64,000 nt of DNA, from positions 1-64,000 of the forward strand of contig DATJPE010000083.1 in NCBI GenBank assembly GCA_035506535.1, in the 5' to 3' direction. The notes beneath the pieces were generated by a model. The model saw nothing but the letters and a program-made list of their open reading frames with translations, searched no databases and had not been told where the DNA came from. The stretch comes from Actinomycetes bacterium (GTDB lineage Bacteria; Actinomycetota; Actinomycetes; DATJPE01). The position numbers were made by a program, and so were the translations under genes. Shown here piece by piece: positions 1 to 64,000 of the stretch (within the stretch, counting starts at the first letter, position 1; each line of letters starts with the position of its first letter).

Positions 1-2
1 GG

Positions 3-410
3 GCGCCGACGACCGGGGGCAGCGCGGTGTCCTACGACGTGCGCCGCACGCTCATGCACGGGACCAGCGCGGCCGCGGCCCCGGCGGTGGTCGTCCACGG
101 CTTCGGCGGTCTCGACCTTCGTCTGTCGGCTCCGCTCGTGCCGGACACCCAGGGCTGGTACCGCTGGCAGGTCCGTGCACGCGGCCCTGGCGGCCTGTCG
201 GCCTGGCACCTGCTACGGGTCCGGCTCGTGACACTGAGCGGTCGCGGCTGCTCGCCCGCGGTGCTCGGCATGCGTTCGTCCGGTCTGCGCACCACGGCGC
301 ACCGCCTGGCCGGCGGCCAGGGCGTCGCCTACTACGTGGCCGGGCAGTCGCTGGGTGCCGGCCTGCGCCGCCCCGGCAAGGCGCTCGTCCTGACCTGTGC
401 CAAGGCCTGA
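3..410 (+). CDS. C-terminal fragment, possible fibronectin III-like secreted protein
   Basis: The frame is open from the left edge to TGA at 408-410, so the start lies outside the window and about 135 residues are visible. The opening TGGSAVSYDVR and a later ARGPGGLSAW resemble the first strand and the conserved loop of a fibronectin type III repeat. That resemblance is weak and made by eye. No membrane segment is visible. Two cysteines (in GRGCSP and LTCAKA) could form a disulfide in an exported protein. Only three bases separate its stop from the next ATG, so it is probably co-transcribed with the SARP-FHA regulator. A substrate or role cannot be assigned. Confidence 0.5.
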   Translation, partial: APTTGGSAVSYDVRRTLMHGTSAAAAPAVVVHGFGGLDLRLSAPLVPDTQGWYRWQVRARGPGGLSAWHLLRVRLVTLSGRGCSPAVLGMRSSGLRTTAHRLAGGQGVAYYVAGQSLGAGLRRPGKALVLTCAKA

Positions 411-413
411 CCC

Positions 414-1526
414 ATGAGCGCCGCACGTGCCCGCTTCGGGGTCCTCGGCCCGCTCGAGGTCCACCTCGACGGGGCGCTGGTCCCCATCGGCGGCCCCAAG
501 CAGCGCACCGCCCTCGCGGTCCTGCTGCTCGAGCCGGGCAGGGTCGTCGCCGCGGAGCGCATCGCGGAGTGCATCTGGGGAGAGGAGCTCCCCGAGCGCT
601 GGTCCGCCACCCTGCAGGTGTACGTGTACAACCTGCGGCGGGCGCTGCGCGGCTCGGACTGCGTGGACTCCGACGACGGGGTCCTCCTCGGACGTCGGCC
701 CGGCTACGCCGTCGAGGCCGACGCGGCCACCCTCGACCTGCTGCAGCTGGAGGAGCTGACCGCGCAGGCCCGCGAGCGCCGCGACGCCGGCGACGGGGCG
801 GCCGCAGCGCACCTGTACCGGCTGGCCCTGTCGCTGTGGCGCGGCCCCACCCTGGCCGACCTCGTCGTGATGCCGCGCGTGGCCGCGCTCACCGTCCCGA
901 TCGAGCGGCGGCGCACGCACCTGATGTCCGAGTGCTTCGACCTCGAGCTGGCCCTGGGCCGGCACCGTCAGCTGCTCCCCGAGCTGGAGGCGGCCTGCGC
1001 GGCCGAGCCGCTGGACGAGCGCCTCGCCGGGCAGCTCGTGGTGGCGCTGTACCGGGCCGGGCGGCAGGCGGATGCGCTGGTGACGTACCGCCGGACCGCA
1101 CGCCGGCTGGTCGAGGAGCTGGGGATCGACCCCGGCCCCGACCTGCGCTCCCTGGAGGCGGCGGTGCTGCGCCAGGATCCGTCGCTGGACCTGCCCGCCC
1201 CGGCGGCCGATCCCGGCGTCACCCTCCAGCGCGACGACCGGGGTCTGCGCGGCGCGGTCCTCGTGCTGCCCAACGGGGTCGAGCTGGAGCTGGCCGCCCG
1301 CACCTGGCTGATCGGCCGGCATCCCGACTGCCAGGTGGTCCTCGCCGATCCGGAGGCGTCCCGCCGGCACGCCGAGGTACGTCCGGTCCCGGGCGGCTAC
1401 GTCCTCGTCGACCTCGCCTCGACCAACGGCACCAGGGTCGGGGACCGGGAGGTCCGCGAGCACCGCCTGGAGGACGGCGACCGCATCGGCGTCGGCACCA
1501 CCACCCTGGTGTTCCGCGCCGGGTGA
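414..1526 (+). CDS. SARP-family transcriptional regulator with C-terminal FHA domain (EmbR-like)
   Basis: This 370-residue protein has the architecture of EmbR. An OmpR-type winged-helix DNA-binding domain covers about residues 7-95 (GPKQRTALAVLLL near 27, VYVYNLRRAL near 65). A bacterial transcriptional activation domain covers about 105-250 (AGRQADALVTYRR, ELGIDPGPDL). A forkhead-associated domain covers about 280-368, with GRH at 301-303, SRRHAEV near 316 and TNGT near 337, the usual phosphothreonine-binding loops. In the family, a Ser/Thr kinase signal is read by the FHA domain and controls transcription. No kinase gene is present here. The ATG lies three bases after the upstream stop. 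Target genes are unknown. Confidence 0.88.
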   Translation: MSAARARFGVLGPLEVHLDGALVPIGGPKQRTALAVLLLEPGRVVAAERIAECIWGEELPERWSATLQVYVYNLRRALRGSDCVDSDDGVLLGRRPGYAVEADAATLDLLQLEELTAQARERRDAGDGAAAAHLYRLALSLWRGPTLADLVVMPRVAALTVPIERRRTHLMSECFDLELALGRHRQLLPELEAACAAEPLDERLAGQLVVALYRAGRQADALVTYRRTARRLVEELGIDPGPDLRSLEAAVLRQDPSLDLPAPAADPGVTLQRDDRGLRGAVLVLPNGVELELAARTWLIGRHPDCQVVLADPEASRRHAEVRPVPGGYVLVDLASTNGTRVGDREVREHRLEDGDRIGVGTTTLVFRAG

Positions 1527-1575
1527 GCCTCGGCCGGGGCCCTCGGATCTGGGGCGGCCGGTCCCCCGCGGCGGC

Positions 1576-1581
1576 TACCCT
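1576..1581 (+). promoter_or_regulatory. -10 element TACCCT, probable leaderless promoter of the GNAT gene
   Basis: TACCCT ends six bases before GTG at 1588, which places the predicted transcription start on the start codon. No Shine-Dalgarno-like sequence lies between. The same geometry recurs upstream of dapB, thyX, dapA, ftsK, rimO and the DUF3046 gene in this window. Confidence 0.5.
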
Positions 1582-1587
1582 CCCCGT

Positions 1588-2415
1588 GTGATCGGGACGG
1601 CCGCCCTTCGCGTGCTCGATCAGCATGACCGGGCCGCGGCCGAGGAGCTGCTCGCGCGCGACCCCCTCGTCAACGTCTTCGTCGCCTCCCGCTTCCGGCC
1701 CGGGTCCGGCCTCGGCGGCGAGCTGTGGGGCTGGACGGTCGACGGCCGGCTGGACGCGCTGTGCTACTCCGGCGCCAACCTGGTGCCGGTCGACGCCGGG
1801 ACGGAGGCGATCGAGGCCTTCGCGGACCGCGCCCGCCGCCAGGGCAGGCGCTGCTCCTCGATCGTGGGTCCGACCGAGATGGTCGAGCCGCTGTGGCGCC
1901 TGCTCGAGCCGACGTGGGGGCCGGCGAGGGCGATCCGCGCCCGGCAGCCGTACATGGCCATCGACGCCGACCCGCTGGTGGAGCCGGACCCGCTCGTGCG
2001 GCGGGTACGTCCCGAGGAGCTCGACCTGCTCTATCCGGCCTCGGTCGCGATGTTCACCGAGGAGGTCGGCGTCTCGCCCGTGGTGGGGGACTCCCGGGCG
2101 TACCGCTCCCGCGTCGCCGAGCTGATCGACGCCGGCCGCGCCTATGCCCGCATCGAGGACGGGCGCGTCGTCTTCAAGGCCGAGGTCGGGGCGGTCTCGC
2201 GCCAGGCCTGCCAGATCCAGGGGGTGTGGGTCGCCCCCGAGCAGCGCGGCCGGGGCCTGTCGGTGCCGGGGACCGCGGCGGTCGTGGCCGCTGCCCGCCG
2301 AGACCACGCGCCCGCCGTCACCCTCTACGTCAACGACTTCAACCTGGCGGCCCGCCGGGCCTACGAGCGGGTCGGCTTCGTCGAGCTCTCGACCTTCACC
2401 TCCGTCTTGTTCTGA
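1588..2415 (+). CDS. GNAT acetyltransferase with N-terminal DUF4081-like domain
   Basis: The protein has 275 residues and starts at GTG. The first ~110 residues resemble the DUF4081 region found before the acetyltransferase domain in an actinobacterial family (LLARDPLVNVFVASRF at the start). The GNAT core follows, with the acetyl-CoA loop VAPEQRGRG near residue 215 and the C-terminal YVNDFNLAARRAYERVGF typical of GNAT strand 5 and helix 4. The gene sits before proS, a position this family often holds in actinomycetes. The acceptor substrate is unknown. A -10 element six bases upstream suggests a leaderless message. Confidence 0.85.
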   Translation: MIGTAALRVLDQHDRAAAEELLARDPLVNVFVASRFRPGSGLGGELWGWTVDGRLDALCYSGANLVPVDAGTEAIEAFADRARRQGRRCSSIVGPTEMVEPLWRLLEPTWGPARAIRARQPYMAIDADPLVEPDPLVRRVRPEELDLLYPASVAMFTEEVGVSPVVGDSRAYRSRVAELIDAGRAYARIEDGRVVFKAEVGAVSRQACQIQGVWVAPEQRGRGLSVPGTAAVVAAARRDHAPAVTLYVNDFNLAARRAYERVGFVELSTFTSVLF

Positions 2416-2509
2416 CCCGCTGCTGTCTCACCCCCACCTGTTCGACCCCGGAGGCGGCACGGCGCGAGCGAGCCGCCCCGCTCGGCGACGGGGCCCAGGG
2501 AAACCTCGC

Positions 2510-2538
2510 TGAAACGTCGGCGCCGGCGCGGATATCCT
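2510..2538 (+). promoter_or_regulatory. candidate proS promoter
   Basis: TGAAAC at 2510-2515 and TATCCT at 2533-2538 are separated by 17 bases, a plausible housekeeping-sigma spacing. The predicted start near 2545 leaves a leader of about 50 bases before the GTG of proS. Confidence 0.4.
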
Positions 2539-2596
2539 CGCCAGGCGCGCGTGAGCGCGCCTCGCCCGCCTCCCGACCCAGCCGAGGGGACTCGAC

Positions 2597-4375
2597 GTGG
2601 TCCTGCGTCTGTCCACGCTGTTCGTGCGCACCTTGCGCGAGGACCCGGCGGACGCCGAGGTCCCCAGCCACCGCCTGCTCGTGCGCGCGGGCTACATCCG
2701 CCGCGCGGCCCCCGGCGGCTACACCTGGCTGCCGCTGGGCTGGCGCGTCTACTCCAAGATCGAGCGGATCGTCCGCGAGGAGATGGACGCCATGGGCGCC
2801 CAGGAGGTGCACTTCCCCGCGCTGCTGCCGCGCGAGCCATACGAGCGCAGCAACCGGTGGACGGAGTACGGCGACGACATCTTCCGGCTGCAGGACCGCA
2901 GGGGGGCCGACCACCTCCTGGGGCCGACCCACGAGGAGATGTTCACGCTGCTCGTCAAGGACCTCTACTCCTCCTACAAGGACCTGCCGGTCTGGCTGTA
3001 CCAGATCCAGACCAAGTTCCGCGACGAGCCGCGGCCGCGGGCCGGGCTTCTGCGGGGCCGCGAGTTCGTGATGAAGGACTCCTACTCCTTCGACGTCGAC
3101 GACGCCGGCCTCGACGCGAGCTACCAGGCGCACCGCGACGCCTACATCAGGATCTTCGACCGGCTGGGCCTGGACTACGTCATCGTGTCGGCGATGTCCG
3201 GGGCGATGGGCGGCTCACGCAGCGAGGAGTTCCTGACCCCGGCGGAGCACGGCGAGGACACGTACGTGCGCTGCACGGCCTGCGACTACGCCGCCAACAC
3301 CGAGGCGGTGCGCGTCGCGGTGCCGCCCGCGATCGGCTACGCCGGCCTGCCGGCGGCCCACGTCGAGGACACCCCGGACACACCGACCATCGAGTCCCTC
3401 GTCGCGCTGGCCAATGCCCGGCCGGACCTGCGCCGCGACGACCGCCCCTGGGTCGCCGCAGACACGCTCAAGAACGTCGTGGTCAAGCTGAGGCACCCGA
3501 CCGGACGGACCGAGGTGCTCGCCGTCGGCGTCCCCGGCGACCGTGAGGTCGACGACAAGCGGCTGGCCGCCCAGGTCCACCCCGCGGTGGTGGAGCCATT
3601 CACCGAGGACGACTTCGCGGCGCACCCGGGGCTGGTGCGTGGCTACATCGGACCGGGTGCGCTCGGGTCCGACAAGCCGGCCGGCGTCCGCTACCTGCTG
3701 GACCCCCGCGTGGTCGACGGGACCCGGTGGATCACCGGCGCCGACCAGCCCGGCCGGCACGTCTTCGACCTGGTGGCCGGGCGCGACTTCGCCGCGGACG
3801 GGACGATCGAGGCGGCCGAGGTCCGCGTCGGCGACCCCTGCCCGAACGGCGACGGTGTGCTCGAGATGGCGCGCGGCATCGAGATGGGCCACATCTTCCA
3901 GCTCGGCCGCAAGTTCGCCGAGGCCCTCGACCTCAAGGTCCTCGACCGGGACGGGCGGCAGGTCGTGGTCACCATGGGGTCCTACGGCATCGGGGTCTCC
4001 CGCGCGGTGGCCGCCATCGCCGAGTCCACCCACGACGACCTCGGCCTGTGCTGGCCGGCCGCGGTCGCGCCGGCGGACGTCCACGTGGTGGCCACCGGCA
4101 AGGACGATGCGGTGTTCGCGGCGGCGGACGCCCTCGTCGACGAGTTGGCCGGCCGGGGCGTCGACGTGCTCTACGACGACCGGCGGCAGGTCTCGCCGGG
4201 GGTGAAGTTCGCCGACGCCGAGTTGATCGGCGTCCCGTGGGTCCTCGTCGTCGGCAAGGGCCTGGCCGAGGGGGTGGTCGAGCTGCGGGACCGGCGTACG
4301 GGGGAGCGGGTCGACGTACCGGTCGCCGACGCCGCCGCCCGGTTCCTGCAGCTCGCCGGGGCGGCCTCGGGGTGA
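2597..4375 (+). CDS. proS: prolyl-tRNA synthetase
   Basis: This 592-residue protein is a cytoplasmic class II aminoacyl-tRNA synthetase that charges tRNA-Pro. Motif 1 includes [17 protein letters not shown] near residues 35-51. Motif 2 starts FRDEPRPR near 141 and runs to KDSYSFD. Motif 3 is GSYGIGVSR at 461-469. Between motifs 2 and 3 lies a long insertion (about 220-400), matching the editing domain of bacterial-type ProRS. The anticodon-binding domain forms the C-terminus ([10 protein letters not shown] onward). Length fits the bacterial family. The stop overlaps the GTG of the HAD hydrolase gene, indicating translational coupling. Confidence 0.96.
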
Positions 4376-5106
4376 GCGACACCCCGCCGTCGACCCGGCC
4401 CCGCGCGGTGATCTTCGACTGGGGCGGCACGTTGACGCCCTGGCATGCCATCGACCCGTACGAGCAGTGGCGCCCCTACGCGCGCGTCTACGCCCCTGAC
4501 GACGCCGATGCCCTGGCCGCGCGCCTGGTCGCGGCGGAGGACGCCTCGTGGGCGCGAGCCCGACAGGAGTCCCGCGCGAGCACCCTCGACCACGTCTTCC
4601 GCTCCGCCGGCGTCGAGCCCTCGGGGGAGCGTCACACGCGTGCGCTGGCCGCCTACCACGCGGGCTGGGAGCCGCACACCTACGCAGACCCGGACGCCGC
4701 CGACGTCATGACGGCCATGCGCGACCGCGGCCTCGCGGTCGGCGTGCTCTCGAACACGCTGTGGACGCGGGCCTTCCACGAGGAGGTCTTCGCCAGGGAC
4801 GGGCTGCTCGCCCTCATCGACGGCGCGGTGTACTCCAGCGAGCTGCCGTGGACCAAGCCGCACGCGGACGCGTTCACGGCGGCCATGGCGGCGGTCGGGG
4901 TCACCGACCCCGCGGCCTGCGTGTTCGTCGGCGACCGGCCCTACGACGACATCCACGGCGCCAAGCGGGCCGGCATGCGCGCCGTCCTCGTCCCGCACAG
5001 CGCGATCCCGGCATGGCAGCGCGGGCACGTGCAGGGTGAGCCCGATGCGGTGATCCAACGGCTGTCCGACCTGGTCCCGCTGGTCGACGGCTGGCTCGCC
5101 GGCTGA
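4372..5106 (+). CDS. HAD-superfamily hydrolase
   Basis: The GTG start overlaps the proS stop (GTGA), giving 244 residues. HAD motif I is DWGGTLT from D16; the usual second Asp (DxD) is replaced by Gly, so general acid function may differ. Motif II is SNT in [12 protein letters not shown]. The motif III Lys is in TKPHADAF. Motif IV is [16 protein letters not shown]. This suggests a small-molecule phosphatase or haloacid dehalogenase-like enzyme with an alpha-helical cap. The substrate is not predictable. Coupling to proS is seen in the sequence, but a functional link is not implied. Confidence 0.88.
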
Positions 5107-5117
5107 GCCGGGCCTGC

Positions 5118-5537
5118 TCAGCGGCGCTCGGCGAGACCCGGGAAGGCCACCGGCGTCCCTCCCCAGCGCACCGAGCGGACCGCGGCGTCGACCAGCCAGC
5201 CCGACGCCGCCGCGCGGACCTCGCCCGTCGCGACGGTGACGAGGTCGGCGTAGGGACCGGCCAGCCGGGCCTCGACGGTCGCCGCCAGCGCGCGCGCCTC
5301 GGCGGGCGTGGTCACCGGGCCGCCGACGTCGTAGCCGGCCAACGGGCCGACCGGCGTCCCGCCCGCCGCCACCACCAGCTCCGCGACTCGGTCGCGGCGG
5401 TTCTGGTGGAGCGCGTACGCCTGCCGCGCCGCGGGCTCCTCGCGCGTCCCGCCCAGCTGGGCGCCGACCAGGCCGTAGGCGTAGACGGCGGCGTGCTCAC
5501 CCGCGAGCACCTCCTGGAGCGCCTGGAGCAGGGTCAC
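5118..5537 (-). CDS. DUF4439 ferritin-like domain protein
   Basis: This 139-residue helical protein begins LLQALQEVLAGEHAAVYAYG, with further helices containing HQNRRDRV. That pattern fits the DUF4439 ferritin-like family of actinobacteria, which has a GEHAAVYAYG signature. The GTG start overlaps the stop of the upstream lipoprotein gene by four bases (GTGA), so the two are translated together. Whether it binds a di-metal centre is unknown: Glu and His are present in the first helix, but the full ligand set cannot be confirmed by eye. It converges on the HAD hydrolase gene with 11 bases between stops. Confidence 0.75.
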   Translation of the reverse strand: MTLLQALQEVLAGEHAAVYAYGLVGAQLGGTREEPAARQAYALHQNRRDRVAELVVAAGGTPVGPLAGYDVGGPVTTPAEARALAATVEARLAGPYADLVTVATGEVRAAASGWLVDAAVRSVRWGGTPVAFPGLAERR

Positions 5538-6073
5538 CGGGCCACCAGGGCGGCGGCCAGCGCGGCGTCCGAGGCGGCGACCGAGACGAGCAGGCGGGCG
5601 AGGTCGGGCGAGGCCTGGGCCGCTGCCGCCCGGTGGGCGTCGGAGGTGTCGAGCAGCGCGGTGGCGAGCGAGCGCGCCGTCGCGACCCGGCTTGCGCCCG
5701 GGCCTCCCGAGCCCGTTGCGCTCGAGGAGGGGAGCCGCGGCGCCGCGGAGGCGGCGCTGCCCGAGGGTTGTGCGCTCGGCGAGGGCGGCAGGGTCTCCGA
5801 CAACGCGGTGGCGTGCTCGGCGGAGAAGCGTACGGTCCGCCGCGCGGCGAGGAAGCCGGGGAAGGCGGCCACCGCCGCCGAGGCAAGCTCACCCAGCTCC
5901 CGCTCGCGCGCCACCGCCGCGACTCGGCGAGCCTGGTCGGGCGTCAGCGTCGGGGTCGGCTCGGGCTCGGGCGACGAGCCGGCGGTGCAGGCGGCTGCCG
6001 CGCCACCGGCGAGCAGGCCCGCAAGGACGGCGCGGCGGGTGAGGGGTGCCGGCACGCCGGGACATGCTGCCAT
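5534..6073 (-). CDS. probable Tat-exported lipoprotein of unknown function
   Basis: Read from ATG at 6073, the protein has 179 residues. It starts with a signal of the form [19 protein letters not shown]: paired arginines, a hydrophobic stretch and a lipobox-like Cys, as in Tat-secreted lipoproteins. A Pro/Glu/Thr-rich linker ([12 protein letters not shown]) follows, then a helical domain with a Ser/Ala/Pro-rich insertion (about residues 95-130). It is coupled to the DUF4439 gene by a GTGA overlap. In actinobacteria similar two-gene arrangements occur next to rimP. Its role is unknown. The start is inferred from the signal peptide, since longer in-frame extensions upstream are possible. Confidence 0.68.
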
Positions 6074-6210
6074 CCCTTGCGGTCGTGACCGGTGTTCGGG
6101 GCGCCGATCCGGGCCGCCGGGAGGTCCGCCCAGGGTGGTGGCGGCGTTACCCTTGCTGCACCGCGAAGTCGCGGCAGAGCAGGGCCAGACAAGTGCACAA
6201 GGGAGCCGCC

Positions 6211-6705
6211 GTGAGCGCCGCCGACGACCGGGTGCGAGGCGTGGTCGGCCCCGTCGTGGCGGCCGCCGGTCTGGACCTGGAGAGCCTTCAGGTGAGCGCC
6301 GCCGGCCGTCGGCGGCTGCTTCGTGTGGTCGTCGACGCCGACGAGGGGGTCTCCCTGGACACCGTCGCGGAGGTGTCACAGCGGCTGTCACAGGCGCTCG
6401 ACGACACCGACGCCATGGGCGGGCAGCCCTACGTCCTCGAGGTCAGCTCGCCGGGAACCGACCGGCCGCTGACCGAGCCCCGGCACTGGCGGCGGGCCGT
6501 GGGTCGTCTCGTCGAGGTGCGCCTGGTCGCCGGTGGTGCGCTCGAGGGGCGGGTCGTCGGGGCCGACGACGACGGCGTCGACCTCCTCGTCGACCGTCAG
6601 GCGCGCCGGCTGGCGTACCCGGAGGTCGCGCGGGCCGTCGTCCAGGTCGAGTTCTCGCGCCTGGGGGCGGCCGACGACGGCGCTGACGCGAACGGGGAGG
6701 GGTAG
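6211..6705 (+). CDS. rimP: ribosome maturation factor RimP
   Basis: The chosen start is GTG at 6211, preceded by AAGGGAG. The protein has 164 residues. RimP acts in 30S subunit assembly. The N-terminal alpha/beta domain contains [21 protein letters not shown], and the characteristic [14 protein letters not shown] segment lies near residues 75-88. A C-terminal SH3-like barrel follows ([18 protein letters not shown]). It is the first gene of the nusA-infB operon: nusA begins two bases after its stop. Confidence 0.95.
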
Positions 6706-6707
6706 CG

Positions 6708-7745
6708 ATGGACGTCGACATGGCGGCCCTGCGCGCGCTGGTGCGCGAGAAGGAGGTGTCCTTCGACCTGCTCGTGGAGGCGATCGAGCAGGCCCTGCTG
6801 GTCGCCTACCACCACACCGAGGGCGCTGCTCCCCGGGCTCGGGTCGAGCTGGACCGGACCACGGGGCACGTGACCGTGTGGGCGCGCGACGTCGACGACG
6901 AGGGCGAAGTGCTCGGCGAGCACGACGACACCCCTGAGGGCTTCGGGCGGATCGCGGCGACGACCGCCAAGAACGTGATCCTGCAGCGGCTGCGCGACGC
7001 CGAGGACGAGCGGACGTACGGCGAGTACCTCGGCAAGGAGGGCGACATCGTCGCGGGGACGATCCAGCAGGGCCCCAACCCGCGCGACGTCCTGGTCGAC
7101 CTCGGCAAGATCGAGGCGATCCTGCCCTCCCAGGAGCAGGTCCCCGGCGAGAAGTACGTCCACGGCGAGCGGATCCGCTGCTACGTGCTGGCCGTGCGCA
7201 AGGGTCTTCGAGGGGCGTCGGTCACGCTGTCGCGGACCCACCCCAACCTGGTCCGCAAGCTGTTCGCCCTGGAGGTGCCCGAGGTCGCCGACGGGACCGT
7301 GGAGATCGTGGCCATCGCGCGCGAGGCCGGCCACCGCAGCAAGGTCGCGGTCCGCTCGACCCGTCCCCAGGTCAACGCCAAGGGCGCGTGCATCGGCCCG
7401 ATGGGGGCGCGGGCCCGGGCGGTGATGAACGAGCTGCACGGCGAGAAGATCGACATCGTCGACTACTCGGACGACCCGGCGGACTTCGTCCGCGAGGCCC
7501 TGCAGCCCGCGCGGGTCAGCTCGGTCGAGATCGTCGACCCCGTCGCCCGCTCCGCCCGCGTGATCGTCCCGGACTACCAGCTCTCGCTGGCCATCGGCCG
7601 GGAGGGCCAGAACGCGCGGCTCGCCGCCCGGTTGACCGGCTGGCGCATCGACATCCGCTCCGATGCCCCGGTCGGGGCCGGCGAGGCGACGCCCGAGGCA
7701 GCGGCGCCGTCCGACCCGGCCGAAACGGTGGGCTCGGAGCGCTGA
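6708..7745 (+). CDS. nusA: transcription termination/antitermination factor NusA
   Basis: The 345-residue protein binds RNA polymerase and nascent RNA. It has the N-terminal polymerase-binding domain (about 1-130), an S1 domain (about 135-200), and two KH domains. KH1 contains [19 protein letters not shown] and KH2 contains [18 protein letters not shown]. It lacks the acidic C-terminal repeats of enterobacterial NusA, as is normal for actinobacteria. It follows rimP by two bases and precedes ylxR closely, consistent with one transcript. Confidence 0.96.
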
Positions 7746-7759
7746 CGGAGGCGCTAGAC

Positions 7760-8122
7760 TTGGAACAGGTCGGTCCGGCCACGGGTCGTTCGCGCCCTCG
7801 ACGCCTCTGTGTCGGGTGCCGGGTGTCCGCGGACAAGGCCGACCTGCTGCGTGTCGTGGCCGTCGGGGGCGTGCTCTTGGCGGACCCACGGGCGCGGCAG
7901 CCCGGGCGAGGGGCGTACGTGCACCCCGACCTCGGGTGCCTCGACGCCGCCGTCCGACGGCGGGCGTTCCCGAGGGCACTACGCGTCCCGGGGCCGCTCG
8001 ACCCAGCCGGGCTGCGGAGCCTCCTCGAGGCGAGCACTCCCAGGAGCAGCATTCCCAAGAGCAGCACCCCCCAAGCGCCGGAAAGCAGGTCCGACGTCGA
8101 TGAGCGCTCGATGAACCGATGA
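7760..8122 (+). CDS. YlxR family RNA-binding protein
   Basis: The YlxR signature RRLCVGCRVSADKADLLRVV is followed by RGAYVHPDLGCLDAAVRRRAF. No ATG or GTG lies upstream in frame. The best start is TTG at 7760, because GGAGG (7747-7751) stands eight bases before it; this gives 120 residues. The nusA stop overlaps the region just upstream, so coupling is likely. YlxR proteins are small nucleic-acid-associated proteins encoded between nusA and infB. The C-terminal tail holds imprecise 15-base repeats encoding Ser/Pro-rich sequence (PRSSIPKSSTPQ), which looks like recent microsatellite growth. Confidence 0.85.
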   Translation: MEQVGPATGRSRPRRLCVGCRVSADKADLLRVVAVGGVLLADPRARQPGRGAYVHPDLGCLDAAVRRRAFPRALRVPGPLDPAGLRSLLEASTPRSSIPKSSTPQAPESRSDVDERSMNR

Positions 8123-8177
8123 GCACGCCCAGGTAACGACGGTCCGCGCACGAGCCCGGACCAGGTGAAGGAGAACA

Positions 8178-10937
8178 GTGGCCAAGGTCCGGGTCTACGA
8201 GCTCGCCAAGGAGCTCGGTGTCGAGAGCAAGGTCCTCGTGACCAAGCTCCAGGAGATGGGGGAGTTCGTCCGCTCCGCCTCCTCGACGGTGGAGGCGCCC
8301 GTCGTCCGCAAGCTGCGCGAGGCCTATCCGGCGCAGCAGGGCAATGGCGCGACGCCCGCTGCCGCGGCGCCCAAGGCGAAGCCTGCCCCCAAGCCCAGCC
8401 CCACCGAGCCGGTCGCGCCACAGCCGCGCCCTGCCGCCACGTCGGTCTCCGTCGTGGACGCCGAGACGGCGGCCCCTGCCGCCCCGGCTGCCCCGGCGCC
8501 CGCCGCTGACGGCGGCGAGGCGGCGCCCCGCCCGGCGGCGCCGGCCGCCGGCGCCCCCGCACCGGGGCGCCACGTCGGCCCGCGCCCCGGGAACAACCCG
8601 TTCAGCTCGCAGGCAACCGGGATGGGCCGTACCCCGGCGCCGCGTCCGCCGGCTCCCGGCGCCCCCGCCGTCCCGGGTGCGCCGCGGCCGGCCGGTGCCG
8701 GTGTCGCCGGTCCCCGGCCTCCGGCGGCGGGGATGCCCCCGCGTCCAGGGGCTCGCCCCAATCCCGGGATGATGCCGGGGCGGCCCACCGTGGGCGGGGT
8801 TCCCGCACGACCCGGTGCCCCCGGTCGCGGCGGGCCCGGCGGCGCCGGACGTACCGGCGCGCCGAGGCCCGGCTTCGGGGGCCGCCCGAGCGGTGGCGGT
8901 GGTGGCGCTGGCGGTGGCTACGCCGGCCGTCCCGGCGGTGGCGGCGGCGCCCCGGCGGGTGGCGGTTTCGGCGGTCGTCCGGGTGCCGGGGGACGTGGTC
9001 GCGGCGGGGGCACCGCCGGGGCCTTCGGGCGTCCAGGTGGGCGGCCGACCCGGGGACGCAAGAGCAAGAAGCAGCGGCGCCAGGAGTTCGACAACATGCA
9101 GGCGCCGTCGATCGGCGGCGTGATCGCACCTCGCGGCAACGGCGAGGTCGTCCGGCTCCCCCGCGGCGCCTCCCTGACCGACTTCGCGGAGAAGATCAAC
9201 GCCAACCCCGCGTCGCTCGTGCAGATCCTGTTCAACCTCGGCGAGATGGTGACCGCCACCCAGTCGGTCAACGACGAGACGCTGCAGCTGCTCGGCGCCG
9301 AGCTCAACTTCGAGGTCCAGGTCGTCTCGCCCGAGGACGAGGACCGCGAGCTGCTCGAGTCCTTCGACCTGGAGTTCGGCGAGGACGAGGGCGAGGAGTC
9401 CGACCTGCGCCCGCGCCCGCCTGTCGTGACGGTCATGGGCCACGTCGACCACGGCAAGACCAAGCTGCTCGACGCGATCCGCAACACCGACGTGGTGCGC
9501 GGCGAGGCGGGCGGCATCACTCAGCACATCGGTGCCTACCAGGTCGCGGCCGAGCACGAGGGCGAGGAGCGCAAGATCACCTTCATCGACACCCCGGGAC
9601 ACGAGGCGTTCACCGCCATGCGTGCCCGCGGTGCCCAGGTGACCGACATCGCGGTCCTCGTGGTCGCCGCCGACGATGGCGTGAAGCCGCAGACCATCGA
9701 GGCGCTCAACCACGCCCAGGCGGCCGACGTCCCGATCGTCGTCGCGGTCAACAAGATCGACAAGGAGGGCGCGGACCCGGCCAAGGTCCGTGGCCAGCTC
9801 ACCGAGTACGGCCTGGTGGCCGAGGAGTACGGCGGCGACACGATGTTCGTCGACGTCTCGGCCCGCAACGGCACGAACATCGACGCGTTGCTCGAGGCCA
9901 TCCTGCTCACCGCCGACGCCGCGCTCGACCTGCGGGCCAACCCCGACCAGGACGCCCAGGGCGTCGCGATCGAGGCGCACCTCGACCGTGGCCGCGGCCC
10001 GGTCGCGACGGTGCTGGTGCAGCGCGGCACGCTGCACCCGGGCGACTCGATCGTCGCGGGCGAGGCGTTCGGCCGCGTGCGTGCCCTGCTCGACGAGAAT
10101 GGCAACACCGTCGAGGCGGCCGGGCCGTCGCGGCCGGTGCAGGTGCTCGGCCTGACCTCCGTCCCCGGTGCCGGCGACAACTTCCTCGTCGTTCCCGAGG
10201 ACCGGGTCGCGCGTCAGGTCGCCGAGCGCCGGGCCTCGCGCGAGCGCAACGCCCAGCTCGCGCAGCAGCGCGGGCGCCGTACCCTCGAGGACATCTTCAA
10301 GTCCCTCGAGCAGGGCAAGCAGCAGCAGCTCAACCTCATCCTCAAGGGCGACGTCTCCGGTTCGGTCGAGGCCCTGGAGGACGCGTTGCTGCAGCTCGAC
10401 GTGGGCGAGGACGTCTCGCTGCGCATCATCGACCGCGGGGTCGGCGCCATCACCGAGAACAACGTCAACCTCGCGGTGGCATCCGATGCGGTGATCATCG
10501 GCTTCAACGTCCGCCCCGAGGGCAAGGCGAGGGAGCTGGCCGACCGCGAGGGCATCGACGTGCGCTACTACTCGGTCATCTACCAGGCGATCGAGGACGT
10601 CGAGGCCGCCCTCAAGGGCATGCTCAAGCCGGAGTTCGAGGAGGTCCAGCTCGGGACCGCCGAGGTCCGCGAGGTCTTCCGCTCCAGCAAGTTCGGCAAC
10701 ATCGCCGGCTGCCTGGTGCGAAGCGGCACGATCACGCGCAACAGCAAGGCCCGGTTGGTCCGCGACGGCGCCGTCGTGGCGGAGAGCCTGGCCATCGAGT
10801 CGCTGCGCCGGTTCAAGGACGACGTCACCGAGGTCCGCGAGGGCTACGAGTGCGGTATCGGGCTCGGCTCGTTCAACGACATCAAGGTCGATGACGTGGT
10901 CGAGACCTACGAGCTGCGCGAGAAGCCCCGCGCCTGA
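8178..10937 (+). CDS. infB: translation initiation factor IF-2
   Basis: This 919-residue GTPase loads initiator tRNA on the 30S subunit. GAAGGAG (8167-8173) precedes the GTG start. Residues 1-50 form an IF2-N domain. Residues ~55-300 are a long Pro/Ala/Gly-rich tract ending in a Gly/Arg-rich segment typical of actinobacterial IF-2. A second IF2-N domain spans ~320-375. The G domain has GHVDHGKT at 421-428, DTPGHE near 471 and NKID near 525. Domains II-IV follow ([20 protein letters not shown]). The tract before the G domain is low-complexity and probably disordered. Confidence 0.97.
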
Positions 10938-10994
10938 CAGCCAACTCCGTGCCGGCGCCCCAAGAGACTGGGAGTCGTGGACAGGCAGCCAAGA

Positions 10995-11093
10995 CCGTGG
11001 CGATCGATCGCCTTCGTAAGGAGTTCGTAGGGAGCTCGCCGCCGAAGGCGGCGGCGGATGCAGAACTCCGTCGAAGGTGATCGATCGCCACGG
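10995..11093. repeat. 99-nt nested palindrome downstream of infB
   Basis: Two 22-base arms (10995-11016 and 11072-11093), both containing GATCGATC, are complementary with one G/T-type mismatch. Inside them GGAGTTC (11020-11026) pairs with GAACTCC (11063-11069). Innermost, GCCGCC-GAA-GGCGGC (11038-11052) forms a tight tetraloop-sized hairpin. No T-run follows. It could act as an attenuator or processing site between infB and the DUF503 gene, or be a mobile palindromic element. Confidence 0.7.
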
Positions 11094-11124
11094 ACCGCAC
11101 GTGACCCTGATCAGGAGGTAGGAG

Positions 11125-11421
11125 GTGTACGTCGGGACGCTCGCGCTGGACGTCCTGCTCGGCGACATCCACTCGCTGAAGGGCAAGCGCAGCGTCGTAC
11201 GCCCGATCGTCGCCGAGCTGAGACGGCGCTTCGACGTCTCAGCCGCCGAGGCCGGGCACCTGGATCTGCACCGCAGGGCGCTCGTGGGTGTCGCCGTCGT
11301 GGCGGCCGACCGGGCCCACTGCGTGGAGGTGCTGGACGCGTGCGAGCGGCTGGTCGCCGCCCGCCCGGAGATCGACCTGCTGTCGGCGCGGCGCACCTAC
11401 CACGCCGACAGTGACGACTAG
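11125..11421 (+). CDS. DUF503 family protein (YlxP-like)
   Basis: This 98-residue protein starts at GTG after AGGAGG. It has the DUF503 pattern: YVGTLALDVLLGDIHSLKGKRSVVRPIV at the N-terminus, split here as a strand plus SLKGKR motif, and AAEAGHLDLHRRALVGVAVVA in the centre. The family is encoded between infB and rbfA in many Gram-positive bacteria, with unknown function. The C-terminus is acidic (DSDD) and ends at TAG inside a 12-base tandem repeat. Without that stop the frame would run through an Asp/Glu/Gln linker straight into rbfA. Confidence 0.88.
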   Translation: MYVGTLALDVLLGDIHSLKGKRSVVRPIVAELRRRFDVSAAEAGHLDLHRRALVGVAVVAADRAHCVEVLDACERLVAARPEIDLLSARRTYHADSDD

Positions 11422-11460
11422 CAGGACGACGAGCAGGACGACGAGCAGGACGACGAGCAG
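11413..11460 (+). repeat. four 12-bp tandem units at the DUF503-rbfA junction
   Basis: Four units of GACGACGAGCAG lie head to tail. The first has TAG instead of GAG, forming the DUF503 stop. The array is a multiple of three and keeps the DUF503 and rbfA frames aligned. Confidence 0.9.
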
Positions 11461-11478
11461 ACGGAGGAGGACAGCGCC

Positions 11479-11931
11479 GTGACCAACGACGCACGCGCCC
11501 GCAAGCTGGCGGACCGGATCCGGGTCATCGTGGCCGAGACGCTCGAGAAGCGGGTCAAGGACCCGCGGCTCGGGTTCGTCACGATCACCGATGCCCGCAT
11601 CACCGGCGACCTGCGCGAGGCCACGGTCTTCTACACCGTGTACGGCTCCGAGGAGGAGCGCGCCGCGACGGCGACGGCCCTCGAGTCGGCCAAAGGCGTG
11701 CTGCGCTCGGAGGTGGGCCGTCAGACGGGGGTCCGGCACACGCCGAGCCTGGTGTTCGTCGCTGACGCCGTGCCCGAGAACGCCGCGCACATCGAGGACC
11801 TGCTCCACGTCGCCCGCGCGGCGGACGCCCAGGTGCACGAGGTCGCCGCGCAGGCGACGTACGCCGGCGACGCCGACCCCTACCGCGCTGCCCACGAGGA
11901 CGCCGACGCCGACTCCTCCTCGTTGGCATGA
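11479..11931 (+). CDS. rbfA: 30S ribosome-binding factor RbfA
   Basis: This 150-residue protein starts at GTG, eight bases after GGAGGAGG. It is the KH-fold cold-shock/16S-maturation factor. Diagnostic segments are RIRVIVAETLEKRVKDPRLGFVTI (read as two adjoining parts), EATVFYTVYG and LRSEVGRQTGVRHTPSLVFV. The C-terminal tail after about residue 120 is acidic and longer than in Escherichia coli. The TGA stop lies inside the left arm of a 47-nt palindromic element (GCATGAACGCGG), so the last residues may have been changed by insertion of that element. Confidence 0.95.
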   Translation: MTNDARARKLADRIRVIVAETLEKRVKDPRLGFVTITDARITGDLREATVFYTVYGSEEERAATATALESAKGVLRSEVGRQTGVRHTPSLVFVADAVPENAAHIEDLLHVARAADAQVHEVAAQATYAGDADPYRAAHEDADADSSSLA

Positions 11932-11974
11932 ACGCGGCGTAGTTACACACCTCGTGGAACAACGCCGCGTTCAT
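11928..11974. repeat. 47-nt palindromic element, copy 1 (rbfA-truB junction)
   Basis: Arms ATGAACGCGGCGT (11928-11940) and ACGCCGCGTTCAT (11962-11974) are perfectly complementary and enclose 21 bases. The centre can pair further (GTT/AAC and CAC/GTG). The left arm holds the rbfA TGA stop and the right arm ends in the AT of the truB ATG. Three more copies of identical length lie at 39342, 45221 and 51445. Confidence 0.92.
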
Positions 11975-12869
11975 GGCTACGGAAGGCGCCCGGAGCGGGC
12001 TGGTCGTCGTCGACAAGCCGTCCGGCTGGACCTCCCACGACGTCGTGGCCCGGGTCCGCCGGCTGGCCGGGACACGGCGGGTCGGTCATGCCGGCACCCT
12101 GGACCCGATGGCGACCGGTGTCCTGGTGCTGGGGCTGGAGCGCGCGACCAAGCTGCTCGGCCACCTGGCGCTGCGCGACAAAGCCTACGACGCGACCCTT
12201 CGACTCGGCGTCGCGACGACGACGGACGACGCCGAGGGCGAGGTGGTCTCCGCGGCGGATGCCTCCGGCATCACCGAGGAGGCGGTACGTGCGGGAGCAG
12301 CCGACCTGACCGGCGCCCTCCTTCAGGTGCCGTCCGCGGTGTCCGCCATCAAGGTGGACGGGGTCCGCGCGTACGCCCGCGTGCGCGCTGGGGAGTCCGT
12401 CGAGCTCAGCGCCCGACCGGTCACCGTCACCGCGTTCGACGTGCTCGCGCTGCGCCCTGGTGACGGCGTCCTCGACGTGGACGTGCACGTCGAGTGCTCG
12501 ACCGGCACCTATGTGCGCGCCCTCGCCCGTGACCTCGGCACGGCGCTGAGGGTGGGTGGGCACCTCACCGCGTTGCGGCGTACCAGGGTCGGCGAGTTCG
12601 GTCTCGACGACGCGCGGACGCTGGACCAGCTCGAGCGGGACTTCGTGTCGATCCCCCTCGAGGTGGCGCTGGGTCGGTCCTTCCCGCGTCGAGACGTGGG
12701 CGCGGAGCTGGCCCGAGCGGTCACCCACGGCGGGCGGGTGCCGTTGGCGGGTGAGACCGGCCCCACCGCCGTCTACGGCCCTGACGGCACCGCCCTCGCC
12801 CTGATGGCGCCGATGCCCCCGGACGACCCCACCGCCCTCGCCCCGCTCGTCGTCCTCACTCCCGCCTAG
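11973..12869 (+). CDS. truB: tRNA pseudouridine(55) synthase TruB
   Basis: This 298-residue enzyme makes pseudouridine 55 in the tRNA T-loop. KPSGWTSHDVVARVRR opens the catalytic domain. GHAGTLDPMATGVL (about residues 35-48) carries the catalytic Asp. YDATLRLGVATTTDDAEGEV and the GTYVRALARDLG motif follow, then a C-terminal PUA-like part. The ATG comes from the right arm of a palindromic element, and no Shine-Dalgarno sequence precedes it. No alternative in-frame ATG or GTG exists in the element, so translation may depend on the hairpin or on coupling to rbfA. Confidence 0.95.
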   Translation: MATEGARSGLVVVDKPSGWTSHDVVARVRRLAGTRRVGHAGTLDPMATGVLVLGLERATKLLGHLALRDKAYDATLRLGVATTTDDAEGEVVSAADASGITEEAVRAGAADLTGALLQVPSAVSAIKVDGVRAYARVRAGESVELSARPVTVTAFDVLALRPGDGVLDVDVHVECSTGTYVRALARDLGTALRVGGHLTALRRTRVGEFGLDDARTLDQLERDFVSIPLEVALGRSFPRRDVGAELARAVTHGGRVPLAGETGPTAVYGPDGTALALMAPMPPDDPTALAPLVVLTPA

Positions 12870-12878
12870 CGTCGCGCG

Positions 12879-13814
12879 TCAGCGGTGCTCCGCGCTGTGG
12901 AGCAGGACCACGGTGCCGCCGGCGTGCAGCACGACGTCGAGGTGGCCGACGTTGCGGACAGCGACCTTGCCGCGCACGCGCGTGCCGCAGCCGGGAGCCT
13001 GGCTGAGCGTGAACAGCGACGACTGGTACTCGACGACGTGATGCAGCTTGTGGTCGATGGCCTCGGTCCTGATGCTCAGCGGGGCGATCTCGCAGTAGCC
13101 CGTACCGTCGGCGTTGACCTGCTCCGCGTAGAGGGTGAACCTGACGTGCGCGACGGCCTTGGGGTGCTCGCCCGGCGGGCAGATGTTGGGCCCGTCTCGC
13201 TCGCGTGACCCCGTCTGTTCCGTGCACGCGGTCACCTTGGTGTCCGCGACCACGGCAATGACGGGTGCCGTGGTCCGTAGGCTCGCCGCCGTCGTGTCCA
13301 GCGTTCGGCCGGGCTCGAGCAGGCGACCCGTGCCGACCGGATCGAAGCCGATCGCGTACGACGCGAACGTCTTGCGGGTGAAGGTCACCTCGTCGACGAC
13401 GAGGTAGTCGTGCTTCGACCTGCCGTGACCCGACTGGACGCGGACCGTGCAATGCCGCACGTCGTCCATGAAGAAGTGCGGACGCAGCCGGCTCTCCTTG
13501 TGCCCCACGGTGTTGGTGGTCTCCACGAACGTCTGCTTCGCGCACGCGATGATGACCGAGAACATGTCGTCCGGAGGCTTGCCCTCGGCGTGCACCTGGA
13601 CGTCGGCGATGACCTCCTGAGGCCCCTGGGCGGCCGGGACGTGGTCCTCGTAGACGAGCACGGCCGGTCCCGTCGTCGAGCCCGGCAGCGGCTGGGCGGG
13701 CACGATGATGGGGGACGAGCCGACCGCGGCGACCGACGGGACGGCGGCGGTGGCCAGCGCGGCGATCAGCAGGGCGACGAGACGCCGCCCGACCCGACCC
13801 CCGCGTCGGTGCAT
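12879..13814 (-). CDS. secreted protein of unknown function
   Basis: Starting at ATG 13814, the protein has 311 residues. Arginine-rich MHRRGGRVGRR and a hydrophobic stretch LVALLIAALATAAVPSVAAV form a Sec signal peptide with likely cleavage after an Ala near residue 30. The mature part is beta-rich and contains several cysteines (IACAK, RHCTV, TACTE, NICPP, GYCEI, PGCGT) that could form disulfides. No family is recognised. It converges with truB (nine bases between stops) and lies just downstream of the aldolase gene start region on the same strand. A longer start at 13847 is possible but would place extra residues before the signal. Confidence 0.65.
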   Translation of the reverse strand: MHRRGGRVGRRLVALLIAALATAAVPSVAAVGSSPIIVPAQPLPGSTTGPAVLVYEDHVPAAQGPQEVIADVQVHAEGKPPDDMFSVIIACAKQTFVETTNTVGHKESRLRPHFFMDDVRHCTVRVQSGHGRSKHDYLVVDEVTFTRKTFASYAIGFDPVGTGRLLEPGRTLDTTAASLRTTAPVIAVVADTKVTACTEQTGSRERDGPNICPPGEHPKAVAHVRFTLYAEQVNADGTGYCEIAPLSIRTEAIDHKLHHVVEYQSSLFTLSQAPGCGTRVRGKVAVRNVGHLDVVLHAGGTVVLLHSAEHR

Positions 13815-13858
13815 GGCCCGATGGTAGGCAGTAACGGCCGTCGTCACCAGGGAGCGAG

Positions 13859-15091
13859 TCAGCCGAAGGTGCGCGCCTCGCCGCGGTACGTCGGGACGGT
13901 CTCGACCTGCCCCGCCTCGTCCACCAGGTGCAGGACGTCCACGCGTTCGCAGAGCTCGCCGGCCTTGGCGTGGCGGAACCAGACGCGGTCGCCGACCCGG
14001 AGCCGGTCCGCCGCTGCGCCGCGCAGCGGCGTCTGCACCTCGCCGGCGGACTCGGCCGGCAGCAACCGAAGCCCGGCCGGGTGCACCGGCGTCGGCACGC
14101 GGTCAGGCCCCGGCGGGCCGGAGGCCGGCCAACCGCCCCCGGCGACGGTCACCACGCCGGGCGCCGGGCGACGGACGACCGGCAGGGCGTACCCGGCTGC
14201 CGGGGTGGGGGCGAAGGACCGGTACGCGTCGAACAGGGTGGGCGCGAACAGCCCCGAGCCGGCGGCGAGCTCGGTCACCCACGGCTCGCGCGCGGTCCGT
14301 TCGAGCGAGCCGGTCCCGCCGCCGTTGACGAAACGCAGGGGAGCCACCTCGGACACCGCCGTCACGACGGCCGCCCGTCGGGTCGCGACCTGGCGCACCG
14401 ACAGCGCCTGCATCCCTCGTACGGCGAGCCCGCGCACCGGCCGGCCCGGCGGGGCGTCGCCGACGCCGGCGACCTGGGCCTCGTAGGCCATGAGGCCCTC
14501 CAGCCGGAATCCCGGGCGAGCGAGGACGCAGCGGGCGAGGGTCGCCGCTTGCTCGGGCGTGTGCACCGGGGAGCGGCGTACGCCCAGGTGGACGCGGCCA
14601 CCGAGCAGCCGCAGCGAGGCGTCCAGGTCGATGCACACCCTGATCTCGGGTCGCCGCGACGCCGCGACGACGGAGTCGATGAGGTCGAGGTGGTCCACCG
14701 AGTCGACCATCAGCGTCACCGACTCGGCCGCGGCCGGGGAGGCGGCCAGCTCGGCGAGCGCGGCCCGGTCCACGCTGGGGTAGCCCACGACCACGTCGCC
14801 GCTGACCGGCGACTCACCGCGGGAGAGCCAGAGCGCCTCCCGCAGGGTGTAGGCGAGCACGCCGGCGTACCCGGGTCGGGCCAGCACCCGGCGGAGCAGC
14901 TCCCGACAGCGCACCGACTTGCTCGCGACCCGGATCGGCGTGTGGTCGGCCCGGCGGGTCAGGTCGGCCGCGTTGGCGTCGAAGGCCACCAGGTCCACCA
15001 CGGCGAAGGGCGGGTCCAGCGCGGCGGTCGCGGCCTCCAGCCGGTCCCAGGGGGAGACTGCGCTGCGGCGCGTGCGGTCGGTGATGGACAC
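13859..15091 (-). CDS. PLP-dependent amino acid deaminase/aldolase (alanine racemase-fold)
   Basis: This 410-residue protein resembles the D-threonine aldolase/D-serine dehydratase-like, type III-fold PLP enzymes. RVASKSVRC near residues 54-62 carries the probable PLP Lys. LMVDSVDHLDLID and VCIDLDASLRLLG are barrel strands. GLMAYEAQVAGVGD and FVNGGGTGSL likely bind the cofactor phosphate. The C-terminal FRHAKAGELCE contains the His typical of the metal-binding domain. It is divergent from the FAD lactone oxidase; the two genes are often paired in actinobacteria. The substrate, probably a hydroxy-amino acid, is not established. Confidence 0.8.
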   Translation of the reverse strand: MSITDRTRRSAVSPWDRLEAATAALDPPFAVVDLVAFDANAADLTRRADHTPIRVASKSVRCRELLRRVLARPGYAGVLAYTLREALWLSRGESPVSGDVVVGYPSVDRAALAELAASPAAAESVTLMVDSVDHLDLIDSVVAASRRPEIRVCIDLDASLRLLGGRVHLGVRRSPVHTPEQAATLARCVLARPGFRLEGLMAYEAQVAGVGDAPPGRPVRGLAVRGMQALSVRQVATRRAAVVTAVSEVAPLRFVNGGGTGSLERTAREPWVTELAAGSGLFAPTLFDAYRSFAPTPAAGYALPVVRRPAPGVVTVAGGGWPASGPPGPDRVPTPVHPAGLRLLPAESAGEVQTPLRGAAADRLRVGDRVWFRHAKAGELCERVDVLHLVDEAGQVETVPTYRGEARTFG

Positions 15092-15238
15092 TTCCGGCTA
15101 CTCCTCGCGGCGGGACGGGTGCCGGGCCAGTCTCCACCACCTCGTGTCCGCCGCCGTGGACGGACCGACGTGTCAGGACCGACGAGCGTGCCCGCGGAGG
15201 ACGAAGCGGGCCGGAGGGCCCGAGGAGGACGGAGCACG

Positions 15239-16552
15239 GTGAGCGAGCAGTGGGCCAACTGGGCCGGGAACCAGAGCGTCACCGGCATCGTGACCGCGCA
15301 TCCGCGTGGCCCCGAGGAGATCGCGGCGGTCCTGCTGCGCGCGTCCGGCGAGGGGCGCCGGGTACGTCCGGTGGGCAGCGGCCACTCCTTCACCGGCATC
15401 GCCTGCCCCGATCCCGGCTCGGTGCAGCTGGTCCTCGACCGATGGTCGGATGCCGTCAGCGTCGACGCCGCGAACGGGCTGGTCACGGTGCAGGCGGGGA
15501 TGCCCCTGCACCGCCTCAACCGCCTGCTCGAGGCAGCCGGCCTGGCGATGGCCAACCTCGGGGACATCGAGCAGCAGACCATCTCGGGCGCGCTGTCGAC
15601 GGGGACGCACGGCACGGGAGCGGCGTACGGCGGACTCGCCACCCAGCTGCGCGCGCTGGAGCTGGTGCTGCCCGACGGGTCGCTGCTGCGCTGCTCGGCG
15701 GAAGAGAACCCCGACGTCTTCGCCGCGGCGCGGGTCGGCCTGGGGGCGCTCGGCGTCGTGTCCACGCTCACCCTCGCGGTCGTTCCCCTGTTCGCGATCC
15801 GCGCGGAGGAGGGCCCGATGCCGCTGGAAGAGACCCTGGCGCGCTTCGACGAGCTCGTCGCCGCCCACGACCACGTCGAGTTCTACTGGTTCCCGCACTC
15901 CCGGATGACCCTGCTCAAGCGGAACACCCGGCTGCCGCTCGAGGCGGGGCTGGCGCCGCTGCCGGCCTGGCGCGAGTGGTGGGACGACGAGTTCCTGTCG
16001 AACACTGTCTTCGGCGGCCTGGTCGCCCTCGGCCGGCGCTTCCCCGGGGTGGTCCGCCCCTCGGCCAGGGTCGCCTCGCGCGCGCTCGGCGCACGGACGT
16101 TCACCGACGTCTCGCACAAGGTGTTCACCTCGCCGCGTCGAGTGCGCTTCCTCGAGATGGAGTACGCCGTCGCGCGGGCCGACCTGCTCGGCGTCGTGCG
16201 CGAGCTGGTGGACGCCGTCGAGCGCTCCGAGCTGCGCATCGCCTTCCCCGTCGAGGTCCGCGTCTCGGCGGCCGACGACATCACGCTGTCCACGGCGAGC
16301 GGCCGCGACAGCGGGTACGTCGCCGTGCACCTGCCCGCCGGCACCGACCCGGCGGAGTACTTCGGCATCCTCGAACGCATCGCCGGGCAGGTCGGGGGGC
16401 GCCCGCACTGGGGCAAGCTGCACACCCTCGACGCGGAGGCCCTCGTCGACCGCTACCCCCGGTTCGAGGAGTTCCAGGCGCTGCGCAAGCGGCTCGACCC
16501 CTCGGGCCTGCTGGGCAACGCCTACCTCGACCGCGTGCTGGGCAAGGGGTGA
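15239..16552 (+). CDS. FAD-dependent sugar-1,4-lactone oxidase (D-arabinono/L-gulono-type)
   Basis: The GTG at 15239 follows GAGGAGG and GGAG and gives 437 residues. The PCMH-type FAD domain contains RPVGSGHSFTG (about 38-48), the loop that holds the flavin, and LSTGTHGTG near 120. The ALO domain follows, with HVEFYWFPHS and the C-terminal HWGKLHTLDAE, the motif typical of aldonolactone oxidases. Such enzymes oxidise sugar lactones with oxygen or another acceptor. Its stop overlaps the GTG of the MFS gene (GTGA), so enzyme and transporter are coupled. The natural substrate in this organism is unknown. Confidence 0.87.
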   Translation: MSEQWANWAGNQSVTGIVTAHPRGPEEIAAVLLRASGEGRRVRPVGSGHSFTGIACPDPGSVQLVLDRWSDAVSVDAANGLVTVQAGMPLHRLNRLLEAAGLAMANLGDIEQQTISGALSTGTHGTGAAYGGLATQLRALELVLPDGSLLRCSAEENPDVFAAARVGLGALGVVSTLTLAVVPLFAIRAEEGPMPLEETLARFDELVAAHDHVEFYWFPHSRMTLLKRNTRLPLEAGLAPLPAWREWWDDEFLSNTVFGGLVALGRRFPGVVRPSARVASRALGARTFTDVSHKVFTSPRRVRFLEMEYAVARADLLGVVRELVDAVERSELRIAFPVEVRVSAADDITLSTASGRDSGYVAVHLPAGTDPAEYFGILERIAGQVGGRPHWGKLHTLDAEALVDRYPRFEEFQALRKRLDPSGLLGNAYLDRVLGKG

Positions 16553-17751
16553 GCGAGCCAGCGGGGGCACCCGCCGACCGCTGGGTGGTGGTCGCCGGCT
16601 ACGCCCTGGTGTCCTCGGCCAACCAGATGCTGTGGCTGACCTTCGCGCCGGTGACCACCGTGGCCGCGGCGCACTACGGCGTGTCCGAGTCCGCCATCGG
16701 CTGGCTCGCCGAGATCTTCCCTCTCCTGTACGTCGTCCTCGCCCTGCCCGCGGGCGCCGTCCTGGACCGCTGGTTCCGGCCCGGCCTGCTCGTGGGCGCG
16801 TGGCTCACGGCCGGGGGAGCGGCCCTGCGGCTCGGCGGCGGGTACGGCGCCGCGCTCGCCGGCCAGCTGCTCATCGCGGTTGCGCAGCCCCTGGTGCTCA
16901 ACGCGCTGACCAAGGTGGCCAGCGGCTACGTGCGGCCCGCCCGCCGGCCCACCGGGATCGCCGCCGGTTCCGCGAGCGTGTTCGCCGGCATGGTGCTCGC
17001 GCTCGTCATGGGCGCGGCGCTGGACCAGGCCGGCGACATCCCGCGGCTGCTTCAGCTGGGCGCGACCTACGCCGTGGTCTCGGCCGCCGTCCTGACGATC
17101 GTGCTGCGGCACGCGCCGGCGTACGCCCCCGCGCTCGGCGCCGGCGGCCTGGCCCGCGTCCGCACGGTGTGGGCCGACCCGGTCATCCGGGCCGTCACCG
17201 GCCTGGCCCTGCTCGGCTTCGGGGTCTTCGTCGCGGTGACCACCTGGCTGCAGGCGCTGCTCGAGCCGGCCGGGGTCAGCGCATCGACCTCGGGGCTGCT
17301 CCTGCTGGAGATGGTCGTCGCCGGGATCGTCGGATCGGCGGTGCTGCCCCCCATCGTCGTCCGGCGCGACGCCACGCCCGGCTTCCTACGGGTCGTGGTG
17401 GCGACCGCCGCGGTCGGGTGCGGCCTGCTCGCCGTCCTGCCGCGGATCGGCGTGGCCGCCATCGCCCTGCTCGTCATCGGGGGCGCGCTCATCACGGCCC
17501 TGCCGTTGCTGCTGGAGATCGTCGAGCGCCGGGCCGGATCCTCGGGCGCCACGGCCGCGGCCCTGCTGTGGATGTCGGGCAACCTCGGCGGGATCCTCGT
17601 CGCGCTGCTCGTCCAGGGCCTGCTCTCCCACCCGTCGGCGGCCTTCCTCGCCATGGCCCTCGTCCTGCTCGCCGGATTGCCCCTGACCCGGCGCAGCCGC
17701 CTCGACGTCGGGCCGGGCTCGGTCCTGGTCTCCCCGCACCCGGCAGGATGA
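16549..17751 (+). CDS. MFS transporter
   Basis: The GTG start overlaps the oxidase stop, giving 400 residues with about 12 hydrophobic helices. The loop between helices 2 and 3 contains PAGAVLDRWFRPG, the MFS motif A (G-x-x-x-D-R-x). Helix 5-6 and the central loop (RRPTGIAAG, RHAPAYAPALGAGG) fit the two-half MFS layout. Coupling with the FAD oxidase suggests export or import of its substrate or product, though this is an inference from position. The family resembles the nitrate/sugar-phosphate-like branch only loosely. Confidence 0.83.
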   Translation: MSEPAGAPADRWVVVAGYALVSSANQMLWLTFAPVTTVAAAHYGVSESAIGWLAEIFPLLYVVLALPAGAVLDRWFRPGLLVGAWLTAGGAALRLGGGYGAALAGQLLIAVAQPLVLNALTKVASGYVRPARRPTGIAAGSASVFAGMVLALVMGAALDQAGDIPRLLQLGATYAVVSAAVLTIVLRHAPAYAPALGAGGLARVRTVWADPVIRAVTGLALLGFGVFVAVTTWLQALLEPAGVSASTSGLLLLEMVVAGIVGSAVLPPIVVRRDATPGFLRVVVATAAVGCGLLAVLPRIGVAAIALLVIGGALITALPLLLEIVERRAGSSGATAAALLWMSGNLGGILVALLVQGLLSHPSAAFLAMALVLLAGLPLTRRSRLDVGPGSVLVSPHPAG

Positions 17752-17755
17752 CCTC

Positions 17756-18694
17756 GTGACCACGGCACTGTGGCGGGGCCTGGACGAGCTGCCCGCGTCG
17801 CTCGAGCGCTCCGTGGTCACCATCGGCGTCTACGACGGCGTGCACCTGGGTCACCGGGCGATCCTCGCCCGGGCCCGGGAGCGCGCGGACGCCCTCGGCG
17901 CACCGCTGGTCGTCGTCACCTTCGATCCGCACCCCTCCGAGGTGGTCCGACCGGGGACCCACCCCGCCATGCTCACCACGCTGGAGCACCGGGCCCGCCT
18001 GCTCGGCGAGGCCGGGGCCGACGCCGTCCTCGTCCTGCACTTCTCGGTGCAGCTGTCGCGCCTGACGCCGGCCGAGTTCGTCCAGATCGTCCTCGTCGAC
18101 CGGCTGCGCATGGTGGCGGTGGTCGTCGGGGCCAACTTCCGTTTCGGCCACCGCGCCGTGGGCACCGTCGAGACCCTCGCCGACCTCGGGCGCGAGCTCG
18201 GCTTCGAGGTCGACGGTGTCGAGCTGGTCGGGGCGGGGGAGGTGCGCTGGTCCTCGACCTACGTCCGCCAGTGCGTCGCCGAGGGCGACACCGACGAGGC
18301 CGCGCGGGTCCTGGGCCGCCCCCACCGCGTCGAGGGCGTGGTCGTGCACGGCGACCACCGCGGTCGAGAGCTCGGCTACCCGACCGCCAACCTCCTCGTC
18401 ACCGGCCCCACGTCGATCCCGGCGGACGGCGTCTATGCCGGCTGGCTCGTACGGGCCTCCGGCGACTCGCTGCCCGCCGCGATCAGCGTCGGGACCAACC
18501 CGACCTTCTCGGGGGCCGAGCGCCGGGTGGAGGCGTACTGCATCGACGAGGTGGGCCTCGACCTCTACGGCGAGGCGGTCGCCGTGGACTTCGGCCCCAG
18601 GCTGCGCGACATGGTCCGCTTCGACGCCGTCGAGCCCTTGGTGGCCCAGATGCGCGAGGACGTGGACCGGGCCCGCGCGATCACCGCCGGTTAG
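17756..18694 (+). CDS. ribF: bifunctional riboflavin kinase/FAD synthetase
   Basis: The 312-residue protein converts riboflavin to FMN and FAD. The N-terminal FAD synthetase (nucleotidyltransferase) domain has [11 protein letters not shown] near residues 24-34 and [24 protein letters not shown] and the [14 protein letters not shown] motif follow. The C-terminal riboflavin kinase domain has [11 protein letters not shown] near 205 and GVYAGWLV, then GTNPTFSG. It starts at GTG, four bases after the MFS stop. In most actinomycetes ribF follows truB directly; here a four-gene block separates them. Confidence 0.96.
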
Positions 18695-18720
18695 GGTCCG
18701 CGCCGCGGCGCTGGTACCCT
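18691..18720 (+). promoter_or_regulatory. candidate rpsO promoter
   Basis: TTAGGG (18691-18696) and TACCCT (18715-18720) are 18 bases apart. The element overlaps the ribF stop and would start a leader of about 85 bases ahead of rpsO. Confidence 0.4.
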
Positions 18721-18810
18721 CGGGGGCAGCCGTGGAACGGCCGCGGACTCGAGAGAGCCCGGGTGGACAAGCCCCGAGGCGCCGCGCAGCGAGACCCCCG
18801 AAGGAGTGCC

Positions 18811-19080
18811 GTGTCGATCGACACCGCCGCGAAGAAGCAGATCATGACCGAGTACGCGACGGTCGAGAACGACACCGGCAGCCCCGAGGTCCAGGTCGCC
18901 GTCCTGACCAAGCGCATCGCCCAGCTCACCGAGCATCTCAAGACGCACAAGCACGACCACCACAGCCGGCGCGGGCTGCTCCTGCTCGTCGGGCGCCGTC
19001 GCCGGCTGCTGCAGTACCTCCAGAACAAGGACATCAACCGCTACCGCGCGCTGATCGAGCGCCTCGGTCTGCGTCGGTAG
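18811..19080 (+). CDS. rpsO: 30S ribosomal protein S15
   Basis: The GTG at 18811 follows AAGGAG (18801-18806) and gives 89 residues, the normal S15 length. The sequence [20 protein letters not shown], the [18 protein letters not shown] helix and the C-terminal [13 protein letters not shown] are characteristic. S15 binds the central domain of 16S rRNA. It precedes pnp, as in most bacteria, with a 157-base spacer that holds a long hairpin. Confidence 0.97.
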
Positions 19081-19132
19081 CGCGTCGAACCACAACCCAC
19101 CCAACCGGGGCGGCGCGCAGGTCCCCCACCCC

Positions 19133-19191
19133 GTCGGTCCTCGGTAGTGGCCCCCGGAGCCCCGCTCCGAGTGCCTCGATCGAAGACCGAC
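19133..19191 (+). promoter_or_regulatory. rpsO-pnp intergenic hairpin
   Basis: GTCGGTCCTCG (19133-19143) pairs with CGAAGACCGAC (19181-19191) with one mismatch. Inside, CGGAGC-CCC-GCTCCG (19155-19169) forms a second stem. A structured rpsO-pnp spacer is known as an RNase III processing site and pnp autoregulation site in other bacteria. That role here is inferred. Confidence 0.55.
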
Positions 19192-19237
19192 AGCGAGACG
19201 GTCCGTGCCGCGCGCCCCACGTGCGAAAGGGGCACCC

Positions 19238-21499
19238 GTGTCGGGTCCCGAGACCATCTCCACCTCATCGACCTCAACCACGTCAACTGCTGGCCCATCA
19301 ACCGCAGAAGCCGTCATCGACAACGGACGCTTCGGGTCCCGCACCCTGTCCTTCGAGACGGGTCGGCTCGCCCGGCAGGCCGCCGGCGCGGTCCTCGTCC
19401 AGCTCGACGGCGAGACCACCGTGCTGTCCGCGACCACCGCGTCGAAGACCCCGAAGGAGCAGTTCGACTTCTTCCCGCTCACCGTCGACGTCGAGGAGCG
19501 GATGTACGCCGCGGGGCGCATCCCCGGCTCCTTCTTCCGTCGTGAGGGCCGGCCGTCCGAGGACGCGATCCTCACCTGCCGGTTGATCGACCGCCCGCTC
19601 CGCCCGTCCTTCGCCAAGGGCCTGCGCAACGAGATCCAGATCGTCGAGACGGTGCTCACCCTGCACCCCGACGACCTCTACGACGTCGTCGCCATCAACG
19701 CCGCGTCCGCCTCCACCCAGATCGCCGGCCTGCCCTTCAGCGGCCCGATCGGCGGGGTGCGCGTCGCCCTCATCGAGGGCCAGTGGGTGGCCTTCCCGCG
19801 GCACAGCGAGCTGGAGCGGGCCGTCTTCGACATGGTCGTGGCCGGCCGCGTCGTCGGCGACGACGTCGCGATCATGATGGTCGAGGCCGAGGCGACGGAC
19901 CGCACCATCGAGCTGGTCGCCGGCGGCGCCGGGGCTCCGACCGAAGAGGTCGTGGCGCAGGGCCTGGAGGCGGCGAAGCCGTTCATCCGAGTCCTCTGCG
20001 AGGCCCAGGGCCGGCTCGCGGCGCAGGCCCAGAAGCCGGTGGGGGAGTTCCCGCGCTTCCTCGACTACGGCGACGACGTCTACGAGGCGGTCGAGGCCGC
20101 GGTCGGCGAGCCGCTGTCGGCCGCGCTGACCATCGCCGACAAGCAGGAGCGCGAGGCCGAGCTCGACCGGGTCAAGGCGCTGGCCGTGGACGCGGTGGCG
20201 CCGAAGTTCGAGGGTCGTGAGAAGGAGATCGGGGCGGCGTACCGCTCGGTCACCAAGAAGCTGGTCCGCCAGCGCGTGCTGCGCGACCGGATCCGCATCG
20301 ACGGCCGTGGCATCACCGACATCCGCACGCTGTCCGCGGAGGTCGACGTCCTCCCGCGGGTGCACGGCTCGGCGCTCTTCGAGCGCGGCGAGACCCAGAT
20401 CCTCGGGGTCACGACGCTGAACATGCTGCGCATGGAGCAGCAGCTCGACACCCTCGCGCCGGAGACCCGCAAGCGCTACATGCACAACTACAACTTCCCG
20501 CCGTACTCGACCGGTGAGACCGGCCGGGTCGGGTCGCCGAAGCGGCGCGAGATCGGGCACGGCGCCCTCGCCGAGCGTGCCCTCGTGCCGGTGCTGCCGA
20601 CGCGCGAGGAGTTCCCGTACGCGATCCGCCAGGTGTCCGAGGCGATCGGCTCGAACGGCTCGACCTCGATGGGCTCGGTGTGCGCCTCCACGATGTCGCT
20701 GCTCAATGCCGGCGTGCCGCTCAAGGCCCCGGTCGCGGGCATCGCGATGGGACTCATCTCGGACACCGTCGACGGCGAGACCCGCTACGTCGCCATCACC
20801 GACATCCTCGGTGCCGAGGACGCCTTCGGTGACATGGACTTCAAGGTCGCAGGCACCAAGGACTTCGTGACCGCCCTCCAGCTGGACACCAAGCTCGACG
20901 GCATTCCCGCGTCGGTGCTCGGCCAGGCGCTGCAGCAGGCTCGCGAGGCGCGGCTGACCATCCTCGAGGTGATGGCCGAGGCGATCGACGGCCCCGACGA
21001 GATGTCGCCGTACGCCCCGCGGATCATCACGATGAAGATCCCGGTCGACCAGATCGGCGCGGTCATCGGGCCCAAGGGAAAGATGATCAACCAGATCCAG
21101 GACGACACCGGCGCCGACATCACCATCGAGGACGACGGCACGATCTACGTCGGGGCGGTCGACGGCCCCTCCGCGGAGGCGGCGCGGGCCGCCATCAACG
21201 CGATCGCCAACCCGCAGATGCCCGAGGTCGGGGAGCGCTACCTCGGGACCGTGGTCAAGACCACGACCTTCGGGGCGTTCGTCTCGCTGCTGCCCGGCAA
21301 GGACGGCCTGCTGCACATCTCGCAGCTGCGCAAGATCGCCGGCGGCAAGCGCGTCGAGAACGTCGAGGACGTCGTCAAGGTCGGCGACAAGGTCCAGGTG
21401 GAGATCGCCGAGATCGATCCGCGCGGCAAGCTGTCCCTGGTGCCGGTCGTCGAGGAGGAGCCCAAGGAGTCCGCGCCCGCCGCGCCGGTCGAGGCCTGA
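19238..21499 (+). CDS. pnp: polyribonucleotide nucleotidyltransferase (PNPase)
   Basis: This 753-residue protein degrades RNA 3' to 5' using phosphate. The start is GTG 19238 after GAAAGGGG. A Ser/Thr-rich N-terminal extension (about 20 residues) precedes the first RNase PH domain ([20 protein letters not shown]). The second RNase PH domain has [20 protein letters not shown] and the [11 protein letters not shown] catalytic segment, plus [12 protein letters not shown] domain ([16 protein letters not shown], about 603-620) and an S1 domain ([18 protein letters not shown]) complete it. Its 5' leader contains a strong hairpin. Confidence 0.97.
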
Positions 21500-21506
21500 C
21501 CCGCCC

Positions 21507-22853
21507 GTGGCGACCCTTCTCGCCGCCGAGCAGAAGCCCGGCACGACCCGCACTCTGCTGAGGGAGCCCGACGGGGGCGTCGTGCGCCGCACGGTGCTGC
21601 CCGGCGGGCTGCGGGTCCTGTCCGAGCACGTCCCGGGGGTCCGCTCGGCGGCGTACGGCGTCTGGGTCGGCGTCGGCAGCCGCGACGAGTCCGTCCGCCA
21701 GATGGGTTGCTCTCACTACCTCGAGCACCTGCTCTTCAAGGGCACGCACCGCCGCTCCGCCCTGGACATCTCCGCGGCGCTGGACGCCGTCGGCGGTGAG
21801 CTGAACGCGTTCACCGCCAAGGAGTACACCTGCTTCTACGCGCGGGTGCTCGACGCTGACCTGCCGCTCGCCGTCGACGTCGTCTCCGACGTCGTGACCT
21901 CGGCGCTCATCCGCGGCGAGGACGTCGAGGCGGAGCGCGGGGTGATCCTCGAGGAGATCGCCATGCGCGACGACGACCCCTCCGATGCCGTGCACGACGT
22001 CTTCGCCGAGCAGGTCCTCGGCGACACCCCGCTCGGCCGGCCGGTCATCGGGACGGTCGAGTCGATCGGGGCGCTCTCCCGCGCGACCGTCCACGGGTAC
22101 TGGCGGCGCAACTACACCCCGGAGCGCATGGTGGTGGCCGCTGCCGGCAACGTCGACCACGGTGCCCTCCTGCGGCTGGTCCGGCGGGCCTTCGCCGGTG
22201 TGCTCGAGCGCGCCGACGTCGACGTACGGCCATCCGTCCCGCGCCCCGACACGGCCGCCACCCGGCGCGGCTCGGCCGTCCACCTCACGCCCCGGCGTAC
22301 CGAGCAGGCCAACCTCGTCCTGGGCGGCACCGGCGTGAGCCGCCTCGACGAGCGGCGCTACGCCCTGTCGGTGCTGAACGCGGCGCTCGGCGGCGGGATG
22401 TCCAGCCGGCTGTTCCAGGAGGTGCGGGAGAAGCGCGGGCTGGCGTACTCGGTGTACTCCTACAACACGCAGTACTCGGGGGCGGGCCTCTTCGGGGTCT
22501 ACGCAGGTTGCCAGCCCGGCAAGGTGGACCAGGTCATCGAGCTGTGCCGCGCCCAGCTCGACGAAGTCGCCGCCCACGGCGTCACGGCCGAGGAGATGGC
22601 CCGCGGGCAGGGCCAACTGAAGGGCCAGTACGTCCTCGGGCTGGAGGACACCGGCTCCCGGATGGTCCGCATCGGCAAGAGCGAGCTCGTGTACGGCGAG
22701 CACCTCAGCGTCGACGAGGCGCTCGGCCGCATCGACGCTGTGACCCTGGACGACGTACGTGCGGTCGCCGCCGAGGTGCTGGACCGAACGCCCTCGCTGA
22801 GCGTCATCGGTCCCTTCGACGACGAGACCAGGTTCACCAGCGCCGTCGCCTGA
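21507..22853 (+). CDS. M16 family zinc metallopeptidase
   Basis: This 448-residue protein is an insulinase/processing-peptidase homologue encoded after pnp, as in many Gram-positive bacteria. The inverted zinc motif is HYLEH at residues 70-74 (usually HFLEH), followed by LLFKGT. The third ligand lies in ERGVILEEIAM near residue 150. NYTPERMVVAAAGNVDH and GMSSRLFQEVREKRGLAYSV mark the later M16 modules. It has no signal peptide, so it probably acts in the cytoplasm. It begins seven bases after pnp. Confidence 0.92.
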   Translation: MATLLAAEQKPGTTRTLLREPDGGVVRRTVLPGGLRVLSEHVPGVRSAAYGVWVGVGSRDESVRQMGCSHYLEHLLFKGTHRRSALDISAALDAVGGELNAFTAKEYTCFYARVLDADLPLAVDVVSDVVTSALIRGEDVEAERGVILEEIAMRDDDPSDAVHDVFAEQVLGDTPLGRPVIGTVESIGALSRATVHGYWRRNYTPERMVVAAAGNVDHGALLRLVRRAFAGVLERADVDVRPSVPRPDTAATRRGSAVHLTPRRTEQANLVLGGTGVSRLDERRYALSVLNAALGGGMSSRLFQEVREKRGLAYSVYSYNTQYSGAGLFGVYAGCQPGKVDQVIELCRAQLDEVAAHGVTAEEMARGQGQLKGQYVLGLEDTGSRMVRIGKSELVYGEHLSVDEALGRIDAVTLDDVRAVAAEVLDRTPSLSVIGPFDDETRFTSAVA

Positions 22854-22908
22854 CCCCCGGGCTGACCCGCCTCCCCGCCCAGCCGTCCCTCGAGCGCCCG
22901 ACGCCGGC

Positions 22909-22973
22909 GTCGACCGCGCCAGCGTCGACCGCGCCAGCCCTCGACCGCGCCAGCGTCGACCGCGCCAGCCCTC
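22909..22973 (+). repeat. tandem array of 15-17 bp GTCGACCGCGCCAGC units
   Basis: Four near-identical units of GTCGACCGCGCCAGC lie in a row, the second and fourth with an added CC and the third lacking its first base. It lies downstream of the M16 peptidase gene and abuts the first 60-nt palindrome. No coding frame or RNA family is recognised. Confidence 0.8.
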
Positions 22974-22977
22974 TTCT

Positions 22978-23037
22978 GCAGAAGTCCCATTTGTCCGATT
23001 TCCCAGCCCACTCTGGGGGGACAAATGGGACTTCTGC
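22978..23037. repeat. 60-nt palindromic element, copy 1
   Basis: GCAGAAGTCCCATTTGTCC (22978-22996) and its exact reverse complement (23019-23037) enclose a 22-base loop. This is a perfect 19-bp stem, AT-richer than its surroundings. It follows the M16 gene and could stop transcription, although no T-tract follows. Confidence 0.88.
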
Positions 23038-23051
23038 CGCAAGGTAGGACG

Positions 23052-23111
23052 GCAGAAGTCCCATTTGTCCCTGGGATGTACCGCTGCAAAAGGGACAAAA
23101 GGCACTTCTGC
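23052..23111. repeat. 60-nt palindromic element, copy 2
   Basis: The left arm (23052-23070) is identical to that of copy 1. The right arm (23093-23111) differs at two positions, and the loop is also 22 bases but unrelated in sequence. Copies 1 and 2 are 14 bases apart in the same orientation. The remainder of the 337-base gap (22854-23190) shows no other recognisable feature. Confidence 0.85.
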
Positions 23112-23190
23112 AGCAGATGGGCGGGTAGGCCAGCCCCGGTGCGGGGCGGTGGGGTTTCAGCGGCCGGGCGGTGTTGCCGAAGGCTGCTGT

Positions 23191-24363
23191 ATGGCTCTCG
23201 CGGTGCCGTCCCGGACGGCCGAGGCTTGGCTGGACGCCGAGCTGCACCGGCTCCGGGTGGAGCACCCGACCGCTCACGAGGTGGGTCGCCGCCTGGTCGG
23301 GGTGCGGATCCCGCTCCTGGTCGCGTTCGGCGCGGCGGTGGCCACCGCCGTCGACGTGACGATCGGCTCGACCAACGACATGCCGACCTTCGTGGCCGCC
23401 GGGCACGTCCTCGCCTCGGGGCACCCGTGGTCGGCGCTGGCCGACCCGTCCGTCCAGGTCGGCCCACTGACCCTCCTCGTCGTCGAGCTGGCGGGGCTGC
23501 TCGCCGCCATCGTCGGCGTCTCCGCGGCGATCGGCGCGACGGCGGCGCTCGGTGCGCTCTCGACGTACGCCGCCCTGCACGTCGCCAGGGACACCCGACC
23601 GCTCGCCGGGCGGGCTGCGGTCCTGCGTGACGTCGGCGTCGGGACGACCGTGGTCCTCGGGCCGGTGGCGGTCGCGGCGCTGTTCGGTCAGCTGGCCGAG
23701 TTGCTGGTGGCTCTCGTGCTCGTGGCGGCGGGGCAGCTCGCGGTCAGAGGTCGTGACGGCGCGGCGGGGGCGATCGTGGGGCTGAGCGTCGCGCTGAAGC
23801 TCTGGGGCGTCCTCGGTCTTCCCGTGCTGCTGCTCGCGGCCCGCCCGCGCGCACTGGCCGTACGCGCTGCCGCCTTCGTCGCCGTCGTCGGCTTCGCGTT
23901 CCTGCCGTTCTTCGCCGCCGGCGACATGAACTCCTTCGCGTTCCGCTGGACCGTGAACCCGGACACCCCCCTCGGCCTGCTCGACGCGGGCGCGGACTTC
24001 GGCTGGCCGTTCCGGGTCGCTCAGGGCGTGCTCGCCCTCGCGGTCGGGGTGGCGCTCGCACGCCGTCCCTACGCCGAGCCTTGGATGGTCGTGGGGGGCG
24101 CGATCGCCGTACGGCTGCTGACCGACCCCGCCTGCTACCCCTACTACGGCGCAGCGCTCGTCTGCTGCCTGCTCGTCGGCCTCTGGCCGGACCTGGTCGA
24201 CCGGTGGGCGTGGTTCTGGCCGGTGTCCCTCGCCGTCTCGATCGCGCTCACTGTCGGGGACTACCTCGCGATCCACACCCTGCGCGGTCTGCCCCGCGAC
24301 CTGCTGCTCGTGGGCGCCCTCGTCTGGTTGTTCCGCACCAGCGGATCGGCGGCGCGCGACCGG

Positions 24364-24366
<3 letters not shown>
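23191..24366 (+). CDS. polytopic membrane protein, possible GT-C/GT87-like glycosyltransferase
   Basis: From ATG 23191 the protein has 391 residues with about 9-10 hydrophobic helices. An early loop after the first helix contains STNDMPTFVAAGHVLASG, and a later one contains RWTVNPDTPLGLLD, separated by many membrane spans. This layout recalls DUF2029/GT87 polyprenyl-phosphate-mannose transferases, where an acidic residue after helix 1 is catalytic. That assignment is tentative. The C-terminus contains CYPYYGAALVCCLLVGLWPDL, another feature seen in such membrane proteins. The start follows a short leader after the 60-nt palindromes, and dapB follows ten bases downstream. Confidence 0.6.
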
Positions 24367-25122
<756 letters not shown>

Positions 25123-25206
25123 CGCGGTCCCGCGTCGGACCACGGTCTCGTGCCCGGTGCGTGACAGCATGGCGAGTCCCGCTGCGTGGAGAGGTTCCGC
25201 TGGCCC

Positions 25207-25863
25207 ATGGATCTCGGCTCGCTCCTCACCCTGGGCCTGCTCGCCCTCTTCCTCGCCGTCCAGCCGTGGTCGGTCCTCGGGGCGATCCTGCTGGTGACCA
25301 GCCGCGGCGGGATGCGCAAGGAGGTCGCGTACGTCGCCGGCTGGGTCAGCGCCCTCACGGTGGTCGCCGCGATCACCGTCGCCGTCTACCCGGCGGTACC
25401 CACGAGCGCGGCGGTGAGTACGGGCCAGTCCGCGGCGGAGCTCGTGCTCGGTGTGCTCGTCGGCCTCTGGGTGGTCTGGCGTTGGCGGCACCCGCAGGAC
25501 GCGGGGACCCCGAGCCAGCCCACCTGGATGGGACGCCTGGACGGGATGTCGCCGCTGCTCGCGTTCGGGCTGGGCGCCTTCCTGCCGACGTACGCGATCG
25601 TCGTCGCCGCCGTCACCGAGCTGCTCTCCAGCGGACTGTCCCAGGCGTGGCTGGTCGTGGTCGCGATCTTGTGGGTGCTGCTCGCGTCGGCGGGGGTGGC
25701 GTCCCCGCTCGTCGTGCTCGTCCGGGACCGCGAGGGTGCCCCGGACACCTATCGGCGCTGGCGGGCTCGGATCGTGGCGCACAGCCGTGCCGTGGTGTAC
25801 GGCGCCGGCGGGCTCGTCGCAGCGGTGCTCGTCGTGAAGGGCTTGGTCGGCCTGCTGACGTGA
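25207..25863 (+). CDS. GAP/Sap-like polytopic membrane protein
   Basis: ATG 25207 is preceded by GGAGAGG at a good distance and gives 218 residues. About six hydrophobic segments are visible (LLTLGLLALFLAVQPWSVLG, YVAGWVSALTVVAAITVAVY, LAFGLGAFLPTYAIVVAAVT). This pattern resembles the GAP/sulfolipid-1-addressing protein (Sap) family of actinobacterial exporters. A longer GTG start at 25186 is possible, but it would put the ribosome-binding site inside the gene. The stop is ten bases from the convergent marR stop. The transported substrate is unknown. Confidence 0.72.
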   Translation: MDLGSLLTLGLLALFLAVQPWSVLGAILLVTSRGGMRKEVAYVAGWVSALTVVAAITVAVYPAVPTSAAVSTGQSAAELVLGVLVGLWVVWRWRHPQDAGTPSQPTWMGRLDGMSPLLAFGLGAFLPTYAIVVAAVTELLSSGLSQAWLVVVAILWVLLASAGVASPLVVLVRDREGAPDTYRRWRARIVAHSRAVVYGAGGLVAAVLVVKGLVGLLT

Positions 25864-25873
25864 GGCCGTCTGG

Positions 25874-26326
25874 TCACTCGAGGCGGGACACCCGGGCGTC
25901 TATGCGCCGCATGACGCGCGAGAGGTCGGCGAGGTCGCGGTCGTCCAGAGCGTCGCCGAAGGCCTGCTGGAGCAGTGCGTGGTGGCTGTGACGCGCCTTT
26001 CGCACGAGGGCCCGCCCCCTGGGGGTGATTCGCGCGAACGCCGATCGCGCGTCCTGCGGGTCGGGTTCGCGCGTGAGCAGCCCCGCCGCCTCCATGCGGT
26101 CCAGGAGCTTCGACAGGCCCGACGGGGTCAGGACGACCGCCGCGGCCAGCTCGCTCAGCCCCAGCCGCCCGCCGCAGATGTCCAGCTGCATGAGGACGTC
26201 GTACCTCGACATCGTCAAGCCCGTGCCGGCGCGCATCGATGACTCCACCCGGTCCCAGAGGCGGGCATGGGTGCGGACGAGCGAGAGCCAGGCTGTGGTC
26301 CAGCGCTCGCTGGCCTCCTCGGTCAC
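25874..26326 (-). CDS. MarR family transcriptional regulator
   Basis: This 150-residue protein has the MarR winged-helix layout. LTMSRYDVLMQLDICGG is the first DNA-binding helix region, LSELAAAVVLTPSGLSKLLDRMEAAGLL the helix-turn-helix, and REPDPQDARSAFARITPRG the beta-wing with the conserved DxR. The C-terminal helix would dimerise. It is divergent from a VOC protein gene, and two near-identical palindromes lie between them, so autoregulation and control of the VOC gene are likely. Its inducing ligand is unknown. Confidence 0.9.
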   Translation of the reverse strand: MTEEASERWTTAWLSLVRTHARLWDRVESSMRAGTGLTMSRYDVLMQLDICGGRLGLSELAAAVVLTPSGLSKLLDRMEAAGLLTREPDPQDARSAFARITPRGRALVRKARHSHHALLQQAFGDALDDRDLADLSRVMRRIDARVSRLE

Positions 26327-26348
26327 AGCCCGAGTCTACCCCAACTAC

Positions 26349-26389
26349 TTGACATGCCAAATAAGTTGGAGTATCACTTGGCATGCCAA
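26349..26389 (+). promoter_or_regulatory. VOC-gene promoter with two MarR-type operators
   Basis: TTGACA (26349-26354), a 17-base spacer and TATCAC (26372-26377) form a strong sigma-70-like promoter reading right. TTGACATGCCAA (26349-26360) overlaps the -35. TTGGCATGCCAA (26378-26389), a perfect 12-base palindrome, covers the expected start site. The centres are 29 bases apart. This is a classic repression layout for the divergent MarR protein. Confidence 0.75.
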
Positions 26390-26506
26390 CTAAACGGTGG
26401 GATCTCCGGGAGAGGGAGCGACTCGGACGTCCAGCCTTCACAACGGTGCCGGGCGGTACGACGATCGAGCCCGATGGCGTCACAGCACGAGGCAGGAGGA
26501 GTTGCG

Positions 26507-26878
26507 ATGATCAGCGCGACCATGGTTGTGGCGACGGTTCCGGTCACCGACCTCGACCGTGCCAGGGAGTTCTATGGTGACACCCTGGGTCTCGAGAACC
26601 TATGGGAGACAACGGCCGCGATCCGGTTCCGCTGCGGGACGGTGAGCGAGATCTCGGTGTTCAAGCGCCCCCCGATCGCCACCGAGCACACCCTCGCCCA
26701 CTTCGAGGTCGAGGAGATAGAGGTGGTGGTCAAGGACCTCGAGAGCAAGGGGGTCGAGTTCCTCGACTACACCGAAGGGCCTCTGACCACCACGGGCCAC
26801 ATCGCGCAGCTGGGCCCCGCACGTGCGGCGTGGTTCCGTGACCCCGACGGGAACACCCTCGGCCTGCGGCAGGCGTAG
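26507..26878 (+). CDS. VOC family (glyoxalase/bleomycin-resistance-like) protein
   Basis: ATG 26507 follows AGGAGGAG and gives 123 residues. Two beta-alpha-beta-beta-beta modules are visible: VVATVPVTDLDRAREFYGDTLGL, split as strand plus helix, and AHFEVEEIEVVVKDLESKGVEFL. The end AAWFRDPDGNTLGLRQ is the typical C-terminal VOC motif. Metal ligands are incomplete by eye: the last Glu of DPDGN-x-LGL is replaced by Gly-Leu, so metal-dependent catalysis is uncertain. It is controlled by the operator region shared with the MarR gene, suggesting a detoxification role that is not proven. Confidence 0.87.
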   Translation: MISATMVVATVPVTDLDRAREFYGDTLGLENLWETTAAIRFRCGTVSEISVFKRPPIATEHTLAHFEVEEIEVVVKDLESKGVEFLDYTEGPLTTTGHIAQLGPARAAWFRDPDGNTLGLRQA

Positions 26879-26984
26879 GGCGGCCACAGGACCCGCACAG
26901 GTGCCGGGTCTAGGTTGGACGGGAGCCGCGGGGCCGGTGAGAGACCGGTGGCGGCGCAGCGTCCGACTGGAGGAGGTCGAGCTC

Positions 26985-27497
26985 ATGGGACTGAGGGATC
27001 GGCGTCACGGCGACGAGGCGGGACACCGGCGCTACCAGATGCGCGAGAAGCTGATGTCGATCGGTGACGACTTCTGGATCGAGGACGAGTCCGGGCAGCG
27101 CGCGTACAAGGTGGACGGCAAGGCGGTGCGGGTCCGTGACACCTTCGTCCTGCGCGACGCCTCCGGCCATGAGGTGGCGAAGATCCAGGAGCGCACGATG
27201 CGGGCCCGCGACACGATGGAGATCGAACGGGACGGCGGCAACGCCGTGGTGCACAAGGCGCTCGTCGGCATCAGGGATCGGTTCAAGATCGAGGTGCACG
27301 GCGGCAAGGATCTGAGCGCCCATGGCAACCTCGTGGACCACGAGTACGAGATCGAGCGTGACGGCGACACCGTCGCGACGGTGTCGAAGAAGTGGTTCCG
27401 GGCGCGTGACACCTACGGTGTCGAGGTCGCGCCCGGCGAGGACGACGCGCTGGTTCTCGCGGTCACCGTGTGCATCGACGACCTGGCCCGCGGCTGA
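26985..27497 (+). CDS. LURP-one-related (YxjI-like, tubby-fold) protein
   Basis: ATG 26985 follows GGAGGAGG by eight bases and gives 170 residues. The pattern YQMREKLMSIGDDFWIEDESGQ, split at the Met, then AYKVDGKAVRVRDTFVLRD and GHEVAKIQERTMRARDTMEI, is that of the LURP-one/DUF567 family, a twelve-strand tubby-like barrel. No membrane anchor is visible. Related proteins lack a defined enzyme activity; a lipid-binding or scaffolding role is an untested possibility. It is followed by a 42-nt palindrome. Confidence 0.85.
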   Translation: MGLRDRRHGDEAGHRRYQMREKLMSIGDDFWIEDESGQRAYKVDGKAVRVRDTFVLRDASGHEVAKIQERTMRARDTMEIERDGGNAVVHKALVGIRDRFKIEVHGGKDLSAHGNLVDHEYEIERDGDTVATVSKKWFRARDTYGVEVAPGEDDALVLAVTVCIDDLARG

Positions 27498-27558
27498 GGC
27501 AGGCTGCTGGATCTGTTCGTCTCATCGGGGTCGCCCCTCCCGCCGGTGGCTCGAGCTC

Positions 27559-27600
27559 TGTCATGCGTTTCGCAAAGGTGCCTTAGCAGGACGCATGACA
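27559..27600. repeat. 42-nt palindromic element, copy 1
   Basis: TGTCATGCG at the left end pairs with CGCATGACA at the right end. The centre contains CAAAGG and CCTTAG as an inner imperfect pair. It sits between the convergent LURP-one gene and the 441-residue reverse-strand gene. The 28996 and 40478 copies have exactly the same length. Confidence 0.85.
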
Positions 27601-27613
27601 CGTCTATGCCTGC

Positions 27614-28939
27614 TCACGGCTTGCGCGTCATGCGGTAGTGCAGCACGAGGAACGGCAGGTCGAAGACGCGGAACGCGTGCCGGGCGCCGAGCCCCTCGTC
27701 GTCGACGAACACCTCGAGCTCCTCGGCGAAGCCGTGGACGGCAAGCGCGGTGAGCTCGCCGGTGGCAGGGTCGACGTACGTCAGATAGTGGCCGGCGTGG
27801 CCGTACGGGTCACCGCGGCTCGCGAGCCGAAGTCCGCCGCCAGGGGTGTTGCTCGGCGTGAGCGTCGCGGTGAAGTTCGACTGCGGCGCCGGGAATCCCA
27901 CGCTCACATAGCCGCGACCCTCGTGCCGGTACGTCGTGTAGATGCCGACGTAGATCGGTTCGTCGTCGTCGGCGTAAGAGCGGATCCACCCGCGGACGAC
28001 GCCGGCGTCCGTGGTGACGGTGTCGATGCGGCTGCGCACGCCGCGCTGCGTCTCTCGCTGGTTCGTGGGGACGTTGGCCTGGCCGAGCGGCCGCGCGACG
28101 AGCGAGCGATAGAGCAGGTAGCCGGGCCGCACCCACGGTCGCCACCACGGCACGATGTCGAGACAGAACCGCGTCGTGTGCTCGTAGAACTCGCGCACCA
28201 GCGGGTCGACGAGGCCGGGGTCGAACGCCGGCCCGGCCAGGTCCGCGAGGGAGGCGACGATCCCGATGTCCGCGACGTCGGCCGCGTACGTCCCTCCGGT
28301 GGCAGCTGCCAGCTCGCGGACGTACCCGGTCCCGACGTAGCGCGTCGCCGAGGCGAGCGGCACGACGAACGGGAGGTCGCTGGCCGGCACCCGCTCCGCG
28401 AGCAGGCTCACCTGCGCGTCGCGGAACACCAGCGCCGAGACCGTGCGGTACGTCGCGACCGCCGCCGCTGCGACCAGCGCCGCGTTCGCCGTAGCGGCCC
28501 GATCGGGTGCCGAACCACGGTGGCGCCGACGGCCGGGGCCGGCGACCGTGAAGCCGGCGCCCACTGCGGCGCCGATGGCTGGGCCGAGCGCCACCTTCTG
28601 CGGGCGCAGACCGAGCGCCCCGGCTACCGCCCCGGCCCCGGTCCCCACGACCAGGGGACCGGCGCCGGCCCGATCCGCCGCCCACCCCAGGGGAGCCGCG
28701 ATCGCGGCGCTCGCCGCGATCCGCGACCAGATCGCGGGGATCTCGTTCGGTTCCTGGCGGGCCCGGGCGAGGGCGTCCACGGCGGCGAGGGCCGCCGCGC
28801 TGGCGGAGGTACCCAGGACCCGCGCGCCGCGCGAGGTGTTGGCGAACAACGCCGCGCCCGCGGCCGCGCCGAGCGCCGCGGAGAAGGCGACGGCGTCCGC
28901 CCGCCCGGACCCGCGTCTCGCCCCGCGTCGTGTGGTCAT
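27614..28939 (-). CDS. hypothetical protein with N-terminal membrane segments
   Basis: From ATG 28939 the protein has 441 residues. The first ~170 residues are Ala/Gly-rich and hydrophobic ([58 protein letters not shown]), probably several membrane helices. A soluble C-terminal half follows, with [37 protein letters not shown] and [17 protein letters not shown]. No family is recognised. The C-terminal beta-rich part might be a ligand-binding or lipocalin-like domain, but this is a guess. It is flanked on both sides by 42-nt palindromes. Confidence 0.65.
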
Positions 28940-28995
28940 GCGGTCGCGCGGGCGCCGATGCCCGAACCACGAGAACGCCCGCGCTCCGGCACCCT

Positions 28996-29037
28996 TGTCA
29001 GGCGATTTGACAAGGCCCCTTGATGAAGCGCATGACA
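28996..29037. repeat. 42-nt palindromic element, copy 2
   Basis: TGTCAGGCG pairs with CGCATGACA with one mismatch at the sixth base. The centre CAAGG-CC-CCTTG is a perfect inner stem. It lies in the 173-base gap between the 441-residue protein gene and azlD; nothing else is recognised there. Confidence 0.85.
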
Positions 29038-29112
29038 CGGGGAGGCACCCATGGCGGGCAGCATGCCAGGCCGACCCCTCGGGCGCGTTGCCGAGCCGGC
29101 CACGGGCGACGG

Positions 29113-29415
29113 TCAGGCGAGGGCGCGCAGGCCGGCCGCGACCGCGGCCGCCACGAGGACCACGACGATGAAGGGCGCCTTCAGCCGCAGGCACACGTAC
29201 GCGGCGCCGAGACCCGCCAGCCGCGCGTCCACCTGCAGGCTCTGGCCGGACGCCATCACCTGGACCGCGGTGAGCGCGGCGAGCAGGGCGATCGGGAGCA
29301 GCACGGCGACCGCCCGCACCCGCTCGCCGGCCAGCCAGCGCGGCGGCACCGACAGCCCGGCCAGCTTGAGCAGGTAGCAGCCCACGCACGTCACGGCGAC
29401 GGCCGCCGCGATCAT
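29113..29415 (-). CDS. azlD: AzlD-like branched-chain amino acid exporter subunit
   Basis: This 100-residue protein has three to four hydrophobic helices ([55 protein letters not shown]), the length and layout of AzlD. It is encoded 31 bases downstream of azlC on the same strand. In the family, AzlC and AzlD together export branched-chain amino acids. AzlD alone is poorly conserved, so its identity rests largely on this partnership. Confidence 0.83.
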
Positions 29416-29446
29416 CGCCGACGTCCCGTCGGCCCGCTCGCGCTGT

Positions 29447-30175
29447 TCACGAGCTTGCTCCCGACGTACCCGTCGCGAGGACGCGGGCGGGAGCGCGTAC
29501 GCCGACCACGACCGCGACGAGGCCGGCCACGAGGACCGGGACGCCCGGGGTGACCAGCGGCGTCAGCAGCAGGGCGACCCCGGCCGCAGCGAGCGCGACC
29601 CGGGCGGTCAGCCGGTCCTGCACCCGCGGCCAGAGCAGGGCGAGGAAGGCCGCGCCGACCGCCGCGTCCAGGCCGTAGGTCTGCGGGTTGCCGAACGCGG
29701 CGGCGCCGAGGGCGCCGAGCAGGGTGGCCAGGTTCCAGCAGACGTAGACCGCGATGCCCGTCGCCCAGAACGCGAGCCGGCTGGCCCGGGGCTCCACGGG
29801 GTCCTCGTTGCCGAGGGCCATGGCCGTCGTCTCGTCGATGACCAGCTGGGCCGCGAGCGCCTTGCGGCCCCTGGTCCGCAGGCCGAGCAGCGGGCCGACC
29901 CGCAGGCCGTAAAGCAGGTTTCGCGTGCCGAGCAGCAGCGCGGTTGCGACCCCGGACCAGGGCGAGCCGCCGGACCCGATGACCCCGGCGAACGCGAACT
30001 GGCTGCCCCCGGTGAATGCGAGCAGGGACAGCGCGCACGTCTGCAGCACGCTGAGCCCGTTGGTCACGCCGAGCGCGCCGTAGGAGATGCCGTAGGTGCC
30101 CACGGCGATCCCGATGGACGCCGCGTTGCGCGTGATCCGCCGCCGAGCCGGGGGCCACGCCTCCTCCGTCGTCAC
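29447..30175 (-). CDS. azlC: AzlC family branched-chain amino acid exporter
   Basis: GTG at 30175 is the preferred start and gives 242 residues. The AzlC pattern is clear: GVTNGLSVLQTCALSLLAFTGGSQFA, split into loop and helix, then GTRNLLYGLRVGP, and VIDETTAMALGNEDP. It has about seven membrane helices. It acts with AzlD at the cytoplasmic membrane to export branched-chain amino acids. Upstream in-frame sequence lacks good membrane-protein features, so a longer form is unlikely. The 119 bases up to the GNAT stop hold no further gene. Confidence 0.88.
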   Translation of the reverse strand: MTTEEAWPPARRRITRNAASIGIAVGTYGISYGALGVTNGLSVLQTCALSLLAFTGGSQFAFAGVIGSGGSPWSGVATALLLGTRNLLYGLRVGPLLGLRTRGRKALAAQLVIDETTAMALGNEDPVEPRASRLAFWATGIAVYVCWNLATLLGALGAAAFGNPQTYGLDAAVGAAFLALLWPRVQDRLTARVALAAAGVALLLTPLVTPGVPVLVAGLVAVVVGVRAPARVLATGTSGASS

Positions 30176-30294
30176 CCGCTCGATCCTGCCCGAGCGGGGC
30201 GGCGGCGGACGGCTCTCCGTCCAACCTCGGCCGGCCGGCGGAGTGCCCGTGACCTTCGGCCGCGCCAGCCAGGTGCCCACGGCAGCGCCCACGG

Positions 30295-30942
30295 TCAACG
30301 CCGGCGACCACCCCCCGCGCCGGGGTCGGCGTGCTCCCGGGGGTCGTCGCGCAGGTCGGTGGCGAGCCTGACCTCCTCGACCCGGACCCGCCCGCTCCCG
30401 TCGAGGTCGAGCACGCGCAGCGCGTCGTCCTCGGCCCAGCCGGCGCCGTGCAGGAACCGCCGCCCGCCGAGATCCCCGACCCAGGCGTAGGCGGTCAGGA
30501 AGCCGAGGCCGCGCATCGTGTCGACGGCGGCCGCCAGCAGCCGGGAGCCGTGCCCCCGCCGCCTGGCCTCCGGTGCCACGACCAGGGCCACGAGCGCGGC
30601 CTCTCGGGCGGGGTCGGTGTCGGGGTCCTCGGCCGGACCCAGCGCCGCCATCCCGACGAGCTGGTCGCCCTCGAGCGCGACCAGCACCCGGTGGGACGGG
30701 GTGGGGGGCCTGACCACGGCCTCGGCCCACCGCGCCGCGAGCTCGGCGTCGTCCAGCGCGTCGAGGACCGCGCGGGGCAGGGCCGCGTCGGCCAGCCAGG
30801 CGGCGCGCTGGACGGCGGCGATGGCGGCCGCCTCGCTCGCCCGCGCGAGGCGTACCAACGCGTCCGGCCCCGCCCCGACGGCCTGGCTCCCCTCGGCCCG
30901 CTGGGGGCCGGCCCGCCCGGCCGCGCTCGGATCGCCCGCCAC
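30295..30942 (-). CDS. GNAT family N-acetyltransferase
   Basis: Start GTG 30942 is chosen because GAGAGG stands eight bases before it; this gives 215 residues. The GNAT core has VRLARASEAAAIAAVQRAAW, split at its first helix, then VLVALEGDQLVGMAALG and ALVALVVAPEARRRGHGSRLL with the acetyl-CoA loop RRRGHGS. The C-terminal part has FLHGAGWAEDDALRVLDL. The substrate is unknown. It is divergent from thyX and precedes azlC on the same strand, though a shared role is not evident. Confidence 0.82.
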   Translation of the reverse strand: MAGDPSAAGRAGPQRAEGSQAVGAGPDALVRLARASEAAAIAAVQRAAWLADAALPRAVLDALDDAELAARWAEAVVRPPTPSHRVLVALEGDQLVGMAALGPAEDPDTDPAREAALVALVVAPEARRRGHGSRLLAAAVDTMRGLGFLTAYAWVGDLGGRRFLHGAGWAEDDALRVLDLDGSGRVRVEEVRLATDLRDDPREHADPGAGGGRRR

Positions 30943-31057
30943 GGCCCGATCCTCTCCCACCCGCCCGAGTTCGTCCCTCCCGCGCGCCCCGAAGGACGGG
31001 GCCGACACGCCGGGTCGGGCCCCCCGGATCACTCGAGATGGTCCGAAGCCGCGGGGG

Positions 31058-31063
31058 TAGCCT
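31058..31063 (+). promoter_or_regulatory. -10 element TAGCCT, probable leaderless promoter of thyX
   Basis: TAGCCT ends seven bases before the thyX ATG, so the transcript should start at or next to the start codon. Confidence 0.5.
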
Positions 31064-31070
31064 CGCCGGC

Positions 31071-31805
31071 ATGACGGAGTCGGGGGCCACGGCCGAGGTC
31101 AAGTTCCGCAGCGACATCACCGTCGAGCTGGTGAAGTCCTCCGCCGCGGACTCCGACGTGGCGTTCGCCGCGCGCGTGTCGACGGCGGGGGAGCGCTCGC
31201 TGGACTCCGTCGACGCCGACCCCAACGCGGCCGCCGGGCTGATCCGCTACCTCATGCGCGAGCGCCACGGAAGCCCGTTCGAGCACTCGGTCATGACGTT
31301 CTACGTGCAGGCGCCGATCTTCGTGTGGCGCGAGCACATGCGCCACCGCGTGGCGTCGTACAACGAGGAGTCGGGCCGCTACCGCGTGCTCGACCCGGTC
31401 TTCTACGTCCCCGGGCCCGACCGCAACCTCGTCCAGCAGGGCAAGCCGGGCGCCTACGAGTTCGTCGCCGGCAGCCCCGAGCAGCACGAGCTGGTCGACG
31501 CGGCGATGCGCGCGTCGGTCGGCCAGTCGTACGCGGCGTACGTGCGCATGCTCGACGCCGGCGTCGCCCGCGAGGTGGCCCGGATGGTGCTGCCCGTCTC
31601 GATCTACTCCTCCGCCTACGTGACGATGAACGCGCGGGCGCTCATGAACTTCCTCTCCCTGCGGCGCAAGGACGAGGAGTCGACGTTCCCGAGCTACCCG
31701 CAGCGCGAGATCGAGATGGTCGCCGAGCGCTACGAGGAGGAGTGGGCCCGGCTGATGCCGATCACGCATGCCGCCTTCGTGGCGGGCGGTCGCGTCGCGC
31801 CCTGA
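31071..31805 (+). CDS. thyX: FAD-dependent thymidylate synthase
   Basis: This 244-residue flavoenzyme makes dTMP from dUMP using methylene-tetrahydrofolate and NADPH. The ThyX motif RHRxxSxNExSxRY is present as RHRVASYNEESGRY near residues 92-105. HGSPFEHSVMTFYVQAPIFV, split at the His, and NARALMNFLSLRRK complete the active site. The C-terminal SYPQREIEMVAERYEE is typical of actinobacterial ThyX. It lies directly before dapA, the usual order. Confidence 0.97.
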   Translation: MTESGATAEVKFRSDITVELVKSSAADSDVAFAARVSTAGERSLDSVDADPNAAAGLIRYLMRERHGSPFEHSVMTFYVQAPIFVWREHMRHRVASYNEESGRYRVLDPVFYVPGPDRNLVQQGKPGAYEFVAGSPEQHELVDAAMRASVGQSYAAYVRMLDAGVAREVARMVLPVSIYSSAYVTMNARALMNFLSLRRKDEESTFPSYPQREIEMVAERYEEEWARLMPITHAAFVAGGRVAP

Positions 31806-31816
31806 GCCGGCGCGAG

Positions 31817-31822
31817 TAGCCT
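31817..31822 (+). promoter_or_regulatory. -10 element TAGCCT, probable leaderless promoter of dapA
   Basis: TAGCCT lies in the 24-base gap after thyX and ends seven bases before the dapA ATG. Confidence 0.5.
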
Positions 31823-31829
31823 GACGCTC

Positions 31830-32789
31830 ATGCCAGAGTCAGCCGGCCCGGGGACCGCGGGGGCCGTGGGACCGACGCCGGCAGGCCGTACTCCGATCCC
31901 GGGAGCGCCCTTCGGCCGGGTCCTCACCGCGATGGTGACCCCGTTCACCGCGGACGGCTCCGCGCTCGACCTCGCGGCAGCGCAGCAGCTGGCGTCCGAC
32001 CTGATCGAGCTCGGCAACGACGGCCTGGTGATCAGCGGGACGACGGGGGAGTCCCCGACGACGACGGATCGGGAGAAGGCCGACCTCCTGCGGGCCGTCG
32101 TCGACGCGGTCGGGGACCGCGCGTACGTCGTCGCCGGGGCAGGGACCAACGACACCGCGCACAGCGTCGAGCTCGCCCGCCAGGCCGCGGCTGCCGGCGC
32201 GCACGGCCTCCTCGTCGTCACGCCCTACTACAACAAGCCCCCGCAGTCGGGGCTCCTCGCTCACTTCACCGCCGTCGCCGATGCCACCGACCTGCCGGTG
32301 ATGGTCTACGACATCCCCGCCCGCACGGGAGTCCCGATCGCGCTCGACACGCTGCTGCGCCTGGCAGAGCACCCGCGGATCGTCGCCGACAAGGACGCCA
32401 AGGGCGACCTGTTCGCCGCCCAGCAGCTCCTCGCGTCGTGCGACCTCGCGGTCTACTCCGGAGACGACGCGCTGAACCTGCCGCTGCTCGCCGTCGGAGC
32501 CGCGGGCTTCGTCAGCGTCACCGGTCATCTGGTCGCCGACCGGCTCGCCGCCCTCGTGGAGTGCTACCTCGCCGGCGAGGTGCTCAAGGCGCGGGAGATC
32601 AACGAGGGTCTGGTGCCGGTGACCGTCGGCGTCATGACGCGCACCCAGGGCGCCATCATGGTCAAGGCCGCTCTCGACCTGCTGGGCCGCACCGGCGGCG
32701 GTGCGCTGCGCTCCCCGCTGGTCGCGGCCACCGACGCCGAGCGCGCCCTGCTCGCCGGCGACCTCGCCCGGGCCGGCCTCACGCGGTGA
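31830..32789 (+). CDS. dapA: 4-hydroxy-tetrahydrodipicolinate synthase
   Basis: This 319-residue aldolase condenses pyruvate with aspartate semialdehyde in lysine/diaminopimelate synthesis. GTTGESPTTT near residues 70-79 and YYNKPPQSG near 132 bind substrate, the Tyr being catalytic. The Schiff-base Lys is K188 in VADKDAKGD. A roughly 25-residue Pro/Gly-rich N-terminal extension precedes GRVLTAMVTPF. The stop overlaps the GTG of rnj (GTGA). Confidence 0.96.
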   Translation: MPESAGPGTAGAVGPTPAGRTPIPGAPFGRVLTAMVTPFTADGSALDLAAAQQLASDLIELGNDGLVISGTTGESPTTTDREKADLLRAVVDAVGDRAYVVAGAGTNDTAHSVELARQAAAAGAHGLLVVTPYYNKPPQSGLLAHFTAVADATDLPVMVYDIPARTGVPIALDTLLRLAEHPRIVADKDAKGDLFAAQQLLASCDLAVYSGDDALNLPLLAVGAAGFVSVTGHLVADRLAALVECYLAGEVLKAREINEGLVPVTVGVMTRTQGAIMVKAALDLLGRTGGGALRSPLVAATDAERALLAGDLARAGLTR

Positions 32790-34468
32790 GCCACCCCTCT
32801 CTCGGCCCTCCGCCGCCGCTGCCCGTAGGCGCCCTGCGGGTGACACCCCTGGGTGGCATCGGCGAGATCGGCCGCAACATGACGGTCTTCGAGTTCGGCG
32901 GCCGCCTGGTCATCGTCGACTGTGGCGTCCTCTTCCCCGAGGACGACCAGCCCGGTGTGGACCTCATCCTCCCGGACTTCGACTCGATCCGTGACCGGCT
33001 CGACGACGTCGAGGCGCTGATCCTCACCCACGGGCACGAGGACCACATCGGCGGGGTCCCCTACCTGCTGCGGGAACGCGCCGACATCCCGCTGATCGGT
33101 TCGCGGCTCACCCTCGCGCTGGTCGAGGCGAAGCTGCGCGAGCACCGGATCACGCCGTACACGCTGGAGGTCCGCGAGGGCCACGTCGAGCAGCTCGGTC
33201 CGTTCTCGGCCGAGTTCATCGCCGTCAACCACTCGATCCCCGACGCCCTCGGGGTCGCGCTGCGGACCCCGGCCGGCCAGCTTCTCCTGCACACCGGTGA
33301 CTTCAAGCTGGACCAGCTGCCGCTCGACGGCCGAATCACCGATCTGCGGGCCTTCGCGCGGCTCGGCGAAGAGGGCGTCGACCTGTTCCTCGTCGACTCG
33401 ACGAACGCCGAGGTTCCCGGTTTCGTCCGTACCGAGAGGGACATCGAGCCCACGCTCGACGCCGTCTTCAGCCAGGCGCAGCGCCGGATCATCGTCGCGT
33501 CCTTCGCGTCGCACATCCATCGCGTTCAGCAGGTGCTCGACATCGCGGCGCGACACAACCGCAAGGTGGCGTTCATCGGGCGTTCGATGGTGCGCAACAT
33601 GGGGGCCGCGCGCGACCTGGGCTATCTACGCATTCCGCCCGATCTCGTCGTGTCCATGGACGAGATGGACAAGCTGCCGGACGACCGCATCGTCCTCGTG
33701 TCGACCGGTTCGCAGGGTGAACCGATGGCGGCGCTCTCGCGGATGGCCGCCAACGACCACCGCATCCGCATCGGTGAGGGTGACACGGTCATCCTCGCGT
33801 CGTCGCTCATCCCGGGGAACGAGAACGCGGTCGGTCGTGTCATCAACGGCCTGGCCCGACTCGGCGCCCACGTCGTCCACAAGGGCAACGCGCTGGTGCA
33901 CGTCAGTGGCCACGCGGCGGCCGGCGAGCTGACGTACTGCTACAACATCGTGAAGCCGCGCAACGTGATGCCGGTCCACGGTGAGTACCGGCACCTGCGA
34001 GCCAATCGAGACATCGCCATGCTCACCGGCGTTCCGGCGGACAACGTCGTGCTCGCCGAGGACGGCGTCGTCGTTGACGTCGTCGACGGCACCGCACGAA
34101 TCGTCGGTGCGGTCCACTGCGGATACGTCTACGTCGACGGCTCCGCCGTCGGCGACGTCGCCGAGTCCTCGCTCAAGGACCGACGTATCCTTGGCGTCGA
34201 AGGGCTAATCTCCGTGCTCATGGTCGTGGACGTCGACGCAGGGAAGGTGGTCGTGGCTCCCGAGATCCATGCGCGGGGTCTGGCTGAGGACGACGCCGTG
34301 TTCGACGAGATCCGCCCCCGGGTTGCGCTCGCGGTCGAGGACGCGCTGCGCGACGGCGTGGACGACACCCACCAGCTCCAGCAGGTGGTCCGCCGCACCG
34401 TCGGCCAGTGGGCCGGGGGGCATCTCCATCGCCGTCCGATGATCATCCCTGTCGTCGTCGAAGTCTGA
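32786..34468 (+). CDS. rnj: ribonuclease J
   Basis: The GTG overlaps the dapA stop, giving 560 residues. It is a metallo-beta-lactamase/beta-CASP ribonuclease with 5'-exo and endo activity. The zinc motif is HGHEDHIGG from residue 82. NHSIPDALG and HTGDFKLDQ supply further ligands. STGSQGEPMAALSRMA and HVSGHAAAGEL are beta-CASP motifs, and PVHGEYRHL provides the last His. A C-terminal domain ends in HRRPMIIPVVVEV. The dapA-rnj order is standard in actinobacteria. Confidence 0.97.
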   Translation: MSHPSLGPPPPLPVGALRVTPLGGIGEIGRNMTVFEFGGRLVIVDCGVLFPEDDQPGVDLILPDFDSIRDRLDDVEALILTHGHEDHIGGVPYLLRERADIPLIGSRLTLALVEAKLREHRITPYTLEVREGHVEQLGPFSAEFIAVNHSIPDALGVALRTPAGQLLLHTGDFKLDQLPLDGRITDLRAFARLGEEGVDLFLVDSTNAEVPGFVRTERDIEPTLDAVFSQAQRRIIVASFASHIHRVQQVLDIAARHNRKVAFIGRSMVRNMGAARDLGYLRIPPDLVVSMDEMDKLPDDRIVLVSTGSQGEPMAALSRMAANDHRIRIGEGDTVILASSLIPGNENAVGRVINGLARLGAHVVHKGNALVHVSGHAAAGELTYCYNIVKPRNVMPVHGEYRHLRANRDIAMLTGVPADNVVLAEDGVVVDVVDGTARIVGAVHCGYVYVDGSAVGDVAESSLKDRRILGVEGLISVLMVVDVDAGKVVVAPEIHARGLAEDDAVFDEIRPRVALAVEDALRDGVDDTHQLQQVVRRTVGQWAGGHLHRRPMIIPVVVEV

Positions 34469-34472
34469 CTCC

Positions 34473-36731
34473 GTGTCCTCGTCCGATCTCGAGCCGATGC
34501 CGCTCGTCTCGTTGGTGGGACGCGGGGCGAAGGCGTACTACCGCCGGGGCCGGCGGATCGCCAAGCGCGGCAGCCGGACCGCGAGGCGCTACGCCTCGGT
34601 CGCCACCGATCGCGTGCTGGCGGTCCCGCACGTCGACCGGTACGCGCGCCCGGCCATCAGCCGGTGGGGCCAGAAGCATCCGAGCCTGCGCGGGACGCTG
34701 TACCTCGCCGAAGCTGAGCTCGCATCGGGTGACCGGGACGCGACCGCGATCCGCGCGCTGGTCATCGAACGCGCCGGGCGGCCGGGCATCGTCGCCGGGT
34801 ACGTCCGCCTGCTGGACACCTACTACCCGGACGAGGCCGACGAGATGGCGATCGAGCCGCTCGTCGCGCACAAGGCGGCCTGTCCGCAGGACCGAAGCCT
34901 GCGCCCCCGCGAGCTGCGCCTCGTCGAGCGGGCCCGCGAAGGCTGGCTGACCGGCGATCCTGGGGCGCCCACGATCTCCCTCGGCCTCGCCCGTGCACTG
35001 ATCCGGCTGTCGGACGACCAACGGGAGAACATCCGCTTCGGCGGTCGCCGCGTCCAGCCCTTCCTGCGCCAGCAGCTGGGGTTGCTCGTCAAGGAGGGCT
35101 ACGGGGCAGAGGTCGCCGCCTTCATGGGCGAGGGGATCGGCCACGGCCGCACCGCCTCGGCGCTGGAGCTGCGGATCGCGGTGGCGTCCGCCAGCCCGGA
35201 GACCGCCGCGCAGGCGCTCGCCATGATCGAGGAGGTCCCCACCGAGGAGGTCACGCCGGCGTTCGCGGTCTGGGCGGCCCGCCGCTTCCAGAAGGACGAC
35301 GAGCTCGGGAAGGCGTTGACCTATGCCGAGTGGGCGGCGCAGGCGGGAGACGCGCACGGTCAAGACCTCGCGCGCAGCATCCGGGCCTTCATCGAGGTCC
35401 TCGACGGCACCGTGGCCCCGTACCTGGATCGGCAGCCCGCCTTCGAGCCGGTCCCCGGGCGCATCCTGCACGTCGTGAGCAAGAGCCTGCCCTTCCACCA
35501 GTCCGGCTACACGATCCGGACCCGTTCCATCGTCCGCGCCCAGCGCAGCGCCGGGCTGGATCCCCACATCGTCGTCCGCCAGTCGCCGTACTTCGCCGCC
35601 GGAACCGACCACTTCGGCGACGTCGACGCCACGGTGGACCTCGACGGCACCCCCGTGCACCCGATCCGGGCGGCGTCGACCGGCGCACCCATCGACGTCG
35701 CCCTGCAGGCGCAGGTCGAGGCCGTGGGCCAGCTCGTCGCCCACATCCGCCCGTCGGTGATCCACGCGCATTCCGACTTCACCAACGCAATGGTCGGGCG
35801 CACGGTCGCCCGAGCGTTCGGCATCCCCTACGTCTACGAGGTGCGCGGGTTCTGGGAGGTCACCCGGCTCTCGCGTCATCCGCGCCAGGAGCCGACCGAC
35901 CGCTTCCACCTGATGAAGCAGCGCGAGAGCCTCGAGGCCCGCTCGGCGGATGCCGTCGTCACCCTCGCGCGCACCATGCGGGCCGAGCTGGTCGAGCGTG
36001 GGGTGGCCGAGGACGCGATCCGCCTGGTCCCCAACGCCATCGACCCCGCGGAGGTGGTGGCCAAGCCGCGGGACCCGCAGCGACAGCGTCAGCTCGGCCT
36101 CGACGGGGCGGAGCTGGTCGTGGGGTATGTGACCAGCCTCGTCGACTACGAGGGCGTGGGCACCCTCGTCGAGGCGGTGGCGCACCTCCGGGCGATGGGC
36201 CGCGACGTCCGGCTGCTCGTCGTGGGTGACGGGCCGGTCCGTGAGTCGCTCGTGGCGCACGCATGGCGACTCGGCCTCGGACCGGCGGCCGTGTTCACGG
36301 GGCGGGTGCCGCACCGCGACGTCCCGGGGCTGTACGCCCTGCTCGACGTGTTCGTCGTGCCCCGGCTCGACCTGCCGGTCTGTCGCCTGGTCTCGCCGCT
36401 CAAGCCCTACGAGGCCATGCTGCTGGGCCTGCCCCTGGTCGTGTCGGACCTGCCGGTCCTGCGCGAGCTGAACGACTCGGGCGCGGTCGAGACGTTCGTC
36501 GCGGACGATCCCGCATCGCTCGCGAAGACGCTGCTGGGCCTGCTCGATGACCCGGACCGTCGCCACCGCAACGGCAGGCGCGGCCAGGAGTGGGTGCTCA
36601 CCGAGCGCACCTGGGAGGGCAACGCCGCCCGGTACCAGGCCCTCTACGAGGACCTCACGACCACGAGCTCGCGGCAGCGCGAGGCTGCTGAGGCGGCTGA
36701 GGTCCCTGGGATTGGTGGGACGTCCGGCTAA
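34473..36731 (+). CDS. GT4-type glycosyltransferase with large N-terminal helical domain
   Basis: This 752-residue protein starts at GTG four bases after rnj. Residues ~1-320 are basic then helical and TPR-like (YAEWAAQAGDAHGQDLARSI). The GT-B transferase starts near 329 (GRILHVVSKSLPFHQSGYT). HAHSDFTNAMVGRTVA and YEVRGFWE mark the acceptor domain, and PNAIDP, VGDGPVRESLV and LKPYEAMLLGLPLVVSD (the E-x7-E region) the nucleotide-sugar domain. No membrane segment is seen. The acceptor may be a cell-envelope glycan, but this is unknown. Its stop TAA lies inside the ftsK -10 element. Confidence 0.85.
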   Translation: MSSSDLEPMPLVSLVGRGAKAYYRRGRRIAKRGSRTARRYASVATDRVLAVPHVDRYARPAISRWGQKHPSLRGTLYLAEAELASGDRDATAIRALVIERAGRPGIVAGYVRLLDTYYPDEADEMAIEPLVAHKAACPQDRSLRPRELRLVERAREGWLTGDPGAPTISLGLARALIRLSDDQRENIRFGGRRVQPFLRQQLGLLVKEGYGAEVAAFMGEGIGHGRTASALELRIAVASASPETAAQALAMIEEVPTEEVTPAFAVWAARRFQKDDELGKALTYAEWAAQAGDAHGQDLARSIRAFIEVLDGTVAPYLDRQPAFEPVPGRILHVVSKSLPFHQSGYTIRTRSIVRAQRSAGLDPHIVVRQSPYFAAGTDHFGDVDATVDLDGTPVHPIRAASTGAPIDVALQAQVEAVGQLVAHIRPSVIHAHSDFTNAMVGRTVARAFGIPYVYEVRGFWEVTRLSRHPRQEPTDRFHLMKQRESLEARSADAVVTLARTMRAELVERGVAEDAIRLVPNAIDPAEVVAKPRDPQRQRQLGLDGAELVVGYVTSLVDYEGVGTLVEAVAHLRAMGRDVRLLVVGDGPVRESLVAHAWRLGLGPAAVFTGRVPHRDVPGLYALLDVFVVPRLDLPVCRLVSPLKPYEAMLLGLPLVVSDLPVLRELNDSGAVETFVADDPASLAKTLLGLLDDPDRRHRNGRRGQEWVLTERTWEGNAARYQALYEDLTTTSSRQREAAEAAEVPGIGGTSG

Positions 36732-36734
36732 CCT
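36729..36734 (+). promoter_or_regulatory. -10 element TAACCT, probable leaderless promoter of ftsK
   Basis: TAACCT starts with the TAA stop of the glycosyltransferase gene and ends six bases before the ftsK ATG. Confidence 0.5.
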
Positions 36735-36740
36735 GGCGCG

Positions 36741-39263
36741 ATGCCCAGCCGTACCTCCGCCGCGCCTGCCCGGTCCCGCCGGGCCACCACGACGGCTTCC
36801 CCGCCTCGCCGGACCCGACCCGCGACGAGACCGCCGGCGCGTCGTCCCGCAGCCAAGCGGCGCAAGCCGCGCCGGACGGGGCCGGGTCCGCTGGCTCGCC
36901 TGGTCCGCGGGATCGGCCGCGGGCTGGCGGCGCTCTGGCTCGGCATCGCCCACCTGCTCGGCGGGACGGTACGCCGCCTCGGCCGCGGGGCCCGCAGCCA
37001 GGCCCGTGACCTCGACCCGGCGCACCGTCGGGACGGGCTCGGCCTGCTCCTGGTGGCTGCGGCGATCCTCGCCGCCGCGGGCGTCTGGTGGCGGCTGTCC
37101 GGCGGGGTCGGCACGGCGGTCCGCGCCATCGTCGCGGGCGGCCTCGGCCGGTTGGCGTGGGTGGCGCCGCTGCTGCTCGTCGCGGTCGCGGTGCGGTTGC
37201 TGCGCAACCCGGCCAGGACGTCTCCGACCGGGCGCGCGGTGATCGGCTGGACCGCGCTCCTGCTCGGCGTCACCGGCATGCTCCACGTCGCCGCCGGTAC
37301 CCCGCAGGCCACCGACGGCGCCACGGCGATGCGCGCCGGCGGGGGCTGGATGGGGTACCTCCTCGCGGTTCCCCTCACCTCCGCGGTCACCGGGCTGGTC
37401 GCCTTCCCGCTCCTCGCCCTGCTGGCCGTTTTCGGCCTGCTCGTCATCACCGGGACGCCCGTGCACGCCGTGCCCGCCCGAGTGCGCGTCGTCCTCACCC
37501 GCCTGCTCGTTCGCCCGGCTCCGGTCGCGCCGGACACGATCGACCTGACCGGCGACGCCCCGGAACCCCTGCGCCGGCACCGGCCGCGCCGCCGGGTCGG
37601 CGTCGCGGCCGAGCCGGTCAGCGAGCAGCCCTTCGACAGCCCCCTGCTCGCCGCCCGCCCGCCCGCCGACTCCTCGACCGCCGCCGCGCCTGAGACCGAC
37701 GAGGCGGCTGCCGAACCGGAGGCCCTCGCGGCCGCGCGTACCCGTCCGACGGAGCCCGTGCCCGCGCGCGTCGAGCAGCTCTCGCTGTCCGGCGACGTCA
37801 CCTACCACCTGCCGGCCTCGGACCTGCTCGGCGGCGGTGCGGCCCACAAGGCCCGGACCGCGGCCAACGACGCCGTCGTCGAGTCCCTCACCCGCGTCCT
37901 CGAGCAGTTCGAGATCGACGCTCAGGTCACCGGGTTCACGCGCGGCCCGACGGTCACCCGCTACGAGGTGGAGCTCGGGCCGGCGATCAAGGTGGAACGC
38001 GTCACGGCACTGTCCAAGAACATCGCCTACGCCGTCGCGTCGGCCGATGTCCGCATCCTGTCGCCCATCCCCGGCAAGTCCGCGATCGGCATCGAGATCC
38101 CCAACGTCGACCGCGAGAACGTCGCCCTCGGCGACGTCCTTCGCTCCTCGGTCGCCCGTGCGGACCAGCACGCCCTGCTCGTGGGGCTCGGCAAGGACGT
38201 CGAGGGCCGCTACGTGTGCGCGAACCTCGCGAAGATGCCGCACGTGCTCGTCGCGGGTGCTACCGGCTCCGGCAAGTCCTCGTGCATCAACAGCCTCATC
38301 ACCTCGATCCTCATGCGCTCGACCCCGGACGAGGTCCGGCTCGTGCTCGTGGACCCGAAGCGCGTCGAGCTGACGATGTACGAGGGCGTGCCGCACCTCA
38401 TCACCCCGATCATCACCAATCCGAAGAAGGCCGCCGAGGCGCTGCAGTGGGTCGTGCGCGAGATGGACATGCGCTACGACGACCTCTCGGCCTTCGGGTT
38501 CCGCCACGTCGACGACTTCAACAAGGCCGTCCAGGCCGGGCGGGTCAACCTGCCGGAGGGCAGCGAGCGGGTGCTGCGCCCGTACCCGTACCTGCTCGTC
38601 GTCGTCGACGAGCTCGCCGACCTGATGATGGTGGCGCCCCGCGACGTCGAGGACGCGATCGTGCGGATCACCCAGCTGGCCCGCGCGGCCGGCATCCACC
38701 TCGTCCTGGCGACCCAGCGGCCGAGCGTCGACGTCGTGACCGGCCTCATCAAGGCCAACGTCCCCTCGCGCCTGGCCTTCGCCACCTCCTCCCTCGCCGA
38801 CAGCCGCGTCATCCTCGACCAGCCGGGCGCGGAGAAGCTGGTGGGGCAGGGCGACGCGCTGTTCCTCCCCATGGGCGCGAGCAAGCCGGTGCGCATCCAG
38901 GGCGCATGGGTGTCCGAGGCCGAGGTGCACGCCGTCGTCCGGCACTGCAAGGAGCAGCTGCAGCCCAGCTACCGCGAGGACGTCACGGCGGTCGCCGGGT
39001 CGGCCCGCGAGGTGGACGAGGAGATCGGCGACGACCTCGACCTGCTGTGCCAGGCGATCGAGCTCGTCGTCACCACCCAGTTCGGGTCGACGTCGATGCT
39101 GCAGCGCAAGCTGCGGGTCGGGTTCGCCAAGGCCGGCCGCCTCATGGACCTCATGGAGACCCGAGGCGTGGTCGGCCCGAGCGAGGGCTCCAAGGCGCGA
39201 GACGTGCTGATCCGTCCCGACGAGCTCGACGGCCTGCTCGCCTCCATCCGCGGTGAGGGCTGA
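36741..39263 (+). CDS. ftsK: DNA translocase FtsK/SpoIIIE
   Basis: This 840-residue protein pumps DNA at the division septum. A basic Arg/Pro-rich start is followed by about four membrane helices (near 90-110, 135-155, 165-185 and 205-240). A linker leads to the RecA-like motor, with Walker A AGATGSGKSS at about 505-514 and Walker B LLVVVDELADLMM near 617-628. A TQRPSVDVVTGLIKANVPSR segment lies between. The gamma winged-helix domain (LQRKLRVGFAKAGRLMDLME, about 770 on) would read polarity sequences. It is among the standard actinobacterial neighbours of rnj. Confidence 0.96.
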   Translation: MPSRTSAAPARSRRATTTASPPRRTRPATRPPARRPAAKRRKPRRTGPGPLARLVRGIGRGLAALWLGIAHLLGGTVRRLGRGARSQARDLDPAHRRDGLGLLLVAAAILAAAGVWWRLSGGVGTAVRAIVAGGLGRLAWVAPLLLVAVAVRLLRNPARTSPTGRAVIGWTALLLGVTGMLHVAAGTPQATDGATAMRAGGGWMGYLLAVPLTSAVTGLVAFPLLALLAVFGLLVITGTPVHAVPARVRVVLTRLLVRPAPVAPDTIDLTGDAPEPLRRHRPRRRVGVAAEPVSEQPFDSPLLAARPPADSSTAAAPETDEAAAEPEALAAARTRPTEPVPARVEQLSLSGDVTYHLPASDLLGGGAAHKARTAANDAVVESLTRVLEQFEIDAQVTGFTRGPTVTRYEVELGPAIKVERVTALSKNIAYAVASADVRILSPIPGKSAIGIEIPNVDRENVALGDVLRSSVARADQHALLVGLGKDVEGRYVCANLAKMPHVLVAGATGSGKSSCINSLITSILMRSTPDEVRLVLVDPKRVELTMYEGVPHLITPIITNPKKAAEALQWVVREMDMRYDDLSAFGFRHVDDFNKAVQAGRVNLPEGSERVLRPYPYLLVVVDELADLMMVAPRDVEDAIVRITQLARAAGIHLVLATQRPSVDVVTGLIKANVPSRLAFATSSLADSRVILDQPGAEKLVGQGDALFLPMGASKPVRIQGAWVSEAEVHAVVRHCKEQLQPSYREDVTAVAGSAREVDEEIGDDLDLLCQAIELVVTTQFGSTSMLQRKLRVGFAKAGRLMDLMETRGVVGPSEGSKARDVLIRPDELDGLLASIRGEG

Positions 39264-39341
39264 CGCCGGCTCGCGGAGACGTGGGCTGACGCCCGCACGC
39301 CCCGGCGAGGGCTGCCGTCCATCCGGCCGGCCTGTTCGGCA

Positions 39342-39388
39342 ATGAACGCGGCGTGGTTGCCCAGCTAGCGCAACAGCGCCGCGTTCAT
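39342..39388. repeat. 47-nt palindromic element, copy 2
   Basis: ATGAACGCGGCGT (39342-39354) and GCGCCGCGTTCAT (39376-39388) pair with one T/G wobble. The flanking A-T and C-G pairs extend the stem to 39340-39390. GTTGC and GCAAC in the centre also pair. Confidence 0.9.
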
Positions 39389-39457
39389 TGCTGACCAGGA
39401 AGCGGCTGCTGGTCGATCCGGCTGCCCAGATGTCGCGAGGTTAGGGACGCGGTCTGA

Positions 39458-39491
39458 CTGGGAAGGGTGACTCGCTGGGAAGGGTGATTGG
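39458..39491 (+). repeat. 17-bp direct tandem repeat
   Basis: CTGGGAAGGGTGACTCG is followed at once by CTGGGAAGGGTGATTGG. The array lies in the 402-base gap between ftsK and the RodZ-like gene (39264-39665). That gap also holds a 47-nt palindrome, a hairpin and a promoter. Confidence 0.75.
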
Positions 39492-39508
39492 CCCGACCCG
39501 GTCGGGCC
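39490..39508 (+). terminator. GC-rich hairpin, possible terminator
   Basis: GGCCCGAC-CCG-GTCGGGCC forms an eight-pair stem with a three-base loop. No T-tract follows, so termination is uncertain. Confidence 0.35.
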
Positions 39509-39528
39509 CGTTCAAGATCACCGTCAAG

Positions 39529-39557
39529 TTGGTCGACAAGGGACCCGGGACTAGCAT
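39529..39557 (+). promoter_or_regulatory. promoter of the RodZ-like gene
   Basis: TTGGTC (39529-39534) and TAGCAT (39552-39557) are 17 bases apart. The predicted leader to GTG 39666 is about 100 bases. Confidence 0.5.
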
Positions 39558-39665
39558 GGAAAACGCGTACGTCGCACCGATTCGTACGGCCTTACCTCAC
39601 GGGGTTGGACGCGGGGACCAGGTGTGCAGCGGCGTGGACCGACCACCCGGAAGGGAGCGTCTCCC

Positions 39666-40457
39666 GTGTCCATCGGCGAGACTCTCACCAACGCGCGCGT
39701 CGCGGCTGGGCTCACCACCCAGGACGTCGCCGACCGCACGCGGATCCGGCGCACCCTCGTCGAGGCGATCGAGGCCGACGACTACCACCTGTGCGGCGGT
39801 GACGTGTACGCCCGCGGGCACATCGGCACCATCGCACGCACCGTCGGTCTCGACCCGGCCCCCCTGCTCGCCGAGTTCGACTCGACGCACCGCGGCGACT
39901 CCCTGCCGCGCGCCCGCGAGGTCTTCGAGGCGGAGAACGTCGGAACCCGCGAACGTACCGGCCCGAACTGGACCGCCGTCATGGTCGCGGCGCTGGTCGT
40001 GGTCATCGCGCTGACCGGCTGGCAGCTGCTGCGCGGCGGCGGGGCACCGGCGGCTCCGACCGCCCTGGTCGGCAGCAGCGCCTCCACCTCGGCGCCGGGC
40101 CCCTCGACGGCCGGGCCCTCGCCGTCCGTGACGCACTCGCCGACCGCGTCGTCGAGCAGCCCGCACAGCTCGGACGTGGCCCAGGTGCCGCCGCGGTCCG
40201 GGGTCACGGTCAAAGTGGCCGCGGTCACCGGGAACTGCTGGATCCAGGCCACCGCGGGCAGCAAGGTCGTCTACGAGGGCACCCTGCAGCAGGGCGGCTC
40301 GAAGGTCTTCACCGACTCCAAGCAGGTCAAGCTGATCCTCGGCAACTCCGGTGCCGTGCGGCTGACCGTCAACGGCCACAACCTCGGGTCGCCCGCCGGC
40401 TCCGGCCAGATCAGCCGGCTGACCTTCGGTCCGGGCGACCCGACTGCCGGCGGCTGA
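39666..40457 (+). CDS. RodZ-like HTH/DUF4115 membrane protein
   Basis: GTG 39666 follows GGAAGGGAG and gives 263 residues. An N-terminal HTH_25 domain (SIGETLTNARVAAGLTTQDV to residue ~70) is followed by one membrane helix at about 102-122 (WTAVMVAALVVVIALTGWQL). Next come a Ser/Thr/Pro-rich linker and a C-terminal DUF4115 domain (VTVKVAAVTGNCWIQATAGS, VRLTVNGHNLG). RodZ anchors the MreB cytoskeleton in rods. Actinobacterial homologues share the layout, but their role in tip-growing or coccoid cells is unclear. It lies between ftsK and rimO. Confidence 0.88.
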   Translation: MSIGETLTNARVAAGLTTQDVADRTRIRRTLVEAIEADDYHLCGGDVYARGHIGTIARTVGLDPAPLLAEFDSTHRGDSLPRAREVFEAENVGTRERTGPNWTAVMVAALVVVIALTGWQLLRGGGAPAAPTALVGSSASTSAPGPSTAGPSPSVTHSPTASSSSPHSSDVAQVPPRSGVTVKVAAVTGNCWIQATAGSKVVYEGTLQQGGSKVFTDSKQVKLILGNSGAVRLTVNGHNLGSPAGSGQISRLTFGPGDPTAGG

Positions 40458-40477
40458 GCCTCACCGGGCGCCTCCCG

Positions 40478-40519
40478 TGTCAGGCAAGTCGCAAAGCCCC
40501 CTTGTCGAAACGCCTGACA
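40478..40519. repeat. 42-nt palindromic element, copy 3
   Basis: TGTCAGGC at the left end pairs with GCCTGACA at the right end. The centre contains CAAAG and CCTTG. The element lies between the RodZ-like gene and the rimO promoter and may stop transcription from upstream. Confidence 0.85.
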
Positions 40520-40531
40520 GGGGGAGCCGCC

Positions 40532-40537
40532 TAGGCT
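40532..40537 (+). promoter_or_regulatory. -10 element TAGGCT, probable leaderless promoter of rimO
   Basis: TAGGCT ends seven bases before GTG 40545, with a weak purine-rich stretch between (GAGGGGC). Confidence 0.45.
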
Positions 40538-40544
40538 GAGGGGC

Positions 40545-41921
40545 GTGCCCCGCGTCGCCCTCGTCACCCTCGGGTGCGCGCGTAACGACGTCGACAGCGA
40601 GGAGCTGGCGGGGCGCCTGGAGGCGCACGGCTTCGAGCTGGTCGCGGAGCCGGCCGACGCCGACGCGGTGCTGGTCAACACCTGTGGCTTCATCGAGGCC
40701 GCCAAGAAGGACTCCGTCGACACCCTGCTCGCGGCCGCCGACCTCAAGGCGGCGGGTGGGCCGCGCGCCGTCGTCGCCGTGGGCTGCCTGGCCGAGCGGT
40801 ACGGCGCCGAGCTGGCCGACGCCCTGCCAGAGGCCGACGCCGTCCTGGGTTTCGACGACTACGCCGACATCGCCGGACGCCTCGCCGACGTCCTGACCGG
40901 CGTCCCCCACGTCGCGCACGCGCCCCGCGACCGGCGCAGCCTGCTGCCGATCACGCCCGTCGAGCGGGCCACCCGCGAGGTGCCGCTGCCCGGGCACCTT
41001 CAGGGTGCCTGGCGCAAGCGGCTCGACGCCGGCCCGGTCGCCCCGCTCAAGCTCGCCTCCGGCTGCGACCGGCGGTGCGCGTTCTGTGCGATCCCGTCCT
41101 TCCGTGGCGCCTTCGTGTCGCGGCCGCCGGAGGACCTCCTCGCCGAGGCGCGCTGGCTGGCTGATCAGGGCGTACGTGAGCTGGTCCTCGTCAGCGAGAA
41201 CTCGACCTCCTACGGCAAGGACCTCGGCGACCTCCGGGCGCTCGAGGGGCTGCTGCCGAGACTGGCCGAGTTGCCGGGCGTGGCGCGCGTCCGGGTCTCC
41301 TATCTGCAGCCCGCCGAGCTTCGCCCGTCGCTGCTCGAGACCATCGCCACGACATCGGGTGTCGCGCCGTACTTCGACCTGTCGTTCCAGCACGCCAGCG
41401 CCCCGCTGCTGCGCCGGATGCGCCGCTTCGGCTCGGCCGAGACCTTCCTCGACCTGATCGGGCGCGTCCGCGAGCTCGCGCCCGAGGCCGGGATCCGCTC
41501 CAACGTCATCGTCGGCTTCCCCGGGGAGACGGAGGCGGACCTGGCCGTGCTCGAGTCCTTCCTGGTCGAGGCTCGCCTCGACGCGGTCGGGGTGTTCGGC
41601 TACTCCGACGAGGAGGGGACCGAGGCGGCCGGCTATCCGGACAAGGTCGACCCGGCCGAGGTCGCGGTCCGCGTCTCCCGGTTCACCGACCTCGTCGAGG
41701 AACTGACCAGCCAGCGCGCCGAGGAACGGGTCGGGACGGTCGTGGAGGTCCTCCTGGAGGATGCGCCCGAGGGTCGGGCCGCCCACCAGGGACCCGAGGT
41801 CGACGGGACCACCGTCGTCGAGGATCTCGTCGACGGCTCGGCCGGCCACGTCGTCCGTGCGCGTGTGCGGGCCTGTCTCGGCGTCGACCTGCTCGCGCGG
41901 GCCGAGGTCCCCGCCCCATGA
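40545..41921 (+). CDS. rimO: ribosomal protein S12 methylthiotransferase RimO
   Basis: This 458-residue radical-SAM enzyme methylthiolates an Asp of ribosomal protein S12. The N-terminal MTTase domain has C11 in LGCARND, then [13 protein letters not shown] and VGCLAERYG for the auxiliary iron-sulfur cluster. The radical-SAM motif is C174-x3-C178-x2-C181 (CDRRCAFC). A TRAM domain covers about 395-458. [12 protein letters not shown] and the IPSFRG motif favour RimO over MiaB. The stop overlaps the pgsA ATG. Confidence 0.95.
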
Positions 41922-42529
41922 GGGCGTTGCCCCCCGACCCGATCGCCGCGGCCCCCTCGCCGTCGCGGATCCGCAACCTGCCGAACGCGCTGACCCTGCT
42001 GCGGCTGCTGCTGGTCCCCGTCTTCGGATGGCTGCTGCTGCGCGACGGGGGACAGGACACGACCTCGCGGGTGGCGGCGTTCGTCGTCTTCGTGGCGGCG
42101 ACGGCGACGGACTACCTCGACGGGGCACTCGCGCGTCGGCGCTCGCTCGTCACGACGTTCGGCAAGATCGCCGACCCCATCGCGGACAAGGCCCTCATGG
42201 GGATGGCTCTGGTCGGGCTGTCGATGCTCGGCGAGCTGCCCTGGTGGGTGACCATCGTCATCCTCGTCCGCGAGGTCGGCGTCACGCTGCTGCGCTTCTG
42301 GGTGATCCGGCACGGCGTCATCGCAGCCGGGCGTGGCGGCAAGCTGAAGACCGCCCTGCAGGCGGTGGCGATCTCGCTCTATCTGCTGCCTCTCACCGGC
42401 CCGATGGCGACCCTGCGGGCCTGGGTGATGGCGGCCGCGCTCGTGGTCACGGTTGTCACCGGCCTGCACTACGTGGTCAAGGCGGTACGCCTGCGCCGTA
42501 CCCCCATCTCCCGCACCGCGGCGGCGTGA
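41918..42529 (+). CDS. pgsA: CDP-diacylglycerol-glycerol-3-phosphate 3-phosphatidyltransferase
   Basis: This 203-residue membrane enzyme makes phosphatidylglycerophosphate. The CDP-alcohol phosphotransferase motif starts at D65: DxxDGxxAR-x8-G-x3-D-x3-D is intact ([10 protein letters not shown] to ADPIADK). About five membrane helices surround it. [16 protein letters not shown] at the N-terminus is typical of PgsA. The ATG overlaps the rimO stop. The stop overlaps the first of a series of duplicated start sites leading to cinA. Confidence 0.93.
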
Positions 42530-42605
42530 GCCGCGTGGATACGACGGTGGCGGCATGAGCCGCGTGGATGCGGCGGTGGCGGCGTGAGCCGCGTGGACGC
42601 ATCGG
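42526..42605 (+). repeat. 29-bp tandem duplication with chained mini-ORFs
   Basis: Units start at 42526, 42555 and 42584, each beginning GTGAGCCGCGTGGA or ATGAGCCGCGTGGA. The first unit opens a 10-codon ORF (42526-42558, [10 protein letters not shown]). Its TGA overlaps the ATG of a second (42555-42587, MSRVDAAVAA). That TGA in turn overlaps the cinA GTG at 42584 (MSRVDASG). The third unit diverges after about 20 bases. Confidence 0.9.
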
Positions 42606-43105
42606 GTGACGGCCCCCGCCCGGACGTCACGGCCGTCGTCGCCGAACTGACCCGGCGCGGGGAGACCGTGGCGGTGGCGGAGTCACTCACCGGCGGGCTG
42701 GTCGTCGCGCGCCTGGTCGACGTCCCCGGCGCGTCGGCCGTCGTCCGGGGCGGGATCGTCGCCTACGCGACGGAGCTCAAGGCGTCGCTGCTGGGCGTGG
42801 ACGCCGCGCTGCTGGCGCGGGTGGGAGCCGTCGACCCCGCCGTCGCCGCCGAGATGGCGGAGGGGGTCCGTCGTCGGCTCGGCGCCACGTGGGGCGTGGC
42901 GACGACCGGGGTGGCCGGCCCCGACCCGCAGGACGGCCACGCGCCCGGGACGGCGTACGTCGCCGTGGCGGGCCCGGAACGGCCCACCGAGGTGGCGGCC
43001 CTCGCTTCGCCGTACCCGGCCGGTCGAGCGGCCATCCGGGCGGCGACCGCCGACGAAGCGCTGTCGCTGCTGGCGCGCCGGATCGGCGTCGGGGAATTCG
43101 GCTGA
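42584..43105 (+). CDS. cinA: CinA C-terminal family nicotinamide-nucleotide amidohydrolase
   Basis: This 173-residue protein is the stand-alone CinA C-terminal (PncC) form that deamidates nicotinamide mononucleotide. AVAESLTGGLVVARLVDVPG carries the catalytic Ser region, GGIVAYATELKASLLGV follows, and GATWGVATTGVAGPDPQDG is the conserved glycine-rich site. It lacks the N-terminal molybdopterin-binding-like domain, as usual for actinobacteria. Its GTG comes from the third unit of a 29-bp tandem repeat and is coupled to a mini-ORF stop. Confidence 0.92.
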   Translation: MSRVDASGDGPRPDVTAVVAELTRRGETVAVAESLTGGLVVARLVDVPGASAVVRGGIVAYATELKASLLGVDAALLARVGAVDPAVAAEMAEGVRRRLGATWGVATTGVAGPDPQDGHAPGTAYVAVAGPERPTEVAALASPYPAGRAAIRAATADEALSLLARRIGVGEFG

Positions 43106-43193
43106 GTCGTCCGGGGTTCCTCCGTTGCGCCACGGGAGTGACGACGCGCCGCCGAACGGGGTGGGATCCCGCTCCGCTGTCGGGGACGCCAGG

Positions 43194-43232
43194 TACGGTG
43201 GTGGCAGCGGATCGAGACCTCGCCCGTCTCGA
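43194..43232 (+). promoter_or_regulatory. candidate promoter and inverted repeat of the ClgR-like gene
   Basis: TACGGT at 43194-43199 is a plausible -10. TCGAGAC (43212-43218) and GTCTCGA (43226-43232) form an inverted repeat with a seven-base spacer in the expected leader. It could be an operator or a leader hairpin. Confidence 0.35.
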
Positions 43233-43255
43233 CCCCGTGGCACGAGGAGGAGTCG

Positions 43256-43525
43256 ATGGTCCTGTTGCGCCGGGTCCTGGGCAGCGAGCTGCGCGCCCAG
43301 CGGCTGCGTCAGGGTCGCACCCTGCGCGAGGTGTCCGCGCAGGCGCGGGTCTCCCTCGGGTACCTCTCGGAGGTGGAGCGCGGGCAGAAGGAGGCCAGCA
43401 GCGAGCTGCTGGCGTCGATCTGCACTGCGCTGGACATCCCGATGTCGACCGTGCTGCGCTCGGTGAGCGACGAGCTGGCGGTCCACGAGGAAGCCGCGCC
43501 GTCCGTCGTGGCCTCCGCCGCCTGA
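43256..43525 (+). CDS. clgR: ClgR-type XRE family regulator
   Basis: This 89-residue protein has one Cro/C1-type [43 protein letters not shown] and [14 protein letters not shown]. The [20 protein letters not shown] segment is characteristic of ClgR, the activator of clp protease genes in actinobacteria. Its position after pgsA-cinA is also typical. It lacks a C-terminal sensor domain. The Ala/Val-rich end (APSVVASAA) resembles a Clp degron, which would fit feedback control by proteolysis (inference). Confidence 0.87.
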
Positions 43526-43544
43526 CCCGTTCTGCTCCCCTCCC

Positions 43545-44096
43545 ATGGCCACCGGACCCGGTGTCCCGAGCGGTCCCTCACGCGCGGGGAACGCGATGGG
43601 TCGTACCCGGGCCGGCGCCCTGGCCGGCGCGTTGCGCAGCGTCTCCGAGCACGGCACCCGGGGCAGCAGCATGTCCGGCATCGCCGTCGCCGGCGGGATC
43701 GCGAAGGCGACGCTGTACAACCACTTCCGTACCAAGGACGAGGTGTGGGCCGCGCTGGTCGCCTCCGAGCTGGACTCCCTCGCTCGCCTCGCGGCTGACG
43801 CGCCGCTCGCCGACCGGCTGGCCGCCGTCGCGGGGGCGCTGGCAGCTCACCCGGCGCTCGTGCGCCTGCGCGCGGAGGAGCCGGACACCGTCACGGCCCT
43901 CGCGAGCATCGGTGAGGGGCCTTCGTGGGTGGCGGCTCGCGGGTACGTCGCCGCGGCCCTCGGCCCCGACGCCACGGACGCGTCCGTCGACGTGGCCCTG
44001 CGCTGGCTCGTCTCACACCTCGCCGCGCCCGGCGACGCCCACTCCCGTCACGCCGGCGCCCTGGCCCTCGCCGCCCTCACCGACCTCGCCAACTGA
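43545..44096 (+). CDS. TetR-like transcriptional regulator
   Basis: This 183-residue protein has an HTH near residues 25-65: GALRSVSEHGTRGSSMSGIA and AVAGGIAKATLYNHFRTKDE. The LYNHFRTKDEVWAALV segment is the TetR signature. The C-terminal ligand domain is Ala-rich and unassigned. The N-terminus (about 20 residues, Pro/Gly-rich) is longer than usual, so an internal ATG at 43596 (MGRTRAGAL) could be the true start. It lies 19 bases after the clgR-like gene. Its regulon is unknown. Confidence 0.8.
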   Translation: MATGPGVPSGPSRAGNAMGRTRAGALAGALRSVSEHGTRGSSMSGIAVAGGIAKATLYNHFRTKDEVWAALVASELDSLARLAADAPLADRLAAVAGALAAHPALVRLRAEEPDTVTALASIGEGPSWVAARGYVAAALGPDATDASVDVALRWLVSHLAAPGDAHSRHAGALALAALTDLAN

Positions 44097-44149
44097 AGGC
44101 CCCTGAACTGAGGGCCCCTGAGGCCCGCATCGCGTGCTCACGCATGCCT

Positions 44150-44185
44150 TCGAGGGGCTTCGCCGCAAAGGCTGAAGCCCCTCGA
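44150..44185. terminator. 12-bp perfect hairpin between convergent genes
   Basis: TCGAGGGGCTTC (44150-44161) and GAAGCCCCTCGA (44174-44185) pair perfectly around a 12-base loop. It lies between the convergent TetR and DUF7144 genes and would serve both strands. A 15-bp direct repeat (AACTGA-GGCCCCTG) just upstream includes the TetR stop. Confidence 0.6.
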
Positions 44186-44207
44186 GCCTACGAGGCCGTT
44201 GGAGACG

Positions 44208-44648
44208 TCAGACCGGTTCGCGCCGGTGCACGAACAGCGAGTGGATCACCCAGAGATCGACGACGATCAAGGTGATCGCCCAGAACGGCGCCACCGGGAT
44301 GAACGCGAAGTTGATGACGGCCTGGATGGCCACCATCACGATGCCCAGCCACCGCGCCCAAGCAGCTGCCGCGATGACCCCGAACCCGGCAATCAGCACG
44401 ACCGCGCTGACGATCAGGTGCGTCCAGCCCCAGGTCGCCGCACTCGTGTTGATCCAGTAGTTCGCCGGCTGCACGAAGAACGTACCCTTGGCGATGTACG
44501 CGATCCCCTCGAGGATCCCGAAGCACCCGGCCACGATCATCACGATCGCGGCGAGCATCGCTCCACCGGTGCCTCGCCTGCTGACCACCCTCTCATCCGT
44601 CACGACCGTGAGGTCGTTCGTCGACTGGTGGGTCAGTTGCTGCGACAT
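44208..44648 (-). CDS. DUF7144-like four-helix membrane protein
   Basis: ATG 44648 gives 146 residues, preceded by GAAGGTGAC. Four hydrophobic helices are visible: AMLAAIVMIVAGCFGILEGI, LIVSAVVLIAGFGVIAAAA, WLGIVMVAIQAVINFAFIPV and WAITLIVVDLWVIHSLFV. A hydrophilic N-terminus precedes them. The WGWTHLIVSA and WARWLGI motifs match a family of actinobacterial membrane proteins named DUF7144. The function is unknown. Confidence 0.8.
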   Translation of the reverse strand: MSQQLTHQSTNDLTVVTDERVVSRRGTGGAMLAAIVMIVAGCFGILEGIAYIAKGTFFVQPANYWINTSAATWGWTHLIVSAVVLIAGFGVIAAAAWARWLGIVMVAIQAVINFAFIPVAPFWAITLIVVDLWVIHSLFVHRREPV

Positions 44649-44852
44649 GATTGTCACCTTCTTCCGCGCAGGCCGGACGCCAGCGCAGGCGCCCCTGCCG
44701 CGCACCTACCAGTCTGGCCGCCTCGCCACCTCGTCGTGAGAGGCGAAGGTCCCTCGCGGCCCGTTCATGTGGCTGCCAGACTTGCGGCTGATGCGCCTGG
44801 AGAGCGATGGCCAACCGGTCGTCGCGGCGCCGAACCGAACAGGAGTTGACGA

Positions 44853-45176
44853 ATGGCAACTGGAGACGCGCCCGTCCTCGAGACCGTCCTGGAGATGACC
44901 GCGGTGTCGCTCGAGCACACCGAGCTGGACCCGGCCACGCTCGTGCTGGTCCGGCTGGCCGCGCTGGCGGCTGTCGACGCACCGACGGAGTCCTACCTGA
45001 TGCACGTCGGGCCGGCGGTCGACAGCGGGCTGACGCTGGACCAGGTGCAGGACGTGCTCGTCAGTGTCGCCCCGGTCATCGGCAGCGCGCGTACGGTGTC
45101 CGCGGCGGCCAAGATCGTCGAGGCGCTCGGGTTCGCCATCGCCCTCGCCGACGCGGAGGACGACGGCGCCCTGTAG
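44853..45176 (+). CDS. carboxymuconolactone decarboxylase-like small protein
   Basis: This 107-residue helical protein starts at ATG after [27 protein letters not shown], split at the loop, and GLTLDQVQDVLVSVAPVIG resemble the CMD/AhpD fold. The CxxC redox pair of AhpD is absent, with Ser/Tyr/Leu in the corresponding stretch, so peroxidase-type chemistry is unlikely. A structural or lactone-binding role is possible but unproven. It lies alone, with tandem repeats and a 47-nt palindrome directly downstream. Confidence 0.75.
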   Translation: MATGDAPVLETVLEMTAVSLEHTELDPATLVLVRLAALAAVDAPTESYLMHVGPAVDSGLTLDQVQDVLVSVAPVIGSARTVSAAAKIVEALGFAIALADAEDDGAL

Positions 45177-45181
45177 CTGCA

Positions 45182-45217
45182 GCAGTGAACGTGGCTGTAG
45201 CAGTGAACGTGGCTGTA
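45182..45217 (+). repeat. two 18-bp tandem units leading into a palindrome
   Basis: GCAGTGAACGTGGCTGTA occurs twice. A third, diverged unit (GCAATGAACGCGGCGTGC, 45218-45235) is the left arm of the 47-nt element, which suggests partial duplication of the arm. Confidence 0.75.
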
Positions 45218-45220
45218 GCA

Positions 45221-45267
45221 ATGAACGCGGCGTGCTTGCACTAGGTGTGCAACCACGCCGCGTTCAT
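45221..45267. repeat. 47-nt palindromic element, copy 3
   Basis: Arms ATGAACGCGGCGT (45221-45233) and ACGCCGCGTTCAT (45255-45267) are perfect. The centre TTGCAC-TAGG-TGTGCAA largely pairs too. The right arm supplies the TGA stop of the reverse-strand nei gene. Confidence 0.92.
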
Positions 45268-46091
45268 GGCGACCGGGGACGCGGGGCGACGGCGGGCTGG
45301 CACCGGGGGCACCAGGTCGTGACGCGCGGCGGACTGCCCTGCTCGCCGCGCGCGATCCTGGTGCCGCAGCGCCGGCAGGGGCGGCCGGCGCGGCCGTGGA
45401 CGTACGTGCCCTGGCCGCGTCGCGCGTCGCCGGTGCTCACCTGACGGACCGTGTCCCGGTTGGCGAGCAGCAGCCGGCGGGCGAGTCCGACCAGGCCCGC
45501 CAGGTCCGCGACATCGCCCACCAGGCACCAGGGGTCGAGGCCGCGCAGGAAGAGGACCTCGAGGCGATAGAGGTTGCCCAGGCCGGCGATGGCCGCCTGG
45601 TCGAGCAGCGCCACGCCGATCTCGCGGTCGGGGTCGGCGGCGAGCCGGCGGACCGCCTCCCGCAGGTGGGCGTCGTCCCAATCGTTCGCCAGCAGGTCCG
45701 GGCCGAGATGGCCGACGACGCGGGCCTCCTGCGCGGTGGGCAGCAGCTCGACGACCGGCAGGCGGTAGCCGACCGCGACTCGGCCGGGCACCTCGAGGAC
45801 CACCCGGACCTGGTGGTCCGGACCTCCCCGCCAGCGCTCGCCGGGCTTGTACAGGTGCCAGGCACCGTCCATCCGAAAGTGCGTGTGCAGGGTCAGCGGC
45901 GGCTGTGTGCCGTGGGCGGCCAGCCGAAGCAGCAGGTGCTTGCCGCGCGAGACGACCTCGAGCACGCTTCGTTCGCTGACGTCGACCGTGGCCAGGGCCG
46001 GGACGCGGAAGTCGCTGCGCACCAGGGTCCGGCCGGCGAGCGCATCGTCGAGCCGACGAGCGGCCAGCCAGACGGTGTCACCTTCGGGCAC
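45264..46091 (-). CDS. nei: Fpg/Nei family DNA glycosylase (endonuclease VIII-like)
   Basis: GTG at 46091 gives 275 residues starting PEGDTVW after the initiator. Pro2 and Glu3 are the catalytic residues after Met removal. THFRMDGAWHLYKPG, the ALLDQAAIAGLGNLYRLEVL helix-two-turn-helix and a C-terminal zinc finger (CRRCGTR to TWCPRC) define a base-excision-repair glycosylase/lyase. It overlaps the GNAT gene by 14 bases and lies downstream of lhr, a common actinobacterial lhr-nei pairing. Its TGA lies in a palindromic element, so the last residues may be element-derived. Confidence 0.94.
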   Translation of the reverse strand: MPEGDTVWLAARRLDDALAGRTLVRSDFRVPALATVDVSERSVLEVVSRGKHLLLRLAAHGTQPPLTLHTHFRMDGAWHLYKPGERWRGGPDHQVRVVLEVPGRVAVGYRLPVVELLPTAQEARVVGHLGPDLLANDWDDAHLREAVRRLAADPDREIGVALLDQAAIAGLGNLYRLEVLFLRGLDPWCLVGDVADLAGLVGLARRLLLANRDTVRQVSTGDARRGQGTYVHGRAGRPCRRCGTRIARGEQGSPPRVTTWCPRCQPAVAPRPRSP

Positions 46092-46611
46092 GGCCCACCG
46101 GGCAGCGGTAGCGCACCTCGAGGGCGTCCTCGCCGTGGACCGTGGGCAGCCCGTCGAGGACCCGCTCCGCGCCGTCGGGCGCGAACCCACGGCGGCGATA
46201 GAAGGTGTCGGCGCGGTCGTTGCCGACCAGTGCCCAGAGCCGGACCTCGGTGACGCCGCGCGCCTCGAGGTCGGCGGCGGCGACCGCCAGCAGGGCGCTC
46301 CCGTCGCCGAGGCCCCAGCGGTGCGGCAGGACGTACACCGCGTAGATCTCCGCCCGCGACTCCCCGTCGTCGTCGCGGTCCGGACCGTACGCGCAGAAGC
46401 CGGTGAGCGAGCCGTCCGCGGCACTGACCAGGGTGTGCGTGTCGCCGTGCTCGGCGAGGCGCGCCAGCCACCGCTCGGTGTCGGCGGCCTCGTCCATGGC
46501 GTCGAGGACCGAGTCCGCGAGCAGCCCTCGGTAGGCGCCGCGCCAGCTGCTGATCCGGATCCGAGCCACCGCGGCGGCGTCGGACACGGTCGCGGCACGC
46601 ACGTGGGTCAT
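46078..46611 (-). CDS. GNAT family N-acetyltransferase
   Basis: ATG 46611 overlaps the lhr stop (ATGA) and gives 177 residues. VRAATVSDAAAVARIRISSW begins the GNAT fold. AEIYAVYVLPHRWGLGDGSALL is the acetyl-CoA strand-loop-helix, and WALVGNDRADTFYRRRGFAP the C-terminal motif. The acceptor is unknown. Location between lhr and nei suggests co-expression with repair functions, which may be incidental. Its end overlaps the nei start by 14 bases in a different frame. Confidence 0.88.
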   Translation of the reverse strand: MTHVRAATVSDAAAVARIRISSWRGAYRGLLADSVLDAMDEAADTERWLARLAEHGDTHTLVSAADGSLTGFCAYGPDRDDDGESRAEIYAVYVLPHRWGLGDGSALLAVAAADLEARGVTEVRLWALVGNDRADTFYRRRGFAPDGAERVLDGLPTVHGEDALEVRYRCPVGRARR

Positions 46612-49600
46612 GCCCGAAGTCTGAGCCCGCGCGGCGTCGCGTGGAACCCGGCCCGCTCGAGCGCCTGGGCCAGGGCGGTATCGCCCCCCAGCACAGTGCT
46701 GCCGTCGGCGCGCTCCACCGCGAGACGGCCGAGCTGGCCCTCGCGCACCGCGAGGGCCAGGGCGTCGACGGCCGGCTGAAGGACGCCGGGGTCCTCCGAC
46801 CACGTGAGCAGGGACCGCCCGCCGCGCTCGACGTAGAGGACGAGCTCCCCGTCGTGGAGCACCACCAGCGCGCCCGCCTTGCGCCCAGGCTTGTGCCCGG
46901 AGGCCACCTCCTCGGGACGCTCGGGCCACGGCAGGGCCGCGCCGTAGGCGTTGGCGGGGTCGGTGGCCGCCAGGACGAGGGCGCCGACAGGCTCACGACG
47001 TTGGCTGGGAGCGGGCGCGTACGTGCGCAGCCGATCGACGGCCCCAGGCACGAAGAACTGCGCGGCGCCGAGGCCCTCGACCGCATAGCCGCGCCGAGCC
47101 CGGCCGGCCTCCTCGAAGGCGGCCAGCACTCGATAGACGGCGGCGAACCCGCCCGGGGCCCGCTCGGCGGCGACGGCCCCGCGGGTGACGACGCCGTGCC
47201 GGTCGAGCAGGGTCTCGGCGAGGGCGTGGCCGCGACGGGTCGGGTCGGCGTCGCGGTCGGGGAGCAGAGACCAGCGTCCGGAGGCGCTGGGTGGCCCGCT
47301 GCGGGCCGGCATCGCGGGGCGGCGCACGTGTCCGTAGCGCGACCGGGGCGGGCTCGGCCGCGCGCGGTGCGTGCCGCGGCCGCCGGAGACGAGGGCGCGG
47401 ACCGGCCCGAGGGTGTCGTTGGTGATCTGGCCCGACCACACCAGGTCCCACAGCACGGCGAGCAGCTCGGTGTCGTCGAGGGAGCCGACGCGGTCGGAGA
47501 GAGTACGGAAGAACAGCGCGGCCCCGTCGGCGAGCGCGGCCACGACCGCGGCGTGCAACGGGGTCGTCGTGGCCCCGGCGTCGAGCAGCGGCAGGGTCAG
47601 CGGCGCGCTCTCGGCGAGGTGCAGGGACAGCCAGCCGTCGTCCCCGGGCAGCGGGCCGTGCCCGCACCAGAGCACCTCGCCGGACGCCGTCAGCTCGTCG
47701 AGCAGGGCGGGTGCGTAGTCGCGGACCCGGGCGGGCAGGACGAGCCGCTCGAGCGCGGAGGCCGGCACCGGCGCGCCCTGCAGCTGCTCGACGACGCGCA
47801 GAAGCCCCTCCGCCCCGCGCAGCGGGCTGGTCACCTGCTGCCAGGCGGGCAGGAACCGGGCGAGGGCCACCGGCGGTACGGGCTCCGCCTCGTGCCGCAG
47901 CGCCGCCATCGACCGTCGCCGCAGCAGCCGCAGCACCTGCGCGTCGCACCACTCGGTGCCGACGCCGCCGGGCCGCAGCTCCCCCTCGACCACCCGTCCG
48001 GCGCCGAGCAGGCGCTGCAGGGCGGCGTGGACGACGGCGGGTCCCAGGCCCAGAGCGGCGGCCAGCTCACCGGTGGTGAAGGGCCCGTGGGTGCGCGCGT
48101 AGCGGGCCACCAGGTCGCCGACCGGGTCGGCGACCGGCTCCAGGAAGGCCTCGGGAACCCCGACCGGTAGGGCGACCCCCAGGGCGTCGCGCAGTCGGCC
48201 GGCGTCCTCGACGGCGGCCCAGCGCTCCTCACCGGCCAGACGTACCCGGATCACCCTGCGCGCGCCCTCGAGCTCGACCAGCCACGCTGGCTCCACCCCC
48301 CGGGCTCTCGCCTCGGTGGTCGACAGCGGCCCAAGCAGGCGCAGCAGGTCTGCCGCGTCCTCGGCGTCGCGCGCGCGGCGTCCCTCCGATCGGCGCTGCA
48401 GGTCGGCCTCGACCTCGGCGAGCGCGGTCTCGTCGAGCAACTCGCGCAGCTCGGCCTGCCCCAGCAGCTCGGCGAGCAGCCCGGTGTCGAGCGCGAGCGC
48501 GGCGGCCCGGCGCTCCGCGAGCGGGGAGTCGCCCTCGTAGAGGAACTGTGCGACGTAGCCGAACAGCAGCGAGCGGGCGAAGGGGCTGGGCTGGGCGGTC
48601 TCGACCTCGACGAGGCGTACCGTCCGCGCGTCCAGGTCGCGCATGAGCGCTGTCAGCCCCGGTACGTCGAAGACGTCCTGCAGGCACTCGCGCATCGTCT
48701 CCAGCACGATCGGGAACGAGCCGTACTCGCTGGCCACCGAGAGGAGCTGAGCGGCGCGCTGCCGCTGCTGCCACAGCGGTGTCCGGCGGTCCGGCCGACG
48801 ACGGGGGAGCAGCAGCGCCCGCGCCGCGCACTCCCGGAACCGGGCCGCGAAGAGCGCGGACCCGCCGACCTCGGCAGTGACGGTCGGCTCCACGTCGGCG
48901 GGGTCGAGCGCGACCAGCGAGGCGACGTCGGAGGCCTCGAGCAGGTCGCTCTCGGGGAGGCGTAGGACGATCCCGTCGTCGGCGTGCATCGCCTGGACGT
49001 CGACCCCGAAGCGCTCGCGGAACCGGGCGGCCAGCGCCAGGGACCACGGCGCGTGCACGGGAGCGCCGAAGGGCGAGTGGACGACGACGCGCCAGTCGCC
49101 CAGCTCGTCGCGGAAGCGCTCGACCACGATCGTGCGGTCGTCGGGCAGGTGTCCGGTGGCCTGCTGCTGCTCGCGCAGGTAGCTCGTGAGGTTGTCCGCC
49201 GCCCACTCGTCCAGCCCGGCCGCTCGTGCGCGGGCCCTCGCGTGCTCGTCGTCGAGGGCCGCCGTGGTCCGAACGAACGCCCCGACCGCGCGCCCGAGCT
49301 CGGCAGGTCGCCCGGGGCTGTCGCCCTTCCAGAAGGGAAGGCGCCCCGGCTGCCCCGGCGCGGGCGACACGAGCACCCGGTCGTGGGTGATGTCCTCGAT
49401 GCGCCACGACGTCGAGCCGAGGGTGAACACGTCGCCCACGCGCGACTCGTAGACCATCTCCTCGTCGAGCTCTCCGACCCGGGACGCCCGTTCGCCGACC
49501 AGGAACACCCCGAACAGGCCGCGGTCGGGGATCGTGCCGCCGCTGGTCACGGCCAGCCGCTGGGCACCCGGGCGGGCGGTCAGCGTCCCGCTGACCCGGT

Positions 49601-51317
49601 CCCAGACGATGCGCGGGCGCAGCTCGGCGAAGGCGTCGCTCGGGTAACGCCCGGCGAGCATGTCGAGCACGGCGTCGTACGCGCTCTGCGGCACGGTGGC
49701 GTAGGGCGCGGCGCGACGTATCAGCGTCAGCAGCTCGTCCGCCTGCCAGGCGTCCATCGCGACCATCGCCACGACCTGCTGGGCGAGAACGTCGAGGGGG
49801 TTGCGCGGGACCGACAGCGCCTCGATGCTCCCGGCCCGCATGCTCTCGGCGACGACGGCGGTCTGGACGAGGTCGCCGCGGTACTTCGGGAAGATGACGC
49901 CCTTGCTGACCGCGCCGACCTGGTGGCCTGCACGACCGATGCGCTGCAGACCGCTGGCCACGCTGGGCGGGGACTCCACCTGCACGACGAGGTCGACCGC
50001 GCCCATGTCGATGCCGAGCTCCAGGCTGCTCGTCGCGACGACCGCCGGCAGCCGGCCGGCCTTCAGGTCCTCCTCGACCAGGCGACGCTGCTCCTTGCTC
50101 ACGCTGCCGTGGTGCGCCCGGGCGACCTCGAGAGAGGCGCCGTACGTCTGGCCGGACTGGGCCATCACCTGCGCCGGGGGGCCGCCGCCGCGCCCTGGCC
50201 GGCCTCCTCCGCGCCCGGTTCCGCTGGTCGCGCTCGGCTCCTCGCTCGTGCCTCGCTGGTCACCGAGCCGCTGCGGGCTCCTGGTCGCGCTCGGCTCCTC
50301 GCTCGTGCCTCGCTCGTCACCGAGCCGCTGCGCGTGCAGCTCGTTGAGGCGCGCGCACAGCCGCTCGGCGAGGCGGCGGGAGTTGGCGAACACGATCGTG
50401 GAGCGGTGCGCCTCGACGAGGTCGAGCACCCGCTCCTCGACGTGCGGCCAGATGCTGGCGCGCTGCTCCTCGCCCGCCGCCGATCCGTGGACCTCGCCGG
50501 TGGGCGTACCGAGCTCGGCCAGGTCGGGGACGGGGACCACGACCTCGAGCTCGATCGTCTTGGCCGACGGCGGCTGCACGACCTCGACCGGCCGGGTCGC
50601 CGACAGCCAGCGGGCGACCTCCTCCACCGGTCGTACCGTCGCGGACAGCCCGATCCGTCGGGCCGGCCGCTCGAGCAGGGCGTCGAGACGCTCGAGGCTG
50701 ATCGCCAGGTGCGCGCCCCGCTTGGTCCCCGCCAGGGCGTGCACCTCGTCGACGATGACGGTCTCCACCCCCCGCAGCGACTCGCGCGAGGCCGACGTGA
50801 GGATCAGGAACAGCGACTCGGGCGTGGTGATGAGGATGTCGGGGGGCTTGCTCGCGAAGCGCCGACGCTCCTCGGCGGGGGTGTCCCCGGTACGGATCGC
50901 GACGCTGATGTCGGGCTCCGGCAGGCCGAGCCGGTGCGCCGCCTGGCGGATGCCCGTGAGCGGGCTGCGCAGGTTGCGCTCGACGTCGACGGCGAGGGCC
51001 TTGAGCGGGGAGACGTACAGCACCCGGCAACGCCGCTGGGGCTCGGCGGGTGCCGGTTCGGCGGCCAGCCGGTCGAGGGACCACAGGAAGGCCGCCAGGG
51101 TCTTGCCGGAGCCGGTGGGGGCCACGACGAGCGCGTCGCGTCCCGCGTCGATCGCGGCCCACGCCCCGGCCTGGGCCGGCGTCGGCCCCTCGAAGGCCCC
51201 GTTGAACCACGCCCTGGTGGCGGCCGAGAACCCGCCCAGCGGTTCACGGCGCGCTGCGGGACCCTCAGCGGGCGGGGGCGGCGGGCCGGCGGGCGTACTG
51301 GGGGGCGAGGAGGCCAT
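46608..51317 (-). CDS. lhr: Lhr-type large helicase
   Basis: This 1569-residue protein has full Lhr length. Walker A is APTGSGKT near residues 66-73, DEVH lies near 188 and SAT near 220. LELGIDMGAVDLVVQVESPP, QRIGRAGHQVG and ARAHHGSVSKEQR are later helicase motifs. A winged-helix and a large Lhr C-terminal region follow. Lhr helicases act 3' to 5' in DNA repair. Residues ~329-365 are an inserted repeat (GDERGTSEEPSATR twice) plus a Gly/Arg/Pro-rich stretch not expected in the core. It is coupled to the GNAT gene by ATGA. Confidence 0.93.
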   Translation of the reverse strand: MASSPPSTPAGPPPPPAEGPAARREPLGGFSAATRAWFNGAFEGPTPAQAGAWAAIDAGRDALVVAPTGSGKTLAAFLWSLDRLAAEPAPAEPQRRCRVLYVSPLKALAVDVERNLRSPLTGIRQAAHRLGLPEPDISVAIRTGDTPAEERRRFASKPPDILITTPESLFLILTSASRESLRGVETVIVDEVHALAGTKRGAHLAISLERLDALLERPARRIGLSATVRPVEEVARWLSATRPVEVVQPPSAKTIELEVVVPVPDLAELGTPTGEVHGSAAGEEQRASIWPHVEERVLDLVEAHRSTIVFANSRRLAERLCARLNELHAQRLGDERGTSEEPSATRSPQRLGDQRGTSEEPSATSGTGRGGGRPGRGGGPPAQVMAQSGQTYGASLEVARAHHGSVSKEQRRLVEEDLKAGRLPAVVATSSLELGIDMGAVDLVVQVESPPSVASGLQRIGRAGHQVGAVSKGVIFPKYRGDLVQTAVVAESMRAGSIEALSVPRNPLDVLAQQVVAMVAMDAWQADELLTLIRRAAPYATVPQSAYDAVLDMLAGRYPSDAFAELRPRIVWDRVSGTLTARPGAQRLAVTSGGTIPDRGLFGVFLVGERASRVGELDEEMVYESRVGDVFTLGSTSWRIEDITHDRVLVSPAPGQPGRLPFWKGDSPGRPAELGRAVGAFVRTTAALDDEHARARARAAGLDEWAADNLTSYLREQQQATGHLPDDRTIVVERFRDELGDWRVVVHSPFGAPVHAPWSLALAARFRERFGVDVQAMHADDGIVLRLPESDLLEASDVASLVALDPADVEPTVTAEVGGSALFAARFRECAARALLLPRRRPDRRTPLWQQRQRAAQLLSVASEYGSFPIVLETMRECLQDVFDVPGLTALMRDLDARTVRLVEVETAQPSPFARSLLFGYVAQFLYEGDSPLAERRAAALALDTGLLAELLGQAELRELLDETALAEVEADLQRRSEGRRARDAEDAADLLRLLGPLSTTEARARGVEPAWLVELEGARRVIRVRLAGEERWAAVEDAGRLRDALGVALPVGVPEAFLEPVADPVGDLVARYARTHGPFTTGELAAALGLGPAVVHAALQRLLGAGRVVEGELRPGGVGTEWCDAQVLRLLRRRSMAALRHEAEPVPPVALARFLPAWQQVTSPLRGAEGLLRVVEQLQGAPVPASALERLVLPARVRDYAPALLDELTASGEVLWCGHGPLPGDDGWLSLHLAESAPLTLPLLDAGATTTPLHAAVVAALADGAALFFRTLSDRVGSLDDTELLAVLWDLVWSGQITNDTLGPVRALVSGGRGTHRARPSPPRSRYGHVRRPAMPARSGPPSASGRWSLLPDRDADPTRRGHALAETLLDRHGVVTRGAVAAERAPGGFAAVYRVLAAFEEAGRARRGYAVEGLGAAQFFVPGAVDRLRTYAPAPSQRREPVGALVLAATDPANAYGAALPWPERPEEVASGHKPGRKAGALVVLHDGELVLYVERGGRSLLTWSEDPGVLQPAVDALALAVREGQLGRLAVERADGSTVLGGDTALAQALERAGFHATPRGLRLRA
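50224..50332 (-). repeat. 52-bp unit repeated in tandem inside lhr
   Basis: Bases 50224-50275 and 50281-50332 are identical except one position, with a period of 57 bases. On the coding strand each reads RLGDERGTSEEPSAT or RLGDQRGTSEEPSAT. The length preserves the lhr frame. Confidence 0.92.
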
Positions 51318-51387
51318 GGTGCCCCCATCCTGCCTCCCCCCTCCGACACCCCGCCCCGCTCACCTACCCCTCCACGCTCACCCGCCC

Positions 51388-51421
51388 CGCTCGCTCACCC
51401 ACCCCGCTCGCTCACCCACCC
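51388..51421 (+). repeat. 17-bp tandem repeat upstream of lhr
   Basis: CGCTCGCTCACCCACCC occurs twice in a row, with degenerate copies before it. It lies in the 193-base gap between lhr and the secreted propeller gene. The same gap holds a 47-nt palindrome. Confidence 0.7.
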
Positions 51422-51444
51422 CATCGGGGTCCCCGTCTTCCCGA

Positions 51445-51491
51445 ATGAACGCGGCGTTCAGTCGGACCTATTGGAGGAACGCCGCGTTCAT
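51445..51491. repeat. 47-nt palindromic element, copy 4
   Basis: Arms ATGAACGCGGCGT (51445-51457) and ACGCCGCGTTCAT (51479-51491) are perfect. The 21-base centre differs from the other copies and pairs only weakly. It lies 19 bases from the end of the propeller gene. Confidence 0.92.
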
Positions 51492-51510
51492 TCGAAAGGG
51501 ATGGGGGTGG

Positions 51511-52575
51511 TCAGACGGTGACGAGGGCGTAGTGGAGGCCGCCGTCCTTGGAGACGAGGAGCTTGCCGGAGTCCGTGACGGCGAAGCCGACGCTCGGGCT
51601 GGTGTACCCGATGAACCCGAACGTCGTGCCGGCCGGCAGCGACGGTACGTGCGCCACGGCGACGTGACCGCTCGTCGAGACCCGGCGCAGTTTCCCGGAA
51701 CCCTGCGCCGAGACCGCCGCGTGCGTCGCGTCGATCCCGCCGACCGCGATCCGTGACGCCGAGGCCGCGACCGCCGGCCCGGCGTGCCAGCCCACGCCGC
51801 CGCCGGGGGAGTAGCCGTAGGCGTCGGCCGTCCCGGTCGGGCAGTCGACCCACGTCGTGCCGTGCGAGGAGGACACCTGGCCGAAGCCGAGCGAGGCGTC
51901 GCACCAGGACGGGCCGTTGCTCGCCGTGAAGCCGGCGGCGCTGACGACGTACGCCCGGACGTGCAGGTCCGACGGCCGGAACGACAGCACCTCCGCGCGC
52001 CCGGCGCTGAGCGCGACGAGCGCCGGTGAGCCCTCGACCGTGACGGTCGGTACGTCGAGGCGGCGCGCGAAGGCACCCGCCGAAGTGGCCGTGGCCGATG
52101 CCGACCACGCACGGACCCGCCCGCTCGCGCGGCCGGCGACCCAGACGCGCCCGCCGCCGACGTCCATGACGGACAGCCGCTGCGCGAGCGGTACCCGCCG
52201 CCACGTCCATCCCGCGTTCGACGTGCGCCACAGCTGGTAGCCGACGGCTCGGCCGGGCGCCAGGATCCAGCCGTGCACGCCGTCGGCGGCCATCCGAAGC
52301 GTGGTGGCCCTTCGCGGGGTGCCACCCACGTGCGCCGAGGTCTTCTCCAGGCTGAAGCTGACCCCGCCGTTGGTGGTGTGCGCGATCGCGTTGCAGCGGT
52401 GGGCGCCGCACGGGACGCTGCCCAGCACCCACCACTGGCTCGCCGAGATCGCGCTCACCTGCTGGGCGCGAAAGCCGGCAGGGACCGGGTCGAGTCCCGC
52501 GTGCGCGCTGACGGCCGGCAGGACCGCCAGCCCCAGCGCCGCTGCCCCTGCCGTCGCCATGGTCCGTCTACGCAT
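51511..52575 (-). CDS. secreted beta-propeller (BNR-like) protein
   Basis: ATG 52575 follows GGAGGA and gives 354 residues. MRRRTMATAGAAALGLAVLP plus AVSAHA is a Sec signal peptide. The mature part has Asp-box-like repeats (HTTNGGVSF, RTSNAGWTW, VSKDGGLHY), as in BNR/Vps10-type propellers. It is paralogous to the extracellular part of the anti-sigma-like protein encoded next to it: ISASQWWVLG versus IDDRHWWVAA, GIDATHAAVS versus AIDATHAVIS, and near-identical C-termini. A role as an envelope sensor or decoy for the sigma system is inferred. Confidence 0.78.
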   Translation of the reverse strand: MRRRTMATAGAAALGLAVLPAVSAHAGLDPVPAGFRAQQVSAISASQWWVLGSVPCGAHRCNAIAHTTNGGVSFSLEKTSAHVGGTPRRATTLRMAADGVHGWILAPGRAVGYQLWRTSNAGWTWRRVPLAQRLSVMDVGGGRVWVAGRASGRVRAWSASATATSAGAFARRLDVPTVTVEGSPALVALSAGRAEVLSFRPSDLHVRAYVVSAAGFTASNGPSWCDASLGFGQVSSSHGTTWVDCPTGTADAYGYSPGGGVGWHAGPAVAASASRIAVGGIDATHAAVSAQGSGKLRRVSTSGHVAVAHVPSLPAGTTFGFIGYTSPSVGFAVTDSGKLLVSKDGGLHYALVTV

Positions 52576-52745
52576 CACACGTCCTCCTGCTCGTGTCCCC
52601 GCCTCGGTCCCAGCGATCGTGAGTGATCCAGGGCCGGTACGGCGTGTCGAAGTGCACCTGTCAAAGATCGCGCGAGTGCGGCGCTGATACATCGCATCGT
52701 CGTACGCCCTGCCGCGGGCGGGCGGAGTGACGCGTCGAGGACGCC

Positions 52746-54017
52746 TCATCGGGAGAACGTCACCGCGATCCACGAGTGCCCACCGTCCGTGCTCCGCAGC
52801 AGCTGGCCCTTGCCCGTGATGGCGAAGCCGTGGGTCGCGTTGGTGAACCCGAGGTAGCGCCACCCGCCGCTCACCCCGTTCACGTGCACCTCACGCTCCA
52901 GGGTGCCGTTCGCGTCGACGACGGCCAGCGCGGTGTCCGACGTACTGATCACCGCGTGCGTCGCGTCGATCGCGCCTACCGTGTGCCGCCCGGCCGGACC
53001 CTGGACCGGCACCGACTGCCATGTCGTGCCGAGGTCGGTCGAGCGCAGGACGGCGTCGGCGGTCCCGGTCGGGCACGACAGCCACACGCCGCCACGCCCA
53101 CCAGACAGCGACGAGAGCCCGAGCGTGACGTCGCACCCGGTCACGGGGTGCGTGCCGGTGGTCTTGCCGTCGCTGTCGTAGCTCGCCGACACCACCGCGT
53201 TCGCGTTGCGCCACACCACGACGGCCCGGTCGCCCTGGACGGCGAGCTGTATGTTCGCCGCACCCGACGTCGCCGTTCCGGGGATCGTGGCGACGTCTCG
53301 CCACGACCCCGAACCCGCCTGGCGCCACAGGTGGATCGAGGAGTCGGTGGCCTGCTGGAGGGCGTACGTCGTCGTCGATCCGCCCGCCTCGAGCGCGAAG
53401 TAGCCCTTGACAGGACCGATGTCGCGCAGGGTCTGTCCCCCGTCAGCAGTGGTCGCCAGGGTGCCGTCCTGCGTCATGACGGTGCCGTGCGTGCTGTCGA
53501 CGAAGCGAACGCCCGCAAGGCGATTCGGGAGGGTGACGTTCGACGCGGGAGCGAAGGTCGCCCCGCCGTCGCTCGTCGTCACCAGCGCGCCGCCACAGCC
53601 GGTGCACGACCGGTTCGCCGCGACCCACCAGTGCCGGTCGTCGATGGCCGACACCGAGGCGGTGTCGGTGAGGTCGGCCAGAGACGTGCCGCCCGTGGTC
53701 GCGACCGAGGACGAGGCGGGCGAGCTGGCGGGGGAGTGGTAGAGCGACGCCTGGATGCTGGAGGCCGCGGCGGTGGTCTGCGCGCCCGAGGAGCCGGGTA
53801 CGGCCTGTGGCCCGCCGCTCGCCCACGGATGGGTGATGCCCAGACCGAGTCCCACGACCGCGAGCACGGACAGCGTCGCGGCGAGCGCCTGCTTGCGGCG
53901 CCGGCGACGGTCCGCCCCCGCGTAGACGCGCTCGAGCGGCACCGAGCGGTCCGGGGGGCGGTTGCCCCGGTCGGCCAGGACCCGGCGCAGGTCGCGCTCC
54001 AGCTCCTCGTCGTTCAT
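52746..54017 (-). CDS. membrane-anchored anti-sigma-like protein with extracellular propeller
   Basis: ATG 54017 overlaps the sigma factor stop (ATGA) and gives 423 residues; GTG 54026 is an alternative start. The short cytoplasmic N-terminus (NDEELERDLRRVLADRGNRP, basic RRRRRK) is followed by one membrane helix at about 43-63. A Ser/Thr-rich linker and a propeller with Asp boxes (TTSDGGATF, RSTDLGTTW, RSTDGGHSW) follow outside. Position and topology suggest it restrains the ECF sigma factor, although no classical zinc anti-sigma motif is seen. Confidence 0.75.
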   Translation of the reverse strand: MNDEELERDLRRVLADRGNRPPDRSVPLERVYAGADRRRRRKQALAATLSVLAVVGLGLGITHPWASGGPQAVPGSSGAQTTAAASSIQASLYHSPASSPASSSVATTGGTSLADLTDTASVSAIDDRHWWVAANRSCTGCGGALVTTSDGGATFAPASNVTLPNRLAGVRFVDSTHGTVMTQDGTLATTADGGQTLRDIGPVKGYFALEAGGSTTTYALQQATDSSIHLWRQAGSGSWRDVATIPGTATSGAANIQLAVQGDRAVVVWRNANAVVSASYDSDGKTTGTHPVTGCDVTLGLSSLSGGRGGVWLSCPTGTADAVLRSTDLGTTWQSVPVQGPAGRHTVGAIDATHAVISTSDTALAVVDANGTLEREVHVNGVSGGWRYLGFTNATHGFAITGKGQLLRSTDGGHSWIAVTFSR

Positions 54018-54559
54018 GTCGACCACGTCCCCTCCTGCTGCTGGGCGGCGAGCTTTTCGCGTAGCCGTACCAGCGCCCGTGACGTCGTGCTCTTCACCGT
54101 CCCGACCGAGCACCCCAGCACCTCGGCCGTCTGCGCCTCGCCGAGGTCCTCGTAGAAGCGCAGCACCAGCACCGCGCGCATCCGCGGCGGGAGCTCGCCG
54201 AGGGTCGACCACAGGGCCGCGTCGTGCGGGTCGGACGGGACGTAGGCCGTGTCCGGCACCTGGTCGGTGACGTGCTCACGACGCATCCGGCGCCAGACGC
54301 TGACGTTGCGGTGCACGATGGCGCGGCGCACGTACCCCTCGGGATCGTCCTTGCGCACGACCCTCGGCCACGCCGCGACCGTGCGTTCCAGCGCGTCCTG
54401 CACGAGGTCGGCGGCCTTGTCGCGATCACCCGTGAGCACGTAGGCGAACCGCAGGAGTGCGGGCGTGCGGGCGCGCGCGAAGGCATCGAAGGCCTCGCGG
54501 TCGGCCGCGTCCACGTCCTCGAGTCTCCCGCTGGTGGCTCGTATTGCGGTGTCGGTCAT
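54014..54559 (-). CDS. SigE-family ECF RNA polymerase sigma factor
   Basis: ATG 54559 gives 181 residues. Region 2 covers about 24-95, with ARTPALLRFAYVLTGDRDKA and DLVQDALERTVAAWPRV. Region 4 covers about 120-175, with ELPPRMRAVLVLRFYEDLGE and VLGCSVGTVKSTTSRALVRL. The pattern is that of the large actinobacterial SigE-type ECF family. Its stop overlaps the start of the membrane propeller gene. A third gene, a propeller paralogue, follows. The signal and target promoters are unknown. Confidence 0.9.
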   Translation of the reverse strand: MTDTAIRATSGRLEDVDAADREAFDAFARARTPALLRFAYVLTGDRDKAADLVQDALERTVAAWPRVVRKDDPEGYVRRAIVHRNVSVWRRMRREHVTDQVPDTAYVPSDPHDAALWSTLGELPPRMRAVLVLRFYEDLGEAQTAEVLGCSVGTVKSTTSRALVRLREKLAAQQQEGTWST

Positions 54560-54670
54560 GGCTTCACCGTCGTGTCGTCCGGTTGTCCGAACCCAGGACG
54601 CGCAACCGGTGACGGGGGTTGCGCGTCTCCGAGTCATGGTTGTGGAGGCCGGGTACGCCGCGGCGGCGGG

Positions 54671-54676
54671 TAGCGT
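54671..54676 (+). promoter_or_regulatory. -10 element TAGCGT, probable leaderless promoter
   Basis: TAGCGT ends seven bases before GTG 54684 of the DUF3046 gene, with no ribosome-binding site between. The site lies in the divergent gap after the sigma factor start. Confidence 0.45.
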
Positions 54677-54683
54677 CGAACCC

Positions 54684-54878
54684 GTGCGGCTGAGCGACTT
54701 CTGGGTGCGCATGGAGCACCACCTCGGTCCGGCGTACGCGCGGACCTGGGCGCACGACATCGTCCTGGCCGAGCTCGACAACCGGACCGTCGACCAGGCG
54801 CTGGCGGGCGGGGTCGCCACCAAGGACGTATGGCGCGCGGTCGCCGCGCACCTCGAGCTGCCGGCGCGCGAGCGATGA
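54684..54878 (+). CDS. DUF3046 family protein
   Basis: The GTG at 54684 gives a 64-residue protein, the usual length for this family. RLSDFWVRMEHHLGPAYART and LAELDNRTVDQALAGGVATK, then DVWRAV, match the DUF3046 pattern of small acidic helical proteins encoded just upstream of recA in actinobacteria. The function is unknown. Its stop overlaps the ATG of the GH3 gene (ATGA). In most genomes recA follows directly; here the GH3 gene lies between. Confidence 0.87.
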   Translation: MRLSDFWVRMEHHLGPAYARTWAHDIVLAELDNRTVDQALAGGVATKDVWRAVAAHLELPARER

Positions 54879-56095
54879 GACCCGTCGCCGCCCTCGTCGC
54901 GGCCGTCGCGCTGGTCGCCGTCGGGTCCGTGCCCGTGACGGCGTACGCCGGCGACGCCCTCGACGGCTTCGCGCGGCAGGGCGTACGGCCCTCTGACACC
55001 GTGCCCGGCGTGAGCGCGGCCGCCTTGTCGTCAGCCACTCCGGTCTGTGTGGCTCACACGTACAACGCGATGACCCCCGACCAGCGGCTCGGCCAGCTGT
55101 TCATGATCGGGGTGCCGGTGGCCAAGCCGACCCTGGCCCGCCAGATCGCCGCGACCCTGGTGGGCACCGACCACGTGGGCTCGCTCATCCTGTCCGGGCG
55201 CAGCCACGCCAGCGTGGCGAGCATCGGTCGGCTGACCACGAGCTTCCAGCATCTCGCGACGACGGCGGCGACCGGCGGCGTGGGCCTGGTCGTCTCCACC
55301 GACCAGGAGGGCGGCAAGGTCCAGGTCCTGCAGGGATCCGGCTTCCACACGATCCCGTCCGCGCTCGTGCAGGGACGGATGGCGACGACGACCCTGCGGT
55401 CGGCCGCCACCGTCTGGGGCAAGGCCCTGGCACGTGCCGGGGTGAACCTGGACCTCGCCCCCGTGGCCGACGTACCCGTGGCCGGTCGGCCGAACCCGCC
55501 GATCGCCGACCTGGACCGCGCCTACGGCTTCACCTCCGCGAGGGTGACGGTGAAGTCGTCGGCGTTCGCGGCGGGGATGACGGCGGCGGGCGTGGGCACC
55601 ACCTGGAAGCACTTCCCGGGACTGGGCCGGGTGCCCGCGAACACCGACACCACGCGCAGCGTGCACGACAGGGTCACCTCGACCCGGTCGTCGACCCTGG
55701 TCCCGTTCCGGCAGGCGGTGGCGTCCGGCGCGGGCTGGGTGATGGTGTCGCTCGCGATCTACGACCGGATCGACCCCGGGCACCGCGCTGCCTACTCCAG
55801 CACGGTCGTCACCGGGCTGCTGCGCGGGCAGCTGGGGTTCACCGGCGTGGTGGTCTCGGACTCCCTCAGCGCCGCTTCCGCGGCGGTCGTCCCGGCCGGC
55901 CACCGGGCCGCGGACGTGATCGCGGCGGGAGGGGACGTGGCCCTCGCGGTCGACTCGACGCTGCTCGCTCCGATGCTGGCGGGCGTACGCGCTCGCGCCG
56001 CGGCCTCGCCCGCCTTCCGGGCCCAGGTCAAGGCGTCGGTGCTGCGGGTCCTGGTCGCCAAGAAGGCGCTCGGGCTCCTCCCGGCGTGTCGCTAG
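54875..56095 (+). CDS. GH3-like (NagZ-type) secreted protein
   Basis: ATG 54875 gives 406 residues with a Sec signal ([21 protein letters not shown]). The GH3 N-terminal domain has [30 protein letters not shown] and [15 protein letters not shown]. In canonical NagZ the last motif is KHFPGHG with a following DSH acid/base dyad. Here Leu and Thr replace the two histidines, so catalysis may differ or be lost. The nucleophile region is VVSDSLS. It probably acts on envelope beta-N-acetylglucosaminides, with activity unproven. Coupled to DUF3046. Confidence 0.85.
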
Positions 56096-56097
56096 GG

Positions 56098-56113
56098 TCG
56101 AACAGCCGTTCGA
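56098..56113. promoter_or_regulatory. LexA (SOS) box upstream of recA
   Basis: TCGAACAGCCGTTCGA is a perfect match to the actinobacterial LexA operator TCGAAC-N4-GTTCGA. TAGGGT (56093-56098) immediately before it could be the -10 of a LexA-controlled promoter, with the box over the start site. Confidence 0.85.
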
Positions 56114-56176
56114 CCTACGATGCACAGGCGACCCGGTCCCGGGCCTTGTGCACAGACCCGGGTCGCGCCAGCCGGA

Positions 56177-56199
56177 CTGTCGGTGGCGCCTCCTAGCGT
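56177..56199 (+). promoter_or_regulatory. RecA-NDp/PafBC-type promoter of recA
   Basis: CTGTCGGTGGC, a six-base spacer and TAGCGT match the LexA-independent DNA-damage promoter consensus TTGTCAGTGGC-N6-TAGggT with few changes. The predicted start near 56206 leaves about 50 bases to the recA ATG. Confidence 0.75.
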
Positions 56200-56255
56200 C
56201 CTCGTCGACCCCGGCCCCGACCGGACCACCCGCTCGACCCTCAGGAGCGCCAGCC

Positions 56256-58403
56256 ATGCCAGCACCCGCCGATCGCGAGAAGGCCCTCGACCTGGCGCTC
56301 GCGCAGATCGAACGCGCCCACGGCAAGGGCGCGGTCATGCGCCTCGGCGACGAGGCGCGAGCACCCATCGACGTGATCCCGACCGGCTCGATCGCCCTCG
56401 ACGTGGCCCTCGGCATCGGCGGCCTGCCGCGCGGCCGGATCGTGGAGATCTACGGACCCGAGAGCAGCGGGAAGACTAGCTTGGCGCTGCACGCGGTCGC
56501 CAGCGCCCAGCGAGCCGGCGGCATCGCCGCGTTCATCGACGCCGAGCACGCTCTCGACCCGGACTACGCCCGCAAGCTGGGTGTCGACACCGACGCGCTG
56601 CTCGTCTCCCAGCCGGACACCGGCGAGCAGGCGCTGGAGATCATGGACATGCTCATCCGCTCCGGCGCGATCGACGTCATCGTCATCGACTCCGTCGCGG
56701 CCCTGGTCCCGCGCGCGGAGATCGAGGGCGAGATGGGCGACAGCCACGTCGGACTGCAGGCCCGACTGATGTCCCAGGCCATGCGCAAGATCACCGGTGC
56801 CCTGAGCCAGTCGAACACCACGGCGATCTTCATCAACCAGCTGCGGGAGAAGGTCGGAGTGTTCTTCGGCTGCTTCTCCTACACGACGCGGGTCACCCTC
56901 GCCGACGGCACCCAGGAGAAGATCGGCAAGATCGTCAACCAGAAGATGGACGTCGAGGTGCTCTCCTATGACCCGGAGACGAACCGGGTCGTGCCGCGGC
57001 GCATCGTGAACTGGTTCGACAACGGCCCGGTCGAGGAGTTCCTGCAGTTCACGGTGGCCAAGTCCGGGCGCAACGGGCGGCGCGCCCAGTTCTCGGCGAC
57101 CGCCAACCACTTGATCCGCACGCCTGGGGGGTGGCGGGAGGCCGGCGAGCTGCTGGCCGGGGACCGGGTCATGGTCGCCGAGGACCGGAAGCTGAGCGAC
57201 CTGCAGTGGCAGCTGGTCCTCGGCAGCCTCATGGGCGATGGTGCGCTGTCTCCCAACACCCGGGGCCGCTCCGGAACACGCTTCCGGATGAGTCACGGAC
57301 CCAAGCAGCACGCCTACCTGGACTGGAAGGCGTCGTTGCTGGGCAACATCCAGCAGTCGCGGTCCGAGAACGCCGCCGGGGCCGCGTTCGTCGATCTGAC
57401 CCCCCTGCCCGAGCTGGCTGAGCTGCGGCGAGCGGTCTATTTCGACGGTCGCAAGGTCCTGTCCTGGGACTACCTGAAGGCGCTGACCCCGTTCGCGCTG
57501 GCGATCTGGTACATGGACGACGGAACGTTCGCCCTGCGGGCCAAGGGGCTGCAGGAACGCACCCGCGACGGCAGCGGGAGAGTCGAGATCTGCATCGACG
57601 CGCTCACCCCGGACTCACGCCAACGGCTGTTGGATCACCTCGCGGGAGCCTTCGACCTCCATCCGAAGCTGATCCAACGCGGTCCGCGCCAGCAGAACGT
57701 GCTCGTCTTCCCGAAGGACGAGACGACGAAGCTGCACGAGATTGTCGCGCCCTATGTCCACCCGTCGATGGACTACAAGCTGCTTCCTCGGTTGCGCGGC
57801 CGGTTCTTGGTGACGCCGGAGTTCGTCGAGCCGGAGGCCACTCTCGTGCCCGCGGAGATCCTCGACATCCACGTCAAGCCCCGGTTGCGCACGATGCATC
57901 GGTTCGACATCGAGGTGGAGGGCAACCACAACTACTTCGTCGACGGCGTCATGGTCCACAACAGCCCCGAGACGACCACGGGTGGCAAGGCCCTGAAGTT
58001 CTACGCGTCGGTGCGTTTGGACGTCCGGCGGATCGAGACGCTCAAGGACGGCCAGGACGCGGTGGGCAACCGGACCCGGGTCAAGGTCGTCAAGAACAAG
58101 CTGGCCGCGCCGTTCAAGCAGGCCGAGTTCGACATCCTCTACGGCCAGGGCATCTCCCGTGAGGGCAGCCTGATCGACATGGGCGTCGACAACGGCATCG
58201 TGCGCAAGAGCGGCGCCTGGTACACCTACGACGGCGACCAGCTCGGCCAGGGCAAGGAGAACGCCCGCGCGTTCCTGCGCGACAACCCCGACCTCGCCGA
58301 CGAGATCGAGAAGCGCATCAAGGAGAAGCTGGGGATCGGCCCCACCGTCGACGCGCCCGCCGCCGAAGCGCCGCTGGCCCCGGTGGTCCCGATCGACGAG
58401 TAG
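56256..58403 (+). CDS. recA: RecA recombinase precursor with intein
   Basis: The frame encodes 715 residues, but 206-569 are an intein, leaving a normal 351-residue RecA. AGGAG precedes ATG 56256 by eight bases. Extein motifs are [13 protein letters not shown] (Walker A), [20 protein letters not shown] and [18 protein letters not shown] before the intein, then [18 protein letters not shown] after it. RecA drives strand exchange and LexA self-cleavage. It is controlled by a LexA box and a damage promoter upstream and followed by recX. Activity needs protein splicing. Confidence 0.97.
56871..57962 (+). mobile_element. RecA intein with LAGLIDADG endonuclease
   Basis: The intein is 364 residues, from Cys206 ([13 protein letters not shown]) to Asn569 (GVMVHN), with Ser570 as the first C-extein residue. 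Splicing block B has TANHLI near 282-287, with its His. Block F is [15 protein letters not shown] near 550. Endonuclease blocks [10 protein letters not shown] (about 322) and [11 protein letters not shown] (about 415) are LAGLIDADG motifs with intact acidic residues. The insertion between FFG and SPET is the site used by the Mycobacterium leprae RecA intein, not that of M. tuberculosis. Confidence 0.95.
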
Positions 58404-58432
58404 GCAGCCGAGGCGGACAGGACACGACGGTC

Positions 58433-59038
58433 GTGGTGCGCAGACGGAGGGGTCGTCCCGGCCCGGAAGAGCCCGAGCGTCCGGACGTCGAGCAGCAGGC
58501 TGCCGCCGACCCGGAGGCGGTGGCCCGCACCATCGTCCTGCAGCAGCTGACCGCGGGCCCCCGGACCCGCGGTCAGCTGGCGGGCGTGCTGGCCCGCAAG
58601 GGCGTACCCGAACAGGCCGCACTCGACGTGCTCGACCGCTTCGGCGAGCTGGGTCTGGTCGACGATGCCGCGTTCAGCCGTGGCTGGGTGAGCTCGCGGC
58701 ACGAGGGGCGCGGCCTGGCCCGCGGCGCCCTCGCCCGCGAGCTGCGCCAGCGCGGCGTGGACGAGCCCACGATCAGCGAGGCGTTGGGCGACCTCGACGG
58801 TGTCCGCGAGCTGGAGACGGCGCGCCGCCTGGTGGCCAAGAAGCTGCCGAGCACCCGGGGTGCCCCGCGCGAGGCCCGTTTCCGGCGCCTGGCCGGCATG
58901 CTGGCGCGCAAGGGCTACCCGCCGGGGATGTGCGCCCAGGTCGTCGCGGACGCGCTGCGCAACGAGGGCACCGAGGTGCACGTCGTCGTGGGCAGCGACG
59001 AGGACCTCTACCGGATGGACGCTCTCGACGCCGACTGA
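58433..59038 (+). CDS. recX: regulatory protein RecX
   Basis: This 201-residue protein starts at GTG, 29 bases after recA. Repeated three-helix modules are visible: VLQQLTAGPRTRGQLAGVLA, GELGLVDDAAFSRGWVSSRH, and GLARGALARELRQRGVDEPT. RecX binds RecA filaments and limits recombinase activity. The recA-recX order implies co-transcription from the damage-inducible promoters. A basic N-terminus (RRRRGRPG) is typical of actinobacterial RecX. Confidence 0.95.
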   Translation: MVRRRRGRPGPEEPERPDVEQQAAADPEAVARTIVLQQLTAGPRTRGQLAGVLARKGVPEQAALDVLDRFGELGLVDDAAFSRGWVSSRHEGRGLARGALARELRQRGVDEPTISEALGDLDGVRELETARRLVAKKLPSTRGAPREARFRRLAGMLARKGYPPGMCAQVVADALRNEGTEVHVVVGSDEDLYRMDALDAD

Positions 59039-59094
59039 CCCCTCCTCGCGGGGACCGCGCCCGGCACGCCTGCGACGTCCGCCAGGATGTCGCT

Positions 59095-60603
59095 GTGGCC
59101 GACCGAAGCGAGGACGACGTCGAGGAGCACGTCGATCCCGGGGCGCCCTTCCTCGCCGCCTCCCCGTGCGAGGGCCACGGCCGGCTCTGGCTCTACGCCA
59201 GCGACGTCGACGTCCTCGTCGCCGTCGACCCGGGGACCCTGGTGGCCCGCGTCCACGCCGAGCTGGGCCCGCCTCCTGACGGCGCAGATCCCGAGGCGGG
59301 CGCGCAGCTGCTGGTCACGGCGGAGCGCGTGTGGGTGGCTCGCGACGCGCTGCTGGTGGCGGTGGACCCCTGGTCGGCGGCCACGACGTCGGTGGCCGTC
59401 CCGTCGGGGAACCGGGCGTGGACCACGGACGGGGACCGGCTGTGGGCCACGGCCTGGCCGGCTCCCGACGTCCTCGAGGTCCACCTCGGCAGTGGGACCC
59501 AGCGCCGGGTCGACGTCGGCGGGCATCTCACCGAGGCCTGCGCGTCCGCGGGCACCTTGTGGGTCGTCGACCGCACGGACGAGACCGTGCTCGGTCTGGA
59601 CACGGCGACCTTGCAGCCGCGCGTACGGCTGCCCTTCGACGGCGGCCGGGTGCACCTGCTGCCCTGGGCGGGCGGGGTGCTCGCCACCAGGACCGAGGAG
59701 CAGGGCGTCATCGCCACCGGTGTCGGCAACCTCGACACGACGACCCTGTGGCTGGTGGACGGCTCGGGGTCACGCCGCCAGGTCCTGTACTCCGGCGCGG
59801 GGGGCGCTGCCGTGCCGCTCGGTGACGCGGTCTGGGTCACGGCCCTGCGCGAGCCCGCCCTCGAGGACCGTCGGCAGGCGCCCGGTCGGGTCGGCGTCGC
59901 CTCGCCGCGCTCGTACCTGTCCAGCCTGCAAGATCTGCCGGACCCGGTCACCCTCCTCCAGGAGGTGCTGCTGCCCGCCGGCGCGCCCGGGCGTCATCAC
60001 GTGGTCGAGGGCCAGGTCCTGCAGCTGGCCGCGGGGGAGGGTCGCTTGTGGGCGCAGGGCTTCGTCCGCAGTCGGCAGGAGTCGCCGATCTCGCTCGTCG
60101 ACCCCGAGCGCGGAGTCGTCGGCGAGGTCGACCTGGCCGTACTGGACCTCTCGGGATACCCCTCGACCCGCCGCCCGGCTCGTGCCGAGGTCGAGCCGGA
60201 GACTCCCGACCAGACGCTGGAGCGCCTGCCCGGCGCGGTCCAAGGCGCCCTCACGGCGACCACCTGGCAGGTCGATGCCCGCACCGGCGACCGCAGCGAG
60301 CGGCCCTGGCTGGACTCGCGGTTCGCCCTGGTCGACGTCCGCGTGGAGCCGGAGACCTACGACGTGCTGGTCACCTTCACCTGGGCCGAGGAGCCCGGGA
60401 CGACGTTCGGGTACGTCTTCGCGGCCGACCCGGCCTGGTCGTCGGAGGAGGTCGCGGGCATCCTCGACGTCGAGCTCAAGGAGGACCTCGACACGGGGAT
60501 CATGCGGTGGGGTGAGCGCAGCGAGGGCGACAGGGTCGTGTGGGTCAGCCGCCCGCAGGGCCGCGAACAGCCGGCCGACGACCCCGGCTCCTTCGGCGAC
60601 TGA
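59095..60603 (+). CDS. hypothetical protein with beta-propeller-like repeats
   Basis: The chosen start is GTG 59095, giving 502 residues. CAGGAT lies six bases before it, a possible leaderless -10. The first ~250 residues contain repeats of the form LWLYASDVDVLVAVDPGTLV, LLVAVDPWSAATTSVAVP and LWVVDRTDETVLGLDTATLQ, recalling YVTN/Vgb-type propellers. The C-terminal 150 residues are acidic, with TFTWAEEPGTTFGYVFAADP. No signal peptide or membrane helix is seen. The family is not recognised. It lies between recX and the YjbR gene. Confidence 0.65.
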   Translation: MADRSEDDVEEHVDPGAPFLAASPCEGHGRLWLYASDVDVLVAVDPGTLVARVHAELGPPPDGADPEAGAQLLVTAERVWVARDALLVAVDPWSAATTSVAVPSGNRAWTTDGDRLWATAWPAPDVLEVHLGSGTQRRVDVGGHLTEACASAGTLWVVDRTDETVLGLDTATLQPRVRLPFDGGRVHLLPWAGGVLATRTEEQGVIATGVGNLDTTTLWLVDGSGSRRQVLYSGAGGAAVPLGDAVWVTALREPALEDRRQAPGRVGVASPRSYLSSLQDLPDPVTLLQEVLLPAGAPGRHHVVEGQVLQLAAGEGRLWAQGFVRSRQESPISLVDPERGVVGEVDLAVLDLSGYPSTRRPARAEVEPETPDQTLERLPGAVQGALTATTWQVDARTGDRSERPWLDSRFALVDVRVEPETYDVLVTFTWAEEPGTTFGYVFAADPAWSSEEVAGILDVELKEDLDTGIMRWGERSEGDRVVWVSRPQGREQPADDPGSFGD

Positions 60604-60607
60604 GCGG

Positions 60608-61003
60608 TCACCGCGCGGCGTCGTACGCGGCGATCGCTCGCTTGGTCGCCGACATCCGCCAGCCCTGCTCGACCAGCGCCGCCACCTCGTCCCAGTCCGG
60701 GTCGGACCCCGGGTCCAGCAGCACGCCGACCCAGCCGCTCGGTCCAACGTATGGCGGGACGAAGTAGCGGACCGGGTCGCCACCCACCAGCGCGGCCTGC
60801 TCCCCCGGTGGCGCCTTGACCCACAGGGCGAGTCGGCCATCGCCGTGGTGGTCCACGGTCAGCCAGGCGAAGCGCTTGCCTCGGCACAGCAGGCCGGTGT
60901 GCCCGTGGCTGTCCTCATGCGCCGTCTCGGGCAGGGCCTCCAGGGCGCTGACAAGCCGCTTCCGGACATCGAGGCAGTCCGCCTCCGTCCACGTCCGCGA
61001 CAT
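60608..61003 (-). CDS. MmcQ/YjbR-like protein
   Basis: ATG 61003 gives 131 residues. KRLVSALEALPETAHEDSHG and GLLCRGKRFAWLTVDHHGDG, then YFVPPYVGPSGWVGVLLD, fit the YjbR/MmcQ fold, a double-wing DNA-binding-like domain with poorly defined function. TAGCGT (reverse strand, 61012-61017) eight bases upstream may give its own promoter. It otherwise follows the 2H phosphoesterase gene by 11 bases. It converges with the propeller gene, four bases between stops. Confidence 0.82.
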   Translation of the reverse strand: MSRTWTEADCLDVRKRLVSALEALPETAHEDSHGHTGLLCRGKRFAWLTVDHHGDGRLALWVKAPPGEQAALVGGDPVRYFVPPYVGPSGWVGVLLDPGSDPDWDEVAALVEQGWRMSATKRAIAAYDAAR

Positions 61004-61014
61004 GGACCACAACG

Positions 61015-61548
61015 CTAGGGCTGTCCGCCGACAGCGCGCAGGACGTGCTCCTCATGTCGCTCGCCGTCCCAGTGCCGCAGGCCGACTCCTTGGGCCACGA
61101 TCGTGCGGGTGTCCAGCACCCCGACGGCGCCGGCCAACTGGTCCGGCGACATCCGACGGGCGAGGGTGACGTGCGGCATCCAGTCGGCGTCGTCGAACTT
61201 GTCCGCGGGCAGGGGGCACTCGCCGCAGATCGCGCGTACCCGCTCCTGCAGCGCGGCGAGCTCCGCGGTCCGCACGGCGGCGCGGACCAGGATGCGCGAG
61301 CGGTCCTTGCCGAACACGAGCAGCCCTTCCAGCCGGACCGTCACGGGGAGGCCCTCCGCGACCGACCGGAGCGCCGGGTGCAGGTCGACGGGGATGCGCT
61401 GGTAGGCCGCCAGCGTCAGGTGCGGCCGGTTGCTCGCTGAGCCGTGCCGGCTCGCGCTGGGCAGGCCGGCCTCGGCCAGGACGGCCCACTGCCGCCGAAC
61501 CCAGCGCTCCGACCGCTCGTCCAGCAGCACCTCCACCGAGTGCACCAC
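61015..61548 (-). CDS. 2'-5' RNA ligase/2H phosphoesterase family protein
   Basis: This 177-residue protein has the two HxT motifs that define 2H phosphoesterases: RPHLTLAAY near residue 42 and PHVTLARR near 127. The spacing and length fit the RNA 2',3'-cyclic phosphodiesterase (ThpR/LigT) group, which opens cyclic phosphates on RNA ends. Two adjacent GTG codons could start it. It lies 15 bases after the P-type ATPase stop on the same strand, so co-transcription is likely. Confidence 0.85.
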   Translation of the reverse strand: MVHSVEVLLDERSERWVRRQWAVLAEAGLPSASRHGSASNRPHLTLAAYQRIPVDLHPALRSVAEGLPVTVRLEGLLVFGKDRSRILVRAAVRTAELAALQERVRAICGECPLPADKFDDADWMPHVTLARRMSPDQLAGAVGVLDTRTIVAQGVGLRHWDGERHEEHVLRAVGGQP

Positions 61549-61563
61549 ACCGCCCGCGCCTTG

Positions 61564-64000
61564 TCATGCCTCGGCAGGAAGCACCGATGCAGGCACCGTG
61601 TCCTCGACCTCGCCGGACTGCCTGCGGGCCAGCGCCTTGCCGAGCTCCCACCCGATGAACAGCACGAGGGCCGGAAGGGCACCGAACAACCATTGCGTGC
61701 TGGTGAGCGCCGATGCGCCGAGCAGCGACGTCAGCGCGGCACCACGCGCGATCAGGATCGCCAGAACGATCTCCACGATGGCCGTGATGTTGAGTGTCCT
61801 GTTGTCGAAGGTGTCCAGGCGCAGGATCGTGGCCTTTTCGTCGCGGGACTCGAAAGCCGCGATCACGAGCATCAGGGAGAACGCGACGAGACCCATGGTG
61901 CTGGCGATCCCGAGGTCGTACTGGTGCTTTCCGGCGACGATCACCACGTCGATCGCGACGGACATGAACAGGCCGGCCAGGCCCACGGTGGTCATGACGG
62001 CGGGACTCATGATCGAGGCGTCCCGCGGACGTGGTTTGCGCTGCATGAGCCCCGGGGTCTCTTTGTCCAGTCCCAGCGCGATGCCGACCGGCGCGGTGAT
62101 GAGGAAGTTGATCCACAGGATCTGCACGGCGGAGAAGGGCTGTCCGCCAGCGATGTTGAGCAGGCTCGCGAGCAGGAACGTCACCACGTAGGTCACCAGC
62201 GCCACCAACATGAACCGGATGTACTTCAGCATGTTGTCGTAGAGCTTGCGTCCCTCCGAGATGGCTCGCACGATCGTGGCGAAGTTGTCGTCGGTGAGGA
62301 TCATGCGCCCGGCGTTCTTGGCGACCTGAGTGCCCGTGCCCATCGCGATGCCGATGTCAGCGGCCTTGATCGCGGGGGCATCGTTGACCCCGTCGCCGGT
62401 CATGGCCACGACCTCGCCCTTCTTGCGCAGGGTTTGGACCATGAGCACCTTGTGCTCGGGGGCCACCCGTCCGACCACTCCGATGCTGTCGATGCGCTCG
62501 AGTCGTTCGGCTTCGGACATCGCGGCCAGATCGGTGCCGAGTATCGCTTCTCCGGGGATGCCGACCTGCTTGGCGATGGCCGCCCCGGTGACGACGTCGT
62601 CCCCGGTGACCATTCGCACCCGGATGTTGGCCTCCTGGGCCGCCTTGACCGCGTCCACCGACTCGGCGCGAGGAGGGTCGATCATCCCGACGATCGCGGT
62701 CATCTGCAGGTCCTTGACCATCGACAGCAGGTCACCGTCGGGGTCGAAGTCCTTGGGGTCGATGTCCCTCGTGGCTGCAGCCATGACGCGCAGACCCTTG
62801 CCCCCGAGACGCTGCATCTCCTGGTCGGCGCGCTCGTTCTCCCGATCGCCCCACGGCACGCTCTGTCCGTTGGCCAAGGCCGTCGCTGCCTTCGCGATCA
62901 CCGCCGGTCCGGCTCCCTTGACGAACGCCCGGACGACCGGCTTCCCCGAGTCGTCCTTGGCCTCGCAGAAGGCGGCCATGAGCTTGTAGGTGGGGTCGAA
63001 GGGAAGGGTGGCCAGTCTCGGGAAGGCAGCCTGGTTGCCCTCGATGTCCAGCTGTGCCTTGTGCCCGAGGACCAGCAGCGCACCCTCCGTCGGGTCTCCC
63101 ACCACCTTGCCGTTCACGAGCTTGGCGTCGTTGGCGATGAGGAATGGCAGGATCGCCGCCTCGATGGTGTGGGTGTTTCCCGCGGTGTGCTCCACATGGC
63201 CGTCGAGGCCGTACCCCATGCCGGATATCGCGTAGCGGTCGGTGGGGTCGATCACCTCCACGACGGTGACCTGGTTCAAGGTGAGCGTGCCGGTCTTGTC
63301 CGAGTTGATGGCCGAGGTCGAGCCGAGGGTCTCGACCGAGTCGAGGCTCTTCACGACCGCGCCGTGGGCGGCGAGATCCCTGGACCCGCTGGACAGGATG
63401 ACCTGCAGCACAGTCGGCATCGCCATCGGTACCGCGGCCAGGGCGAGCGCGATCGCCGTCGTGAAGATCTTCTGGGTCGAGTCCCCGCGGGAGATCCCGA
63501 GGGCGAACATGATCGCGATGGTCAGTCCGGCCGCCGCGGCGATCCACAACGTCAGGGTGTCCAGCTGCTTGGTCAGCGGGGTCTTGAGGGTGGGAGCCGA
63601 CTTCAGCATGCCGGAGATGTTGCCCACGGCGGTGTCGGCGCCGGTCCCCGTGACGATCATCAGGCCGCTGCCGTGCGTCACCGGGGTGTTCATGAACGCC
63701 ATGTTGGACTGGTCCCCGAGCACCGGGTTCTGATCGGTGATCACGTCGACGCTCTTGGACGCGGGAACGCTCTCGCCGGTCAGCGCGGACTCGTCGATCT
63801 GCAGCGAGGTGGCCTCGAGCAGCCGCCCGTCCGCGCACACGTCGTCACCGGCCGCCAGCAGGACCACGTCGCCCACGACCACCTGGTCGGCGTCGACCTT
63901 CACTTCGGTGCCATCCCGACGCACCCGGGCGGATGTCTTGAGCATCGACTGCAGAGCGTTCATGGCACTCTCCGCCTTGCCCTGCTGGCGCAAGCCGCCC
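61564..64000 (-). CDS. P-type cation-transporting ATPase, N-terminus outside window
   Basis: The frame runs from the right edge, so the protein is truncated; about 812 residues are visible. TGES (actuator loop), SDKTGTLT with the phosphorylated Asp, and TGDGVNDAPA (hinge) are intact. At least six C-terminal membrane helices remain. The M4 motif before the phosphorylation site is AVPMAMP, like the P3 proton-pump IPVAMP and unlike the PEGLP of calcium pumps, so the ion is uncertain. DPTEGALLVLG in the nucleotide domain is P2-like. It is encoded upstream of the 2H phosphoesterase gene. Confidence 0.9.
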   Translation of the reverse strand, partial: GGLRQQGKAESAMNALQSMLKTSARVRRDGTEVKVDADQVVVGDVVLLAAGDDVCADGRLLEATSLQIDESALTGESVPASKSVDVITDQNPVLGDQSNMAFMNTPVTHGSGLMIVTGTGADTAVGNISGMLKSAPTLKTPLTKQLDTLTLWIAAAAGLTIAIMFALGISRGDSTQKIFTTAIALALAAVPMAMPTVLQVILSSGSRDLAAHGAVVKSLDSVETLGSTSAINSDKTGTLTLNQVTVVEVIDPTDRYAISGMGYGLDGHVEHTAGNTHTIEAAILPFLIANDAKLVNGKVVGDPTEGALLVLGHKAQLDIEGNQAAFPRLATLPFDPTYKLMAAFCEAKDDSGKPVVRAFVKGAGPAVIAKAATALANGQSVPWGDRENERADQEMQRLGGKGLRVMAAATRDIDPKDFDPDGDLLSMVKDLQMTAIVGMIDPPRAESVDAVKAAQEANIRVRMVTGDDVVTGAAIAKQVGIPGEAILGTDLAAMSEAERLERIDSIGVVGRVAPEHKVLMVQTLRKKGEVVAMTGDGVNDAPAIKAADIGIAMGTGTQVAKNAGRMILTDDNFATIVRAISEGRKLYDNMLKYIRFMLVALVTYVVTFLLASLLNIAGGQPFSAVQILWINFLITAPVGIALGLDKETPGLMQRKPRPRDASIMSPAVMTTVGLAGLFMSVAIDVVIVAGKHQYDLGIASTMGLVAFSLMLVIAAFESRDEKATILRLDTFDNRTLNITAIVEIVLAILIARGAALTSLLGASALTSTQWLFGALPALVLFIGWELGKALARRQSGEVEDTVPASVLPAEA

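Follow-up and report, generated by a model that had tools for sequence, protein, structure and literature searches.

Dispersed palindrome pairs in an actinomycete genome and their probable relation to AbiEi-like/DUF559 nuclease cassettes

Two 60-nt palindromes located downstream of an M16 peptidase gene belong to a family with conserved arms which is dispersed in the genome of an actinomycete. In this genome and in relatives, palindromes bracket genes coding for a nuclease with conserved active-site residues, and in one relative such a cassette has recently been inserted. The paired palindromes are probably dispersed, gene-less copies of the end sequences of a mobile cassette built as palindrome, AbiEi-like/DUF559 nuclease gene and palindrome, the arms of which would be binding sites of the nuclease.

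The palindrome pair downstream of the M16 peptidase gene

In the window, i.e., the whole stretch of 64,000 nucleotides under analysis, the layout proposed in an earlier note made from the sequence alone (two 60-nt elements with 19-nt arms and 22-nt loops, 14 bases apart) was recovered in full (Table 1). Both elements are matched by the covariance model, element 1 at 22973-23042 (E 4e-18) and element 2 at 23047-23116 (E 3e-15). While the arms of element 1 are perfectly complementary, the right arm of element 2 carries two mismatches. The arm GCAGAAGTCCCATTTGTCC has four matches in the window, versus none in 100 dinucleotide shuffles. The palindrome runs further at its outer ends (CTTCTGCAGAAG...), and the outer end of element 1 is common to many of the 17 copies found in the genome; since CTTCT is added at many outer ends, the full arm is about 24 nt long and reads CTTCTGCAGAAGTCCC-WWWY-GTCC. 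Further upstream, the Actino-pnp RNA (RF01688) precedes pnp at window positions 19133-19191.

Table 1. Features of the palindrome pair and its surroundings in the window
Feature	Position	Strand	Description
M16 peptidase gene	21507..22853	+	Upstream of the elements, downstream of pnp; Pfam M16/M16_C
Degenerate tandem repeat	22904..22971		15/16-nt unit; abuts the elements
Element 1 outer arm, 24-nt extended form	22973..22996	+	Sequence CTTCTGCAGAAGTCCCATTTGTCC
Palindromic element 1	22978..23037	+	60 nt; 19-nt perfect arms, 22-nt centre
Element 1 variable centre	22997..23018		22 nt
Spacer separating the paired elements	23038..23051		14 nt
Palindromic element 2	23052..23111	-	60 nt; orientation of the centre opposite to that of element 1; outer arm with 2 mismatches
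Element 2 variable centre	23071..23092		22 nt

The two elements had been described as standing in direct orientation with unrelated loops. The centres are asymmetric, with the motif NNTTYC at one end, and the elements are thus inverted; the loops are indeed largely unrelated in sequence, save for this short motif shared by both. The arms are, as had been noticed, less GC-rich than their surroundings (53% G+C versus 73% for the window). A foreign origin, which this composition had suggested, is supported indirectly, and to that extent only, by the lower G+C content and by the linkage of the family to a nuclease gene of the kind recently inserted in a relative.

A dispersed palindrome family

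By pattern searches and a covariance model, 17 complete elements were found at 11 sites of the genome, along with one truncated at the start of contig C75. This search for further copies, which had been called for in the earlier note, bears out a dispersed palindrome family of fixed length (60 nt, or 59 nt in two copies, with a centre of 21 or 22 nt) and rules out a single local duplication. As to whether the elements occur singly or in arrays, six of the 11 sites hold pairs, whose members are 13-14 nt apart in all six; judged by the centre motif, the orientation is inverted in five of these pairs and ambiguous in one. In the alignment of the 17 copies, the arms are near-invariant except for an AT-rich four-base stretch, often mismatched between the two arms of an element, and the centres are without common sequence apart from the NNTTYC end. 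A phage origin was considered and rejected, no exact copy being present in viral contigs. Another palindrome family, with the core ATGAACGCGGCG...CGCCGCGTTCAT, occupies window positions 11921-11981, 39331-39399, 45215-45273 and 51442-51494 and is also found on other contigs of the genome (L050, L054 and L055).

According to simple gene calling, most sites are located at gene 3' ends, several of them between convergent genes. This position, together with the long inverted repeats, would suit bidirectional terminators or hairpins stabilizing 3'-UTRs which share their sequence by accident. Such an explanation is very unlikely, as a U tract is absent, the arm sequence is near-identical in the 17 copies, mismatches between arms are frequent in the AT-rich stretch, no element matched Rfam in a scan of nine loci and the palindromes are linked to nuclease genes. 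Arm covariation is weak which, along with the frequent mismatches in the four-base stretch, indicates that an RNA hairpin is not needed. Within the 22-nt centre, hairpin stability was no better than in shuffled sequences (mean z -0.04).

Nuclease genes bracketed by palindromes

The genome contains two DUF559 genes. The first, on C75 and outside the window, codes for an AbiEi-like/DUF559 (Vsr-like, PD-(D/E)XK) nuclease and is flanked on the left by the element truncated at the contig end and on the other side by a complete element at C75:919-977. The second, on C44, has a palindrome on either side, with a sequence differing from that of the window family.

A class-wide covariance-model search led to another genome (G189), which contains 74-nt cousins whose inner arm (GTCCCTTTTGTCC) is the same and whose outer arm (GATCAACACAC) differs; a DUF559 gene on one contig stands between two of them, and six others are solitary. 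A scan of GTDB genomes for exact copies of the arms returned eight matches. One of them, in Nocardioides deserti, is a GCAGAAGTCC...GGACTTCTGC palindrome adjoining an AbiEi-DUF559 gene at its 3' end, which was thus met blind by a pattern scan.

At loci L163 and L167, in genomes G127 and G105, respectively, the bracketing palindromes are near-identical to each other and differ by about 14-16% from the other copies in their genome; these bracketing pairs look as if they had been duplicated at insertion. G105 also possesses two AbiEi-DUF559 genes (L165 and L167), each with its own palindrome sequence.

A recent cassette insertion in a relative

In genome G093, the cassette separates two convergent genes, one mutM-like and the other acetyltransferase-like, as judged from their sequence. 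Sixty congeners were searched, among which 34 have both flanking genes collinear and lack the cassette. The gap between the flanking genes has a median of 37 nt in these 34 congeners (range -1 to 288, from aligned ends), versus about 1300 nt in G093. The cassette thus displays, in this one relative, the presence and absence pattern of a mobile element.

The inserted stretch of G093 carries short tandem repeats at each side. Short degenerate tandem repeats adjoin palindromes in two distantly related genomes, at the family sites of the window's genome and at loci L235-L243 of G093. In the former, tandem repeats were found within 250 nt of nine of the 11 family sites versus 36 of 252 control positions, which were mostly coding. 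These repeats may have been left behind by repair at cut sites.

Association of DUF559 genes and palindromes across the class

DUF559 genes are present in 103 of 148 sampled genomes of the class (~70%). At 19 of 82 DUF559 loci, matching hairpins were present on either flank at a distance of up to 1.6 kb, versus one of 200 control positions, taken in 400 kb of the same genomes. In a hairpin-free test, a 14-mer common to both 350-nt flanks was detected for 30 of 62 AbiEi-type DUF559 genes, the corresponding counts being 0 of 14 for the remaining DUF559 genes and 14 of 920 for controls. With the shared 14-mer in both orientations, the figures are 15 of 62 versus one of 920 (Fisher P ~3e-18). The exact contrast in this test may shrink with better controls, since the profile that assigned genes to the AbiEi-type class was derived from bracketed proteins and the controls are mostly coding. 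In about half of the AbiEi-DUF559 genes, bracketing repeats were undetectable.

It could be argued that DUF559 genes merely reside in repeat-rich intergenic islands, with palindromes unrelated to them, notably as tandem repeats cluster near the elements and the controls are random, mostly coding positions. Such a chance association is barely credible: the span between the matching palindromes on the two sides of the gene is nearly constant (966-1156 nt at 18 loci out of 19, 1397 nt at the remaining one), and none of the 14 DUF559 genes without an AbiEi-like part had a 14-mer shared by its flanks.

The palindrome sequence varies by locus. Seventeen bracketing palindromes, searched in 14 genomes, proved multicopy in their own genomes and, among the matches listed, fall on segments of their own genome. 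Across 22 families, arm similarity showed no overall tracking of protein similarity (Mantel P 0.12).

The AbiEi-DUF559 protein

In 18 proteins, the active-site residues E229, D256 and E267 are invariant. A profile of these proteins matches 3HRL, 3R3P (a mobile intron protein), PvuRts1I and the AbiEi-like antitoxin Rv2827c (1ZEL), and weakly Vsr. The conserved acidic residues and the matches to 3HRL, 3R3P and Vsr support the assignment to the PD-(D/E)XK, Vsr-like (DUF559) type. Pfam recognizes AbiEi_4 and DUF559 in the C44 and G093 genes, with AbiEi_4 E-values of 1e-10 and 2e-7, respectively. The C75 gene matches only C-terminal parts of AbiEi (PADLOC E 2e-12) and, like the DUF559 gene of G189, lacks the N-terminal wHTH; both genes may be decayed.

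It has been shown that AbiEi binds two 23-bp inverted repeats and Rv2827c four inverted repeats arranged as two tandem pairs (PMC7319586). The repeats of these operators (~23 bp) are similar in size to the arms described here, and the two tandem inverted pairs of Rv2827c resemble the paired elements. From this likeness in arm size and arrangement, and from a linked protein having AbiEi-like and nuclease parts, we infer that the arms are recognition sites and the centre the place of cutting. The AbiEi and Rv2827c operators are, in contrast, single-locus promoters of a toxin-antitoxin operon, whereas the arms investigated here are dispersed, situated at gene ends and bracket a nuclease fusion.

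The same likeness could be read as pure regulation, the protein being an AbiEi-like regulator, the palindromes on either side acting as operator and terminator of its gene, and those elsewhere in the genome representing a regulon or binding sites. AbiEi proteins indeed autoregulate through inverted repeats of equal size (PMC7319586), and arms that are conserved around variable centres would be expected of such sites. This reading is nevertheless unlikely, as most copies occupy the 3' ends of genes or the gap separating convergent genes rather than promoters, an identical palindrome flanks both sides of the gene and the whole cassette of G093 has been recently inserted.

Proposed mechanism and comparison with known systems

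In the mobile cassette that we favor, two AbiEi-like DNA-binding protomers would recognize the two inverted arms, whose 19-24 nt correspond to the size of an AbiEi half-site. The fused PD-(D/E)XK domains, similar to those of Vsr and homing endonucleases, would then cut in or beside the centre of fixed length, and through repair, cassettes and palindromes would be copied or inserted elsewhere, chiefly at the 3' ends of genes. The conserved arms would thus represent the recognition sequence, and the centre, fixed in length and variable in sequence, the spacer for cutting.

This organization is reminiscent of REPtrons (REP/REPIN and RAYT), with which it shares the abundance of dispersed palindromes, their inverted pairing, the presence of an enzyme gene between copies of the same palindrome and the coexistence of several families in a genome. 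These features would be accounted for if the elements were classical REP/REPIN elements mobilized by a RAYT (Y1 HUH), or MITEs of an insertion sequence, which is highly improbable: Y1_Tnp (PF01797) has no match in the window's genome, positive controls being detected, and the linked gene codes for an AbiEi-like protein with a PD-(D/E)XK nuclease, whereas the REPtron enzyme is a HUH Y1 transposase. REP are defined as short palindromes tagged by GTAG/CGTC (PMC3733652). The aligned arms of the 17 copies lack a GTAG tag on inspection, and arms of ~24 nt surround a 22-nt centre here, versus REP units of 20-40 bp. As the RAYT enzyme is absent from the genome, the mobile cassette proposed here can be regarded as REP/RAYT-like in its working, but is not classed there.

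Free-standing Vsr-like (EDxHD) homing endonucleases such as I-Bth0305I also have a nuclease domain related by profile (3R3P) and a mobile gene invading sites which lack it. They differ from the present system, which possesses an AbiEi-like DNA-binding part, is intergenic and has a whole palindrome on each side, while the homing type has a split target. Similarly, VsrA of Caulobacter contains a DUF559 domain of the PD-(D/E)XK type and may cause double-strand breaks in vivo; this protein is tied to cytosine methylation, and palindromes are not mentioned in its report (PMC12907096). A literature search, with subscription papers largely outside its range, found no paper tying DUF559 to palindromes.

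Integron attC sites have the ends GTTRRRY and RYYYAAC. A comparison by consensus led to the rejection of this candidate, as the element ends CTTCTGCAG do not fit.

Implications

On a more tentative note, at slightly less than even confidence, these elements may form an undescribed and widespread class of actinobacterial mobile DNA, in which a fusion of AbiEi-like and Vsr-like parts would act like a dimeric nuclease of the zinc-finger type on inverted arms around a 22-bp spacer, and would spread its own gene and gene-less palindromes by nuclease-provoked repair, without a transposase. As a natural modular nuclease, such a protein is predicted to combine a DNA-binding part reading an arm of 19-24 nt with a nuclease cutting a spacer of fixed length.

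DUF559 is still annotated as being of "unknown function", and cognate dispersed palindromes give its AbiEi-type members a testable role. They also provide an origin for many palindromic repeats of high-GC genomes that have stayed anonymous, and constitute a REP-like system centred on an unrelated enzyme. The recurrent pairing of nuclease genes and palindromes in many actinobacteria suggests mobile DNA of a kind that has been little described.

Follow-up and report, generated by a model that had tools for sequence, protein, structure and literature searches.

A SigE-family ECF sigma factor gene followed by genes for an anchored and a secreted predicted YCF48-like propeller in an actinomycete genome

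The window, as the 64,000-nucleotide stretch of DNA analysed here is called, includes a set of three minus-strand genes coding for a sigma factor, an anchored propeller protein and a secreted propeller protein, with recA on one side of the set and lhr on the other. The genes span positions 51511-54559 of the window, and both ends of this span, as given in the first-pass annotation, match the correct genes. That annotation had also noticed that the genes for the sigma factor and the membrane protein overlap by ATGA, and the overlap was located at 54017-54014 (Table 1). On the recA side, the RecA reading frame (56256-58403) codes for 715 aa, including a long, intein-like insert; RecA frames of similar length are found at loci L023 (genome G073) and L141. 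On the other side, the lhr-type helicase gene (46608-51317) contains an in-frame near-repeat, QRLGDERGTSEEPSAT / QRLGDQRGTSEEPSAT.

Table 1. Features of the three-gene locus, in window coordinates.
Feature	Position	Strand	Remarks
SigE-family ECF sigma factor	54559-54014	(-)	181 aa
Anti-sigma-like membrane protein, C-terminal propeller	54017-52746	(-)	423 aa; ATG within the sigma stop
Cytoplasmic segment, residues 1-43	54017..53889	(-)	helix 3-15; first part of helix 28-55 (AlphaFold)
Single transmembrane helix, ~residues 44-61	53888..53835	(-)	hydropathy; helix 28-55 runs into it (AlphaFold)
Ser/Ala/Thr/Pro-rich extracellular linker, residues 62-112	53834..53682	(-)	mostly pLDDT <50
YCF48-like beta-propeller sensor (predicted), residues 113-422	53681..52752	(-)	AlphaFold, PDB fold search, four Asp boxes
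Free secreted propeller	52575-51511	(-)	354 aa; signal peptide; propeller from ~residue 32
Predicted sigma-dependent promoter of the sigma operon, GCAACC-N16-CGTC	54622-54597	(-)	motif from related loci
Mirror-image motif copy facing a DUF3046-like gene	54602..54627	(+)	inverted repeat, arms GACGCGCAACC / GGTTGCGCGTC

The sigma factor scored 171.5 bits against TIGR02983, above the NCBIfam cutoff of 141.55, which places it in the SigE family. Its Pfam domains, Sigma70_r2 and Sigma70_r4_2, correspond to the sigma2 and sigma4 regions that are the only ones present in ECF factors, and the promoter sequence predicted before its own gene has the AAC-type -35 and CGT-type -10 motifs expected of this group. 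The true start may be the GTG at residue 16, since the relatives of this sigma factor begin at the equivalent position.

The AlphaFold model of the membrane protein (mean pLDDT 81) consists of a confident all-beta domain from residue 113 to about 421 behind a disordered linker. The protein scored 31.5 bits against PF14870 (cutoff 27) and is a member of the YCF48/BNR propeller family, and YCF48 was the top match of its propeller in the PDB fold search. Four intact Asp boxes, at residues 148, 190, 326 and 409, agree with the extracellular Asp-box propeller that had been read at the end of this protein. On the cytoplasmic side, the 43-residue segment has no HxxxCxxC, in line with the zinc motif reported missing by the first-pass annotation, and Pfam returned no anti-sigma domain in residues 1-43. 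At only about 43 residues the segment falls outside the class I anti-sigma domains, which occur with or without HxxxCxxC and measure about 100 aa, the published set having a minimum of 50 aa (PMC7406223). Class II (CnrY-like) anti-sigma domains are made of two helices that embrace sigma2 and sigma4. Two helices are also predicted within residues 1-43, which we presume to be a short anti-sigma domain; a two-helix, class II-like mode of sigma binding would be plausible.

The secreted protein starts with a signal peptide (MRRRT...VSAHA|G, read off the sequence) that has no lipobox. Its AlphaFold model is a confident all-beta propeller, and the best PDB match was again YCF48 (TM ~0.65 by target length). 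While the fold matches, the score against PF14870 was 13.7 bits, below the cutoff of 27, and the Asp-box pattern used for the anchored copy found one intact box (residue 342) and two others with N in place of D. Aligned over 316 aa, the two propellers are 28% identical (single-comparison E 1e-21), so that the likeness along the whole length seen at first pass was borne out. Structure prediction of both propellers, proposed there as a check, gave an all-beta propeller-like domain for each protein. Four cysteines stand at matching places, 138, 141, 295 and 315 in the anchored protein and 56, 61, 225 and 245 in the secreted one.

Relatives of the locus were then sought in other genomes. Within the genus, the family and the order, the window's own genome was the only one returned, and the propeller protein gave no matches as the query against named genomes; alignment of the sigma factor then found 80 loci, and in about twenty of these the gene immediately after sigma codes for a propeller partner. 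Among 148 sampled genomes of the class, 24 had propeller-profile matches with E values no higher than 1e-12, and several of these matches are sigma partners of full length. The loci with propeller partners come from Acidothermales, Frankiales, Nocardioidaceae and Actinopolymorpha, and this recurrence of the pair answers the survey of co-occurrence that had been suggested. Many of them adjoin lhr and some also recA, and in most lhr-linked loci the reading frames of sigma and partner overlap by 4-22 bp. The three-gene observation is confirmed, and its relatives in other genomes place it beyond chance; by sequence comparison the sigma factor with a propeller partner is a common kind of cassette. 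Our literature search found no description of a cassette pairing a SigE-family sigma factor with a YCF48-like propeller partner.

The partners of related sigma factors resemble one another at the cytoplasmic end. This segment is typically about 42 aa; in the 105 called partners, a few of whose calls are incomplete, the median start of the transmembrane helix is close to residue 42. HxxxCxxC before the helix was found in none of the 105, and about half of the membrane-bound class I anti-sigma factors also lack the zinc motif (PMC7406223). The idea that the missing motif marks an uncommon cassette finds no support: among these partner sequences its absence is the rule. The short N-terminus is of the same kind behind related sigma factors, in the window's own genome and in others, while the sensor varies between a propeller, a double propeller and DUF4232. 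At locus L139 (5473-7089), linked to lhr and recA, the partner encoded behind the sigma gene has this short N-terminus too, but joined to a DUF4232 domain and with no propeller match. Double-propeller sigma partners of 747-761 aa, all from one family, are encoded at L105 (6657-8900), L107 (5065-7350) and L108 (6761-9043), in genomes G033, G010 and G051.

The sigma genes of the group also share a motif. GGCAACC-N16-GCGTC, or a sequence close to it, precedes the sigma gene at 30 of the 32 nearest loci, and the top bipartite word pair occurred at 20 of the 32 versus at most 5 in shuffled sequences. A promoter motif upstream of sigma that is common to the relatives suggests that the sigma operon is autoregulated. 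In the window, an inverted repeat (54597-54627) separates the sigma gene from the divergent DUF3046-like gene; unlike this site, the related promoter sites do not look palindromic. The regulon search used one exact motif pattern in the window's own genome and gave 39 matches versus 13 for the reversed control. Since most of these lie within coding sequence, no regulon is claimed. The best intergenic match (L233 6735-6760, G000:C23) ends some 65 bp before a gene whose product reads, from its sequence, as an MBOAT-like acyltransferase, a possible regulon member that we offer as a lead only; another gene with a hydrophobic segment comes after it.

How the secreted gene is expressed is less apparent from its surroundings. 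It lies 170 bp beyond the gene for the anchored protein, farther than tight co-expression would lead one to expect. The gap contains no terminator-like hairpin, which makes co-transcription with the sigma operon plausible. No copy of the sigma motif was present upstream of the secreted gene at up to one mismatch, and a TTGACA hexamer in the gap (52664-52659) makes a separate promoter possible.

The secreted gene is so far the unusual part of the locus. It was found in one genome only, which is also the sole representative of its order in the searches. Six-frame scans of the stretches covered gave one propeller reading frame at every sigma locus whose partner is a propeller protein, and no second, separate propeller gene was found in the related loci, some of whose contigs end soon after the partner. 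The first-pass annotation had itself said that its reading would be refuted by an N-terminal segment that does not bind sigma together with a secreted gene not conserved with the pair; the second half of this condition applies, as the related loci lack such a gene. The partner is immediately followed by lhr in G032 and at most of the lhr-linked loci; in G073 a small lipoprotein gene is located between them. In both trees the two window propellers are sisters among the anti-sigma proteins of the loci, with support of 93/90 and 96/78, values below the full (starred) level, and each of the two sits on a long end branch (1.2-1.4 changes per column). Free propellers do exist elsewhere, in G010, G022, G057, G073 and G011, mostly with lipoprotein-like N-termini; most of the stand-alone propellers at L053 (7018-7653), L054 (3-536), L055 (6990-7808), L097, L098 and L102 have lipobox-like N-termini. 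A tree in which the secreted copy joins these free propellers was rejected (p-AU 4.7e-41). A lineage-specific tandem duplication of the sensor domain is supported but not settled; it is the best reading rather than a proven one because of the long branches and the support below the starred level.

The C-terminal domain of TolB is a propeller. The closest experimental system is Tt-RpoE1/Tt-TolB of Thermoanaerobacter tengcongensis, in which residues 1-39 of Tt-TolB bind and inhibit the sigma factor Tt-RpoE1 encoded just upstream and the transmembrane helix covers residues 39-61 (PMC3397946). It shares with the window the gene order, a short cytoplasmic segment (about 39 residues in Tt-TolB), one transmembrane helix, a large C-terminal domain (annotated as TolB in Tt-TolB) and autoregulation, which is predicted for the window; the likeness of the N-termini is one of layout. 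It differs in phylum and propeller family, and a secreted sensor copy has not been described in it. By this analogy the 43-residue segment should hold the sigma factor, and the propeller should sense the outside. Other actinobacterial pairs of the SigE family (TIGR02983), whose cutoff the window's sigma factor passes, have partners with a short basic N-terminus and one transmembrane helix; their sensor domains vary, and none of the other pairs looked at had an adjacent separate secreted sensor copy. The class II anti-sigma CnrY of the CnrH system is also comparable in layout, with its short cytoplasmic segment with two predicted helices and no zinc, but CnrY works with a separate sensor, CnrX, whereas the sensor is fused to the window's membrane protein. 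The YCF48/PSII_BNR propellers share the fold, and the anchored copy passes the PF14870 cutoff; the secreted copy falls below it, and the window has no photosystem context. RsgI of Clostridium thermocellum, another anti-sigma with an extracellular part that senses outside substrates, is an analogy only, with a sigma factor of the sigma-I type and other sensor domains (PMC12203970).

Taken as a whole, the best explanation, and a reasonably probable one, is in our view that the ECF sigma factor and its anti-sigma partner form an autoregulated pair, to which this lineage has added a secreted duplicate of the sensor, co-expressed and acting in the same pathway. The sigma factor would be held inactive at the membrane by the two-helix, non-zinc N-terminus of about 43 residues of the next protein, whose propeller outside the cell would sense a ligand or the state of the envelope. 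Sensing would lead to alteration or cleavage of the partner and release of the sigma factor, which would then transcribe its own operon from the GCAACC-N16-CGTC promoter. The third gene would be a tandem duplicate of the sensor in which a signal peptide replaced the anchor and the anti-sigma segment. Its product is most likely co-expressed and part of the same pathway, where it would bind the same class of ligand or the anchored propeller. This explanation builds on the observed layout, homology, predicted folds, conserved pairing and conserved promoter motif. From them we infer sigma binding, the release mechanism, co-transcription and the role of the secreted copy. Counting against the explanation are the long branches and incomplete support of the sister placement, the length of the gap before the secreted gene, the room for a separate promoter there, the lack of a sigma-motif copy in front of it and the finding of this gene in a single genome.

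The membrane protein could instead be an activator, or an unrelated sensor that is co-transcribed and has no anti-sigma activity. The lack of a Pfam anti-sigma domain in residues 1-43, where sigma binding is presumed, would fit such a protein, but sigma and partner are repeatedly adjacent with overlapping reading frames, the N-terminus is common to the partners of several sigma factors in one genome, and Tt-TolB is a precedent for a membrane anti-sigma; we regard this reading as very improbable. The secreted propeller is harder to place. It could lie outside the switch, as a diverging duplicate that has another extracellular task or is nearing loss, with the sigma factor regulated by the anchored protein alone. 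Relatives manage without a secreted propeller, this one keeps a single intact Asp box against four in the anchored copy at an identity of only 28%, and its gene has no sigma-type promoter of its own. Against this, the gene is an intact reading frame with a signal peptide, the four matching cysteines and a confident propeller fold, and it still adjoins the operon in the same orientation, which leaves a role outside the switch a serious contender but a doubtful one.

If the secreted copy does belong to the switch, it would plausibly act as a decoy or a co-sensor. On the sequence data, competition for a ligand and binding to the anchored partner, both raised at first pass, are possible, as is a shift of the protein to a different function. 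An RseB-type co-sensor would bind and shield the anchored propeller or the linker until displaced by a ligand, with no competition for that ligand. Propellers of such fold bind peptides, YCF48 with the D1 peptide being among the best structural matches of the anchored propeller, and the double-propeller partners of one family carry two sensor propellers within one protein. Those propellers are fused, however, unlike the separate secreted copy, and the interaction between the propellers here is hypothetical; such a co-sensor seems unlikely. A broader proposal, to which we give a rather low probability, is that a tandem duplicate of the anti-sigma's own sensor has lost its anchor and become a secreted regulator, which determines the threshold at which its parent switch responds, either by taking up the ligand or by capping the anchored propeller. 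If true, it would be one of several separate doublings of this sensor family, as a secreted gene, as dispersed lipoproteins and as a double propeller in one protein.

The analysis outlines a widely conserved ECF cassette in which the gene for a SigE-family sigma factor is paired with one for a YCF48-like propeller protein, in many cases with recA and lhr on either side. Its clear promoter motif makes the regulon and the signal testable in relatives that can be cultivated, Actinopolymorpha among them. Should the secreted copy prove functional, it would be a case of the sensor domain of an anti-sigma factor reused as a soluble regulator.
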